Shown in pieces: positions 1 through 37,903 of a DNA stretch of 37,903 nt. Numbering within the stretch: the stretch's first letter is position 1; each line of letters opens with the position of its first letter. The DNA comes from an uncultured bacterium (GTDB lineage: Bacteria > Krumholzibacteriota > Krumholzibacteriia > LZORAL124-64-63): contig CAIWHK010000059.1 in assembly GCA_903912525.1 (NCBI GenBank), positions 1 through 37,903 on the forward strand. Direction: 5' to 3'. The position numbers and the translations under genes are program-made. Under the pieces are notes generated by a model. It searched no databases. It saw nothing but the letters and a program-made list of their open reading frames with translations, and was not told where the DNA came from.

Positions 1-172
1 CCTGCACCGATGTGCACGAGGTGGCGGCGCGGGTGGGCACTTGCGCCGGCGCAAGTCGCGTGAGATTCGCCCGGGGGCGCCGCGAGGTGGCGCACCTGCT
101 CACTTCACGATCCGGCCGGCCGTGCGTGTTCGGCGCCAACCCGATCCGAAATGACGATAATTTCCGCCCCTC
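1..172. other. Left-edge region without an assignable gene
   Basis: No gene can be called before the promoter at 173. The stretch contains one copy of the 18-bp palindrome. One frame reads to a TGA at 61-63 and ends L-A-P-A-Q-V-A, the same peptide that the palindrome encodes in the HNH protein at 28085-29134. Another frame is open to 176. The left edge could therefore hold the tail of another HNH-type gene, but about 60 bases are too few to decide. Confidence 0.3.
39..56. repeat. 18-bp perfect palindrome, copy 1
   Basis: Sequence ACTTGCGCCGGCGCAAGT, identical to its reverse complement. The identical 18-mer occurs at 27871, 28825 and 29089. It lies upstream of the cytochrome promoter. The flanking bases do not extend the palindrome here. 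Confidence 0.9.
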
Positions 173-201
173 TTGACTTGAAATCACCTGATCAATATAG
201 T
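173..201 (+). promoter_or_regulatory. Sigma70-type promoter of the cytochrome operon
   Basis: TTGACT (173-178), a 17-base spacer and TATAGT (196-201): both boxes match the consensus at five of six positions. It sits in a short AT-rich island in otherwise GC-rich DNA. The predicted start near 208 rules out the GTG at 200 as a start codon and supports the ATG at 257. Confidence 0.65.
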
Positions 202-256
202 GTTGTCGAACATCCAATTTCAGTGCATCCAGCCGGGCGGCCGCCGGGACCATCAC

Positions 257-835
257 ATGCATCATTCATTGACCCGCAAAGAGATCGTGCCGTTCGCCGT
301 CCAGTTCGGCTCCCTGGTGCTGGCCACCGCGGTGGTGGACCTCGTCCTTCACCGGGCAGGCCTGGTGGCCGTCGGGCGCTGGCTGGGCATCCCTGGGACG
401 CTCCTGATCCTCCTGTCGTTCCTCTATTCCCTTCGCAAACGACGGTTGCTCCGCCAAGGCCGGCTGGTGACGTTCCTGCGGGCGCACGAGATCCTCGCCT
501 GGGTCGGCACGCTCATGATCCTGGTCCACGCCGGCATCCACATCTACACGGTGTTGCCCTGGCTGGCCTTGCTCGCCATGCTGGTCAATGTCGCCAGCGG
601 CATGACCGGCACCTACCTGCTGGCCCGCTCGCGGGACCATCTCGCGGCCAGGCGTGGGCACTACGCGCAGCAGGGTCTGGCCGACGCCGAGGTCGACCGG
701 CAGCTGTTTCGCGACGCGACCTCGTACGAGTTGATGAAGAAGTGGCGGGCCGTCCACCTGCCGATCACGGTCGTCTTCGCCGGGCTGGCCCTGGCCCACA
801 TCGTGAGCATCTTCATGTTCTGGGGTTGGCGATGA
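257..835 (+). CDS. Di-heme b-type cytochrome-like membrane protein
   Basis: A 192-residue integral membrane protein with about four hydrophobic helices (roughly 11-31, 43-58, 77-112 and 167-189). Two histidine pairs lie 14 residues apart on different helices: H77/H91 and H167/H181. That spacing is typical of helices holding two stacked b hemes in ferric-reductase-like and cytochrome b families. H95 is a further histidine on the outer side. The ATG at 257 is chosen because the longer GTG start at 200 falls inside the -10 box. Its stop overlaps the next gene's start (ATGA), so it is translationally coupled to the octaheme cytochrome c. I infer that it passes electrons across the inner membrane between quinol and the periplasmic cytochrome. 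No named family is certain. Confidence 0.7.
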   Translation: MHHSLTRKEIVPFAVQFGSLVLATAVVDLVLHRAGLVAVGRWLGIPGTLLILLSFLYSLRKRRLLRQGRLVTFLRAHEILAWVGTLMILVHAGIHIYTVLPWLALLAMLVNVASGMTGTYLLARSRDHLAARRGHYAQQGLADAEVDRQLFRDATSYELMKKWRAVHLPITVVFAGLALAHIVSIFMFWGWR

Positions 836-1611
836 GCCGACGCGCGCTCATGACCACGGCGCTGGCCAGCCTGGGCGCCATGCTGGCACTGGCGGTCTTC
901 ATCCCGGGCCGGATGGTCAGCCCGGGTCGCGTCATGGATGCCCACGGCAAGGTCGCCGACGACTGTTTCGCCTGCCACACGGTGTTCGGCGGCGCCCCCG
1001 CCGCGAAATGCATGGCGTGCCACAAGGTGGCGGACATCGGCCTGCGGACCACCGACGGATTGGTCATTGCCGGAGAAAAGAAGAACGTCGCGTTCCACCA
1101 GCGCCTGGTCGAGGCCGACTGCATCGCCTGCCACAGCGATCATCGCGGGGTCAAGGCGTTCCGGCCCATCAGCCGCTTTTCGCACGACCTCATCGAAGCC
1201 GGCCTGCGGGGGCAGTGCGGCGCCTGCCACCAGAAGCCCGGCGACGCGCTCCACCTGAGGGTCGACGCCAACTGCTCCCAGTGCCACACGATCACGGCCT
1301 GGCGCCCGGCGACCTTCGCCCACGAGCGGTACTTCCGCTTCAACCAAGACCACACCACGGCCTGCGCCACGTGCCATGTCGACAACGTCTATGCCGGCTA
1401 CACCTGCTACGGATGCCACGAACACTCCCGCTCCGGAATCCGCTCCGAGCATGCCGAGGAAGGCATCCGCGACTACGAAAACTGCGTGAAGTGCCACCGC
1501 AGCGGCGACGAGCGCGATACCGACCGCAACGGGCGTGGCGGCGAGGGAAGCGGGGACGCCGGGCAGCAGGAGCGCGGCGAGGAACGCGGCGAGGAACGCG
1601 ACGACGATTGA
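832..1611 (+). CDS. Octaheme c-type cytochrome, exported
   Basis: A 259-residue protein with an N-terminal hydrophobic segment (about 5-25) serving as signal or anchor. It has eight CXXCH heme c sites, starting at residues 45, 60, 97, 129, 148, 178, 192 and 218, interspersed with extra histidines suitable as distal ligands. The pattern resembles the cytochrome c3/c7-like multiheme families. After the last heme the chain ends in a tail of about 37 residues that is almost only Glu, Asp, Arg and Gly and is probably disordered. It is the second gene of a two-gene operon with the membrane b-type protein, and overlaps it by four bases. Together they probably form a quinone-linked periplasmic electron conduit. 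The terminal acceptor cannot be read from the sequence. Confidence 0.85.
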   Translation: MSRRALMTTALASLGAMLALAVFIPGRMVSPGRVMDAHGKVADDCFACHTVFGGAPAAKCMACHKVADIGLRTTDGLVIAGEKKNVAFHQRLVEADCIACHSDHRGVKAFRPISRFSHDLIEAGLRGQCGACHQKPGDALHLRVDANCSQCHTITAWRPATFAHERYFRFNQDHTTACATCHVDNVYAGYTCYGCHEHSRSGIRSEHAEEGIRDYENCVKCHRSGDERDTDRNGRGGEGSGDAGQQERGEERGEERDDD

Positions 1612-1648
1612 TCAGCCTTCACGCGCTGCTCCAATCGCCCCTGAAAAC

Positions 1649-1678
1649 AAGGAGGCCCGGGTCACCCCGGGCCTCCTT
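1649..1678. terminator. Bidirectional hairpin terminator
   Basis: A 13-bp perfect stem (1649-1661 with 1666-1678) and 4-base loop between two convergent genes. The A-rich stretch before it (1643-1650) supplies a U-rich tail for minus-strand transcripts. The plus-strand tail is weaker. Confidence 0.7.
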
Positions 1679-1704
1679 CGCTTGATCACGGGATCAGCGT
1701 TCGT

Positions 1705-2850
1705 CTACCGGAACATGCTCTTCAGCCCGCCCCAGGTCTCCGACTCGGCCGGGACGACCAGGCAGGTGCCCGGGCCGTTGTCCCAGTTGCTCGTCAGGTT
1801 GGTCTCGGCGGCCGCGGCGTTGTCCACGGTGAAGGTGCGGTTGCCGACGCTCTCCCACGTCGCGCAGTCGTCCTTCTTGAACTTGTACTCGAGGTTCTGC
1901 GGGATCGGCATGCCGGCCGGGAACACGATGCAGGCCTGGTAGAGGCCGGCGCCGATGGCCGTCATCGGAACGCCCGCGCCCCAGGCGGACAGCTGGGGCG
2001 CGTTGCCGATCAGGCAGACGCCGCCGGTCGTGCCGACCGCGTCGACGCAGACCTGGAAGCACACGGTCTTGGCGGAGTCCAGAAGCTGGCCGATGCCGCA
2101 GCCCAGGGGCAGGTTGTTCCAGCTGTCGGTCCCCAGCGTCACGGCCGTGGTGCCGTCGGTGGGCAGCAGCACGGAGCGGTTGCCGACGCCTTCCCACGAG
2201 TTGCAGCCGTCCTTCTTGTACTTGTACTCGAAGGCGGGGTTCGAACCGGCCGGGAACGTCACGGTGACGTTGTAGAGGTCGCCGCTGACCTGCGTCATGT
2301 TGACGCCGGTGCCCCAGCTGCCGATCTGCGCAGCCGAACCGATGACGCAGGGCGCGCCGCTGGTGGGCTCGCCGCTCATGCAGACCTTGAACGTCACATC
2401 GACGTTGTTCGGCAGCACGTTGGTCACGTTGTAGGTCAGGGGGTCGGCATGGCCGGCCTGGTCGTTGATCGCGGTGAAGCTCGAGCCGTCGGTCAGGTCG
2501 AGGGCCGTGAAGTCGCAGGTCACGGTGCTGGCGCCGGCCAGCATGGACTGCGGGACCTGGGCCGTGTACTCGTCGTTGGCGCCCACGTCGCCCAGGAAGC
2601 TCAGGGTCGTGCTGTAGGTGCCGCCGAGGTTGTTCGTGACGTCCATCTGCACGGAGATGTCCGCGCCCTGGCCGGCCGCGTCGGTGACGCCGCCCTTCCA
2701 CACCTGTACGTAGACGCTGAACGGACCGGTCGGGACCTGCAGGCTGCCGGCGTTCGGCCACACATTGCCGGCCCAACCGATGGCGGCCAGCGACTGGCCG
2801 GCGGCGAGCATCGCCAGGGCGATGACCGCGAGCGTGATCAACTTCTTCAT
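1705..2850 (-). CDS. Secreted starch-binding protein with tandem CBM20 modules
   Basis: A 381-residue exported protein: signal peptide (1-23), a beta-rich domain of unknown family (about 24-142), then two copies (about 150-250 and 262-363) of a module with CBM20 hallmarks. These are V/C-L/V-I-G near the start, a S-W-G or A-W-G turn, E-Y-K-[YF]-K, and W-E-x-V-G-N-R, where the Trp and the N-R turn belong to the starch-binding face. No catalytic domain is present, so it is probably a binding protein that holds alpha-glucan near the neighbouring amylases. The start has an excellent Shine-Dalgarno (GGAGG, 5 bases upstream). The last nine residues, W-G-G-L-K-S-M-F-R, match the ending of the protein at 8831-9430. 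It lies downstream of the GH13 gene on the same strand, with its own candidate promoter. Confidence 0.8.
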   Translation of the reverse strand: MKKLITLAVIALAMLAAGQSLAAIGWAGNVWPNAGSLQVPTGPFSVYVQVWKGGVTDAAGQGADISVQMDVTNNLGGTYSTTLSFLGDVGANDEYTAQVPQSMLAGASTVTCDFTALDLTDGSSFTAINDQAGHADPLTYNVTNVLPNNVDVTFKVCMSGEPTSGAPCVIGSAAQIGSWGTGVNMTQVSGDLYNVTVTFPAGSNPAFEYKYKKDGCNSWEGVGNRSVLLPTDGTTAVTLGTDSWNNLPLGCGIGQLLDSAKTVCFQVCVDAVGTTGGVCLIGNAPQLSAWGAGVPMTAIGAGLYQACIVFPAGMPIPQNLEYKFKKDDCATWESVGNRTFTVDNAAAAETNLTSNWDNGPGTCLVVPAESETWGGLKSMFR

Positions 2851-3023
2851 GGTTGCCTCCTGAAATGACTTCTGTCCCGTGTGAACGCCAGGGTGACGGC
2901 GGTGACGGGCGACTGACGCAAACGACGGGCGACCGCGCACGCGGGAGCGCCTGCCGACGACCCGCTGACCGGGGGTGGCTTTGCTGCCACCCCCCGCCAT
3001 GGGACACGAATTACCAAGAGGAT

Positions 3024-3052
3024 ATTATCACAAAACGAGGTCCAATTGCCAG
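3024..3052 (-). promoter_or_regulatory. Candidate promoter of the CBM20 protein gene
   Basis: Read on the minus strand: CTGGCA (3047-3052), a 17-base spacer and GATAAT (3024-3029), a five-of-six -10 match. It lies in an AT-rich island between the GH13 stop codon and the CBM20 gene, about 175 bases before that start. It suggests that this gene can be transcribed independently of the amylase. Confidence 0.45.
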
Positions 3053-3061
3053 ATTATTCCG

Positions 3062-6000
3062 TCAATTGAGCAAAATTGCCCCGCTCAGCGCCGGCACCGT
3101 GATGGTGATATCCCCACCCCGCAGGTCCAGTTTGTCACCGGTCTTGAAACTGGCGCCGGCGGCCTGCGGGAACAGGTCCGGGCCGACCTCAGCGTGCAGC
3201 ACCAGGGGCGCCCCGGCGCCCGCCAGGTCCTTCAGGACGGCCTGCGACAGGGTCAGGCTGACCGGGGTGGTCCCGGCGTTGAACGCGGCCACAGCCAGCT
3301 TGCCGTCCAGCTCCCGGGCCACGAGATAGCCCTTGCCCGAGGTCTGCAGGGCCGTGAACGAGCCCCGGCGCAGCACCGGCGTGTCGCGGCGCAGCCGGGT
3401 GACCTTGCCGTAGAAGTCGCGCAGGGCCTTGCGCCGGGGGTCCCCGTCGTAGCGCCAGTCCATCGGGCGGCGGCAGTCCGGGTCCTTGTCGCCGACCATG
3501 CCGATCTCGTTGCCGTACCAGATGTGCGGCATGCCCACGTAGGTCATCCCGAACATCGTGCCGAGCATCAGGCGGCGCACGTCGCCGGCGCTGGTCAGGA
3601 ACCGCACCGTGTCGTGGCTGTCCATCAGGTTCATCATCACCGCGACGGCCTGAGGCGGGTACTGGAACCGGCCCGGGCTCAGGCGGGCGTCGAACGACGA
3701 AGCGTCCAGCGAGCCCTTCCCGAAGAAGTCCATCACGGGATCGCGGAAGAACTTGTAGTTCATCGTGGCGTCGAAGCAGTCGGGACCGATCCAGCGGCCC
3801 GCATTGCCCCACAGTTCGCCCACCAGCCAGACGTCCTTCTTCACCGTGTCGCAGCGCTCGCGGAACAGCTTCCAGAACCAGAACGGCACCTCGTTGGGCA
3901 CGTCCAGGCGGAAACCGTCGATGTCGTACTCGCCCAGCCACACGTCGGCGGTCTTCAGCACGTAGTCGACCAGCGGCTGGTTGACGGTCGCCTGCGCCGT
4001 ATCCTGGACGTTGTTCTCGTCGGCGTTGCTGCGCTTCAGGTCGAAATTCAGGTTCGGGTGCAGGCCGAAACCCCACCAGCAGTCGTAGTAGTCGCTGGCG
4101 TTGAAGTCGCGGGTGTCGGGCAGCGGCCAGCGCTTGAACTCGTACCAGTTGTAGTACTGGCTCTGCGGGCCCTTCTCGACGGCGTCGCGGAAGGCGAAGT
4201 GCCAGTTGCCGGTGTGGTTGAAGGCCACGTCGACCACGATGCGGATGCCGCGCGCGTGGCAGTCCTTCACGAACGCCTTGAACTCCTCGGGCGACGCGAA
4301 GTGCGGGTCGATCGCCAGATAGTCCGTCGGGTCGTACTTGTGGTTGCTCATCCCCTGGTTCAAGGGGTTGAAGTACAGCACCGTAATGCCCAGGTCCTGC
4401 AGGTAATCCAGCTTCTGCCGGATGCCGGCGATGTCGCCGCCGTAGAACGAGAAGTAGTCGGGCTTGCCGTCGGTGCGGTACGGGCTGCGCAGGAGGCCGC
4501 CGATGTCGTACCAGTCGGCCACGGTGTGGAAGTACTCGCCGTTGACCTTGCCCGAAGCCGGCAGCTTGTTGGCGCCCGCGTACATGGGCTCCTTGAAGTC
4601 CGGGTCGTTGGCCTTGTCGCCGTTGTTGAAGCGCTCGGGGAAGATCTGGTAGACAATGCCGTCCTTGGCCCAGTCCGGGGTCAGGAACGGCGTGTGCTCG
4701 GCGGCGCGGTAGGAGAACGCCACCGGCGCGGCCTTCACCATGCCGCGGGCGCCGAAGAACTCGCGGTAGGCGCCGTCGTGGTAGGCGATCACGTACTGCA
4801 GTTCGTCGGTGGGTGAGCCCAGCTTCACCGTGGCCCGGTAGTACTGGAACGAAGCGTCCTTCTCGGCGGGCTTCATCACGACGCTGGTCTTGCTCTCGCC
4901 GGGCGTCCAGGCGCCGGCGCCCACGTTGAAGTACACGACCAGCTTGTCCACGTCCTCGAGATGCGCGCGCGCCGTCAACACGACCTCGGTCGCGCTGATC
5001 GGGTTGCACGTCGAGTAGTCGAAGGTGGGTTCGAGATCGTCGCTGAACACGGCGCCGTCGTTGCGGCCGATCTTGATGGTCGCAAACGAGGCGTCCACCT
5101 TCAGCACCGAGTTCTTGCCGCCGAAGCCGTCGTCGCTCGCCTCGGCGTTGTTCGGGTCCTGCTTCCAGTTGCCGTCGACGACGAACTTGTACTGGTAGGT
5201 GCCCTGCGCCAGCAGCAGTTTGACGGTGTAGGTGCCGTCCTTGTCGGGGTCGGTCATGCGGGTCTTGGAGTCGTTCCAGTCGTTGAACGTGCCGGCCAGG
5301 AAGACGTTCGTCACGCCGGAGATCACGGGCGTGAAGGCGAACTCGACCGAGCGCACTTCGCCGTCGCCAGCCGCCGCCGCCGCACCGCCGGCCGCCGGGG
5401 CCGCGCCGCCGGCCGCCGCCGCATCGATGCGATCCTTGCCCGCCGGCACCTTCACCACGGAATTCTTGCCGCCCAGGCCGTCGTCAGCAGCCGCCGGATT
5501 GGCCGCGTCCTGCTTCCAGTTCCCGTCCTCGACGAACTTGTACATGTAGCTGCCCGGGGCCAGGTCCATGACCAGCGTCCAGGTGCCGTCCTTGTTCGTC
5601 ATCGGGTTGGCGCTGTCGCTCCAGCCGTTGAACTCGCCCGCCAGGCACACCTTGCCGACGCCGGGCGCCGCATGCGAGAACGTGACCGCGCACTTGCCAC
5701 CGGCCGTTGGCTTCGTCGCCGCAGGAGCCGGGGCCGCCTTGGCCGCAGGCGCCGCCACGGGCGCCACCGCGCCACCGGCGCCGACCTTCATCACCGAGTT
5801 GTTGCCGCCGAAGCCGTCGGGCGCCGCCTCAGGATTGCCCGCGTCCTGCTTCCAGTTGCCGTCGACGACGAACTTGTACATGTAGCTGCCCGGCGCGAGG
5901 TTCATGACCAGCGTCCAGGCATCGCCGTCCTTCGTCATCGGGTTGGCGCTGTCGCTCCAGCTGTTGAACTCGCCCGCCAGGCACACCTTGCCGGCGCCAG

Positions 6001-6460
6001 GGGCGTCGCAGCGGAACGTGACCGGGGCCGTGCCGCCGGCCGCGGGCGCCGCCGGGGCAGCCTTCGCCACCGGCGTGGCCGCCACGGCTGCAGGAGCCGC
6101 ACCGCCCACCTTAACGGCGGCGACACCCTCGCCCACCTTGACGATCGAGTTGTTGCCGCCGAAGCCGTCGGGAGCCGCCTCGGGGTTACCCGCGTCCTGC
6201 TTCCAATTGCCGTCGACGACGAACTTGTACATATAGCTGCCCGGCGCGAGGTCCATGACCAGCGTCCAGGTGCCGCCATCGTTCGTCATCGGGTTGGCAC
6301 TGTCGCTCCAGCCGTTGAATTCACCGGCCAGGCTGACCTTGCCGGCGCCGGCAGCGGAGTGGGTGAAGGTCACCGGGACGGCGCTCGCCGTGGCGGCCAA
6401 AATGCACAGCACGACGGCCAGCAGGACCGTCGGAGACACGGGTCGTAGCATCGGGCGCAT
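3062..6460 (-). CDS. Secreted GH13 alpha-glucan hydrolase with four CBM48-like modules
   Basis: A 1132-residue exported enzyme with signal peptide 1-27. Three nearly identical glycogen-binding (CBM48-like) modules at about 28-110, 146-226 and 257-338 are joined by Ala/Pro linkers, and a more diverged fourth lies at 368-455. A further beta domain (about 470-585) precedes the (beta/alpha)8 barrel (about 597-1020) and a C-terminal beta domain. All GH13 motifs are intact: D744-x-x-x-N-H749 (region I), G-F-R-L-D853 (nucleophile), G-E882 (acid/base) and H949-D950 (region IV). The barrel resembles neopullulanase/cyclomaltodextrinase-type enzymes, but the exact subfamily and specificity are uncertain. 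The start follows GGAG by 6 bases. It is divergent from the GH13 lipoprotein gene at 6677. Confidence 0.88.
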   Translation of the reverse strand: MRPMLRPVSPTVLLAVVLCILAATASAVPVTFTHSAAGAGKVSLAGEFNGWSDSANPMTNDGGTWTLVMDLAPGSYMYKFVVDGNWKQDAGNPEAAPDGFGGNNSIVKVGEGVAAVKVGGAAPAAVAATPVAKAAPAAPAAGGTAPVTFRCDAPGAGKVCLAGEFNSWSDSANPMTKDGDAWTLVMNLAPGSYMYKFVVDGNWKQDAGNPEAAPDGFGGNNSVMKVGAGGAVAPVAAPAAKAAPAPAATKPTAGGKCAVTFSHAAPGVGKVCLAGEFNGWSDSANPMTNKDGTWTLVMDLAPGSYMYKFVEDGNWKQDAANPAAADDGLGGKNSVVKVPAGKDRIDAAAAGGAAPAAGGAAAAAGDGEVRSVEFAFTPVISGVTNVFLAGTFNDWNDSKTRMTDPDKDGTYTVKLLLAQGTYQYKFVVDGNWKQDPNNAEASDDGFGGKNSVLKVDASFATIKIGRNDGAVFSDDLEPTFDYSTCNPISATEVVLTARAHLEDVDKLVVYFNVGAGAWTPGESKTSVVMKPAEKDASFQYYRATVKLGSPTDELQYVIAYHDGAYREFFGARGMVKAAPVAFSYRAAEHTPFLTPDWAKDGIVYQIFPERFNNGDKANDPDFKEPMYAGANKLPASGKVNGEYFHTVADWYDIGGLLRSPYRTDGKPDYFSFYGGDIAGIRQKLDYLQDLGITVLYFNPLNQGMSNHKYDPTDYLAIDPHFASPEEFKAFVKDCHARGIRIVVDVAFNHTGNWHFAFRDAVEKGPQSQYYNWYEFKRWPLPDTRDFNASDYYDCWWGFGLHPNLNFDLKRSNADENNVQDTAQATVNQPLVDYVLKTADVWLGEYDIDGFRLDVPNEVPFWFWKLFRERCDTVKKDVWLVGELWGNAGRWIGPDCFDATMNYKFFRDPVMDFFGKGSLDASSFDARLSPGRFQYPPQAVAVMMNLMDSHDTVRFLTSAGDVRRLMLGTMFGMTYVGMPHIWYGNEIGMVGDKDPDCRRPMDWRYDGDPRRKALRDFYGKVTRLRRDTPVLRRGSFTALQTSGKGYLVARELDGKLAVAAFNAGTTPVSLTLSQAVLKDLAGAGAPLVLHAEVGPDLFPQAAGASFKTGDKLDLRGGDITITVPALSGAILLN
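5096..6379 (-). repeat. Array of four CBM48-like coding repeats
   Basis: Units lie at about 6379-6131, 6025-5783, 5692-5447 and 5359-5096. The first three share long identical peptides (for example L-A-G-E-F-N-[GS]-W-S-D-S-A-N-P-M-T and G-S-Y-M-Y-K-F-V) and much of the underlying DNA. The fourth is clearly diverged. This points to recent duplication or gene conversion among the first three. Confidence 0.85.
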
Positions 6461-6676
6461 GGATAGGCTCCTGAGGCAGGGTGAAGAAGGCCGCAGCGCG
6501 GGAAGCGGGCGACCGATCGACTTTATCGCTCCCGGGGGTCCTAATCAAGGAGCTTGCCCGGTGGCCCGGGCTCCCCTGTTCAATCGGATGAGGATATGTT
6601 ACAATTGGTGAGTAATTTTGCTCCCATTTAATCTCAGGTTCGCCGGCGCGTCCACGTGCCCCGAGGAGTACCCCAC
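6461..6676. promoter_or_regulatory. Divergent promoter region between two GH13 genes
   Basis: This 216-base interval separates divergently transcribed GH13 genes and must hold promoters for both. An AT-rich island at 6579-6630 includes TACAAT (6600-6605), a five-of-six -10 match for the plus-strand gene, but its -35 (TGTTCA at 6577-6582) is poor. I see no convincing operator. Confidence 0.35.
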
Positions 6677-8605
6677 ATGCAGCGGACTTTCCCGCGCCCC
6701 GGGCGCCTCCTGCGAACCGGCCCATGGGCGCCCGCCCTGGTAGCGATGCTGCTGGCTGCTGCCTGCCTGCTGCCCGGCTGCGGCGCCGACCGTGCGGCCC
6801 CCGTGGCGCCGACCGCCCCGACCGTGCCGATCGACGACGACCTGGCCAAGGCCCGCACCGACACGTTCATCCTGCACGCCTACGCAGTCGACTCGGTCTA
6901 CCTGGCCGGCAGCCAGAACGCCTGGGCCACGGCCGACCCGACCTGGCAGCTGACCCTGCAGCCGGACGGCTACACCTGGCGCCTGATCCGCAGCGTCGCC
7001 GACGGGCTGTTGACCTACAAGTTCGTCCTCAGGAAGGGCGCCGCGACGCTGTGGCTGACCGACCCCAACGCCTACGAGGTCGTGACCGACGGCTACTCGG
7101 GCAGCCCCGCCAACTGGAACGCCGTGCGCGGGCGCACCTTCACGAAGCCCCGCCCCCTCGGCTGGACCATCGATCGCTCGCGCCTGGTCATCTACGAGAT
7201 CGCCCCGAACGATTTCAGCGCCGCGGGCACGTTTTCCGCCACGCAGGCGGGCCTGACCTCGGTCGCCAACCTGGCCGACCTGGGCGTCAACGCCATCCAG
7301 CTGATGCCGGTCACGGCGCCGTCGTACAACGGCTGGGGCTACGACCCCGTGCTGCAGGCCGCGCCGAACCCGAGCTACGGCAATCCCGTCACCTTCGCCG
7401 CGCTGGTCGATGCCGCGCACGCCCGCGGCATGGCTGTCATCGTCGATGCGGTGCTCAACCACATGGCCGGCGGCGCCACGATCAAGCAGCTGGACACCTT
7501 TGCCGGCGGCAACCACTTCACGACCACCGAAGCCAATCCCTGGGGCATGGTCGAGCTGAACTTCAGCGACCCGGCCCTGAAGGCGCACATCCTGGCCTCG
7601 GTTTGCCACTGGGTCGACGCCTACAACATCGACGGCTTCCGCTTCGACTACGTGGGCGGCGAGCCCTACACCACCTGGGACTGGCTGAGGACCGAGCTGC
7701 GCGCGCGCTACCCGAACCTGCTGCTGATCGGCGAGGACTTCAACTACGCCTCGTCGGGCAACTCCGTCACCCACGGCTATGACGCGCAGTGGGGCGGCAA
7801 CCACACCGACAGCTGGGGCGGCGGCGGCAACAACTTCAACCAGGTGGCGATCACGGCGCTGACCGAGCGCGGCTTCGCGACCCGCGCCTCGACCACCCCG
7901 ACGGTCGGCGCCTGGGGCGTCCCCTACAACAACATGTGGGCGATGGCGAATGTGATCTCCGCCAACAGCGGCTACAGCGGGCCCGGCTGGGGCGACGGAT
8001 TCAGCGACGTGAAGTACCTCGAGAGCCACGACGAGAATCGCGTGGTGTGGTCGGTGAACACGAACGGCTCGACCGGCGCGAAGGCGATCGGCGGCCTGCA
8101 GAAAGCGCGCCTCGGCGCCATCGTCTCGCTGACCTCGGTCGGCATCCCGATGATCTACAACGGCCAGGAGATCGGCTCGGGTGAATTGCGCCCGGCCAGC
8201 CCGACCACCACCAAGATCAACTGGGCCGCCGCCGACGCCTCGCTGCGCCTGGCCTACAAGCGCCTGATCGACCTGCGCCTCGAGCGCGCGGCGCTGCAGA
8301 GCGAGTACACGTTCTTCCCCTGGCGCGGCAGCAACCTCGACCAGACCGAGTACACGCTCACCTACTGGCGCAGTTCGACGTCCAACAGTGCGGCGGCCGA
8401 GTTCGTCGTGGCCTGCAACTTCGACCATGTCGACCACACGTGGAACGTCTCGTTCCCGTCCAGTGGCGCCTGGGTGAAGCTGGATCTGGCAGCCGACAAC
8501 GTGCAGATGGAGACGATCAGCGGGGCCTCGCGGCCGACCACCCTGCCCGCATCGACGGCGCTGATCTGGATCAAGGCCGACGGGAGCACGGGCGTGCCGC
8601 AATAG
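6677..8605 (+). CDS. GH13 alpha-glucan-active lipoprotein with N-terminal CBM48
   Basis: A 642-residue lipoprotein with lipobox L-P-G-C35. A CBM48-like module (about 61-150) precedes a GH13 barrel with intact motifs: D257-x-x-x-N-H262, G-F-R-F-D324 (nucleophile), I-G-E353 (acid/base) and S-H451-D452. The CBM48-plus-GH13 order and G-x-D-P-style loops recall branching-enzyme, isoamylase or maltooligosyltrehalose-type members, but membrane anchoring argues for a role in breaking down imported or surface-bound glucan. Specificity cannot be fixed. The ATG at 6677 is preferred over the GTG at 6656 because GAGGAG (6662-6667) stands 9 bases before it. It is divergent from the secreted multi-CBM48 GH13, and the two probably act on the same polysaccharide in sequence. 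Confidence 0.85.
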   Translation: MQRTFPRPGRLLRTGPWAPALVAMLLAAACLLPGCGADRAAPVAPTAPTVPIDDDLAKARTDTFILHAYAVDSVYLAGSQNAWATADPTWQLTLQPDGYTWRLIRSVADGLLTYKFVLRKGAATLWLTDPNAYEVVTDGYSGSPANWNAVRGRTFTKPRPLGWTIDRSRLVIYEIAPNDFSAAGTFSATQAGLTSVANLADLGVNAIQLMPVTAPSYNGWGYDPVLQAAPNPSYGNPVTFAALVDAAHARGMAVIVDAVLNHMAGGATIKQLDTFAGGNHFTTTEANPWGMVELNFSDPALKAHILASVCHWVDAYNIDGFRFDYVGGEPYTTWDWLRTELRARYPNLLLIGEDFNYASSGNSVTHGYDAQWGGNHTDSWGGGGNNFNQVAITALTERGFATRASTTPTVGAWGVPYNNMWAMANVISANSGYSGPGWGDGFSDVKYLESHDENRVVWSVNTNGSTGAKAIGGLQKARLGAIVSLTSVGIPMIYNGQEIGSGELRPASPTTTKINWAAADASLRLAYKRLIDLRLERAALQSEYTFFPWRGSNLDQTEYTLTYWRSSTSNSAAAEFVVACNFDHVDHTWNVSFPSSGAWVKLDLAADNVQMETISGASRPTTLPASTALIWIKADGSTGVPQ

Positions 8606-8628
8606 CGTCGGCGTGGCCTCGCCCTCCA

Positions 8629-8661
8629 ACGCGGGACCCCGGCCTGGCTGGGGTCCCGCGT
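8629..8661 (+). terminator. Hairpin after the GH13 lipoprotein gene
   Basis: A 12-bp perfect GC-rich stem (8629-8640 with 8650-8661) with a 9-base loop, 23 bases after the stop codon. The following T-tract is poor, so termination may be only partly intrinsic. Confidence 0.5.
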
Positions 8662-8688
8662 CGTTCCACTAGTCCATTTCCTTAATGC

Positions 8689-8716
8689 TTGCCTCATTCA
8701 GTATAGGTGATATCCT
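8689..8716 (+). promoter_or_regulatory. Candidate promoter of the small secreted protein gene
   Basis: TTGCCT (8689-8694), a 16-base spacer and TATCCT (8711-8716), four of six matches each, in an AT-rich island right after the preceding hairpin. It would leave a leader of roughly 110 bases before the ATG at 8831. Confidence 0.35.
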
Positions 8717-8830
8717 TACATTCATTCGGGCCGGCATGGTGCGCCATGTGATGATGGGAATCCTTCTCAGGTCATCAAACGGGTGATGCGCTCCCGCGGC
8801 ACGGACCGGCCGATGATGGAAAGGGAGTCC

Positions 8831-9430
8831 ATGATGAAGATGTTGCTCATGAGCCTTGCGCTGGTCGCCACCCTGGCGGCCGCCGCCCCCGCCCTGGCCA
8901 CGTGCTCGATCACCGGCAACTGTGCCGCGACCGCGAACACCGATCCTGCCCGCCCCGGTTGGACCTACACGCTGGTGGTCACGTGGGACACCGGCACCCG
9001 CTACGCCCTCAGCCACCTGGACCTGCTGCTCGACTCCGTGGGCGCGCGCTGCAGCTGCGCCGACATGGCCGAAGGGCTGGTGCTCGTGAATCCGGCCGGC
9101 ACCTCCGACGGTGAGGGCGGTTGTGCCGTCCCCTACACCGTGGCCCTCGAGTGCCAGGGCGACCCGAGCATCCCGGGCGTCGGCGGCATCCTGTTGAAGT
9201 TCGAGCCGAACGAGGCCGACTGCCAGCCCGCCGCAACCGGCACGGCGACGTTCACCTTCAGCTCGCCGCTGCCGCCGGTGCCTGTCGACGAGGACATCCT
9301 GTCGCTGGTCGACAAGTACGGCACCCAGCATTGCTTCGGGCAGCTGACGGGTGTCTTCCCAGGCATGGCCTGCAACCCCGTGGCCGACGAGGGCCGCGCC
9401 TGGGGCGCCGTCAAGGGCCTGTACCGCTAG
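8831..9430 (+). CDS. Secreted protein of unknown function with C-terminal WGxxKxxYR ending
   Basis: A 199-residue protein with a clear signal peptide (about 1-23, ending A-L-A). The mature part is a small, probably beta-rich domain with about nine cysteines, likely disulphide-bonded outside the cytoplasm. I do not recognise its family. The ATG at 8831 follows GGGAG by 4 bases; upstream in-frame starts lack a ribosome site. The last nine residues, W-G-A-V-K-G-L-Y-R, match those of the CBM20 protein at 1705-2850 (W-G-G-L-K-S-M-F-R), although the rest of the two proteins is unrelated. This suggests a shared C-terminal signal. It is followed by a strong terminator. Confidence 0.7.
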   Translation: MMKMLLMSLALVATLAAAAPALATCSITGNCAATANTDPARPGWTYTLVVTWDTGTRYALSHLDLLLDSVGARCSCADMAEGLVLVNPAGTSDGEGGCAVPYTVALECQGDPSIPGVGGILLKFEPNEADCQPAATGTATFTFSSPLPPVPVDEDILSLVDKYGTQHCFGQLTGVFPGMACNPVADEGRAWGAVKGLYR

Positions 9431-9468
9431 GGTCCCGAGCGGTGTGGCCTGCACCGCACCGCAGGACG

Positions 9469-9501
9469 AAGGCCGCCCCCACGCAAAGGGGGCGGCCTTT
9501 T
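9469..9501. terminator. Intrinsic terminator between convergent genes
   Basis: A 12-bp perfect stem (9469-9480 with 9488-9499), a 7-base loop and a T-run at 9498-9501. It serves the plus-strand gene ending at 9430, and may also stop transcription from the convergent gene ending at 9531. Confidence 0.75.
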
Positions 9502-9530
9502 GCCTTCCACGGGCGCGCGGGCGGCCGCCG

Positions 9531-11501
9531 TTACTCGATTGCCAGCAGCTTCCGCCGCGGCGCGTAGGTGACGCGCGCGCCCTCGAAGACGGCCGAGCCG
9601 AGGATCCCCTCCACGCCGGCCAGCAGCAGCGCGGTCTCCAGCAGCATCGGCAGCGAACCGAAGCGCAGCGGGAACGCCTGCTCGCAGAGCGCGACGCGCT
9701 GCTCCACCAGTTCCACCTCGAACTCGCCGAAGCCGGGGAAGAAATCCTGCTCCCGGCCGACCTTCGGCAGGTCCGCCGTCAGCGACGAGTGCAAGTACGA
9801 GAGCTTGGCGCCGGTGTCGAAGAACAGGCGCCGCGGCCGGCCACCGACCTCGACCTCGACGATCGGCACCCCGGTGAAGAAGTCGAGATGCGCCGCGCGC
9901 CGGCCGATGGGCAGGCTGTCGGTCGTGAACGTGACCGTGCCGCCTTCCAGGTGCAGCCGCATGTCGTATCGTGACAGGATATCCGCTCCCATCAGCACCG
10001 TGATCCGCGTGCCCACCAGGTCGCCGACCTGGTCGACCGTCGTCCCCTGGAACGACGGCTGCAGGCGATGCTCGCTCCCCATGAACGCGAACGCGGGGCG
10101 GTTCCCGACGCTGTGCGGCGAGCCCGTGTCGATCAGCACGCGGTCCTGGTCGACCTCGACGAGGATGTGGCCGTTGATGTTGTAGCAGGGGTAGGTGACG
10201 GAAGCGTCTTGCCCCATGCCCTGCCGGGCATGCATGGACGACATCTTGTCGAACCGTCCCTTAGCCATGTATTCACGCTCGGTGTACATCAGCTTGCGCT
10301 GCCGCGCGTCGTAGAAGCGCTCGCGCTCGTGGCGCAGGCGATCGGCGCGCCCGCGCAGGTCCCCCACGCGACCGGCAAGCGCCTCGTCGTCGAGCCCCAG
10401 GCCGTCCAGCTGCGCCGCGCAGGCTTCCAGCAGGGCGGCCGCCTTGTCGAAGCTCCCCTGGTCCGCCAGTTCGATCGCGCCCGCCTGCGCGCGCGAGGCC
10501 ACCAGGAATGCCGCCTGCAGCGTCACCTCGCGGTCGGGGCTCACATTCACCAGTTCCTCGCGCGGGGCCAGCCCGACGGTCACCGGCAACGTGCACGAGT
10601 CGGACTCGAACCCCGCGCCGGTCGCCTTGCGCCAGCTGACCTGGACATGGCCGATCACGGCCCGGCCGTCTTCACCGGCCGCGAGCGCGTCGGCCGCGAT
10701 CTCGAGCACCAGGTGACGCGCCCGGCTGCCGAAGAGGTCGCCCAGCCGCCAGATGCCGTCGTCGGCGACGGCGTAGGTATTGAGCTGCTCGACGCGCAGG
10801 CCGTCGAGCGCGGGCACGAAGCGCACGGTGACGTCGCCGGCATCGACCGTCAGCAGGTCGCCGAGCTCCTCAGCGAACACCGCTGAGGCCTCGGCTGCGT
10901 GGCTGAGGAAGTAGGTGGCGCCGCCGCCACGCTCGGCCATCAGGCCCAGCAGTTCCTCGTTGTAGTCGGCGCCGACACCGATCGTCGACGTGGTGATGCC
11001 CTGCGAACGGAAGCGGTCGACCACTTCCCCGATGCCCGCGGGCCGCACGATGCCCGCGTTCGCCTGCCCGTCGGTCAGCAGCAGCACGCGCGTCAGGCGC
11101 CGCGGGGAAAGCTTGCGCGCTGCGAAGGCTCCGCCCTGCTCGTAGCCTCCGCACAGGTTGGTGTTGCCGCCCGGGCTCAGCGCGTCGAAGCCCGCCGGCG
11201 CGCGTCCCTCGAGCTCGGCCACCATGACCGGCGGCAGCAGGGGGCTGATGTTGTTGTCGAAGGCCACGAGCGAAACCGTGTCGGCCGGGTCAAGCGAACC
11301 GAACAGGGTGCGCACGGCTTCCTTCACGCTCTCGAGCTTGCCGCCGGCCATCGACCCCGAGCGGTCGATGACCACGGCGAGGTTCAGCGGCGTCCGGGCC
11401 GCATCCGGCCGCGGCTCCGGTTCGAGGGAGACCATCACCCTCACGGTCACGGGTTCGCCGGCGGGAACGCGATCGAAATCAACCTTGGCATGGGTCTTCA
11501 T
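9531..11501 (-). CDS. VWA domain protein fused to two retropepsin-like aspartic protease domains
   Basis: A 656-residue protein with no signal peptide. An N-terminal von Willebrand A domain (about 38-215) has a complete MIDAS: D46-R-S-G-S-M, T114 and D144. It is followed by a beta-rich region (about 215-330) and a helical, charged segment (about 330-425). The C-terminal part contains two clan-AA aspartic-protease-like units, each with a D-T-G motif in a hydrophobic setting: L-I-D-T-G at 456-460 and F-F-D-T-G at 560-564, each followed by a second G-[AS]-x-[IV]-[LF]-like strand. A single chain with two DTG half-sites could form one bilobed active site, as in pepsin, or two retropepsin-like units. 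I do not know of this combination. The start has AGGA 4 bases upstream. It lies 12 bases after a MerR-type regulator gene and is likely co-transcribed with it. Confidence 0.75.
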   Translation of the reverse strand: MKTHAKVDFDRVPAGEPVTVRVMVSLEPEPRPDAARTPLNLAVVIDRSGSMAGGKLESVKEAVRTLFGSLDPADTVSLVAFDNNISPLLPPVMVAELEGRAPAGFDALSPGGNTNLCGGYEQGGAFAARKLSPRRLTRVLLLTDGQANAGIVRPAGIGEVVDRFRSQGITTSTIGVGADYNEELLGLMAERGGGATYFLSHAAEASAVFAEELGDLLTVDAGDVTVRFVPALDGLRVEQLNTYAVADDGIWRLGDLFGSRARHLVLEIAADALAAGEDGRAVIGHVQVSWRKATGAGFESDSCTLPVTVGLAPREELVNVSPDREVTLQAAFLVASRAQAGAIELADQGSFDKAAALLEACAAQLDGLGLDDEALAGRVGDLRGRADRLRHERERFYDARQRKLMYTEREYMAKGRFDKMSSMHARQGMGQDASVTYPCYNINGHILVEVDQDRVLIDTGSPHSVGNRPAFAFMGSEHRLQPSFQGTTVDQVGDLVGTRITVLMGADILSRYDMRLHLEGGTVTFTTDSLPIGRRAAHLDFFTGVPIVEVEVGGRPRRLFFDTGAKLSYLHSSLTADLPKVGREQDFFPGFGEFEVELVEQRVALCEQAFPLRFGSLPMLLETALLLAGVEGILGSAVFEGARVTYAPRRKLLAIE

Positions 11502-11513
11502 GGATTCCTCTCC

Positions 11514-12128
11514 TTACTTCGTGCCATGACCGGATACCCGGTCCGCCAACTGCGCCACGATTTGCCGATAGGCATCCGCCAGGTCCGACCTCAGCAGCAC
11601 TTCGAACCCGTCGGCGACCGATATTCGCTCCCAGGTTTCTCTGGTCGTGCCGGCCGTGCCGGGCGGCCGAAACGCGGACGGTACCGGCGCCGCATCCGGC
11701 CCGTTCCTCTCGGCGGCGAACTCCCTGGCGGGAGTCGGCGCCGCCGGGCCGGCCAGATCCAGCAGCGACCGGTTCCACGCCGGCCCTGAAACGGCCTGCC
11801 GCACCCGCGTGTTGAGCCAGTCGTCCAGGCCCCGCGTGTCCCACGGCTTTGACGCCGTGCCCGCCTTCTTCGCCATGGCCCGCATCTGGGCCAGCGTCAT
11901 CCCGTCCATCGCCTCCCGGATGCCCGAGAGCTTCAGGTGGGACTTCTGAAGCTCGCGGGTCAGCTTCAGCCGAAGCAGGTGCTCTTCGCCGTACCGGGCC
12001 CCGCCGCCCGTGCCCCGGGGGGCCGGCAGGATGCCTTCCTTGACGTAGAAATGGATGGTTCGCCGGTTGACGCCGGTGAGCGACTCGAGGTCGGTGATCG
12101 TGTATTCGTACCGGGTTTCGTTTGTCAT
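11514..12128 (-). CDS. MerR-family transcriptional regulator
   Basis: A 204-residue protein. Its N-terminal winged helix-turn-helix (about 8-75) has the MerR pattern: Y-[ST]-I-x-x-L-x-x-x-T-G-V-x-x-R-T-I-H-F-Y, then an E-G-I-L-P turn, then R-Y near 50. A helical region (about 75-130) follows, then a proline-rich linker and a short C-terminal helical domain with no metal-binding cysteines, so it is not a metal sensor of the classic type. The ATG at 12128 is preferred over the ATG at 12146. The promoter predicted upstream would start transcription almost exactly at 12128, and no Shine-Dalgarno is visible, so the mRNA may be leaderless. An inverted repeat covers this promoter, as expected for autoregulation. 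It heads a two-gene operon with the VWA/protease-like gene. Confidence 0.8.
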   Translation of the reverse strand: MTNETRYEYTITDLESLTGVNRRTIHFYVKEGILPAPRGTGGGARYGEEHLLRLKLTRELQKSHLKLSGIREAMDGMTLAQMRAMAKKAGTASKPWDTRGLDDWLNTRVRQAVSGPAWNRSLLDLAGPAAPTPAREFAAERNGPDAAPVPSAFRPPGTAGTTRETWERISVADGFEVLLRSDLADAYRQIVAQLADRVSGHGTK

Positions 12129-12132
12129 GGGC

Positions 12133-12161
12133 ACAACATAACACATACCATGTCATGTTGT
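12133..12161. promoter_or_regulatory. Inverted-repeat operator of the MerR gene
   Basis: A 29-bp inverted repeat centred on 12147: ACAACAT (12133-12139) mirrored exactly by ATGTTGT (12155-12161), plus an inner ACA/TGT pair. Ten of 14 position pairs match. It covers the whole spacer and both edges of the promoter boxes, the usual place for a MerR-family dimer to bind. Confidence 0.6.
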
Positions 12162-12164
12162 CAA
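12135..12164 (-). promoter_or_regulatory. Promoter of the MerR-VWA operon
   Basis: On the minus strand: perfect TTGACA (12159-12164), an 18-base spacer and TATGTT (12135-12140, four of six). The transcription start would fall near 12128, the first base of the chosen ATG. Confidence 0.6.
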
Positions 12165-12320
12165 TAGCGTGAAGCGGTTTTTTCGGGCCTGTCGGGCGAC
12201 CCGCCCTGACATCCCGATCCCATTCCCGTACATGCCCTTGGCCCCCACCCTCGCGCGTGCTAACCTGCATCGGTTGCCATCCGCAACCCGCACGCACCCC
12301 AGACCGGGAGCCGTCCACTC

Positions 12321-13418
<1,098 letters not shown>

Positions 13419-13438
13419 GCCGCGCGGGAAGGACGGCA

Positions 13439-14026
13439 GTGCGCTACAGCACCGACATCGTGGTGATCGACCTCGAGGCCTCGTGCCCGGAGGCCGACCA
13501 GGGCAACAATGCGGTCGAGCGCAGCAGCATCATCGAGATCGGCGCCGTGCGCCTGGACCGCCGCTCGCTGGAGATCACGGCCACCTTCAGCGAACTGGTG
13601 CGCCCCGAGGACCACCCCATCGTCCCGTTCATCACCGAGATCACGAGCATCACGCCCGAGATGGTGGCCGACTGCGAGACGTTCGCTGCCGTCGGCGCCC
13701 GCTTCCTGGAGTGGTACGGGCCGCGCAACAAGGCGATCATCGCCGCCTTCGGCGCCTACTACGACATCCCGCTGCTGCGCAAGGAGTGCGACCGCTACGG
13801 CCTGGACTTCCGCGCCCACATCGTCGGCGGCGCCTTCGACCTGCGCGCGACGGCCATCGCCTGGCTGGCCGAGCGCGAACTGAAGACCAGCGGCCAGAAC
13901 CTGTCCTCGGTGCTCGACCAGATGGGGCTCGCCGACCGGTTCCAGGCCCATCGCGCCGTCGAGGACGCCCGCGCGGCCGCCGCCGTCCTGCAGATGCACC
14001 ACCTCGGTCGCGTGCCGGGCCTGTGA
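13439..14026 (+). CDS. DEDDh-family 3'-5' exonuclease
   Basis: A 195-residue RNase T/DNA polymerase III epsilon-like exonuclease. All five catalytic residues are visible: D11-x-E13 in the first motif, D109 in the second, and H171 with D176 in the third (H-R-A-x-x-D). The length fits stand-alone members, including the KapD/ERI-1-like group, which share an N-terminal I-D-L-E-A-[ST] motif as here. The substrate, RNA or DNA, is not readable. It starts with GTG after GGGAAGGA, 20 bases downstream of the ATPase gene, so the two are probably co-transcribed, though I see no functional link. Confidence 0.8.
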   Translation: MRYSTDIVVIDLEASCPEADQGNNAVERSSIIEIGAVRLDRRSLEITATFSELVRPEDHPIVPFITEITSITPEMVADCETFAAVGARFLEWYGPRNKAIIAAFGAYYDIPLLRKECDRYGLDFRAHIVGGAFDLRATAIAWLAERELKTSGQNLSSVLDQMGLADRFQAHRAVEDARAAAAVLQMHHLGRVPGL

Positions 14027-14115
14027 CCGTGCGTGCCCCTGTGCAACCCGGGGGCCGTTCCGTGCGTCCGATGTGCGCCCGAGCCGTCACCAGATTCCGT
14101 GAACAAGGCGGTCCC

Positions 14116-15429
14116 ATGAACATCCCCCGGCGCACATCCCTCCCGGCGCTGCTGGCGCTGCTCATCTCTGCGGCCACCGCAGTTTCCGCAGCCTCCGGAG
14201 TCTCCACGCCCGCCGCGCCACCCGCCGGCGCGCCCGCGCGACTCGCCGTCTCGCACGAAGGGGCCGGGTTCATCTACGGCCACGTGATGATGCGCGACGG
14301 CACCACGCACGAGGGCTACCTGCGCTGGAAGGACGAGGATGCCTTCTGGGACGACCTCTTTTCGGCCCGCCAGAACGACCCGCCGTGGTTCGAATACGCC
14401 GACCAGGAGCAACTGGCCGCCGACCAGCGCCAGCGCTATTACCAGAGCCACGGCCTTGTCGACCGCCTGGCCTGGGCCATGCACCATCGCGACGACGAAG
14501 TAAAGATCAGCCGCCGGTTCATCTGCCGGTACGGCGACCTGGCGGCGCTGAAGCTGACCGAGGACGAGGAGGAACCGGTCGTGGCCGTGGTGCGCGACGG
14601 CCGCGAGGTGACCGTCCGCGGCCCTTCGCGCGACGTCGATTCCGACCTCCTGGTCTACGGGAAGGCGGACAAGCCGGCCGAACTGGCCTGGGCCGACGTG
14701 CGCGAGATCCGCTTCGCTGCGGCGCCCGCCACGGCCACCCCCTATGCGCGGCGGCTGGCGGGCACCGTTGAAGCCCGCGGCGGCACGCTGGTGGGCAACC
14801 TGCAGTGGGACACTTCCGAGTGCACCAGCCTGGACGTGCTGGACAGCAAGCAGGAGGACGTGCCGCTGGAGAAGGTCAGGCGCATCGCGCGCAACCGGCG
14901 CGGCGGCAGCAGCGTGACGCTCCTGGACGGCCGCGCGCTGGAACTCGAGGGCACCAACGACGTCGGCGAGGGCAATCGCGGCGTGGCGGTCGAAGTGGCC
15001 GGGCTTGGCCGCGTGCTGGTGCCGTGGAACCGGTTCACGGCCGCCGACCTGCGCCTGGTGCCGGCGGTCTCGCCCAGCTACGCGGACTTCGCCGTGCCGA
15101 CGCCGCTTAAGGGGACCATCGCGACGAACGACGGGAAGACGCTTGTCGGACGACTCGTCTACGACCTGGACGAGGCCTATACGTGCGACCTGCTGCACGG
15201 CAAGCTCGAGGAATGCGACTACCAGATCCCGTTCGCGCGCGTGGCCGCCATCGCCCCGCGCGGCGAGGCCACCTGCGAGGTCACCCTGCGTGACGGCCGG
15301 AAACTGGTGCTCGGGGGCGACGAGGACACCGGCGAGGGTCACGCCGGGATGCTTGTCTTCGCGGACGGGCAGGACAAGCCGACGTGGCTGCCGTGGAGCG
15401 CGGTGAAGCGGATCGACTTCACGCCGTAG
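14116..15429 (+). CDS. Secreted protein with three internal repeats, function unknown
   Basis: A 437-residue protein with a signal peptide (about 1-27). The mature chain consists of about three repeats of roughly 110 residues: a diverged one at about 45-205, then two clear ones at about 210-318 and 328-437. Each has the plan G-x-[VI]-x-x-x-x-G-x-x-x-x-G-x-L-x-[WY]-D, then V/I-P-[FL]-x-x-[VI]-x-x-I, then V-T-L-x-D-G-R-x-L-x-L-x-G, and closes with V-P-W or L-P-W. This suggests a multi-bladed beta structure. I do not recognise a named family. The ATG at 14116 is chosen for its signal peptide and a weak AAGGCGG upstream. It is convergent with the lipoprotein pair. Confidence 0.65.
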   Translation: MNIPRRTSLPALLALLISAATAVSAASGVSTPAAPPAGAPARLAVSHEGAGFIYGHVMMRDGTTHEGYLRWKDEDAFWDDLFSARQNDPPWFEYADQEQLAADQRQRYYQSHGLVDRLAWAMHHRDDEVKISRRFICRYGDLAALKLTEDEEEPVVAVVRDGREVTVRGPSRDVDSDLLVYGKADKPAELAWADVREIRFAAAPATATPYARRLAGTVEARGGTLVGNLQWDTSECTSLDVLDSKQEDVPLEKVRRIARNRRGGSSVTLLDGRALELEGTNDVGEGNRGVAVEVAGLGRVLVPWNRFTAADLRLVPAVSPSYADFAVPTPLKGTIATNDGKTLVGRLVYDLDEAYTCDLLHGKLEECDYQIPFARVAAIAPRGEATCEVTLRDGRKLVLGGDEDTGEGHAGMLVFADGQDKPTWLPWSAVKRIDFTP

Positions 15430-15448
15430 GGCGTAGGCCGCCGCCGGC

Positions 15449-17077
15449 CTACGGGACGTCGATCACGATCCCGGTGACGTCGCCGCCGTTGCCGATCACG
15501 ATCGGCGTCGCGGCGGCCCATTCGGTGGCGTGGGGATACCAGACGATGCCCGCCGGCGCCGGCTCACCCGTGCGCGGCGACGAAACCGATGCGGGCAGGT
15601 AGCCCAGCTTGTACGACCCGTCCTCGAGTCCCTGCAGCAGGAACTCCTTGGTCGCCGTTCCATACCCGTAGGTGCGGCCGAGGACGATGTCGTCGTCCGC
15701 CCCCGTGACGACGATCACCCCCCAACTCGACGAGTCCGTCGCCACGGTGGCCATGCCGCTGATCGTGCCGCCCCGCTCCATCCTGACGTCGAGACGCACG
15801 ACGCCGCCGCCGTCCGGGACGGAGACCAGCGTGGCCGACTCCGGGGTGGCGGCGCGGTCGTACCACTGTGGGCGCGCCGGCGACGACCCGAATGATCCGC
15901 TCTTTGCGCGCAGCAGGTACTGTCCGGGCAACATGCAGGTGAGCACGACCTGCTCGTCGTAGGAGCTGTAGATCCGCATGACCAGCGACTGGTCGACGGG
16001 GTCCATGAACTCTAGGGTGACAGAATGGTGATCGAGGCCGGGCGACCCGGCGACCACGCGGATGACCGCGCCCGGGAGGACGGCGTCGGCGCCGCTGATC
16101 GTCTCACCCGGCACCAGTGGGAAGACGGTCGCATTTTCCTCCCGCGGGCCGCCCACCCAGTAACTGATGCTCCGGTCAGCCGCCTCGATCCGGACCGGCA
16201 CCGGGCGGTGGAACTCGAACGAGAAGCTGCCGTCCGGCAACGGGCGGTACGGACCGGCGACCGGGTTGCCGTCCAGGTCGTAGGCCATCAGGCGCGGCAC
16301 GGTGACCTGCATCGCCTGCCACGCGCCGGTGATGCGGCCCTCCAGGCGCGCCACGGGTCCCGGAAACGAAACGGGGACCTCGCCCAGCGAATCGGCGCCG
16401 GCTCGGTACCAGGCGGCCGAATCAATGAGCGCCGTTCCCGGCAGCCAGTACTGCTCGCCGTACCTGGACCCCGGACCTTCCCAGACCAGACGGACCCGGT
16501 AGTCGCCCGGGGGAAGCGGCCCCGAATCGAAATCCACGAGGCCGTCGCTGACATCGGCCTCGTCATACCGGATATCGCTTCCATCGGGCGCCCATTCGGT
16601 CCTGCGGTAGTACGTCACGTTCATGCGGTATGCCGCCAGGCCCGCCGGGACCTCGCCGGCCAGGTGCAGGCTCCCGAACCGGAAGTCGACCCGGGTCGAG
16701 GGCATTGCCGCGGACAACCGCAACGTGTCGGCTTCCCCGGAATGGCTGACGATGACGCCGTCGGGTCCGCGCCAGTAGGAACTGTACCCGACCTCGGCTG
16801 CCGCGACGTAGTCGCCGGCCGGCAGTTCCAGGCGATACCCCCCCGCCTCGTCGACCGGCCCGACGAACTCGCCCGTCGCCGTGCCGACGCGCCTGAACCT
16901 GACGAGCAACCGGTTGTCGCCGGCCCCGAAGCGGGTCACGTTTCCCGTGACGGAGCACGTCGTCGCCTGCGGTTGCAGGGACGATTCCCCGCTGCCGCAG
17001 CCCGCCTGCAACAGCGCGGCGAAGACCGAAGCCGCGACCGCGGTCCCCAGCGACCAGGCCCGGAACCGCCTGTTCAT
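15449..17077 (-). CDS. Surface lipoprotein with carboxypeptidase-regulatory-like beta domains (paralog B)
   Basis: A 542-residue lipoprotein (lipobox L-Q-A-G-C27). The mature part reads as a string of Ig/transthyretin-like beta modules with G-x-V-x-x-x-x-x-G-x-Y-x-x-x-L-P-x-G-x-Y signatures typical of carboxypeptidase-regulatory-like domains. Its C-terminal third shares a distinctive order of motifs with the upstream neighbour: P-Q-W-Y-D-x-A-A, then G-G-x-I-x-G, then G-L-x-D-G-x-Y, then W-Y-P. The two are tandem paralogs. The ATG overlaps the upstream stop (ATGA), so translation is coupled. A GGGGAAGA ribosome site is present. It is probably an outer-surface adhesion or scaffold protein. No catalytic motif is visible. 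Confidence 0.7.
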   Translation of the reverse strand: MNRRFRAWSLGTAVAASVFAALLQAGCGSGESSLQPQATTCSVTGNVTRFGAGDNRLLVRFRRVGTATGEFVGPVDEAGGYRLELPAGDYVAAAEVGYSSYWRGPDGVIVSHSGEADTLRLSAAMPSTRVDFRFGSLHLAGEVPAGLAAYRMNVTYYRRTEWAPDGSDIRYDEADVSDGLVDFDSGPLPPGDYRVRLVWEGPGSRYGEQYWLPGTALIDSAAWYRAGADSLGEVPVSFPGPVARLEGRITGAWQAMQVTVPRLMAYDLDGNPVAGPYRPLPDGSFSFEFHRPVPVRIEAADRSISYWVGGPREENATVFPLVPGETISGADAVLPGAVIRVVAGSPGLDHHSVTLEFMDPVDQSLVMRIYSSYDEQVVLTCMLPGQYLLRAKSGSFGSSPARPQWYDRAATPESATLVSVPDGGGVVRLDVRMERGGTISGMATVATDSSSWGVIVVTGADDDIVLGRTYGYGTATKEFLLQGLEDGSYKLGYLPASVSSPRTGEPAPAGIVWYPHATEWAAATPIVIGNGGDVTGIVIDVP

Positions 17078-18609
17078 CGTTCTTCCCCCACGGCCTTGCC
17101 GGGTCGCAGCCAGAGCAGGTCGGTGATGGCGTTGGCTTCGCTGATGGTCAGCCGGGTCGCCTCCGCCAGGACGAACGTCCCCGGATACCAGTAGGGCTGC
17201 CCGCGGGAACCGAGGCTCAGGCAGTAGTCGCCGTCCGGAAGCCCGGCCAGCGAGAACGCCCCGTAGTACATGTAGAGCGGCTCGTCGCACACCTGTGCGC
17301 CGGCGCCGTCATGCACATACACGGCGTGCGAATTCCAGTCGGTGTCCGTCTCGCCTTCGAAACGCCCCAGGATGCTCCCGCCGCTCCGCAGCACCATCGT
17401 CAGCTCGCGGGTCGCGCCGACGACGACGTCGAGCGGTACGGACCCGTCGGCGTCGGCCGCCCCGTCGTACCACTGCGGCTGCCAGGGATCGTCCACGCAG
17501 AAGCCGTCCACCCGAAGGTGGTAACGCCCCTCGGGCAGGTTCGGAACCCGTATCGGGTTCCCGTACGTCCGCACCGGGATCTCGGACCCGTCCTCGCGGC
17601 GCAGGACGATGGAATGGTAGCTGGGCACGAGGTCGCCCGGCCCGTCGAAGCGGATGTTCAGGGCACCTTCCGACAGGTCCACGCCTTCGACGTTCAGGCC
17701 CGGCTGCAAGTCGAAAACCGTGGCCGCGGCCAGCGACGTCCCACCGTACCAGTTCTCGATATAGCGACAGACGGTCCGGATCTTGACGGGCTCAGGAACG
17801 AGAAGGTCGACCCGGTAGGTTCCGTCGTCGTTGCAGTAGGCTTCGGAGATCTTACGTCCCCCCGCTGTCACCACCTGCACTTCCATGTTGTCCCCGGACG
17901 TCTGCCAGCTGCCCGTCACGCGGCCCGAGACGGAGGCGTAGTGTTCCCGCAGGTCGACGCTGTACTCGGCGGCTCCGGATGTGGCATCGAGCGAATCGCC
18001 TTCGGCTGACACATAAGTGGACGGCAGGTAGAACTCGGCCATGTCGAAGCCGATGCTCAACCGCATGACGTAACTCGAGCGCGGCATCAGGCGCAGGTCG
18101 AAAACGGCCAGCCCGTCCTCCACGCGCGCTTCGCCGGCGGCGCGGTTCCGGGCGCCGGCCAGATTCAGCCTGGCGTACATGCCGTCGAAGGCCGGCGGCA
18201 GCGTGAGCACGACATGTCCGCGCGCGCGTTCGAAGTCGCGACGACGAACGCACCTGCCGACGAGGATGGTGTCACTATCGGCAGCGAAGTACGTGCCGGA
18301 GGCGGCGAAACCCACACGCGTGCTGTAGAGACCGATGGGCAACTCGGCCCGGTACCAGCCCGTGGAGTCCGCGGTCACCCTCAATTCGGTGTAGAGCGGC
18401 CCCGTCTCGTCGCGGAATTCCACATACGCCGGCACCCCGAACGCCCCTTCGCGAACCCGCCCCTCGACGACGCCGATGGACGAGGAGGGATCCACCGGCG
18501 GCAACTCGCTCATGCAGGCGCCCAGGCCGAGTGTACAGCCGAGCGCTACCAGCGCCGCCGGGAGCAGGGACTTGTGGGAGCGGTGGGGACGGACGGACAT
18601 GCGCACCAT
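17074..18609 (-). CDS. Surface lipoprotein with carboxypeptidase-regulatory-like beta domains (paralog A)
   Basis: A 511-residue lipoprotein with lipobox L-G-L-G-A-C32 and several transthyretin-like beta modules (for example G-x-V-R-E-G-x-x-G-V-P near 47). It shares the C-terminal motif order Q-P-Q-W-Y-D-G-A-A, G-G-S-I-L-G, G-L-P-D-G-D-Y and Y-W-Y-P-G with the overlapping downstream gene. The ATG at 18609 follows GGAAG by 6 bases; an in-frame ATG at 18600 is an alternative. It is the first gene of a two-gene operon. A TTGACG -35-like box lies at 18729-18734 on the minus strand, but no good -10 follows it. Function unknown. The repeat type is common in surface proteins that bind polymers or other surface proteins. 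Confidence 0.7.
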   Translation of the reverse strand: MVRMSVRPHRSHKSLLPAALVALGCTLGLGACMSELPPVDPSSSIGVVEGRVREGAFGVPAYVEFRDETGPLYTELRVTADSTGWYRAELPIGLYSTRVGFAASGTYFAADSDTILVGRCVRRRDFERARGHVVLTLPPAFDGMYARLNLAGARNRAAGEARVEDGLAVFDLRLMPRSSYVMRLSIGFDMAEFYLPSTYVSAEGDSLDATSGAAEYSVDLREHYASVSGRVTGSWQTSGDNMEVQVVTAGGRKISEAYCNDDGTYRVDLLVPEPVKIRTVCRYIENWYGGTSLAAATVFDLQPGLNVEGVDLSEGALNIRFDGPGDLVPSYHSIVLRREDGSEIPVRTYGNPIRVPNLPEGRYHLRVDGFCVDDPWQPQWYDGAADADGSVPLDVVVGATRELTMVLRSGGSILGRFEGETDTDWNSHAVYVHDGAGAQVCDEPLYMYYGAFSLAGLPDGDYCLSLGSRGQPYWYPGTFVLAEATRLTISEANAITDLLWLRPGKAVGEER

Positions 18610-18840
18610 GGCGAACTTCCGGTGAGATGTGCGGGGTTGTGCCGCCCGGCCGGCGACGGGCCGGGCCCTGGTCCGCCCTTTTTCCTGACCGAACCCGGCC
18701 GGGCGATAGTCGCACGCACGCACCCGGTCGTCAATCCGCCCCGGGAAGCGGGCGCCGAACCTTCCGCTTGAAACCACCCTCCCGGTGCCCCATTTTCCTG
18801 CAGTCCCCCCCGCGCATCCACCGCCCGGAAGGAGCCCTCC

Positions 18841-21186
18841 GTGTCCGACGCCGCCCGCCAGTTCGAGGCCCAGCAGCCGAATTTCGCCCGCTGGGAGATC
18901 CTCAAGGACATCATCGACCAGCAGATCGACCTGATGCTCAACTACCGGCAGAGCGGCCACCCGGGCGGCAGCCGCTCCAAGGCCCACTACTTCCTCAGCC
19001 TGTGCCTGTCTGGCGCCATGCGCTGGGATGTCCGCGACCCGGGCAAGCGCTTCAGCGACCGCTTCGTGCTCGTGGCCGGCCACACCGTGCCCCTGGTCTA
19101 CGGCGCGCTGGCGGTGTTCAACGAGGCCCTGCGCCTGATGTACGCGAAGACGGGCGACGCGAAGTACCTGGTCAAGGGCGGCGCCGAGCGCATGCTGACC
19201 TGGGAGGACCTGCTGGACTTCCGCGATGTCGGCGGCCTGCCGGGCCACGCCGAGATGGCGGGCAAGAACCTGTTCGTGAAGTTCAACACGGGGCCCAGCG
19301 GCCACGGCGCGCCGGCGGCCGTCGGCGAGGCGCTGGCGCTCAAGTGCGCGGGCGCGGGCGCCGTGCGCGTGTTCGGCATCGAGGGCGAGGGCGGCCACAC
19401 AGCCGGCTGCTGGCACGAGACGAAGAACTCGGCCTACGGCCTGGGCCTGGACAACCTGTGCATGATCCTCGACTGGAACGATTTCGGCATCGACCCGACC
19501 CCGTACAGCTCGATCGTCCACGGCACGCCGCGCGACTGGTTCGCTCCCTACGGCTGGGATGTGCACGAGGCGCCCGACGGCAGCGACTGGACGCAGGTCA
19601 CGCGCGGATTGCTCGAGATGGTCAACGGCCCCGGCACGCCGCTGCGCCCGCGCATGATGTTCGGTCGCACGCGCAAGGGCCGCGGCTACCACAAGTACGA
19701 CTCGGCCGCGCACGGCTCGCCGCACAAACTGAACGACGACAAGTTCTGGCTCTGCCGCAAGGACTTCTCTGACAAGTACGGCACACAGTGGCACGGCACG
19801 GGCCAGCCCGCGCCGGCCGACGCCGAGGCGCGCCGCGAGCAGTTCGCCGCCAACCTCAACGCCGCGCTCGACGTGCTGCGGCGCGACGAGGACCTGGTGC
19901 GCTACCTGGCCGACCGCCTGGTCGAGCTGGGCGACAGCGTGCCGGCCGACCTGCCGACGTTCCGCCTGCCCGAGGCGAAGAACCCGCTGAAAGACCCGGC
20001 GCTGCTGGACGTCTCGAATTACCCCGAGCAGATGTGGGCCCAGCCCGGCACGCAGCAGCCCAACCGCGCGGGCTTCGCGGCCTGGGGCAGCTGGGTCAAC
20101 AGCTACTGCATCAAGCAGCACGGTCGCCCGCTGTTCCTGGTCTGCTCGGCCGACCTGGCCGGTTCGACCAGCATCTCCGGCTTCGGCGACGCGTTCGGCG
20201 ACATGCCCAACGTCGGCTGGTATGACCGCGAGAAGAACCCGCAGGGCGTCATCATGCCGCAGGGCATCACCGAGTTCGCCAACGCCGGCATCATGGTCGG
20301 CGCCGCGTCGGTGAACATGTCGAGCGACCCTGAGAACGAGTTCAACGGCTTCTACACGGCCTGCAGCACCTACGCCGCGTTCAGCTACCTGAAGTACGGC
20401 CCGATGCGCCTCTACAGCCAGCTGGCCCAGGACTGCGAACTGAAGCTGGGCACCGTCATCTGGGTGGCCGGCCACAGCGGCCCCGAGACGGCCGAGGACA
20501 GCCGCACGCACTTCGGCATCTTCAGCCCCGCGGCCACGCAGTTGTTCCCCGACGGGCAGGTCATCGACATCCACCCGTGGGAGTACAACGAGGTGCCGGT
20601 GATGCTGGCCGCCGCGCTGGCCGTCGGGAAACCCATTGTGGCGCTGCACCTGACGCGCCCGGCGGTCAACATCCCCGACCGCGCGAAGCTCGGCTTGGGG
20701 TCGCACTTCGAGGCCGCCCGCGGCGCCTACATCCTGCGCGACTGGAAGCCGGGCCTGCCGCACCAGGGCGTCATCATGGTGCAGGGCACGATGAGCACGG
20801 CGGACCTGATCGACGCCCTGCCCCTGATCGACGAGGCCGGGGTCAACGTGAAGATCGTCGCGGTGCCCAGCCCGCAGCTCTTCGCGCTGCAGCCCGAGGA
20901 ATACCAGCTGGAAGTGCTGTCGCCTGGCGACCGCCTCAACAGCACCTACGTGACCAACCGCGCGCGGCGCACGATGTACGACTGGACGTTCAACCCGCTG
21001 GCCGAGCGCTACGCGATGAGCAGCGACTGGGACGACGAGTGGCGCCCCGGCGGCTCGACCGAGGACGTCTGCGAGAACGCCGGCATCGACGCCGAGTCGA
21101 TCGCGCGCGGCGTGATCACGTTTGCCGAGGACTGGCACCTGCGGATGAAGGAACTTGAGTCGATGCTGGGGCAGGCCAAGGGCTAG
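18841..21186 (+). CDS. Transketolase-family enzyme, long variant
   Basis: A 781-residue thiamine-diphosphate enzyme, about 100 residues longer than ordinary transketolases. Visible landmarks are S38-G-H-P-G-G-S (substrate/TPP loop), a G-H81 histidine, the TPP/metal motif as G182-E-G followed by D-W-N213-D, H-G-S-P-H at about 300, and T-E478-F-A-N-A-G, which aligns with the activating glutamate motif. The usual G-D-G is G-E-G here, so the metal-binding acid is Glu instead of Asp. Ordinary transketolase moves two-carbon units in the pentose phosphate pathway; this long variant may have a shifted substrate. GTG start with GGAAGGAG 5 bases upstream. It is monocistronic with a strong terminator after it. 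Confidence 0.75.
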   Translation: MSDAARQFEAQQPNFARWEILKDIIDQQIDLMLNYRQSGHPGGSRSKAHYFLSLCLSGAMRWDVRDPGKRFSDRFVLVAGHTVPLVYGALAVFNEALRLMYAKTGDAKYLVKGGAERMLTWEDLLDFRDVGGLPGHAEMAGKNLFVKFNTGPSGHGAPAAVGEALALKCAGAGAVRVFGIEGEGGHTAGCWHETKNSAYGLGLDNLCMILDWNDFGIDPTPYSSIVHGTPRDWFAPYGWDVHEAPDGSDWTQVTRGLLEMVNGPGTPLRPRMMFGRTRKGRGYHKYDSAAHGSPHKLNDDKFWLCRKDFSDKYGTQWHGTGQPAPADAEARREQFAANLNAALDVLRRDEDLVRYLADRLVELGDSVPADLPTFRLPEAKNPLKDPALLDVSNYPEQMWAQPGTQQPNRAGFAAWGSWVNSYCIKQHGRPLFLVCSADLAGSTSISGFGDAFGDMPNVGWYDREKNPQGVIMPQGITEFANAGIMVGAASVNMSSDPENEFNGFYTACSTYAAFSYLKYGPMRLYSQLAQDCELKLGTVIWVAGHSGPETAEDSRTHFGIFSPAATQLFPDGQVIDIHPWEYNEVPVMLAAALAVGKPIVALHLTRPAVNIPDRAKLGLGSHFEAARGAYILRDWKPGLPHQGVIMVQGTMSTADLIDALPLIDEAGVNVKIVAVPSPQLFALQPEEYQLEVLSPGDRLNSTYVTNRARRTMYDWTFNPLAERYAMSSDWDDEWRPGGSTEDVCENAGIDAESIARGVITFAEDWHLRMKELESMLGQAKG

Positions 21187-21217
21187 CGGCCGGGCCGGTT
21201 TCGGCAGGGAAAAGGAA

Positions 21218-21254
21218 AAGCGCCCGCGGTCGATGGCCGCGGGCGCTTCTTTTT
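21218..21254. terminator. Strong bidirectional intrinsic terminator
   Basis: A 12-bp perfect stem (21218-21229 with 21237-21248), a 7-base loop and a T-rich tail (21247-21254). The purine/A-rich run just before it gives a U-rich tail on the other strand. It separates the transketolase gene from the convergent cysteine-repeat gene. Confidence 0.85.
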
Positions 21255-21302
21255 GTCAGCAGCGGTCAAGCTGCTCGATCGACGCTGCTCGGTCGAAGCT
21301 GC

Positions 21303-22112
21303 TTACTTGGTCTCGGGGGCCTTGCAGGCACCCTCGGCCTTGGCCTTGCAGCCCGCGTCGGCCGTGGGGCAGCTCGCGCTGACCTTGCAGCCAGCCTCGA
21401 CCTTGCAGCCAGCCTGGGCGCGGTGCTTCGGGCACGCCGGGCCTTCGCCGACCATGCACATGCCGACACACGCGTCGTCATTGCCGCCGCGGCTGCAATG
21501 CGACATGGCGGCATGGGGGTTGTCGTTGCCGCAGGCGGAAGCGTGACCCTTGCCATGGCCGCACTTCTTGGCGCAGGCCTTGGCCTCGCCGTCCTTGCAC
21601 TTCGTCGCGCAAGCCGCGGCGTCGCCGCTCTTGCACTTCGTGGCACAAGCCGCAGCATCGCCGCTCTTGCACTTCGCCGCACAGGCAGCAGCATCGCCGC
21701 TCTTGCACTTCGTCGCGCAAGCCGCAGCGTCGCCGCTCTTGCACTTCGCCGCGCAAGCTGCAGCGTCGCCGCTCTTGCACTTCGTCGCGCAAGCCGCAGC
21801 GTCGCCGCTCTTGCACTTCGCCGCGCAGGCCGCAGCGTCGCCGCCGGCGCACTTCTTCGCGCAGGCCTTCTCTTCACCGTGCTTGCACGCGGCGGTGCAG
21901 GCCTCGCCCGCGCCGTGGGCGCACTTCATCCCGGCAGCCGGCGCCTCGCCGTGCATGCACGCGGCGGTGCAGGCCTGGCCTTCGGCGTGGTTACACTTCA
22001 TCCCCGCGGCAGGAGCGGCGGCGGGCGTATCGTCAGCCGTGGCCAACGCCACGCACATGATCATCGCCAGGGCGGCCGCGCTGAGCACGGCAAGGTACTT
22101 GCGAGCATTCAT
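21303..22112 (-). CDS. Exported cysteine-rich 12-residue repeat protein
   Basis: A 269-residue protein with a signal peptide (about 1-26). Residues 77-184 form nine tandem 12-residue units of the form [KA]-x-G-[DE]-x-[AK]-A-C-A-x-K-C, so two cysteines every 12 residues with a Lys before one of them. N- and C-terminal flanks carry further Cys/His motifs (G-M-K-C-x-H, A-C-T-A-A-C). The total is about 37 cysteines. The protein could bind metal ions or form a disulphide-linked rod. I know no named family for it. An excellent GGAGG-type ribosome site precedes the ATG. It lies 59 bases downstream of another exported Cys-rich gene, probably in one operon. Confidence 0.8.
   Translation of the reverse strand: MNARKYLAVLSAAALAMIMCVALATADDTPAAAPAAGMKCNHAEGQACTAACMHGEAPAAGMKCAHGAGEACTAACKHGEEKACAKKCAGGDAAACAAKCKSGDAAACATKCKSGDAAACAAKCKSGDAAACATKCKSGDAAACAAKCKSGDAAACATKCKSGDAAACATKCKDGEAKACAKKCGHGKGHASACGNDNPHAAMSHCSRGGNDDACVGMCMVGEGPACPKHRAQAGCKVEAGCKVSASCPTADAGCKAKAEGACKAPETK
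21561..21884 (-). repeat. 36-bp tandem coding repeat array (nine units)
   Basis: Nine head-to-tail 36-bp units encode the 12-residue cysteine repeat. The central units are almost identical in DNA and alternate between two codon versions (Ala-Ala-Lys and Ala-Thr-Lys before the second Cys). Such arrays expand and contract readily by slippage or recombination. Confidence 0.9.
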
Positions 22113-22171
22113 GTTCTGTTCCTCCAGTTCGGATCAATTCGAATCACGGGCGGGCCGGTGCGGCGCGCCGT

Positions 22172-22624
22172 TCACGCAGACGGGAACGGGTGGGCGGCTC
22201 GCGGAGGCGGCTCGGGAGGACGCAGGTCACGCGAAGCGGCGACGTGATCGCCATGGCGGATCAACCCGAGCTCGGGGCGCTCGGGATCGGGCATCGAAAG
22301 GACATGGGCCACCAGCAGCAGCCCGTTCGTCCCGAAGCACTGGCCGCAGCGGGCCGAGCCCTGCTCGGGGCAGGCGGGCATCCGGCGTTCGCTGCCGTTC
22401 CGGTCGGCGCAACAGCTGCCGCAACCGTCACCCTGCGGGCGGGCTACGGCCATCGCCGCGCGCGCGTGGCAGCCGCCGACGGTGACCGGGCGGGCCTTGC
22501 GCACCATCGCCCCGCTGACCAACGGCCGCGGGGCCTGGCGCGCCTCCATGGCAGGCCACAACGCCAGCCAGGCCGCCAAGGGCAGCCAGAGGAACGCGGT
22601 CAGGGTGTGTGAACGGTGCGGCAA
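22172..22624 (-). CDS. Small exported Cys-rich protein, TTG start, possible metal-handling
   Basis: A 150-residue protein. I place the start at TTG 22624, which follows GGGAG by 7 bases and gives an N-terminal hydrophobic helix (about 8-23). The mature part has eight cysteines in close groups (G-C-G-S-C-C, P-A-C, C-G-Q-C), scattered His/Met and a C-terminal R-P-P-E-P-P-P segment. This layout recalls small periplasmic proteins of copper-linked loci such as DUF2946/CopL-like proteins, but the match is loose. It lies directly upstream of the cysteine-repeat gene on the same strand, supporting a shared role in metal or redox handling. The existence of the gene is supported by its start site and codon pattern, not by a sure homolog. 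Confidence 0.5.
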   Translation of the reverse strand: MPHRSHTLTAFLWLPLAAWLALWPAMEARQAPRPLVSGAMVRKARPVTVGGCHARAAMAVARPQGDGCGSCCADRNGSERRMPACPEQGSARCGQCFGTNGLLLVAHVLSMPDPERPELGLIRHGDHVAASRDLRPPEPPPRAAHPFPSA

Positions 22625-22834
22625 GCGGAAGCTCCCCCAAATCGACCTGAAATGGCCATGCGGCCGGAACCGGTGGGAACATCCGTCCCGTGGTTCGGGT
22701 TCCCGTCGCCACCATTGTGGCAGGCGGCGGCCCCGCGGGCAAGCCCGCAGCGCCACTCGACGGCCGGCCGGGCCGGGGCTATTGTGGGCTCCCGACGGCA
22801 ACCGCCGACCCCGAACCTACGCAAGGAACGGACC
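22625..22834. other. Divergent intergenic region
   Basis: A 210-base interval between the Cys-rich pair and the PLD-family gene. A weak plus-strand candidate is TCGACG (22757-22762), 17 bases, TATTGT (22780-22785). I see no clear operator or RNA structure. Confidence 0.3.
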
Positions 22835-24115
22835 ATGCCCCGAATTTCCCGGCTGATCATCGGCGCGCTGACGGGCGCCTCCCTGGTTTCAGCGGCCCTG
22901 GCGGCCGACAAACCCGGCACTTACACCCTCGTCGAGAGCTGGCCCGAGCACACCGCCCTGGACCTGCCGCAGATCCCGGACGCGCCTGCCGTCTGGGCCC
23001 GCGAGATGGGCGCCGCGACCACGCGCCTGGACCTGGCCGGGTTCTACTTCAGCCGCAAGGGCGACGGCAAGGACGCCGTCGGGCCCGACAGCGCCCCCGA
23101 CCACCTGGTGCCGGTCCTGGCGCAGGTCGAGGCGGCTGCAAAGCGCGGGGTGCCGGTGCGCCTGCTGGCCGACGCCAAGTTCGCCCGCACCTATCCCGAG
23201 CTGCCGGCCTGGGCCGGCACGCTGCCGGGCGCGCAGAGCCGCCTGCTGGACGCCGGCGCCGCCTGGGGCGGCGTGCTGCACGCGAAGTACTTCCTGCTCG
23301 ACGACGACGGCCTCTATCTGGGCAGCCAGAACTTCGACTGGCGCGCGCTGGGCGAGATCCACGAGATGGGCATCCTCGTGCGCGACAAGGCGCTCGCAGC
23401 GCAGGCGCGTCAGGTCTTCGACCTGGACTGGAAGATCGCCGGCGATGCGGCCGCGACGCCGCCCGTGGCATACACGCCTTCCGCAGCGCCCGCCCATGTG
23501 CCGCTGGCCGAACTGCCGGGCGTGACGCTGACCGGCCCGGCCGGGAACCGCGTGCAGGCGGTGTTTGCCGCCAGCCCCGCCACCGGCCTGCCCGGGGGCA
23601 TCCCCTGGGACCTGCCGCTGCTGGTCGACATGATGGACGCGGCGCGCGACTCGGTGCACCTGCAGTTGCTGTCCTACAACGTGTCGGAGCGCGACGGCAG
23701 CAGATTCGACGACCTCGACAATGCGCTCAGGCGCGCGGCCGCACGCGGCGCGAAGGTCCGCATCATCCTGGCGGACTGGGCCGCCACGAAGTACGCGCTG
23801 CCCGGGATCAAGAGCCTGTCGACGGTGCCCGGCATCGAGGTGCGCTTCACCACCATCCCGCCGCACCCGGACGGGTTCATCCCCTTCGCGCGCGTCGAGC
23901 ACGCCAAGTACCTGAGCGTCGACGGCAACGCGTTGTGGGTGGGCACCTCGAACTGGTCGCGCGACTATTTCTTCGAATCGCGCAACCTCGGCGTGTTCCT
24001 CAAGGGCGCCGGCGCCCCGCGCGACGCCGACGCCTTCTTCAACCTGAGCTGGCAGGGCCCGTACGCCGTGAAGGTAACGGAGGACGGCGAGTACGCCGCG
24101 CCGCGCCGCAATTGA
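22835..24115 (+). CDS. Exported phospholipase D-family protein with two HKD motifs
   Basis: A 426-residue protein with a signal peptide (about 1-24). It carries two complete HKD motifs, H149-x-K151-x-x-x-x-D156 with downstream G-S-Q-N-F, and H356-x-K358-x-x-x-x-D363 with downstream G-T-S-N-W, so the two halves can build a full active site. The N-F/N-W pairing and spacing resemble the PLD3/PLD4-like branch of the superfamily, known for phosphodiesterase or nuclease activity outside the cytosol. The substrate is not predictable. The ATG at 22835 has AAGGAA 6 bases upstream. It heads a three-gene run with an isochorismatase-like hydrolase (27-base gap) and a DUF442 phosphatase-like protein (26-base gap). 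Confidence 0.8.
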   Translation: MPRISRLIIGALTGASLVSAALAADKPGTYTLVESWPEHTALDLPQIPDAPAVWAREMGAATTRLDLAGFYFSRKGDGKDAVGPDSAPDHLVPVLAQVEAAAKRGVPVRLLADAKFARTYPELPAWAGTLPGAQSRLLDAGAAWGGVLHAKYFLLDDDGLYLGSQNFDWRALGEIHEMGILVRDKALAAQARQVFDLDWKIAGDAAATPPVAYTPSAAPAHVPLAELPGVTLTGPAGNRVQAVFAASPATGLPGGIPWDLPLLVDMMDAARDSVHLQLLSYNVSERDGSRFDDLDNALRRAAARGAKVRIILADWAATKYALPGIKSLSTVPGIEVRFTTIPPHPDGFIPFARVEHAKYLSVDGNALWVGTSNWSRDYFFESRNLGVFLKGAGAPRDADAFFNLSWQGPYAVKVTEDGEYAAPRRN

Positions 24116-24142
24116 ACCATCGCGCCGAAAGGGGATGAAGAC

Positions 24143-24712
24143 ATGAGCAACGACCACGGCGCGCCCGCGCGCCTGACGCTCGACCGCACCGTGCTGGTCG
24201 TGATCGACCTGCAGGAGCGGTTCCAGAACCTGATCCACGGCATGGACCAGGTGCTGGCGCGTGCCGAGCGCCTGATCGCCTTCTGCCGGCAGCTGGAGAT
24301 CCCGGTGATCGTCACCGAGCAGTACCCCCGCGGCCTCGGGTCCACCGTGCCGCGCATCCGGGAAGCCTGCCGCCCGTTCAGCGCCATCGAGAAGACGACG
24401 TTCAGCTGCGCCGGCGACGCCGGGTTCATGACCACGCTGCGCGCCACCGGCCGCGACCAGGCCATCCTTTGCGGCATCGAGACGCATGTCTGCGTGTACC
24501 AGACCGCCAGCGACCTGCTGCGCGAGGGCCTGCAGGTGGCGCTGGCGGCCGACGCGGTCAGCTCATGCCGCGCCGCCGACCGCGACCTGGGCCTGCAACG
24601 GATGCGGGACATCGGCGCCGACGTCATGGGCGCCCAGATGATCATGTTCGAGATCGTTCGCGACGCGGCCACGCCCGAGTTCAAGAAGGTTTCGGCGCTG
24701 TTGAAGAACTGA
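24143..24712 (+). CDS. Isochorismatase-family cysteine hydrolase
   Basis: A 189-residue cytosolic hydrolase with the full family triad: D22 in V-I-D-L-Q-E-R, K84, and nucleophile C117 in the G-I-E-T-H-V-C-V motif that also holds the conserved non-proline cis peptide. This family cleaves amides or vinyl ethers (nicotinamidase, isochorismatase, ycaC-like). The G-I-E-T-H-V-C form is common in the ycaC/human ISOC1-2-like group of uncertain substrate. A good GGGGATGA-type ribosome site is present. It is the middle gene of a three-gene run with two exported proteins. Confidence 0.85.
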   Translation: MSNDHGAPARLTLDRTVLVVIDLQERFQNLIHGMDQVLARAERLIAFCRQLEIPVIVTEQYPRGLGSTVPRIREACRPFSAIEKTTFSCAGDAGFMTTLRATGRDQAILCGIETHVCVYQTASDLLREGLQVALAADAVSSCRAADRDLGLQRMRDIGADVMGAQMIMFEIVRDAATPEFKKVSALLKN

Positions 24713-24738
24713 GGACTCCGCCCGGAAAGAATGAAGCC

Positions 24739-25335
24739 ATGCGGATTGCGCTCGCAAGGAACACGCTGCTCACCCTGGTCGCGACCGCGTGCCTGGCCAC
24801 GACTGCCGGCGCAGGCACGCCGACGCCGCTGGGCATCAACCGCTCGGCGATGCCCGACACCGTGCGCGACTGGGGCGCCTTCAATGCCCGCGTCTGGCGC
24901 GATGGCCGCGTGTTCATCGCCGGACAGCCCGACTCGGCCGCGCTGGTGGGCGCCAATGCGCACGGCGTCGGGTGCATCGTGAACCTGCGCACACCGTCGG
25001 AGATGTCCGACCGCAAGCGCGTCCCCTACGACGAGGCGGCGCTGGCCGCGTCGCTGGGCCTCGAATACGTGAGCCTGCCGATGGGCGATGCGACCCATCC
25101 CTACACCGCGGCGGCGGTCGACAGCCTGGCGGCGGTCCTGGCCCGCCAGGACGGCAACGTGCTGCTGCACTGCACCGTGGGCTGGCGCGCCACCCACATG
25201 TGGGTGGCCTACCTGGTGCGGCATCAAGGCTGGTCGTTCCCCGAGGCGCTGGCCCGCGGCGAGCATATCGCCCTGACCGAATCCCCGTTCAGCGGATTGC
25301 TGGGCCGCCCGGTCACGCTGGAACTGGCTCCCTAG
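24739..25335 (+). CDS. Exported DUF442/beta-lactamase-hydrolase-like phosphatase
   Basis: A 198-residue protein with a signal peptide (about 1-25). F-I-A-G-Q-P-D and I-V-N-L-R-T-P-S-E near 59-88 are hallmarks of the tyrosine-phosphatase-like DUF442/BLH fold. The P-loop is H144-C145-T-V-G-W-R150, a Cys-x4-Arg loop as in that family, rather than the Cys-x5-Arg of classical phosphatases. It probably acts in the periplasm on a small phosphorylated or sulphur-containing substrate. Start ATG 24739 follows GGAAAGA. It is the last gene of the run; the next operon has its own promoter. Confidence 0.75.
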   Translation: MRIALARNTLLTLVATACLATTAGAGTPTPLGINRSAMPDTVRDWGAFNARVWRDGRVFIAGQPDSAALVGANAHGVGCIVNLRTPSEMSDRKRVPYDEAALAASLGLEYVSLPMGDATHPYTAAAVDSLAAVLARQDGNVLLHCTVGWRATHMWVAYLVRHQGWSFPEALARGEHIALTESPFSGLLGRPVTLELAP

Positions 25336-25364
25336 CAATACCTTCCGGCCCCGGCGGCTTTCGC

Positions 25365-25393
25365 TTGTCACCGGGGCGCGTTTCCGCTAGATT
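25365..25393 (+). promoter_or_regulatory. Promoter of the gcdH-oah operon
   Basis: TTGTCA (25365-25370, five of six), a 17-base spacer and TAGATT (25388-25393, four of six). The predicted start near 25400 lies inside the inverted repeat that begins at 25391. Confidence 0.6.
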
Positions 25394-25410
25394 CGAACAA
25401 CTGATCGAAA
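25391..25410. promoter_or_regulatory. Candidate TetR operator, site 1 (gcdH-oah operon)
   Basis: ATTCGAACAACTGATCGAAA. It shares 16 of 20 bases with the site at 29292-29311, including both outer half-sites (TTCGAAC and TCGAAA), and sits in almost the same place relative to its promoter. Binding would block transcription initiation. Confidence 0.65.
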
Positions 25411-25457
25411 ACGCCACCGGCGGCGCCCGGCGTCGCCTGTCCCGAGGATCGGTTGCG

Positions 25458-26624
25458 ATGAGCGGATACCGGGGAGTCGACTTCTACCATTTCGACCGCT
25501 GCCTGAGCGACGAGGAGCGCAGCATCCGCGACACGGTGCGGCGGTTCGTCGACCAGAGCTTCCTGCCGGGCATCCGCGGGCACTTCCGCGACGGCACCTT
25601 CCCCCTCGACCTGATCCCCCAGTTGGGCGAGATGGGCCTGCTCGGCCCTTCGGTCAAGGGTCCCGGCTGCATGGGACTGAGCGGCGTCATCTACGGATTG
25701 ATCTGCCAGGAACTCGAGCGCGGCGACAGCGGCCTGCGCTCGTTCGCCTCGGTGCAGGGCAGCCTCGTGATGTGGCCCATCTCGGTCTACGGCACCGATG
25801 AGCAGAAGGAAAAATGGCTGCCCGAACTGGCGGCCGGCCGGAAGATCGGCTGCTTCGGCCTGACCGAGGCCGACCACGGCTCGGATCCCGGCGGCATGGA
25901 GACGCGTGCCGAACGTGATGGCGACGGCTGGCTGCTGAACGGCAGCAAGCTGTGGATCACCAATGCCAACCTGGCGGATGTCGCCGTGGTGTGGGCGCGC
26001 ACGCCCGAAGGCGTCAGCGGCTTCCTGGTCGAGCGCGGCATGCCCGGGTTCACGACCAACGTCATCCACGGCAAGTACAGCCTGCGCGCCTCGGACACCG
26101 GCGAACTGGTCTTCGACAACGTGCGCCTGCCCGACAGCGCGCGGCTGCCCGGCGCCCGCGGCCTGAAGGCGCCGCTGTCGTGCCTGAACCAGGCGCGCTA
26201 CGGCATCGCGTGGGGCGTGGTCGGCGCCGCGCAGGACTGCTACGACACGGCGCTTCGCTATTCGCAGGAGCGCAAGCAGTTCGACAAGCCGATCGGCTCA
26301 TTCCAGCTGGTGCAGCAGAAGCTGGTCACGATGGTGACCGAGATCACCAAGGCGCAGGGCCTGTGCCTGCAGCTGGGCCGGCTGAAGGACGACGGCATCA
26401 ACGACGTGCCGCTGGTCTCGCTGTCCAAGCGCAACAACGTGGCGATGGCGCTCGACTGCGCGCGCATGGCCCGCGACATCCTGGGCGCCGCCGGCGTAAC
26501 CGACGAGTTCTCGCCCGGCCGCCACATGGCCAACCTGGAATCCGTGTACACGTACGAGGGCACGCACGACATCCACACCCTGATCGTCGGGGCGGAGATC
26601 ACCGGGCTGTCCGCGTTCCGCTAG
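25458..26624 (+). CDS. gcdH: Glutaryl-CoA dehydrogenase-type acyl-CoA dehydrogenase
   Basis: A 388-residue FAD enzyme. It shows C-F-G-L-T-E-x-D-x-G-S-D (FAD/substrate loop, about 130-143), W-I-T-N (about 170) and the C-terminal Y-E-G-T-H-D-I-H motif (about 365-372), whose Glu is the catalytic base in glutaryl-CoA dehydrogenases. The whole chain reads like GcdH rather than a short-chain fatty acyl-CoA dehydrogenase. In the benzoyl-CoA pathway it oxidises and decarboxylates glutaryl-CoA to crotonyl-CoA; a non-decarboxylating form or a benzylsuccinyl-CoA-dehydrogenase-like role is possible. It lies 29 bases upstream of oah in the same operon, which supports the aromatic role. The ATG at 25458 has GAGG upstream. 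Confidence 0.8.
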   Translation: MSGYRGVDFYHFDRCLSDEERSIRDTVRRFVDQSFLPGIRGHFRDGTFPLDLIPQLGEMGLLGPSVKGPGCMGLSGVIYGLICQELERGDSGLRSFASVQGSLVMWPISVYGTDEQKEKWLPELAAGRKIGCFGLTEADHGSDPGGMETRAERDGDGWLLNGSKLWITNANLADVAVVWARTPEGVSGFLVERGMPGFTTNVIHGKYSLRASDTGELVFDNVRLPDSARLPGARGLKAPLSCLNQARYGIAWGVVGAAQDCYDTALRYSQERKQFDKPIGSFQLVQQKLVTMVTEITKAQGLCLQLGRLKDDGINDVPLVSLSKRNNVAMALDCARMARDILGAAGVTDEFSPGRHMANLESVYTYEGTHDIHTLIVGAEITGLSAFR

Positions 26625-26653
26625 GCTGCAACCACGAGCAAGGAGAGCGACCC

Positions 26654-27790
26654 ATGTCCCTGGACTGGCTCCCGCGCGACGACAAACTGAAAAATCACGC
26701 GCTGTTCGGCACCGAGCACTGGGGCACCGAGGCCCCCTGCACGACCTACGAGAAGCGCCCGCTGCGCGACGACCAGGGCAACGTCGTCGACGGCCTCTAC
26801 ACGGCCTGGGTCACGCTCAACAACCCGGCGCAGTTCAACAGCTACACGACCGGCATGGTCAAGGGCGTCATCGCCGGCTTTCAGGCTGCGTCGTCCGACC
26901 GTTCGGTGGTCGCCATCGTGTTCACCGGCGCGGGCGACAAGGCCTTCTGCACCGGCGGCAACACGAAGGAATACTCCGAGTACTACAGCCGCCGCCCCAA
27001 CGAGTACGGCGAGTACATGGACCTGTTCAACGCCATGGTCGACGGCATCCTCAACTGCAAGAAGCCCACGCTGTGCCGCGTCAACGGCATGCGCGTGGCC
27101 GGTGGCCAGGAAATCGGCATGGCCTGCGACCTGACGGTGTCGTCGGACCTCGCGGTGTTCGGCCAGTCGGGCCCCAAGCACGGCTCGGCGCCCGACGGCG
27201 GCAGCACCGACTTTTTGCCCTGGATGCTCCCGGTCGAGGACGCGATGTGGAACTGCATCTCGTGCGAGATGTGGAGTTCGTACAAGATGAAGGTGAAGGG
27301 GCTGATTTCGGCCGCGATCCCGGCCTTGAAGGTGGACGGCGTCGTGGTGCGCAACCCTTTGGTGGTCACCGATCGTTACGTCGACGAGGGCGGCGCCGTG
27401 GTGTACGGCGAGATGAAGACGGGCGCCGAGGCGGCTTCTGCGAAGGAACTGCTGAAGCGCGGCACGGTCGACCTCGCGGGCGTGGATAAGGAACTGGACC
27501 GCATCATCTGGCGCTTCGCGAACCTGTTCCCCGGCTGCCTGATGAAGTCCATCGACGGCATCCGCGCCAAGAAGAAGTTCTTCTGGGACCAGACCAAGCT
27601 GGCCAACCGCCACTGGCTGGCCGCGAACATGTCGGGCGAGGCCTTCCTCGGGTTCACCGCCTTCAACAACCGCAAGGCGACGGGCGCGGACGTCATCGAC
27701 TTCATCCGGTACCGGCAGCTGGTGGCTGCGGGCGCTTTGATGGACGAGGCGATGTTCGCCGAGGTGCTGCCGAAGCCGAAGGCGGAGTAG
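26654..27790 (+). CDS. oah: 6-oxocyclohex-1-ene-1-carbonyl-CoA hydrolase (Oah/BamA)
   Basis: A 378-residue crotonase-fold enzyme matching the length and sequence of the ring-opening hydrolase of anaerobic aromatic degradation. Characteristic stretches are the N-terminal L-F-G-T-E-H-W-G-T-E-A-P-C, N-N-P-x-Q-[FY]-N-S-Y-T-T, the oxyanion loop A-F-C-T-G-G-N-T-K-E-Y, G-G-Q-E-I-G-M-A-C-D, and G-P-K-H-G-S-A-P. The enzyme hydrates and opens 6-oxocyclohexene-carbonyl-CoA to 3-hydroxypimelyl-CoA, and its gene is widely used as a marker for anaerobic aromatic degraders. The start has AAGGAGAG 6 bases upstream. It is the last gene of its operon, with a strong terminator after it. The benzoyl-CoA reductase and the alcohol dehydrogenase of the pathway are not in the window. 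Confidence 0.92.
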   Translation: MSLDWLPRDDKLKNHALFGTEHWGTEAPCTTYEKRPLRDDQGNVVDGLYTAWVTLNNPAQFNSYTTGMVKGVIAGFQAASSDRSVVAIVFTGAGDKAFCTGGNTKEYSEYYSRRPNEYGEYMDLFNAMVDGILNCKKPTLCRVNGMRVAGGQEIGMACDLTVSSDLAVFGQSGPKHGSAPDGGSTDFLPWMLPVEDAMWNCISCEMWSSYKMKVKGLISAAIPALKVDGVVVRNPLVVTDRYVDEGGAVVYGEMKTGAEAASAKELLKRGTVDLAGVDKELDRIIWRFANLFPGCLMKSIDGIRAKKKFFWDQTKLANRHWLAANMSGEAFLGFTAFNNRKATGADVIDFIRYRQLVAAGALMDEAMFAEVLPKPKAE

Positions 27791-27814
27791 GCGCGGCGAA
27801 GACGTTGGGATGGG

Positions 27815-27850
27815 AGCGGCGGGCCTTGTGAGGAGGCTCGCCGCTTTTTT
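27815..27850 (+). terminator. Intrinsic terminator of the gcdH-oah operon
   Basis: An 11-bp stem (27815-27825 with 27835-27845, one G-T wobble), a 9-base loop and a run of six T (27845-27850), 24 bases after the oah stop. Confidence 0.9.
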
Positions 27851-27870
27851 GTGGTGAGGCGGAGGCGGGG

Positions 27871-27888
27871 ACTTGCGCCGGCGCAAGT
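27871..27888. repeat. 18-bp perfect palindrome, copy 2
   Basis: ACTTGCGCCGGCGCAAGT, 20 bases after the terminator T-run and about 200 bases before the HNH gene. It is extragenic. Confidence 0.9.
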
Positions 27889-28016
27889 GGTCAGGGCGGC
27901 GCGGGTGGGCGTGGCGGCGCAAATGGTCGCGTTCCGCACGTGGCCCGGGGCGCCAACAGCGGCGCCACTGCGGCCCATGCTGAACAATTATTATCATTTA
28001 TAAATCATTTCGCCCC

Positions 28017-28045
28017 TTGCGGTAAACGTCGTTCTTCGCTATCTT
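28017..28045 (+). promoter_or_regulatory. Candidate promoter of the HNH gene
   Basis: TTGCGG (28017-28022), a 17-base spacer and TATCTT (28040-28045), directly after an AT-rich island. The match is moderate (three and four of six). The predicted start near 28052 leaves a leader of about 33 bases. Confidence 0.35.
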
Positions 28046-28084
28046 TTCGCCATCACCTTCCTCCCATGAAAGTGATTGCCGAAC

Positions 28085-29134
28085 ATGACGACCATCACCC
28101 TGTCCGCCTTTGCCCCCGGCTGCCCGGCCGCCCATGTCGATGCCTCCCTGCGCCAGGCGCTCAGCGCCTGCGACCGAGCCCGCGAGTGCGCGGTGCTGTG
28201 GTTCGCCGAGGTGCAGCGACACGCGCTCCATCGCGAACTCGGACACGCCAGCCTCCAGATCTACGCCACGCAGGCCCTTGGGTTCAGCGACAACCGGTAC
28301 TGGCAGTTCAAGCGACTGGCCGATGACCTCGAGCGGTTGCCCGTGCTCCACGAGGCGGTGGCCACCGGTGAACTCGGCTGGACCAAGGCTCAGCAGGTGG
28401 CGCGCGTGGCGACGACCGAAACCCAGGCGGCGTGGGTCGAGCGGGCGCGCACGTCCAGCCGGCGCGTGCTGGAAGCGGACGTGAAGGCGGCGCGCAGGAG
28501 GCCGGTCGTCACCGACGCCGCGCCGCAGCTCGCATTGGGTATGCCTGTGGTGGCGGCCGTGCCCCAGGTCGAGGCGCCGAACACGATCACGCTGCGCGCC
28601 GACGGTCTCCAGCTAGCGCGGTTCGAGACATTGCTGGAAAAGGCGCGCAAACTGCGCGTTTTGCCTGCGGGCGCGGACAAGCTCGACGTCGTGCTGGCCG
28701 CGCTGGAGACGCTAGTGGCTGATGGAGTGGGCGCGGCCGCGCAGGGTCCGGCCGTCCAGGTCGTCGTCCAGCAGTGCCCGACTTGTGAAGCTGCGTCTGC
28801 TGTGACCAGCCGCGACGAGAAGCGACTTGCGCCGGCGCAAGTCGCGGCGCTCGCCTGTGACGCGCGCGTGCGGCGGAAGGGGGAACGCAATCGCGCCACC
28901 ATCGCGCCTTCGATGCGGGCTGCGGTACTTTCGCGCGATCGACACTGCTGCGTCACGCCGGGGTGCGGGTCGGCACGCTTCCTGGAAATCCATCACCTGG
29001 TGCCGCGGGCCCGGGGCGGCACCAACCACATCGAGAACCTCGTCACCCTCTGCAGCCGCTGCCACCAGTTCGCGCACGACCATCCACGACTTGCGCCGGC
29101 GCAAGTCGGCGAGCTTCGACCCGACACCCCCTGA
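28085..29134 (+). CDS. HNH endonuclease-domain protein with embedded palindromes
   Basis: A 349-residue protein. A helical N-terminal domain (about 20-135), containing R-E-L-G-H-A-S-L-Q-x-Y and G-W-T-K-A-Q-x-V-A-R-V-A, resembles the region preceding HNH domains in a family I recall as often multi-copy in such genomes. A variable middle part follows, then a C-terminal HNH nuclease with zinc-type cysteines: C289/C294, I-H303-H304 (catalytic), N318, and C323-x-x-C326-H327. Two palindrome copies lie in frame and encode L-A-P-A-Q-V at residues 248-253 and 336-341, the second after the nuclease motif. No convincing Shine-Dalgarno precedes the ATG at 28085; TTG 28076 is an alternative. The gene separates two co-regulated aromatic operons, which suggests insertion. 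Its biological role is not known. Confidence 0.75.
   Translation: MTTITLSAFAPGCPAAHVDASLRQALSACDRARECAVLWFAEVQRHALHRELGHASLQIYATQALGFSDNRYWQFKRLADDLERLPVLHEAVATGELGWTKAQQVARVATTETQAAWVERARTSSRRVLEADVKAARRRPVVTDAAPQLALGMPVVAAVPQVEAPNTITLRADGLQLARFETLLEKARKLRVLPAGADKLDVVLAALETLVADGVGAAAQGPAVQVVVQQCPTCEAASAVTSRDEKRLAPAQVAALACDARVRRKGERNRATIAPSMRAAVLSRDRHCCVTPGCGSARFLEIHHLVPRARGGTNHIENLVTLCSRCHQFAHDHPRLAPAQVGELRPDTP
28822..28845. repeat. Palindrome copy 3, inside the HNH gene
   Basis: The core 18-mer at 28825-28842 is extended by three further paired bases on each side, giving a 24-bp perfect palindrome. It is in frame within the coding sequence, encoding R-L-A-P-A-Q-V. Confidence 0.9.
29087..29108. 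repeat. Palindrome copy 4, 3' end of the HNH gene
   Basis: The core 18-mer at 29089-29106 is extended to a 22-bp perfect palindrome. It encodes L-A-P-A-Q-V just after the HNH domain, 26 bases before the stop codon ends. Confidence 0.9.
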
Positions 29135-29189
29135 ATCTGGCGTTGGCGCCACCGCACAACGGTGGCTTCCGGCCGGCGAGGACGGCGCG

Positions 29190-29227
29190 TGGCAGGTGGA
29201 TTCGCGCCACCGCGAATCCACCTGCCA
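29190..29227. repeat. 17-bp perfect hairpin after the HNH gene
   Basis: The arm TGGCAGGTGGATTCGCG (29190-29206) is mirrored exactly at 29211-29227 around a 4-base loop. No T-run follows, so it is not a standard terminator. It lies between the HNH gene and the promoter of the molybdenum hydroxylase operon. Confidence 0.85.
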
Positions 29228-29262
29228 TCCGCCCCACGCCGACCAGAAACCACATTTGCCGG

Positions 29263-29292
29263 TTGACCCCACCCCCCATGAATCGGTATGGT
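29263..29292 (+). promoter_or_regulatory. Promoter of the molybdenum hydroxylase operon
   Basis: TTGACC (29263-29268, five of six), an 18-base spacer and TATGGT (29287-29292, four of six). The ATG at 29288 lies inside the -10 box and therefore cannot be the start codon; the ATG at 29339 is used. Confidence 0.6.
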
Positions 29293-29311
29293 TTCGAACA
29301 CCGGTTCGAAA
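29292..29311. promoter_or_regulatory. Candidate TetR operator, site 2 (molybdenum hydroxylase operon)
   Basis: TTTCGAAC-ACCG-GTTCGAAA: 8-bp perfect inverted arms with a 4-base spacer. It starts on the last base of the -10 box and covers the predicted transcription start, the typical position for TetR-type repression. The same operon encodes a TetR-family protein at 33045. Confidence 0.75.
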
Positions 29312-29338
29312 TCCACCCCTCCGGGTCAGGACTGCGCC

Positions 29339-30220
29339 ATGTCGTTGGGAAATTTCAATTTGCACCATCCGGCGACCGTCGCCGAGGCATGCGCCCTGGG
29401 GGCCCGGTTCGGGCGCCAGGCCGCGTACCTCGCGGGCGGGACCGAACTGCTGGTGGACCTGCGGTCGGGCCGCAAATCGGTGGCCGAAGTCATCTCGCTG
29501 GGGAGCATCCCCGGGCTGAAGGGCGTGCGCGCCATCGCGGGCGGCATCGAGATCGGGGCGACGACCCCGCTGGCGGTCATCGCCGAGTCGCCGCTGGTCA
29601 TCGCCAACTTCCCCGCGCTCGCTGAAGGCATCGCCACGATGGCCGGGCGGCAGGTGCGCAACCTGGGCACCATCGGCGGCAACTTCAGCTGCGGGGTGCC
29701 GTGCTCGGACACGCCGCCGATCGTCTGCGTGGCGGGCGGGCGCGTGGCGCTCGTGGCCGCCGACGGCAGCGAGCGCGAAGTCGCTGCCGAGAAGTTCGTC
29801 CTGGCGCCGCGGGTCACCGTGCTGCAGCCGGGCGAGATCGTGACAGCCATCAGGCTGCCCAACCAGCCCGCGCATTCGGGCGCCAGTTTCCAGCGGTTCT
29901 CGCTGCGGCGCGGATCGGCGCTCGCCGTGGCGTCGGTGGTCGCGTGGGTGCGGCTCGAGAAGAAGAACATCGCCGAGGCGCGCATCTACATGGGCGCCGT
30001 CGGGCCGGTGGCGCTGGCGGCGACGCAGGCGGCGGCTTCGCTGGTCGGCAAGCCGGCAACGGCGGAGGCCTTCGCCAAAGCCGGCGACCTGGCCGCGGCC
30101 GAGGCGCAGCCCATCAGCGACCTGCGCGGCAGTGCGGACTATCGGCGTGACATCGTCGCCGTGCTGGCGACGCGGGCATTGACGGCGGCGGTGCAGCGGG
30201 CGGAAGGCGGGGACCGATGA
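29339..30220 (+). CDS. FAD subunit of a xanthine-dehydrogenase-family molybdenum hydroxylase
   Basis: A 293-residue medium subunit. FAD-binding motifs A32-G-G-T-E-L-L and T111-I-G-G-N are in place, followed by the CO-dehydrogenase flavoprotein C-terminal domain (about 175-285). It passes electrons between FAD and the Fe-S clusters of its partner. In 4-hydroxybenzoyl-CoA reductase this subunit (HcrB) carries a roughly 40-residue insertion binding an extra [4Fe-4S] cluster. Here the region after T-I-G-G-N has only C118, C122 and C130 and no insertion, so the enzyme may not drive the low-potential reduction of that enzyme. The start has AGGA 8 bases upstream. Its stop overlaps the next start (ATGA). 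Confidence 0.85.
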   Translation: MSLGNFNLHHPATVAEACALGARFGRQAAYLAGGTELLVDLRSGRKSVAEVISLGSIPGLKGVRAIAGGIEIGATTPLAVIAESPLVIANFPALAEGIATMAGRQVRNLGTIGGNFSCGVPCSDTPPIVCVAGGRVALVAADGSEREVAAEKFVLAPRVTVLQPGEIVTAIRLPNQPAHSGASFQRFSLRRGSALAVASVVAWVRLEKKNIAEARIYMGAVGPVALAATQAAASLVGKPATAEAFAKAGDLAAAEAQPISDLRGSADYRRDIVAVLATRALTAAVQRAEGGDR

Positions 30221-33045
30221 GCGGGCAGGCGCAACTGGTCAGTTTCACCGTCAACGGGCGCGCCCACACGCTGGGCGTGGCGCCCGAGACGACGCTCAAG
30301 CAGGTCATCCGCGAGGATCTCGGGCTGACGGGCACCAAGTGCGGCTGCGATGTCGGCGACTGCGGCGCCTGCACCGTGCTGCTGAACGGGCGGGCGGTCA
30401 CCAGTTGCCTGGTGCTGGCGGCGACGTGCGAGGGCGCCGAGATCGTGACGATCGAGGGCGTGGCCAAGGGCGGCGAGCTGCACCCCCTGCAGAAGTCGTT
30501 TATCAAGCACGGGGCGCTGCAGTGCGGGTTCTGCACGCCGGGCATGATCATCTCGAGCCTCGAGCTCATCAACCGCAACCCGGCCCCGGACGAAGCCGAC
30601 GTGAAGGCTGCCCTGGGCGGCAACCTCTGCCGTTGCGGGACGTACCCGCGCATCCTCAAGGCCGTCACCGGCTGGCAGGAATACGAGGGCCAGGCCCTCG
30701 ACACCAAGCCGCGCGAGGATGACGAGCGCGACCAGGAGCGCGACCACAGCGTGGTCGGCCACGGCGTCACGCGCTACGACGGGCCCGACAAGGTGACCGG
30801 GCGCACCGAGTACACGGCCGACATCCGGCTGCCGGACATGGTGCACGGCAAGATCCTCGGCAGCACGGTCGCGCACGGGCTCATCAAGCGGATCGATGTC
30901 AGCAAGGCGCGCGCGGTGCCCGGCGTGCTGGCGGTCATCACCGGCGCCGACGTGCCGCAGAAGGAATACGGCGTCAGCCCGGCCCGCTACGACGAGCGCG
31001 TACTGGCCCTTGACCGCGTGCGCTACGTGGGCGACGAGGTGGCCGCTGTCGTGGCCGAGACCGAGGACATCGCCGAGCAGGCGCTGAAGCTGATCGAGGT
31101 GGAATACGAGGAACTGCCGGCGGTCTTCGACCCGCGCGAGGCGATCAAGGACGGCGCGCCGCAGATCCACCCGGGAGACGACCGCTTCGAGAACAACATC
31201 AACACGCGCGTGGAGTGGCACTTCGGCGACGTCGACAAGGGCTTCGCCGAGGCCGACGTGGTCGTGGCCGACACCTTCGTCGGCAACCGGCCCTACCAGG
31301 CGCCGATCGAGCCGCACGCGGCCGTGGTGCGCTGGGAGCACCATGCGGGCAAGCTGACGGTGTGGTCGTCGTCGATGGCGCCGCACTACCTCAGACATAT
31401 GCTCAGCCGCATGTTCGACATCCCGCAGGGCGATATCCGCACCATCACGCCCTGTGTGGGCGGCGGCTTCGGCGTGAAGGCCGAGGCGACGCCGCTGGAG
31501 CTGTGCGGCGTCATCTTCGCGAAGCTCACTGGCCGGCCGGTGATGATGAAGTACTCGCGCGAGGAGATGTTCCGGCACTTCCGCGGGCGCCACAAGCAGT
31601 ACATCGACATGAAGATCGGGATGAGCAAGGACGGCACGATCACGGCCTGCCAGTCGCGCATCCTGCTGGACGGCGGCGCCTACACGTCGTACGGCATCGT
31701 CACGGCGTACTACGCGGGCTCGATGGTGCCCACGCTGTACAAGATGGACAACTACAAATACGACGGCTACCGCATGTACACGAACCTGCCGGCCAGCGGC
31801 GCCATGCGCGGGCACGGTGTGCCGCAGCCCCGGTACGCGTTCGAGGTGCTGCTGGACAAGGCGGCCGAACAGCTGGGCCTGGACCCGTTCGACGTGCGCG
31901 TCAAGAACGCGATGGGCCCCGACACGGTCACCTGCAACGGGCTGGACATCTCGTCCTGCGAGTTCAAGGCCACCCTCGCGCAGGCGCGCGAAGCCACCGG
32001 CTGGGACGCGAAACGGAAGTCATTGCCGAAGGGCAAGGGGATCGGCGTCGGCTGCGGCGGGTTCGTCTCGGGCGCGGGCTATCCCATCTACCGCTCGAAC
32101 TTCCCCCACTCCAACGCGCTGATCCGCGTCTCGGAGGACGGCCTGGCCGTCTCGCTGCACATCGCGGCGGCCGAGATCGGCCAGGGCTGCAACACGATCC
32201 TGCCGCAGATCGCGGCCGAGGAACTGGGAATCCCCTACGAGCGCGTGTGGATGGTCGAGAGCGACTCGGTTCTGGGGCCCACCGACCTCGGTTCGTATTC
32301 CAGTCGTGTGACGCTGATGGCCGGCAACGCGGTGCGCATGGCCGCCGCGGCCATCAAGGCGCAGCTGCTGAAGGTCGCCGCAGTCAAGCTGGGCTGCGAC
32401 GTGGGCAACCTCGCGGCGCGCGACGGCTTCATCTTCGTGGCGCAGCACCCGCAGGTGCGCCTGGACTGGGACGAGGCGGCGCGCGATGCGTTCAGCACGG
32501 GCGGACCGGTCACCGGCACCGGGCACTACTCGCCGCCGCCGAACCTGGGTGGCAAGTACAAGGGCGCCGCGGTGGGCACGTCGCCGGCCTACAGCTTCTC
32601 GACGGCGGTGTGCGAGGTCACGGTCGACCTCGAGACGGGCTACGTCTCGGTGGACCGGTTCTGGGACTTCTCCGACGCCGGCACCGTCATCAACCCGGTC
32701 ACGTTCCACGGCCAGGTCGAGGGCGGCATCATCATGGGACTTGGCGAGGCGCTGCTCGAGGACACGCTGGTCCGGCCCGACGGCTCGCTGCTGAATCCCG
32801 ACCTCCACGGCTACCTGATCCCCACGATCGCCGATGCGCCGGCGATCACCTCGCGCGCGGTCGAGAGCTACGAGCCGCGCGGACCGTTCGGCGCCAAGGA
32901 GATCGGCGAAGGCTGCCTGCCCCCCATCCTCGGGGCCATCGGCAACGCCGTGTACCACGCCTGCGGCGTGCGCATCACCGAACTGCCGATCACGCCGGAG
33001 AAGATCCTGGCCGGGTTGAAGAAGCAGCGAGAGGCGACATCCTGA
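30217..33045 (+). CDS. Fused [2Fe-2S] and molybdopterin subunits, 4-hydroxybenzoyl-CoA-reductase-like
   Basis: A 942-residue protein that joins two subunits usually encoded separately. Residues 1-155 hold the plant-type [2Fe-2S] site (C44, C49, C52, C64) and the helical [2Fe-2S] site (C103, C106, C138, C140). After a charged linker, residues about 180-935 form the molybdenum subunit with G-G-G-F-G for cofactor binding and a C-terminal P-F-G-A-K-E-I-G-E898 that places the catalytic glutamate. Stretches such as R-G-H-G-V-P-Q-P-R-Y-A-F-E and D-L-G-S-Y-S-S-R-V recall HcrA of 4-hydroxybenzoyl-CoA reductase more than xanthine dehydrogenase. It probably adds or removes a ring hydroxyl on an aryl-CoA or related aromatic. 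The substrate is not proven. Confidence 0.8.
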   Translation: MSGQAQLVSFTVNGRAHTLGVAPETTLKQVIREDLGLTGTKCGCDVGDCGACTVLLNGRAVTSCLVLAATCEGAEIVTIEGVAKGGELHPLQKSFIKHGALQCGFCTPGMIISSLELINRNPAPDEADVKAALGGNLCRCGTYPRILKAVTGWQEYEGQALDTKPREDDERDQERDHSVVGHGVTRYDGPDKVTGRTEYTADIRLPDMVHGKILGSTVAHGLIKRIDVSKARAVPGVLAVITGADVPQKEYGVSPARYDERVLALDRVRYVGDEVAAVVAETEDIAEQALKLIEVEYEELPAVFDPREAIKDGAPQIHPGDDRFENNINTRVEWHFGDVDKGFAEADVVVADTFVGNRPYQAPIEPHAAVVRWEHHAGKLTVWSSSMAPHYLRHMLSRMFDIPQGDIRTITPCVGGGFGVKAEATPLELCGVIFAKLTGRPVMMKYSREEMFRHFRGRHKQYIDMKIGMSKDGTITACQSRILLDGGAYTSYGIVTAYYAGSMVPTLYKMDNYKYDGYRMYTNLPASGAMRGHGVPQPRYAFEVLLDKAAEQLGLDPFDVRVKNAMGPDTVTCNGLDISSCEFKATLAQAREATGWDAKRKSLPKGKGIGVGCGGFVSGAGYPIYRSNFPHSNALIRVSEDGLAVSLHIAAAEIGQGCNTILPQIAAEELGIPYERVWMVESDSVLGPTDLGSYSSRVTLMAGNAVRMAAAAIKAQLLKVAAVKLGCDVGNLAARDGFIFVAQHPQVRLDWDEAARDAFSTGGPVTGTGHYSPPPNLGGKYKGAAVGTSPAYSFSTAVCEVTVDLETGYVSVDRFWDFSDAGTVINPVTFHGQVEGGIIMGLGEALLEDTLVRPDGSLLNPDLHGYLIPTIADAPAITSRAVESYEPRGPFGAKEIGEGCLPPILGAIGNAVYHACGVRITELPITPEKILAGLKKQREATS

Positions 33046-33680
33046 TGACCGACAGCGACACATCCACGACCAGCCCCCGCGCCGGCGGCGCCACGCCGCG
33101 CACGGCGCCCAAGCTGGAGAAGCTGCTCACGTCCGCGGCGGCGCTGATGGCCGCGCGCGGGTTCACCGACACGTCCATCCGCGACGTCGCCGGCGAGACC
33201 GGGTTCAGCCTCGGCGGCATGTACTACTACTTCCAGAACAAGGAAGACCTGCTCTTCCTGATCCAGGAGAACACGTTCGGCTCGCTGCTCCAGCTGCAGG
33301 AAGCGTCGATGGCCGAGGGCGGGTCCGCCGAGGCGCGGCTGCGCCGCCTGGTGCACAACCACCTGGGCTACTTCACCAGCCACTTCAACGAACTGAAGGT
33401 GTGCACCTTCGAGTTGGAGTCGCTGCAGGGCGAGCGCTACGACAAGGTGGCCGAGTTGCGGCGGCGCTACTTCGCGCTGCTGGCGGGTGTCGTCGGCGAA
33501 CTGACGGGCGACAGCGACGAAGCCCGGGTCCGGCACCGGGCGCTGTTCGTCTTCGGCATGCTCAACTGGATCTTCATGTGGTACGACGCCGGGCGCGACC
33601 AGCCGGTCGAGCGCCTGGGCGACGAGATGGTCGACATGCTCATGGGCGGGCTGGCCGTCCCCGACGGAAGGGCGCGCTGA
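33045..33680 (+). CDS. TetR-family regulator of the aromatic operons
   Basis: A 211-residue repressor-type protein. The N-terminal helix-turn-helix (about 24-75) has the TetR pattern A-A-x-L-M-A-x-x-G-F-x-x-T-S-I-R-D-V-A, then G-F-S-x-G-x-[ML]-Y-Y-Y-F-x-N-K-E-D-L-L. The C-terminal helical domain, with T-F-E-L-E-S and W-I-F-M-W-Y, should hold the ligand pocket and resembles the C-terminal part of acyl-CoA-responsive FadR/PsrA-type members. The ATG overlaps the preceding stop (TGATG) and the stop overlaps the next start, so it is embedded in the operon. The 20-bp inverted repeats at 25391 and 29292 are its likely operators. The inducer is plausibly an aryl-CoA or acyl-CoA (inference). Confidence 0.85.
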   Translation: MTDSDTSTTSPRAGGATPRTAPKLEKLLTSAAALMAARGFTDTSIRDVAGETGFSLGGMYYYFQNKEDLLFLIQENTFGSLLQLQEASMAEGGSAEARLRRLVHNHLGYFTSHFNELKVCTFELESLQGERYDKVAELRRRYFALLAGVVGELTGDSDEARVRHRALFVFGMLNWIFMWYDAGRDQPVERLGDEMVDMLMGGLAVPDGRAR

Positions 33681-34429
33681 TGGACCTCGGGCTGCAGGGA
33701 CGCATTGCGCTGGTGACGGGCGGCAGCCAGGGCATCGGCGCCGCCGTGTGCCTCGAACTGGCGCGCCAGGGCTGCGACGTCGCGTTGACCTTCGTCGGCG
33801 ATGCGAAACAGGCCGATCCCGTGCTGCGCGACATCACCGGCATGGGCCGGCGCGCGATGGCGATGGTCGCCGACTCGTCGAAGACCGACCAGACCGAGGC
33901 CGTGTTCGAACGCGTGCTGGCCGAGTTCGGCGGCCTGGACATCCTGGTCTGCAACGCCGGCATCACGCGCGACGGCACCATCTGGAACCTGACCGACGCG
34001 GCCTGGGACGATGTGATCGCCGTGAACCTGCGCGGCTACTTCACGTTCGCGCGCGCTGCGGCGCGGCATTTCAAGGACCGCAAGCGCGGGCGCATCGTCA
34101 ACATCACCTCGATCAACGGCCAGCGCGGCAAGTTCGGCCAGGCCAACTACGCGGCGGCCAAGGGCGGCGTCAATACGCTGACCCGCACCATGGCGCGCGA
34201 ACTGGGCAAGTTCGGCACCACGGTCAACGCCGTGGCCCCGGGCATGGTCGAGACCGAGATGGCCGCGGCGCTGGCGCCTGAATACCGCAACAAGGCCGTC
34301 ACCGAGACGGTGCTCGGAAGACTGGCCGCTCCCGAGGACATCGCGCACATGGTCGCCTTCCTGAGTTCGGACTATGCGAAGCACGTGACCGGGCAGGTCA
34401 TCAACGTCGACGGCGGCCAGCTCATCTGA
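33680..34429 (+). CDS. SDR-family 3-hydroxyacyl-CoA/ketoacyl dehydrogenase (FabG-like)
   Basis: A 249-residue classical short-chain dehydrogenase. The NAD(P) motif is T13-G-G-S-Q-G-I-G20, the structural motif N92-A-G, and the catalytic set S144, Y157-x-x-x-K161. Residues near 39 (F-V-G-D) lack the clear acidic residue of strict NAD enzymes, so cofactor choice is unclear. In this operon, next to a thiolase and a hydratase, it most likely oxidises a 3-hydroxyacyl-CoA formed from the aromatic ring or its side chain. SDRs also serve in the bbs operon of benzylsuccinate beta-oxidation. The start overlaps the tetR stop. Confidence 0.82.
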   Translation: MDLGLQGRIALVTGGSQGIGAAVCLELARQGCDVALTFVGDAKQADPVLRDITGMGRRAMAMVADSSKTDQTEAVFERVLAEFGGLDILVCNAGITRDGTIWNLTDAAWDDVIAVNLRGYFTFARAAARHFKDRKRGRIVNITSINGQRGKFGQANYAAAKGGVNTLTRTMARELGKFGTTVNAVAPGMVETEMAAALAPEYRNKAVTETVLGRLAAPEDIAHMVAFLSSDYAKHVTGQVINVDGGQLI

Positions 34430-34475
34430 GCGGGAGGCTTCCGCGCGCAGGGATCGTCAGCACGAAGGGAACTTC

Positions 34476-35633
34476 ATGGCGAGGGTCGGGATCATCGGCT
34501 GCGGACAGACCGCCTTCGGGCGCCGCAGCGACGCCACGGTGCAGGAGCTGGCCTTCGAGGCCTGGCGCGCCGCGCTGGCCGATGCCGGCGTCGAGCCCGA
34601 CGTTGTCGAAGCCACTGTGGTGGGCTCGGTGCCCGAGTACCACAAGCAGCGCTCGCTGCCCGGCGTCATCCAGGAGTACCTGAACCTGAACCCGCGGCCG
34701 GTGTGGCTGACCGAGGCCGCGTGTGCATCCGGCTCGGCGGCGCTGCGCACCGCCTGGCTGGAGATCGCCGCCGGCGTCCACGACGTGGTCGCGGTCATCG
34801 GCTGCCAGAAGATGACCGAACTGGAGACGGCCGAGATCCTGGCCCTGATGGGGCGCGTCGGCGACGTGCAGTGGGAATCGGGCTTCGGCACCACCTTCCC
34901 CGGCTACTACGCGATGTTCGCCCGCCGGCACATGCACGAGTTCGGCACCACCAGCGACCAACTGGCGGCCGTCGCCGTCAAGAACCACCACTACGGCGCC
35001 GCGAACCCCAAGGCGATGTTCCGCAAGGAAATCACCGTTGCGAAGGCGCGCGCGTCGGAAGAGGTGTCGGCGCCGCTGAGCGTCTACGATTGCTGCGCCA
35101 ACGCCGACGGCGCCGCCTGCGTCATCCTGGCCGGCGAGCGGGCCGCGCGCGCGATGGGCAAGGATCGCGTGGTGTGGCTGGACGGCATGGGCTGCGCGTC
35201 GGACAGCATGTCGGTGTTGCGTCGCACGGACCTGACCGGCCTGCCCTCGGCCCGCGCAGCCGCGGCGCAGGCCTACGCCATGGCGGGCGTCACGGCGAAG
35301 GACATCCAGGTGGCCGACGTCCACGACTGCTTCACCATCGCCGAGATCATGGCCTACGAGGACCTGGGCTTCTGCGGGCGCGGCGAGGGCGGCCCCTTCA
35401 TCGACGCTCGCGGTTCGTACATCGGCGGCGCGCACCCGGTGAACCTGGACGGCGGGCTCAAGGCCAAGGGCCACCCCATCGGCGCCACAGGCGTGTCGAT
35501 GACGTGCGAGATCGTGTCGCAGCTGCGCGGCGAGTGCGGCCCGCGGCAGGTGCCCGGCGCTTCGGTCGGCCTGACCCACAATGTGGGCGGCATCGGCCAG
35601 TACTGCTTCGTCAACGTCCTGCGGAGGGATTGA
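34476..35633 (+). CDS. SCP2-type thiolase / acetyl-CoA acetyltransferase-like
   Basis: A 385-residue thiolase-fold protein of the lipid-transfer (SCP-x) branch: nucleophile C83 in T-E-A-A-C-A-S-G, D-V-H-D-C-F near 290, and G-H-P-I-G-A-T-G for the catalytic histidine. The C-terminal motif is H-N-V-G-G rather than the C-x-G of biosynthetic thiolases, as usual in this branch, whose members work with a DUF35 partner. The DUF35 gene follows after 2 bases, so the two form a complex like that described for archaeal HMG-CoA synthesis thiolase and for BbsAB (benzoylsuccinyl-CoA thiolase). It probably cleaves a beta-ketoacyl-CoA. An AGGGAA ribosome site is present. Confidence 0.8.
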   Translation: MARVGIIGCGQTAFGRRSDATVQELAFEAWRAALADAGVEPDVVEATVVGSVPEYHKQRSLPGVIQEYLNLNPRPVWLTEAACASGSAALRTAWLEIAAGVHDVVAVIGCQKMTELETAEILALMGRVGDVQWESGFGTTFPGYYAMFARRHMHEFGTTSDQLAAVAVKNHHYGAANPKAMFRKEITVAKARASEEVSAPLSVYDCCANADGAACVILAGERAARAMGKDRVVWLDGMGCASDSMSVLRRTDLTGLPSARAAAAQAYAMAGVTAKDIQVADVHDCFTIAEIMAYEDLGFCGRGEGGPFIDARGSYIGGAHPVNLDGGLKAKGHPIGATGVSMTCEIVSQLRGECGPRQVPGASVGLTHNVGGIGQYCFVNVLRRD

Positions 35634-35635
35634 CC

Positions 35636-36076
35636 ATGTTCGCCTGGTTCGGGCTGGTCAGCTTTTGTCCCCACACGAAGGTGGCGGGATTCGCACAGCA
35701 CCTGAAGGACGGGCGCCTGATGGGCTCGCGGTGCGACGCCTGCGGCCGTGTCAGCTTCCCGCCACGCGCCGACTGCCCCGACTGCCGGGGCGCCGAATTC
35801 ACGTTCACCGAGTATGGCGGCGCCGGCACCGTGGTGACGTACACGCGCATCGCGGCGGCGCCGGCCGGCTTCGAGGGACGTACGCCGTTCACGATCGGCG
35901 TCGTCGACCTGGACGAGGGCGGCCGGCTGCTGGCCTGGTGCGGCGAGACTTTGCCGGAAGCAGGCCTGCAGATCGGCCAGCGAGTGCAGGTCGTCCCGCG
36001 GCTGTTCGAGGACTGCGAAGAGATCAAGGTGCACTACACGCTGGAGGCGCCGGGGACCACCTGGGCCAAGGTGTGA
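35636..36076 (+). CDS. DUF35 Zn-ribbon/OB-fold partner of the thiolase
   Basis: A 146-residue protein with an N-terminal rubredoxin-like zinc ribbon (C33-x-x-C36 ... C47-x-x-C50) and a C-terminal OB-fold (about 55-130), the standard DUF35 plan. Such proteins bind SCP2-type thiolases and help channel CoA substrates. BbsA of the toluene pathway is a member. The gene begins 2 bases after the thiolase stop; the spacing alone implies a stable complex. Confidence 0.88.
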   Translation: MFAWFGLVSFCPHTKVAGFAQHLKDGRLMGSRCDACGRVSFPPRADCPDCRGAEFTFTEYGGAGTVVTYTRIAAAPAGFEGRTPFTIGVVDLDEGGRLLAWCGETLPEAGLQIGQRVQVVPRLFEDCEEIKVHYTLEAPGTTWAKV

Positions 36077-36114
36077 TTACCATCCGGCCTGGCGACGGGC
36101 CCTGGAGGAACGCG

Positions 36115-36885
36115 ATGTCCACATCCCCGCTCGTTTCCCTGACGATCCAGGACGGCATCGCCTGCCTGCACCTCGAAAACCCGCCCGTGAACATCATGAG
36201 CGCGGCGCTGATGGACGAGATGAGCGCGCACCTCGAGTCGATCGCCACCGATCGCACCGTCAAGGGTGTGGCGATCACCGCGGCGGGCAAGGCGTTCTGC
36301 GCCGGCGCCGACGTCGGCGAGCATCGCCCCGCGCAGGCGCCGGTGATGATCGCCTCGTTCGGCCGGCTGTTCCGCCGCCTGGATGCGCTGGACGTTCCCG
36401 TTGTGATGGCCGTGCAGGGCGCCGCGCTGGGCGCCGGGTTCGAATTGGTGTTGATGGCCGATGTCCTGCTGGCGAGCGAGGAGGCCACCTTCGGCCAGCC
36501 GGAGATCCGCCTGGGATTCTTCGCCCCCGTGGGCGTCGTGGTGCTGCCGCAGCTGGTGGGCCGGGCGCGCGCGCTGGAGATCACCGCCGGCGGGCGCTCG
36601 TACACGGCGTCCGAGATGGCCGCCATGGGCATCGTGAGCCGCGTGGTGCCGGCCGCGGGGCTCGATGAGGCGCTGCAAGGCTGGCTGAAGGACCTGCGCC
36701 GCGCCAGCCCGCTGGTGATGCGGCTGAACACGCGGACGCTCAAGCGGGTCAGCGGCGCCGAATTTGCGACGCGGCTGGACCTCGCCGAGAGGATTTTCCT
36801 GGAAGAGCTGATGACCAGCGAGGACCCCGTCGAGGGCATCGAGGCCTTCTACGCCAAGCGTCGCCCGGAATGGAAGAACCGATGA
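36115..36885 (+). CDS. dch: Cyclohexa-1,5-diene-1-carbonyl-CoA hydratase-like enoyl-CoA hydratase
   Basis: A 256-residue crotonase-fold enzyme. The first oxyanion loop reads A-F-C-A-G-A-D-V-G-E-H, and the second region reads G-A-A-L-G-A-G-F-E-L. G-Q-P-E-I-R-L-G-F-F-A-P replaces the usual E-x-x-[LI]-G-[LI]-x-P of ordinary enoyl-CoA hydratases. With the C-terminal L-M-T-S-E-D-P-V-E-G-I-E-A-F and the final R-P-E-W, this is what I recall of Dch/BamR, which adds water to the dienoyl-CoA made by benzoyl-CoA reductase. Co-regulation with oah supports this. A generic enoyl-CoA hydratase or a BbsH-like hydratase is the alternative. TGGAGGAA precedes the ATG by 4 bases. Confidence 0.7.
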   Translation: MSTSPLVSLTIQDGIACLHLENPPVNIMSAALMDEMSAHLESIATDRTVKGVAITAAGKAFCAGADVGEHRPAQAPVMIASFGRLFRRLDALDVPVVMAVQGAALGAGFELVLMADVLLASEEATFGQPEIRLGFFAPVGVVVLPQLVGRARALEITAGGRSYTASEMAAMGIVSRVVPAAGLDEALQGWLKDLRRASPLVMRLNTRTLKRVSGAEFATRLDLAERIFLEELMTSEDPVEGIEAFYAKRRPEWKNR

Positions 36886-37903
36886 GGATCGTCGTCGTCG
36901 GAGCCGGCGCCCTCGGCGGCCTGGTCGGCGCGCAGTTGACCGCTGCGGGCCACGAGGTGACCTTCATCGAGATCAACGAGGCCCGTTCGCGGCTGCTGAA
37001 CGAGCAGGGCCTGTACCTCTCCGAAGGCACCAAGGGCGAGGTCTGCATCCCGATCAAGGTCGTCGCCGACGTCACCGGCCTGCCGGTGGCCGACCTGGTC
37101 TTCGTCTCGGTCAAGAGCTACCAGACCACCGACGCGATGAACGCCGTCAAGCCGGTCATCGGACCGGCCACGTTCGTGCTCTCGATGCAGAACGGCATCG
37201 GCAACACCGAGGCCATGGCGCAGGTCGTCTCGCCGGGGCAGATCCTCAGCGGCATCACGTACCACAGCATCCAGCACACGGGCCCCAACCGGCTGCGCTA
37301 CCGGCCGGGCATCAAGCCGATCCAGATCGCGCCGTTCGACGGCAAGGTGACGCCGGCCCACGAAAAGGTGGGCGAGGTCTTCCGCGCCGCCGGCCTGGAC
37401 ACGAACGTGGTCGACCAGATCGACGACGTCATCTGGCAGAAGCTGCTGCACAACGCGGTGGTCAACCCGGTGTCCGCGCTGACGGGCCTGACCTGCCGCG
37501 AGCTGCTGGACGACCCGGACCTGCAGTCGTTCATGTCGGACCTCTGCAGTGAGATCATCGCGGTGATGAAGGCGCGCGGCGTGCCCATCGTGAACGAGGA
37601 CGACCCCTACGCCCCGGTCATCAACTCGCAGAAAGCCCTTGGCAAGAACCGCCCGTCGATGTGGCAGGACCTGGCCCGCGCCTGCCGCACCGAGGTCGAC
37701 GCCATCAACGGGGCCGTGGTGCGCGAGGCCGAGCGGCTGGGCATCGACGCGCCGCACAACCGCGGCCTGGTGAACTTCATCCACTCGCGCGAGCGGCAGA
37801 CGTTCCTGCGCAAGGAGGAGGTCGCCGCCCGGCTGCGCGCGGCGGCCGAGGCCGGCCCGGCGCCGGCGGCGCTCGACGGCGTCACCTCGCGCGTGCGCAA
37901 GCC
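36882..37903 (+). CDS. PanE/ApbA-type ketopantoate reductase family protein (truncated by window end)
   Basis: The first 340 residues of an NAD(P)-dependent reductase; the gene runs off the window. The Rossmann motif is G7-A-G-A-L-G-G, followed by the family signatures S-V-K-S-Y-Q and Q-N-G-I-G-N, and W-Q-K-L-x-x-N-A-V-x-N-P-x-[ST]-A-L near the start of the helical domain. It is already longer than typical PanE (about 300 residues), and the last residues are Ala-rich. The ATG overlaps the hydratase stop (ATGA), so it belongs to the aromatic operon. It may act on a 2-oxo or 3-oxo acid of the pathway rather than in pantothenate synthesis; this is inference from position. Confidence 0.8.
   Translation, partial: MRIVVVGAGALGGLVGAQLTAAGHEVTFIEINEARSRLLNEQGLYLSEGTKGEVCIPIKVVADVTGLPVADLVFVSVKSYQTTDAMNAVKPVIGPATFVLSMQNGIGNTEAMAQVVSPGQILSGITYHSIQHTGPNRLRYRPGIKPIQIAPFDGKVTPAHEKVGEVFRAAGLDTNVVDQIDDVIWQKLLHNAVVNPVSALTGLTCRELLDDPDLQSFMSDLCSEIIAVMKARGVPIVNEDDPYAPVINSQKALGKNRPSMWQDLARACRTEVDAINGAVVREAERLGIDAPHNRGLVNFIHSRERQTFLRKEEVAARLRAAAEAGPAPAALDGVTSRVRK

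Follow-up and report, generated by a model that had tools for sequence, protein, structure and literature searches.

The locus analyzed here raises the question of why two secreted proteins with dissimilar bodies should end in nearly the same residues. A sequence-only reading of the window (the whole 37,903-nucleotide stretch of DNA analyzed, from an uncultured member of the Krumholzibacteriota) had claimed that a CBM20 protein and a Cys-rich protein with unrelated bodies share a W-G-x-x-K-x-x-[FY]-R ending at the stop codon, and had suggested that similar endings may occur in related candidate phyla. It proposed that the ending might be a sorting or secretion signal comparable in role to the tags of the type IX secretion system (T9SS) or PEP-CTERM, in which case it should be enriched at the C termini of exported proteins and should co-occur with a sortase or translocon.

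The shared ending is as described. The CBM20 protein finishes TWGGLKSMFR-stop (WGGLKSMFR-stop at 1705-1734, minus strand) and the Cys-rich protein AWGAVKGLYR-stop (WGAVKGLYR-stop at 9401-9430, plus strand), both fitting W-G-x-[LV]-K-x-[ML]-[FY]-R directly before the stop codon. The bodies are also unrelated as stated, in that searches with Pfam and NCBIfam profiles found CBM_20 (E=4e-16, over two stretches) in the first protein and no match in the second.

Coordinates in the window of the two tagged proteins and their C-terminal tags
Feature	Position	Strand	Remark
Secreted CBM20 protein, 381 aa	1705..2850	-	Start codon reassigned to 2850; tag at stop
16-residue C-terminal tag VPAESETWGGLKSMFR of CBM20 protein	1708..1755	-	Stop codon 1705-1707; logo of 189 tags
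Secreted Cys-rich protein, 199 aa, with tag	8831..9430	+	Start codon reassigned to 8831
16-residue C-terminal tag VADEGRAWGAVKGLYR of Cys-rich protein	9380..9427	+	Stop codon 9428-9430; logo of 189 tags

The best start codons, at 2850 (-) and 8831 (+), lie downstream of the mechanical ORF starts, and from them both proteins open with typical signal peptides as judged by a home-made heuristic; the signal-peptide-like N terminus of the CBM20 protein is MKKLITLAVIALAMLAAGQSLAA. The tag was kept in all homologues of the Cys-rich protein (L024, L162 and two copies in L032), the AlphaFold model of which, built from 3 sequences, had a mean pLDDT of 40. The CBM20 gene adjoins two large ORFs, 3062-6460 (-) and 6656-8605 (+), that resemble starch-active glycoside hydrolases; one has repeated N-terminal modules, the other a lipoprotein-like N terminus, and neither ends in the tag. 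This gene content suggests that the three genes may form a starch-use cluster. Elsewhere in the window, 21303-22112 (-) encodes a secreted-looking protein made of tandem CKSGDAAACA[AT]K repeats, without the tag.

We then counted such endings in the whole genome. The DNA pattern TGGGGNNNNVTNAARNNNNTNTWYMGNTRR, which specifies W-G-x-[ILVM]-K-x-x-[FY]-R-stop, had 30 matches in the 4.29-Mb window genome, and the reversed pattern had none; about 0.0008 (~0.001) matches per genome were expected by chance, as calculated with a pattern somewhat stricter than this one and with GC taken as 66%. Thus, the ending is enriched at C termini, as the sequence-only reading had supposed. A relaxed pattern found 36 places, a lower bound on tag-like endings because a further variant, WGNLKGTYR, turned up in a sample of the genome outside these 36. 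All 36 unique carriers began with a signal-peptide-like N terminus, compared with 47 of 132 background ORFs (36%) drawn from a 400-kb sample of the same genome; both figures come from the same permissive home-made heuristic rather than a trained predictor, and a stricter rule accepted 22 of the 132 background ORFs. The expected enrichment among exported proteins was therefore also found, at the level of this heuristic.

After removal of the signal peptide and tail, the 36 carriers fell into 28 groups at BLAST E<1e-3, a few of them small paralogous groups. The carriers were mostly small (median open frame, ~270 aa), and the domains recognized among them included CBM20, beta-helix, CHRD, DUF642, LTD and PPC. 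No model in Pfam or NCBIfam covered the tail in profile searches of the carriers. The neighborhoods of tagged genes contained no recurring partner enzyme, apart from beta-helix paralogues and a conserved gene order in Bacteroidota that is described below.

A logo of 189 unique tails extended the shared sequence to a tag of ~16 residues, [VTS]-[PA]-[VTA]-E-x-x-[ST]-W-G-x-[IVL]-K-[ASG]-[LMI]-[YF]-R. The W and K were present in 100% of the tags, the G in 97% and the final R in 98%, although the search patterns partly fixed these values; no such selection acted on the lead-in (positions -16 to -10). The motif followed by a non-stop codon was listed at 78 more places in 69 genomes. In 20 stretches around such copies, all 22 resolved motif copies terminated 1 to 6 residues later, with ends such as YRE, YRD, YSE, YRQ and YRGDNGAR, so that the motif was C-terminal wherever it was checked. 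Across 16 pairs from the window genome and one of its genus mates, identity was 94% in the tail core, compared with 83% in the body and 76% in the seven residues preceding the core. AlphaFold modelled the tag as a low-confidence detached helix, not a beta strand. We considered an amphipathic helix and found that the hydrophobic moment exceeded that of per-sequence shuffles, but so, equally, did strand periodicity, and a common-permutation null gave 0.21; a helix of this kind is not established.

The endings suggested for related candidate phyla do exist there. Within the Krumholzibacteriota, 66 of 69 genomes carried the tag, with 490 matches in total and none for the reversed control; the mean was 11.5 tags per genome within the window's family and 3 in the rest of the phylum. 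Genomes from named 'Candidatus Krumholzibacteriia' records had SprA at coordinates identical to those in members of this set, which identifies the phylum. Most of the genomes examined were metagenome-assembled genomes (MAGs). Among the matches listed in a scan of the wider collection were Eisenbacteria, Krumholzibacteriia, other FCB-type MAGs, Ignavibacteria and Hymenobacter. In Bacteroidota, the tag occurred in 49 of 296 genomes, in exactly one copy each. The single match among 396 genomes of a negative-control phylum was in a suspect Actinobacteria MAG, RBG_16_64_13 (L075), which is why we regard its contig as probably mis-binned; that contig and those of two Kerfeldbacteria MAGs (L044 and L108), all three from SprA-negative MAGs, probably came from FCB organisms. 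The open-licence literature yielded nothing on the tag peptides or on T9SS in these phyla, and the tag, absent from that literature and from Pfam and NCBIfam, is apparently undescribed.

Bacteroidota and Ignavibacteria carry the tag on one single-copy FN3-like secreted protein. Nearly all of the Bacteroidota loci examined encoded a signal peptide, an FN3-like domain and then [KR][TS]WG[ST]IK[AS][ML]FR (most of L207-L233, plus L058, L069, L070, L072, L081, L083, L089, L115, L125 and L141). The body was predicted by AlphaFold with pLDDT >90 over most of its length, and Foldseek matched this model to FN3 domains. In T9SS-positive Bacteroidota, this protein has a near-invariant tail, a diverged body and no family name, and in many Bacteroidota genomes its gene adjoins MatE, SpoIID, Maf and LPG_synthase_TM genes. 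With one tagged protein per Bacteroidota genome, a specific binding partner would suit the data no less than a general route for sorting.

We found that the tag co-occurs with T9SS, in line with the co-occurrence with a sortase or translocon that had been anticipated. All 69 Krumholzibacteriota genomes had matches to SprA, to T9SS type A C-terminal domains (CTDs) and to PorU-type sortases, the PorU match lying above the curated cut-off in 50 of them, including the window genome. Another genome of the window's genus (G031) has two full-length PorU-type sortases in tandem (C121:57837-61268 and 62789-66184). Of 50 named tag-bearing genomes, 47 had SprA; the other 3 were small or suspect MAGs. All 49 tag-positive Bacteroidota genomes had SprA and none of the 69 SprA-negative ones had the tag (Fisher P=1e-6, with phylogeny ignored), an association that is partly phylogenetic because T9SS is inherited by clade; 178 SprA-positive Bacteroidota genomes had no tag. 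The tag is thus present essentially only where SprA is. Viewed as T9SS cargo, the carriers combine a Sec signal peptide (36 of 36, by the heuristic) with a genome that encodes the translocon, both in the phylum and in tag-positive Bacteroidota, and yet none of the 36 tagged proteins of the window genome scored above the cut-off of TIGR04183, the profile for the type A sorting domain.

The most informative finding is the interchange of CTD and tag among homologues. Homologues of tagged proteins that lacked the strict tag mostly ended in a degenerate tag or in a T9SS CTD. Adjacent genes showed the same alternation, with one CTD and one tag in each of an LTD-like pair that was 39% identical (L049), a plastocyanin-like (cupredoxin) pair that was 49% identical (L240) and a beta-helix pair (L099). 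We found no protein with both endings. The median frame was 744 residues for CTD proteins, in a sample of 38 found by regular expression, versus 271 for tagged proteins.

Taken together, these results make it very probable that the tag is a C-terminal sorting tag, and our best reading is that it is a second, short one for delivery to the envelope or surface. The N-terminal signal peptide would take the tagged protein into the periplasm, where its body would fold while the tag stayed exposed, and a dedicated outer-membrane receptor would then bind the tag and direct the protein onto the cell surface or out of the cell. The likeliest reader would be T9SS or a T9SS-linked branch, for which the tag would serve as a second, shorter alternative to the type A CTD, a proposal to which we give an even chance. 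The earlier idea of a sorting or secretion signal is therefore supported as regards enrichment, export-type N termini and modularity, whereas the machinery is something that we infer.

Several other explanations have to be weighed against T9SS reading the tag. The tag could be a T9SS-independent signal for envelope sorting or retention, bound non-covalently or cleaved by an outer-membrane or surface receptor, with SprA co-occurring by ancestry alone; we regard this as a serious alternative, though a somewhat improbable one. It would account for the lack of CTD motifs, for the detached helix of the low-confidence AlphaFold model and for the many SprA-positive Bacteroidota, the majority, without the tag, and the near-invariant residues speak for a specific receptor. 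It sits poorly with the alternation of CTD and tag on homologous and adjacent proteins and with the complete absence of the tag from SprA-negative Bacteroidota. A fuller version of this explanation, a second FCB sorting pathway independent of T9SS, with its own receptor and with one client in Bacteroidota and Ignavibacteria and dozens in Krumholzibacteriota and Eisenbacteria, seems to us doubtful. We think it unlikely that the tag is instead a protein-interaction motif, such that the Bacteroidota FN3-like protein (FN3 plus RTWGSIKAMFR) would serve as one subunit in an envelope complex, its terminal peptide having been copied onto other secreted proteins as a dockerin-like tether to that complex or matrix. 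The single copy, near-invariant tail and diverged body of that protein, and its conserved position beside the MatE, SpoIID, Maf and LPG_synthase_TM genes, would suit such a role, but in Krumholzibacteriota up to ~36 mostly unrelated proteins have the tag as mostly their sole common feature, and the tag alternates with a secretion CTD.

Covalent anchoring of the exosortase or sortase type, as for PEP-CTERM proteins, we consider very improbable. A short C-terminal tag with a P/E-containing lead-in and a basic end recalls such signals, and some of the other families in the phylum have exosortase, but no transmembrane segment precedes the basic end and the enzyme is missing from the window's family, which contradicts an EpsH-type system. 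Chance, or homology of a common C-terminal domain, we regard as practically out of the question: nothing beyond the few small paralogous groups points that way, and it is contradicted by the 30 matches against none in the control and ~0.001 expected, and by the 28 groups without detectable body similarity.

If the preferred reading, a sorting tag read by T9SS or a branch of it, is true, it would show that T9SS, or a companion route, can use a signal well below the size of those in the papers cited below. Many exported proteins of uncultured FCB phyla are without a predicted destination, and a 16-residue tag would allow them to be annotated as sorted cargo; the single-copy Bacteroidota protein offers a culturable entry point, in Hymenobacter, to the receptor.

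Among known C-terminal signals, two have little in common with the tag. We did not find an LPXTG-like motif with a transmembrane segment in the tag logo, and the terminal aromatic residue of the beta-signal by which BAM recognizes beta-barrels is replaced by R in 98% of tags; the carriers with known domains belong to the CBM20, cupredoxin, LTD and beta-helix types, with no barrels among them. PEP-CTERM/exosortase offers a closer parallel as a modular C-terminal tag recognized by genome-wide recurrence and phylogenetic profiling (PMC1569441). Its tripartite build of motif, transmembrane helix and basic tail is not shared, in that the tail logo has no hydrophobic span ahead of the end, and exosortase (PF09721) was absent from the window genome and from every one of the 33 genomes in its family, the richest in tags; for these two reasons the earlier comparison with PEP-CTERM fails mechanistically. 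Several other families of the phylum do have exosortase (G001, G003-G006, G009, G011, G012, G014-G024, G026-G030 and G068), and different C-terminal sorting systems may therefore dominate in different families.

Signals of T9SS come nearer. Prevotella intermedia has CTDs of ~40-55 residues beside long ones, so that a shortened signal coexists with long CTDs in one organism, but these short CTDs have three strands, retain motifs B, D and E and undergo cleavage and glycosylation (PMC11969387), whereas the tag is far shorter and lacks motifs B and D. The extreme C terminus of the Bacteroidota T9SS CTD is essential (PMC11285876), and HBP35 was found to have its targeting signal within the last 22 residues, as cited in the same paper. 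T9SS targeting information can thus sit in a very short C-terminal stretch, although the HBP35 signal, unlike the tag, is the terminal part of a CTD and contains beta strands and motifs D/E. It is not known to contain a W-G motif. Compared with the type A CTD itself (TIGR04183, Por_Secre_tail), the tag is much shorter (~16 versus ~72 residues), is borne by smaller proteins, and has an invariant W-G in place of the WDG, GxY and Ig fold. Both end in a basic residue, a variable residue, a hydrophobic stretch and a second basic residue ([KR] at -6, L at -3 and [RK] at -1 in the CTD; K at -5, L/M at -3, Y/F at -2 and R at -1 in the tag). At the level of sequence, the K and R of the tag thus resemble the conserved basic residue in the last strand of the CTD and its essential C-terminal residues (motif C-t./E; PMC11285876). 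Both are C-terminal on unrelated Sec-exported proteins, in the same genomes and on the same domain types, and it is because homologous domains carry either the CTD or the tag that the earlier comparison with T9SS proves apt.
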